Source of the DNA: Ramlibacter sp.
GTDB lineage: Bacteria; Pseudomonadota; Gammaproteobacteria; Burkholderiales; Burkholderiaceae
Assembly: GCA_014376915.1 (NCBI GenBank)
Contig: JACMQP010000332.1
Coordinates: 1-5,898, forward strand
Direction: 5' to 3'
Length of the DNA: 5,898 nt
Below are positions 1-5,898 of the stretch, piece after piece. A model generated the notes under the pieces. It was given only the letters and a program-made list of their open reading frames with translations. It was not told the DNA's origin and made no database searches. Positions within the stretch are counted from its first letter, which is position 1; each line of letters begins with the position of its first letter. The translations under genes and the position numbers were made by a program.

Positions 1-125
1 AAGCCCGCGCCCAGCGCCAGCCCGGCCGCCAAGTCGGCCGAATACAGGATGCGAGGCTCCATCACCTCCGCCACCGGCACCGTTCGATGGGCCCGGCCAG
101 CGGTCACTCGGCGGAGCCAGAACAT
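1..125 (-). CDS. LEPR-XLL domain protein, N-terminal 41 codons only (runs off left edge)
   Basis: Only the first 41 residues are in the window, and the frame is open to the edge. The ATG at 125-123 follows the adaptor stop after 19 bases and has an AGGCAGG ribosome binding site 7 bases upstream. The protein starts MFWLRRVTAGRAHR and has the motif MEPRILYSADL at residues 22-32 (bases 62-30). This matches the LEPR-XLL signature (L-E-P-R-x-L-[LFY]-S-A-D), known at the N-terminus of very large repetitive, cadherin-like or calcium-binding proteins, often thousands of residues long. A basic stretch (R5, R6, R11, H13, R14) precedes the motif, and a small-residue Ala/Gly/Leu run follows it. There is no classical signal peptide with a hydrophobic core before the motif. 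As last gene of an apparent export operon it is probably the cargo. The family call is fairly firm from the motif; the full length, repeats and function cannot be seen. The leading Leu of the signature is Met here. Confidence 0.75.
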   Translation of the reverse strand, partial: MFWLRRVTAGRAHRTVPVAEVMEPRILYSADLAAGLALGAG

Positions 126-132
126 GATCAGG

Positions 133-139
133 CCTGCCT
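133..139 (-). promoter_or_regulatory. Ribosome binding site of the LEPR-XLL gene
   Basis: The minus strand reads AGGCAGG, then 7 bases, then the ATG at 125. This is the clearest Shine-Dalgarno-like sequence at any of the junctions. It supports the ATG at 125 as the start and suggests that this gene is initiated independently, whereas the upstream genes overlap and appear translationally coupled. Confidence 0.5.
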
Positions 140-144
140 GTTCT

Positions 145-1056
145 TCACGGCTTGCGGCCAAGCGACATCATCGCCGGGTCCAGCTGGAGGCGCAGGGATG
201 TGTCAACGCCCTTGACCGCGGGCCGCGCCGAAGGCTTGTTCGACGGCAACGGGCTGCTGTCGCCCAGATCGGCCTTGCAGCGCAGCCCGGCGGGCAGCGA
301 GAAATCGGCGTTCGGCAGCTCGGCGCGGATCCGGAACGTGTTGCTGGCGCCATCGATCAGTCGGTCCACCACGGTGACGCGCGCCAGCCGGGGCGATGCA
401 CCCGGGAAATCGGGCGTGACCGTCACCGTCATGCCGGTGCGCACGGCCGAGAAATATGTCGACGGCAACACCACCTCGACCCGCAACGGATTGACCACCG
501 CCACCCGGAACATCGCCTTTTCCTCGACCCGCTCGCCGGCCGACAGGAAGCGGTCGGCCACCACGCCGTTGACCGGGCTGCGGATCGTGCGCAGCCCGAG
601 CTGGGCCTGCGCCAGTTCCTGCTCGCGGGCAAAGATGCCGCGTTGCTCGCGAGCCTGCGCCAGCCGCTGTTCCGCCACCTGGAAGTCGGCCCGGGCCTGC
701 TCCAGCGCCTGGCCGGAGATGAATTGCTGATCGGCCAGGTCCTTGGCCCGCACCAGCTTCTGGCGCGCCAGTTCGACCGTCGCCTCGGCGGCTTTGAGTT
801 CACCAATGGCCTGCGCCTTGCTGGCGGCAACGGCGACGGACTGCCGCTCGACATCGGCGCGCAGGGTGGCCAGCGGCTGGCCGGCCCTGACCAGGTCGCC
901 GCGCTCGACCAGCGTCGATTCGATGACGCCGATGACCGGGCTGCCGATGTCCGAGGTCCGGAATGGTTCGATCAGGCAACCGAGCGGTTGCGCCGCGAAA
1001 GCCGCCCCGAGCGGGAGCAGCAGCGCGGCAACCAGAAGACGATTAGTGTGTTTCAT
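145..1056 (-). CDS. Exported HlyD/RND-type periplasmic adaptor (membrane fusion) protein
   Basis: This 303-residue protein has a standard signal peptide: MKHTNR, a hydrophobic core (LLVAALLLPLGAA) and a likely cleavage after AFA near residue 21. It should therefore be periplasmic, with no lasting membrane anchor. The order is that of membrane fusion proteins: first lipoyl half (about 36-66, SPVIGVIESTLVERGDLVRAG), a helical hairpin rich in Ala/Gln/Glu/Lys/Arg (about 68-152), second lipoyl half (about 157-185, TIRSPVNGVVADRFLSAGERV), then a beta-barrel region (about 188-265) and a polar Pro/Ser-rich tail. It probably links an inner-membrane device to an outer-membrane channel; no transporter partner is encoded here. 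C27 in the GCLIEP segment is not in a good lipobox (Pro at -3) and lies after the hydrophobic core, so I do not call it a lipoprotein. The start ATG at 1056 gives the signal peptide and overlaps the SecA-like gene by 14 bases. The family is secure, the partners unknown. Confidence 0.9.
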   Translation of the reverse strand: MKHTNRLLVAALLLPLGAAFAAQPLGCLIEPFRTSDIGSPVIGVIESTLVERGDLVRAGQPLATLRADVERQSVAVAASKAQAIGELKAAEATVELARQKLVRAKDLADQQFISGQALEQARADFQVAEQRLAQAREQRGIFAREQELAQAQLGLRTIRSPVNGVVADRFLSAGERVEEKAMFRVAVVNPLRVEVVLPSTYFSAVRTGMTVTVTPDFPGASPRLARVTVVDRLIDGASNTFRIRAELPNADFSLPAGLRCKADLGDSSPLPSNKPSARPAVKGVDTSLRLQLDPAMMSLGRKP

Positions 1057-2986
1057 GAAGGACCTGTCGGCTGAACGTCAACTCGCGGTCGTGGCATTCC
1101 GAGACTCGGCACAGTGTTACACGTTGTTTCCTTTGCGTAAAGGACTCGATGGCCTGCGCCAGCCGAACGCCAGGCCAGGACAACACTGCCGGGCAGCCCA
1201 GGCGGGCGACCAGCCGGTGCCACCAAGCTGGCCACCAGCGCTGCAGCAGGGGAAAGTCCAGCGCCAGCAGGGTCTGGGTGCTGCCGGGCTGGTCCTGGCG
1301 GCCGGCACGGCCGAGAAACTGTCGGTCGATGCGCGCCGATGCATTATGTTGGCAGAGGATGATGTGTAAACCGCCCAAGATGACAACCGCAGGCGCCAGC
1401 AGGATGTCCGTCCCGCGCCCCGCCATGCTGGTGGCAACAGTGATCCGGCCCGGTTGGCCGGCCATCGCGATCAGTTGGCTCTCGTCGCTGTCCTGGCGTG
1501 CGTTCAGGACCTGATGTTCCAGGCCGCCTTTGGTGAGCACCTGTGACAGGGCCTCCGACTGGGCCACTGAATCGGTCCCGATCAGCACCGGACGACCCGC
1601 AGCGCCCAGCGCCGTGGCGCTGGCAGCGACTGCTTGCCACAGCGTGGCGCTGTCGGGGAACAGGCGGGCCGGCAGGCGCGCCACGCGGCGCGGCGTGCGC
1701 GGCGCAACCACCACCACACCCAGCCCATACACAGCCTTGAATTCGCCCCGCGCCTCGGCCAACGTGCCGCTGGCGCCGGCCAATCGCAGATAGCGCGGGA
1801 AAAAACGCTGAAACGTGATCTGTGTCACTGTCGAGTTGCTCTGCGTGGCGGCAACGCCTTCCTTCAGTTCCACCAGTTGATGCAACCCTTGCGACCACGC
1901 CCGGCCCGGCGCCGCCCGGCCCGTGGTTTCGTCGATCAGTTGCACCTGGCCTTCGCGCACCACGTAATCGTGGTCGCGACGCAGCACCAGCAAGGCCGTC
2001 AGCGCCAGTTCCAGCGCCGCCTGCCGGTGGGCGCGGTGGCCGTACAGCGGATGGCTGGCCGCCGGCCACTGCGCCAGCCGCTGGGCTCCGGCAGCCGTGA
2101 GTTCGATCCGGCGGCCGTCAGCGCTGCGCCGGAAGTCCGCACCCTCCTGCAGCCGGCGCGCCAGAGCCAGCGCGCCGCGATGGAACTGCGCTTCCGGCAG
2201 CGCGCCGCCGCCTTGCGACAGCACCAGCGGCATCCGGGCCTCGTCGATCAGCACCGTGTCGGCCTCGTCGATGATGGCCATGCACAGGCCGCGCAACACC
2301 GGAGGTTCGGACGGCCGCGCGGTCTCCAGCCGGCGCGCGCGCTGCTCCAGCGCCGACAGATCGGCCGTGCGCGCTAGGCCGTCGCGCAGGTAGTCGAAGG
2401 CCAGTTCCTTGGCGGTGCAGTAGGTCACGTCGCAGCCATAAGCGTGGCGCCGGTCGGCGGCCAGCAGCTGCTGCGTCACGCAATCCACCCGCAGCCCGAG
2501 CAGCGTGAAGAACGGCCGCAACTGCTCTGCATCGCGCTGCGCCAGGTAATCATTGGCGGTGATCACATGCACCGGCGTGCGGCCCAGCGCGGCCACCGCC
2601 GCGGCGAGCGCGATGGCAGCGGTCTTGCCCTCGCCGGTGGCCATCTCGACCAGCCGGTTGTCCAGCAGCACGCGCGCCGCCAGCAACTGTTGGCGATGCG
2701 GCTGGAATCCGAGCGCCTGCGCGAGCGCGCTCTGCGCGATTCCGAAGGCCTCCAGCAACCAGTCGTCGCCGTCCGCCGGCAGCAGCCGCAGCGCCTGCAA
2801 CCGCTGCGGCAAGCCGGCGGTGGACAGCAGCGGCAAGCCCGCCGCGGCATCGACGAAACGGTGCAGCCGGCGGCGCGACAAGGGGGATGGCCGCCGGGCC
2901 GGCGTGCCGTGCAGCGAGCGCTCCGGATAGTCGCCCCAGACCACCCCGGGAAAAGGCCAGCCGCTCGGATCGTCCAGCGCGGTCAC
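1043..2986 (-). CDS. SecA-like translocation ATPase, compact form lacking most C-terminal domains
   Basis: A 647-residue cytoplasmic ATPase clearly homologous to SecA. Visible in order: Q-motif-like LGFQPHRQQ (92-100); Walker A MATGEGKT (115-122; SecA has MRTGEGKT); VHVITANDYLAQRDAE (139-154); CDVTYCTAKELAFDYLRD (185-202); Walker B region IIDEADTVLIDEAR (238-251); DHDYVVREG and IDETTGRAAPGRAWSQGLHQ (338-370); QITFQRFFPRYLRLAGASGT (389-408); PVLIGTDS (466-473); ATSMAGRGTDI (518-528); GGLHII (538-543); arginine-finger region RIDRQFLGRAGRQ (552-564). The preprotein cross-linking domain is short, about 85 residues between 252 and 337 against roughly 150 in E. coli SecA. Only about 80 residues follow GRAGRQ, so the helical wing, two-helix finger and metal-binding tail of the roughly 900-residue housekeeping SecA are missing. 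I chose GTG at 2986, which forms a GTGA overlap with the upstream stop; the frame also opens to 3085, but that part is only out-of-frame M50 sequence. Probably a dedicated paralogue rather than the housekeeping secA, which is inferred from context. Confidence 0.92.
   Translation of the reverse strand: MTALDDPSGWPFPGVVWGDYPERSLHGTPARRPSPLSRRRLHRFVDAAAGLPLLSTAGLPQRLQALRLLPADGDDWLLEAFGIAQSALAQALGFQPHRQQLLAARVLLDNRLVEMATGEGKTAAIALAAAVAALGRTPVHVITANDYLAQRDAEQLRPFFTLLGLRVDCVTQQLLAADRRHAYGCDVTYCTAKELAFDYLRDGLARTADLSALEQRARRLETARPSEPPVLRGLCMAIIDEADTVLIDEARMPLVLSQGGGALPEAQFHRGALALARRLQEGADFRRSADGRRIELTAAGAQRLAQWPAASHPLYGHRAHRQAALELALTALLVLRRDHDYVVREGQVQLIDETTGRAAPGRAWSQGLHQLVELKEGVAATQSNSTVTQITFQRFFPRYLRLAGASGTLAEARGEFKAVYGLGVVVVAPRTPRRVARLPARLFPDSATLWQAVAASATALGAAGRPVLIGTDSVAQSEALSQVLTKGGLEHQVLNARQDSDESQLIAMAGQPGRITVATSMAGRGTDILLAPAVVILGGLHIILCQHNASARIDRQFLGRAGRQDQPGSTQTLLALDFPLLQRWWPAWWHRLVARLGCPAVLSWPGVRLAQAIESFTQRKQRVTLCRVSECHDRELTFSRQVLHETH
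2983..2986 (-). promoter_or_regulatory. GTGA stop/start overlap between the M50-type and SecA-like genes
   Basis: The minus strand reads ACGTGACC. The TGA at 2985-2983 ends the upstream gene, and the GTG at 2986-2984 begins the SecA-like gene. No good Shine-Dalgarno sequence precedes the GTG (CCGACCGGCCAGAC), so re-initiation by the terminating ribosome is the likely route. This coupling would tie the amount of ATPase to that of its membrane partner. Confidence 0.65.
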
Positions 2987-5136
2987 GTCTGGCCGGTCGG
3001 GCTGAACTGCCGCACCAGCAGCTGCCGCAGCACGCGCAGCCCCTGCAGGCCCAGCGGCTCCCGCTCCAGCACCAGCTTGACCCACGCACGGCCGCCGATA
3101 TGGTCCACCGTGACGCCCGGCACCAGCACGTCCAGCAGGAACACCGGCAACTGCGTGCGCAGGCCGTCCTTGTCGGCCGGATCGACGCCCACCGGGCCGC
3201 CCTGCCGGTCGCCGAGCGCGGCGCTGGGGAGCTGGCGGGTCGCGGCCGGTGTTTCGTTGCCCAGGCTGGCCGCGTGCACAGCCAGCGGCGCTTCAGCCAG
3301 CCGGACCTCGATTGCCTGGACGCGCCCACGCACGCGCAGCAGATCTTCGTCGCGCAGCACCACCCGGACCTGCGCCGGTTCCGGCGCCAGCACGTAGCCC
3401 AGCATGGCGCCGCGTTGCGCGTAGCTGCCCGGCAGGTCGCGCTCGCGCGGCCAGACGGCGCGGCCGCCGGTGCGGGCGCGCAGCTGCAGGTCGGCCAGTT
3501 GCTGCTCGACCCGTTGCAACTCGGCGTCGTTGCGGACCAGGTCCTCGCCCAGTTCGGCGGCGCGGGTCGGATCCTGCAGCAACGCGTGGTACTGCTGCGC
3601 CATCAGGCCGGCCTTCTCGCTGTCGGTCCGGTCGCGCTGCGCGGCCAGCACCGGGTCGGCCAGCGACAACACCACGTCGCCCTCTGCCACCGGCGAGCCG
3701 TCGCGCACCATCTGCACTTCGACGAAGCCGGCTGCTTCGGCGCGCAGCTGGGCCCGTTCGGGTGGCCAGACCACGCCGCGCGCGACCACGCTGGACGGCG
3801 CCGGCACCAAGAACAACACCGCGCCCGCGCCGGCAACGATGCAGCCTGCGGCCACCAGCGCCCGGCGCTTCGCGCCCGGATCGGCCGACTCCGCCAGCGA
3901 CCGCAGCAGCGCGGCGAGCACCGCCTTGCCCAGCCACGCGAGCAGCGCCAGCGCCGCCAGCCAGCCCACCAGCCACGACTGGCGCCCAAGCCAGAACACC
4001 AGCGCGAACAGCAGCCCGATCCGGTACATCCATGAGGCGGGCGCGTACAACACCAGCCACTTCAGCTCGCCGCTGGCCAGCGCGCCGCGCGGCAAGGCGG
4101 TGTTGCCGCCGACCAGCCGTCGCCACTGCTCGGTCCACCAGCCCTGGCTGCGCAGCGCGAGATTGGGCAGCTGCAACGCGTCGCACAGCAGGTGGTAGCC
4201 GTCCAGCCGCAGCAGCGGATTGGCGTTGAACAGCAGCGTCGAAACCGAGCAGATCAGCAGCACCACCAGCGCGCCGTCGCGCGCAAGGCCCGGGCTGAGG
4301 ACCAGCCACGCGGCGACCGCCAGCGCCGCCAGCGCCAGTTCGACCATGATGCCGGCGGCGCTGACGATGGCGCGGTGCCGTGCGCTGGCAAAACCGTTGG
4401 CCGCACTGGCGTCGACATACGGGGCCGGCGTCAGGAACACCAGGGAAATGCCCAGTTCGTGCACTGCGCCGCCGAAGCGGCGGACCGCCATCGCATGGGC
4501 GATCTCGTGCAGCGTCTTGACGATCGGGTAGGCGATCCAGGCCAGCGCATAGCTCGATGGCGTCGCCAGCGCCCGCAGCGCCTCGGCCTTGAGCTGCGGG
4601 AAGTTCACCGCCGCGGCGAGCGTGGCCAGCGCCACCGCCAGCAGCCAGAGCGCGAACACGCTCCAGCGCCCGAGCAGCGCGGACAACGGCGCCAGCCGGT
4701 CCAGCAGCCGGGTCGGGTCGAACAGCTTCATCCGCAGCATCAGCGGGTTGACGAAGGCCCGGCGCTGGCGTTGGCCGTCCTCGTTGCGGCGCGAGAACAG
4801 CAGCGATAGCGACGGCGCGGCATCAAACTGCACCATGCCAGCGCGAACCAGCTGCGCCAGCAGCCGCAGGATGTCGTCCTGGGTCGGCGCGTCGTCGCCC
4901 TCGCGTTCCAGTAGCAGCTGCCACAGGCTAGCCACCGTCGCATTGCCGTTGCAGCGGCCGGCGAACGCATACGCGGCCGGATTCAGGCGCAGCTGCCGGC
5001 CGGAGCCGGGATCGACCAGGATGTGCCAGACCTGGTCGCGCACCTGATGCCGCACGATCTTCAACCCCGCTGCCAGGCTCGGCTTGAGGGGCGCGACCCG
5101 GTACCAGGATCCGCTGACGAGCGGCTCGGCAGCCAT
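2983..5136 (-). CDS. PqqD-like / M50 zinc metalloprotease / HlyD-lipoyl fusion membrane protein
   Basis: A 717-residue, three-part membrane protein. Residues about 15-105 resemble a PqqD-like winged-helix domain: a beta section with WHILVDPGSGRQLRLNP, then helices ending in DDILRLLAQLVRAGMV. In peptide-maturation enzymes such domains bind leader peptides. Residues about 155-410 hold several hydrophobic segments with the M50 motifs HEIAH (210-214; catalytic Glu211, zinc ligands His210 and His214) and NANPLLRLDGYH (304-315; probable third ligand Asp312). A further membrane segment (about 426-445) precedes a lipoyl/HlyD-like part: QLRAEAAGFVEVQMVRDG (463-480), a helical stretch (about 496-556) and a beta-rich C-terminus (580-717). 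This arrangement is known in proteins annotated as M50 peptidases or HlyD-family adaptors. All catalytic residues seem intact, so it could be an active intramembrane protease or a zinc-bound scaffold. The ATG at 5136 directly follows the upstream stop; a weak GGTGG lies 8 bases before it. Its position beside adaptors, a SecA-like ATPase and a LEPR-XLL gene suggests a substrate-handling role. Confidence 0.9.
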   Translation of the reverse strand: MAAEPLVSGSWYRVAPLKPSLAAGLKIVRHQVRDQVWHILVDPGSGRQLRLNPAAYAFAGRCNGNATVASLWQLLLEREGDDAPTQDDILRLLAQLVRAGMVQFDAAPSLSLLFSRRNEDGQRQRRAFVNPLMLRMKLFDPTRLLDRLAPLSALLGRWSVFALWLLAVALATLAAAVNFPQLKAEALRALATPSSYALAWIAYPIVKTLHEIAHAMAVRRFGGAVHELGISLVFLTPAPYVDASAANGFASARHRAIVSAAGIMVELALAALAVAAWLVLSPGLARDGALVVLLICSVSTLLFNANPLLRLDGYHLLCDALQLPNLALRSQGWWTEQWRRLVGGNTALPRGALASGELKWLVLYAPASWMYRIGLLFALVFWLGRQSWLVGWLAALALLAWLGKAVLAALLRSLAESADPGAKRRALVAAGCIVAGAGAVLFLVPAPSSVVARGVVWPPERAQLRAEAAGFVEVQMVRDGSPVAEGDVVLSLADPVLAAQRDRTDSEKAGLMAQQYHALLQDPTRAAELGEDLVRNDAELQRVEQQLADLQLRARTGGRAVWPRERDLPGSYAQRGAMLGYVLAPEPAQVRVVLRDEDLLRVRGRVQAIEVRLAEAPLAVHAASLGNETPAATRQLPSAALGDRQGGPVGVDPADKDGLRTQLPVFLLDVLVPGVTVDHIGGRAWVKLVLEREPLGLQGLRVLRQLLVRQFSPTGQT

Positions 5137-5139
5137 CTA
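5134..5139 (-). other. Abutting in-frame stop/start (TAG-ATG) between adaptor and M50-type genes
   Basis: On the minus strand the upstream TAG (5139-5137) is followed at once by the ATG (5136-5134) of the next gene. Both genes are in the same reading frame. Termination and re-initiation at this point would couple the two proteins. Occasional read-through of the single TAG would make a fused adaptor-protease, which is possible in principle but unsupported by any read-through signal I can see. Confidence 0.7.
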
Positions 5140-5898
5140 GAGCGCCACCGTCCAGAGCGACAGGCGCAGCCACGCCGCGGCGCGATGAAACAACAGCCAG
5201 CCGAGGCTGCGCTCGCCGGCTTCGATCTTTGCGACGCCGCTCAGGCCTGGCCGCAGGTTGGCCTGCACTTCGTCCGGCGTGGCCTCCACCTCGAAGTAGT
5301 TGCGGCCGTCCGCAGCGGTGGCCACCGGCACGATCCGCCGGGTGGTGAAGGCGAGCGGCTGTTCGGGCCGGGCGGCCAGCGCCAACTGCCCTTTCTGACC
5401 TGGATGGATGGCGGCGATGTCGGTCTCGTCCACCTCCAAGATCAGCCGGAAGCTGTCGTTGGGCGCCAGCACCATCAGCACTTCGCCGCGCTGCACCGGC
5501 GCACCCAGCGACTGCGACAGGTCGCCCTTGATCACGATGCCGTCGAACGGCGCCTGTAATTTCGTGCGCTCGAGCTGCGTCTCGGCCAGCGTCAGCAGGG
5601 CCTGGGTCTCGGCCGCCTTGGACTGGCTGATCACCATCTGCGTGCGGTCGTTGCGCGCCTGCGCCGCGCGGTAGCCGCCTTCGTGCTGGCGCAGTTCGGC
5701 TTCGCGCCGCTTGCGTTCCAGCTCCAGGTCTTGCGACGACAGTTGCGCCAGCACCTGGCCGGTGACGACGCGGTCGCCGGGCCGGACGTTGGCCTGCTGC
5801 AGGAAGCCGTCGGCGGCGGCCACCACCGCCCGCTGCACCGAGCCCTCCAGCCGCGCCGGCGCGCTCACCCGCCACGGCAAGGGCAGTGCCAGCAGGAC
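5137..5898 (-). CDS. HlyD-family membrane fusion/adaptor protein, C-terminal 253 residues (start lies beyond right edge)
   Basis: The frame is open to the window edge. The visible part begins VLLALPLPWRVSAPARLEG, the end of an N-terminal membrane anchor followed by the periplasmic portion. A TTG at 5880 could be read as a start but lies inside this anchor, so the true start is outside. Counting from the first visible residue: first lipoyl half about 28-52 (AADGFLQQANVRPGDRVVTG), a short helical hairpin about 54-113 rich in Glu/Arg/Gln, second lipoyl half about 114-143 (LQAPFDGIVIKGDLSQSLG), a beta-barrel region about 147-228 including EVDETDIAAIHPGQKG, and an amphipathic hydrophobic C-terminus (GWLLFHRAAAWLRLSLW). 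Unlike the second adaptor it appears membrane-anchored rather than secreted. Proteins of this type commonly sit just upstream of M50-type PqqD fusion genes, as here, and the two probably form one inner-membrane complex. The family is secure; substrate and partner are inferred. Confidence 0.9.
   Translation of the reverse strand, partial: VLLALPLPWRVSAPARLEGSVQRAVVAAADGFLQQANVRPGDRVVTGQVLAQLSSQDLELERKRREAELRQHEGGYRAAQARNDRTQMVISQSKAAETQALLTLAETQLERTKLQAPFDGIVIKGDLSQSLGAPVQRGEVLMVLAPNDSFRLILEVDETDIAAIHPGQKGQLALAARPEQPLAFTTRRIVPVATAADGRNYFEVEATPDEVQANLRPGLSGVAKIEAGERSLGWLLFHRAAAWLRLSLWTVAL

Follow-up and report, generated by a model that had tools for sequence, protein, structure and literature searches.

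Gene organization of the locus

The window, by which we mean the whole 5,898-nt stretch analysed, carries five minus-strand genes whose ends overlap or lie close together. They encode a first membrane fusion protein (MFP1), a PqqD-M50-lipoyl protein, a SecA-like ATPase, a second membrane fusion protein (MFP2), and the N-terminal portion of a LEPR-XLL protein. The first-pass annotation had described this arrangement and these gene identities from the DNA letters; the coordinates and junctions bear out the former, and profile matches the latter. The features are as follows.

5137–5898, minus strand: MFP1, HlyD/RND-type membrane fusion protein, cut at its 5′ end (HlyD_3, 1.7e-17; HlyD_D23, 2.4e-13)
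2983–5136, minus strand: PqqD-M50-lipoyl/MFP protein, 717 aa (PqqD, 4.7e-9; NF041824, E = 2.4e-43, below cut-off)
4825–5088, minus strand: PqqD/RRE-like domain, residues 17–104 of the M50 protein
4495–4509, minus strand: HExxH motif, residues 210–214 of the M50 protein, with D312 (about 4201–4203) as the Asp of the second motif
3004–3804, minus strand: periplasmic-adaptor part of the M50 protein, residues 445–711 (lipoyl, hairpin, barrel)
1043–2986, minus strand: SecA-like ATPase, 647 aa, GTG start; alternative in-frame GTG at 3085
2621–2638, minus strand: Walker A motif TGEGKT of the SecA-like ATPase, with T-G-E-G-K-T invariant in alignment A4
145–1056, minus strand: MFP2, RND/HlyD-type adaptor with a signal-peptide-like N-terminus (TIGR01730, 118.4 bits; cut-off, 94.9)
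1–125, minus strand: start of the LEPR-XLL protein, ATG at 125, running off the window (NF012209, 24.7 bits; curated cut-off, 17)
33–62, minus strand: MEPRILYSAD tag, residues 22–31 of the LEPR protein, a candidate export address

The ATG of the M50 gene directly abuts the MFP1 stop codon, and the M50 stop overlaps the SecA-like GTG in the sequence GTGA. The SecA-like and MFP2 genes overlap by 14 nt, and 19 nt separate the MFP2 stop from the ATG (the last ATG) of the LEPR frame.

A shortened relative of SecA

The SecA-like protein matched SecA_DEAD (1.2e-75), P-loop_SecA (2.1e-38), and SecA_PP_bind (1.9e-22), with the SecA fold and conserved ATPase motifs. The Walker A motif was invariant in A4, which contains the 69 loci with a BLAST match, and regular expressions run on 70 SecA-like rows recovered the MAGRGTDI motif in 66 and motif VI and the arginine-finger motif in 65 each. 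The C-terminus is approximately 270–300 residues shorter than that of housekeeping SecA. The nucleotide-binding domains and the clamp are retained; the missing region is one that we take to be the wing and two-helix finger of SecA. The protein did not reach the housekeeping SecA models (TIGR00963, 435.9 vs a cut-off of 800 bits; NF009538, 436.3 vs 814), and membership of SecA2 was rejected, the scores of 312.7–412.4 bits comparing with SecA2 model cut-offs of 725–1100.

Accessory SecA2 proteins are SecA paralogues linked to large surface-type proteins, and the first-pass annotation had invoked them as a precedent. That parallel holds in part. A SecA paralogue again accompanies large surface-type proteins, and in a quick tree with few references and arbitrary rooting, the SecA-like clade was sister to two actinobacterial SecA2 sequences (support 0.992). 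On the other hand, the protein falls far below the SecA2 cut-offs, its C-terminus is shorter, and its neighbours are MFPs and a LEPR cargo with no clear signal peptide.

The M50 protein and the adaptors

The M50 protein scored below the cut-off of Peptidase_M50 (19.1 vs 27.2 bits), and the best NCBIfam model for this part was NF041824, an intramembrane (daptide) metalloprotease model, at 148.7 bits, half of the cut-off of 300. The two proteins share the HExxH intramembrane protease core, whereas the protein in the window has additional PqqD and MFP domains. Its HExxH and distal Asp motifs lie in predicted transmembrane helices, as in M50/S2P proteases. Residues H210, E211, H214, and D312 were invariant in a 70-row alignment (A3) that includes 69 of 80 relatives' loci, the other 11 having been excluded because the match was partial or of unusual length or, in L078, because of a stop; the second M50 motif was matched by a regular expression in 57 of the 70 rows. 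Alignments A1 and A2 comprise the window and six plasmid loci out of 131 matches.

In an AlphaFold model (pLDDT 85.1, pTM 0.69), the N-terminal domain is predicted to adopt an RRE-type winged-helix fold resembling leader-bound lasso-peptide RREs; the RRE-like structural match was tied with an unrelated methyltransferase domain and was not among the 50 Foldseek rows listed. Two divergent M50 proteins, L142 and L139, gave no PqqD match with Pfam. The predicted fold, together with a conserved N-terminal motif on a linked protein, recalls the RREs of lasso B1 proteins and PqqD, but here an M50 protease and an adaptor form part of the same polypeptide as the domain, and its partner is a long protein rather than a short peptide.

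Both MFP1 and MFP2 matched HlyD_3 and HlyD_D23, and the signal-peptide-like N-terminus of MFP2 has a hydropathy peak (KD17) of 2.06. A full-length relative of MFP1 (L008) carries an N-terminal GAF domain (4.1e-10), a part that lies outside the window. When the flanks were inspected for an outer-membrane channel, as the first-pass annotation had proposed, a TolC-like gene was found, by similarity to one TolC, in 13 of the 80 loci and none within the window.

LEPR-XLL proteins and their N-terminal tag

The size of the LEPR-XLL protein is not visible because only 41 of its residues fall inside the window. Among relatives, a LEPR-type motif was present in all 21 adjoining cargo-type frames with the start in view, a count that excludes L047, where there is a stretch of N, and L078, where the ORF is distant, and includes L010, which is below the size filter; the invariance of E and R in the motif is by construction, because the search pattern required both. 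Not all of these frames are giant: the five complete ones have 797, 907, 908, 2,308, and 2,390 codons, and two further frames, at contig ends, show only about 300 codons. The LEPR proteins are acidic repeat proteins, some of the giants containing RTX repeats, and a comparison by eye of four whole giants showed no common C-terminal signal. Giant cargo frames were often located just past DUF3467. The absence of an ordinary signal peptide, noted in the first-pass annotation, held across the LEPR proteins in terms of hydropathy: no clear hydrophobic signal peptide was seen, the highest KD17 being 1.56 (Methylosinus) vs 2.06 for the MFP2 in the window.

Conservation of the gene set and its exceptions

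The neighbourhood proved to be conserved across phyla. Of the 76 loci among the 80 relatives that allowed the test, 74 had a SecA-like gene no more than 3.5 kb after the M50 gene, and the gene set occurred in records named Beta- and Gammaproteobacteria, Nitrospira, Desulfobacterota families, and Omnitrophota. With SecA-like genes assigned by a reading of score and frame length, LEPR-XLL was carried by 11 of 12 SecA-like genomes in a 185-genome sample (a divergent 573-aa SecA-like gene in G066, under the threshold, being outside the 12) and by 16 of 23 in a 147-genome sample, among the matches listed (two G326 matches lie beyond the list). The Fisher tests treat genomes as unrelated and equally complete. 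These data strongly support a widespread gene set and a linkage between the operon and LEPR proteins. Cultured hosts that carry the operon together with LEPR include Ramlibacter pallidus (L012) and Marinobacterium rhizophilum DSM 18822 (L067). The first-pass observation that no ABC exporter ATPase accompanies the adaptors also stood: a profile search found none in the window, and a motif scan and phmmer searches with three ABC ATPases, which recovered the two annotated control genes, found none of exporter size in the 80 loci, in which two smaller ABC ORFs lay outside the core. Three Viral_contigs loci with a SecA match were set aside as ordinary SecA, and no M50 or MFP neighbours were recognised there.

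Several exceptions coincide with contig ends. Among the matches listed for the 147-genome sample, seven SecA-like genomes had no LEPR match; the contig stops at the operon or close to it in G277, G344, and G267, stops just past DUF3467 in G269 and G255, and covers a cargo-type frame in its C-terminal part alone in G278. The seventh, G309, is a true exception described below. A 524-aa SecA-like frame (L027) occurred in G003, with no LEPR above the cut-off. Conversely, LEPR without a SecA-like gene was seen in five genomes of the 185-genome sample: in G058, the contig stops inside the M50 gene, with MFP2 and LEPR on another contig; in G082, LEPR lies on a 3.1-kb contig; in G126, it is a 99-codon frame; and the other two are G125 and G183, the latter with a divergent M50 gene and a 7,459-codon LEPR frame, and with no SecA-like gene found. 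In the 147-genome sample, the corresponding cases, among the matches listed, were G292, which has a LEPR frame and no SecA-like gene found, and weak matches in G207 and G315.

Three genomes (G125, G168, and G118) have SecA-less sets with MFPs, a divergent M50 gene, a gene for an outer-membrane factor (a Pfam OEP match in G125, identified by eye in G168 and G118), and a LEPR-like protein, which is on another contig in G125 and a pattern match only, under the NF012209 cut-off, in the other two. Each of the three has one housekeeping-size SecA. In two further genomes, the SecA-like operon adjoins a protein without LEPR but with a signal-peptide-like start, one with FG-GAP repeats (G014) and one whose frame, judged from coordinates, spans about 1,083 codons (G309).

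Relation to described systems

A SecA/M50/HlyD module was published in 2015 (Kamneva et al., PMC4452313), with the idea that SecA takes the place of the ABC ATPase and M50 that of the pore; its broader role was called completely unknown. As described there, the T1SS-related module combines a secondary SecA_DEAD protein whose wing-scaffold is wholly or partly lost, M50 with HlyD, GAF-HlyD and HlyD/biotin-lipoyl proteins, and sometimes OEP. The window corresponds to this description in its SecA_DEAD protein, likewise without a full wing-scaffold, its M50 protein with HlyD and transmembrane parts adjacent, and MFP2 as the HlyD/biotin-lipoyl protein; the GAF-HlyD protein has its counterpart in L008, the MFP1 in the window being cut. 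Neither the module nor the idea of SecA as its ATPase is new; the other points of the first-pass interpretation (conserved neighbourhood, no exporter-size ABC ATPase, no clear signal peptide) are retained, with the SecA energy source weighed below.

What is added is that LEPR proteins are likely the cargo of the module, that their N-terminal tag is likely the export address, and that the M50 protein has a predicted RRE-type fold. The main text of PMC4452313 does not use the terms PqqD, LEPR, giant, RTX, or adhesin, and a LEPR link to the module was not found in the open-access PMC literature, preprints being outside this scope. The publications found to name LEPR-XLL mention no exporter in the passages concerned; one of them reports a protein from Vibrio, about 8000 residues long, that has LEPR-XLL at its N-terminus and RTX at its C-terminus. 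For a module published without a known role, this provides a probable cargo together with an address tag open to testing.

Type I secretion (HlyB/HlyD/TolC) resembles this system in its HlyD-family adaptors, the TolC-like gene in some loci, and its acidic repeat cargo, with RTX in some proteins and no clear signal peptide. It differs in that here, no ABC exporter was seen, a SecA-type ATPase and an M50 membrane protein stand in its place, and the shared cargo element is at the N-terminus.

A putative export route and its alternatives

The gene set probably exports very large proteins by means of a shortened SecA relative, with a short N-terminal tag apparently serving as the address label. We lean towards regarding the window as the greater part of an exporter dedicated to large repetitive, often giant, proteins. 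In the mechanism that we infer, the PqqD/RRE-like domain of the M50 protein would act in the cytosol, binding the basic N-terminus and LEPRxLxSAD tag, and the SecA-like ATPase, working with its nucleotide-binding domains and clamp, would push the chain through an inner-membrane passage formed or gated by the membrane part of the M50 protein, which may also cut the leader. The periplasm would then be bridged to a TolC-type channel by the two MFPs together with the adaptor domain of the M50 protein itself. This suggests an ABC-exporter-free exit from Gram-negative cells for nearly cysteine-free proteins of many thousand residues. If so, a SecA-type motor and RiPP-type leader recognition would be combined in a distinct export route, and RRE-leader recognition, known from small peptides, would address giant proteins. 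More tentatively, and with the balance somewhat against it, this could be a separate Gram-negative secretion class handling proteins as long as about 20,000 residues, with a trans-acting LEPR leader, an RRE reader, a SecYEG-independent SecA motor lacking the two-helix finger, and an intramembrane-protease conduit with MFPs and TolC.

An unlikely alternative is that the accessory SecA-like protein feeds the cargo into SecYEG, perhaps with housekeeping SecA, and that the MFPs and TolC serve only the outer-membrane step. The SecA fold and ATPase motifs, the SecA2 sister group, and the signal-peptide-like starts beside the operons of G014 and G309 fit this scheme, and the housekeeping SecA could serve the SecA-less relatives. 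It sits poorly with LEPR proteins that have no clear hydrophobic signal peptide and with the loss of the region that in SecA holds the wing and two-helix finger; moreover, in the incomplete gene tables of the six plasmid loci, SecY was not annotated beside the operon.

The SecA-less sets bear directly on the proposal of the first-pass annotation that the SecA-like protein energises the adaptors. That idea, which is also the published one, is kept here as a proposal, since these sets combine MFPs and M50 with LEPR-like proteins. They suit a scheme, unlikely to a slightly greater degree, in which the SecA-like protein is an auxiliary loader and power comes from elsewhere, such as calcium-driven folding outside; the main clade, however, keeps the gene in nearly all testable loci, with an invariant Walker A motif. 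Under the dedicated-exporter reading, the SecA-less relatives probably have a similar conduit and another energy source. It is improbable that the RRE-M50-MFP part is instead a maturation or sensing apparatus acting on LEPR proteins, like RiPP or daptide proteases, with type I transport elsewhere and the SecA-like protein as an unfoldase: the daptide model, the invariant zinc-site residues, the RRE-like fold, and the RTX repeats of some giants fit such a role, but the scans, confined to the 80 loci, found no ABC ATPase of exporter size, and the three adaptor-type domains, with a TolC-like gene nearby in some loci, suggest a conduit.

Gene organization and conservation of the neighbourhood

The five same-strand genes with overlapping or abutting ends described in the first-pass annotation were found on the minus strand, the sole gap being 19 nt ahead of the LEPR-XLL gene. 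Among relatives with a name, Ramlibacter, Caenimonas, and Comamonadaceae come closest, making a source in Burkholderiales likely.

5898..5137, minus strand, membrane fusion protein MFP1, cut by the window end
5136..2983, minus strand, PqqD-M50-lipoyl protein (M50), 717 aa
2986..1043, minus strand, SecA-like ATPase, 647 aa
1056..145, minus strand, membrane fusion protein MFP2
from ATG 125, minus strand, LEPR-XLL protein, first 41 residues

In six plasmid records chosen from 131 matches, the MFP1, M50, and SecA-like genes were consecutive in all six, MFP2 was present in four, and an annotated gene of 26–39 kb adjoined the gene set in four. A genome scan with a seven-row M50 alignment as the query identified at least 529 stretches encoding a relative; we retained the best 80, whose record titles named Beta- and Gammaproteobacteria, Nitrospira, Desulfobacteraceae, Desulfobulbaceae, Omnitrophota, and one Deferribacteres. 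Among these best 80 of at least 529, the neighbourhood was conserved across genomes: a SecA-like frame ended within 3.5 kb after M50 at 74 of the 76 loci with room, and MFP1 and MFP2 occurred at 74 and 62 of the 80 loci, respectively. At the two remaining loci (L057 and L064), SecA-like genes sit elsewhere in the genome. A small DUF3467 protein (about 95–120 aa) was often encoded at the operon, mostly upstream of MFP1 (loci L004, L006, L008, and L009, and 20/80 genome loci).

LEPR proteins as presumed cargo

Long frames poor in arginine and rich in D, G, T, N, and S were found at 40 of the best 80 loci (of at least 529). A LEPR-type motif lay near the N-terminus in all 21 adjoining cargo-type frames with the start in view, a count that takes in locus L010 although it falls under the size filter; variants included LEAR, FESR, LEGR, LENR, and LERR. 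Sixteen of these frames extend past the fetched sequence, and the 797–2,390 codons of the five complete ones show that not every cargo is giant. Four cargo proteins complete on plasmids measure 8,847–12,918 aa and contain 2–6 cysteines each; the longest tagged open frame spans 21,117 codons (genome G300; L169:2644-18999, G300:C252; only the first part fetched). The tag model NF012209 scored above the cut-off in 18 of 19 genomes examined, sampled from the 64 loci in which the first pattern had detected no motif; in control genomes, it matched 0/14 at E 0.01 and 1/14 at E 0.05. The earlier view that the LEPR-XLL protein lacks an ordinary signal peptide was supported: hydropathy peaked at no more than 0.96 over the leader and motif (33 sequences) and at 0.78–1.56 over the first 80 residues of four giants, against 2.06 for the signal-like start of MFP2.

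Two independent samples, for which genome completeness was not established and many genomes had only part of their first-look candidates scored, were drawn from the classes of G004 (Ramlibacter pallidus; Gammaproteobacteria under GTDB) and G204 (Desulfobacteraceae MAG, L063). Among the 185 genomes of the former, LEPR was found in 16, SecA-like in 12, and both in 11 (Fisher p 3e-13, relatedness uncorrected), and 22 had an M50 relative scoring 200 bits or more, 14 of these 22 carrying LEPR. Among the 147 of the latter, the counts were 19, 23, and 16 (p 2e-13, relatedness uncorrected).

A GGDEF-EAL response regulator and a hybrid histidine kinase adjoin the LEPR gene or operon in three hosts (L145:739-5622, L155:8286-13209, and L170:14712-18999), which suggests c-di-GMP control there.

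Function and exceptions

Kamneva et al. 2015 (PMC4452313) reported this module from PVC bacteria, Proteobacteria, Nitrospirae, and Chlorobi. They suggested that SecA is its ATPase and M50 its pore, and called its broader role completely unknown. No report linking it to LEPR proteins or to an RRE, the RiPP-type recognition fold predicted for the PqqD domain, was found in the open-access PMC literature. The link between LEPR proteins and this module has strong support. Every functional step is one that we infer: the module probably exports LEPR proteins, and, with somewhat less assurance, the SecA-like protein may well be the motor and the RRE is plausibly the reader.

The proposal that the SecA-like protein is the energy source is qualified by several genomes. 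G125, G168, and G118 combine MFPs and a divergent M50 with LEPR-like proteins (LEPRIMLDAA, 2,518+ codons; LEPRMMFDGA, 2,025 codons; and LEQRVVLDAA, 843 codons, respectively), but searches of these genomes found no SecA-like gene and one SecA of housekeeping size in each. An outer-membrane factor was recognized by Pfam in G125 and by eye in G168 and G118. No SecA-like gene was found in G106, G122, G159, or G044, which encode related M50 proteins, or in G292, which has a LEPR frame (L168:3-4772). Beside its M50 gene, G066 encodes a divergent SecA-like protein of 573 aa. Conversely, the SecA-like operons of G014 (L147:40-6642) and G309 (L186:17180-18199 and L167:3-2429) adjoin a protein that lacks LEPR and begins with a signal-peptide-like stretch. 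Therefore, what stays constant is the M50-adaptor conduit, accompanied by SecA-like and LEPR proteins in the main clade, with exceptions both ways.

The SecA-less relatives at L142, L148, and L152 comprise MFPs, divergent M50, and LEPR-like proteins, with DUF4347 in L148. In G183 (L139:11713-13950), a gene encoding adenylate/guanylate cyclase, HisKA, and response-regulator domains lies beside a divergent M50 gene.
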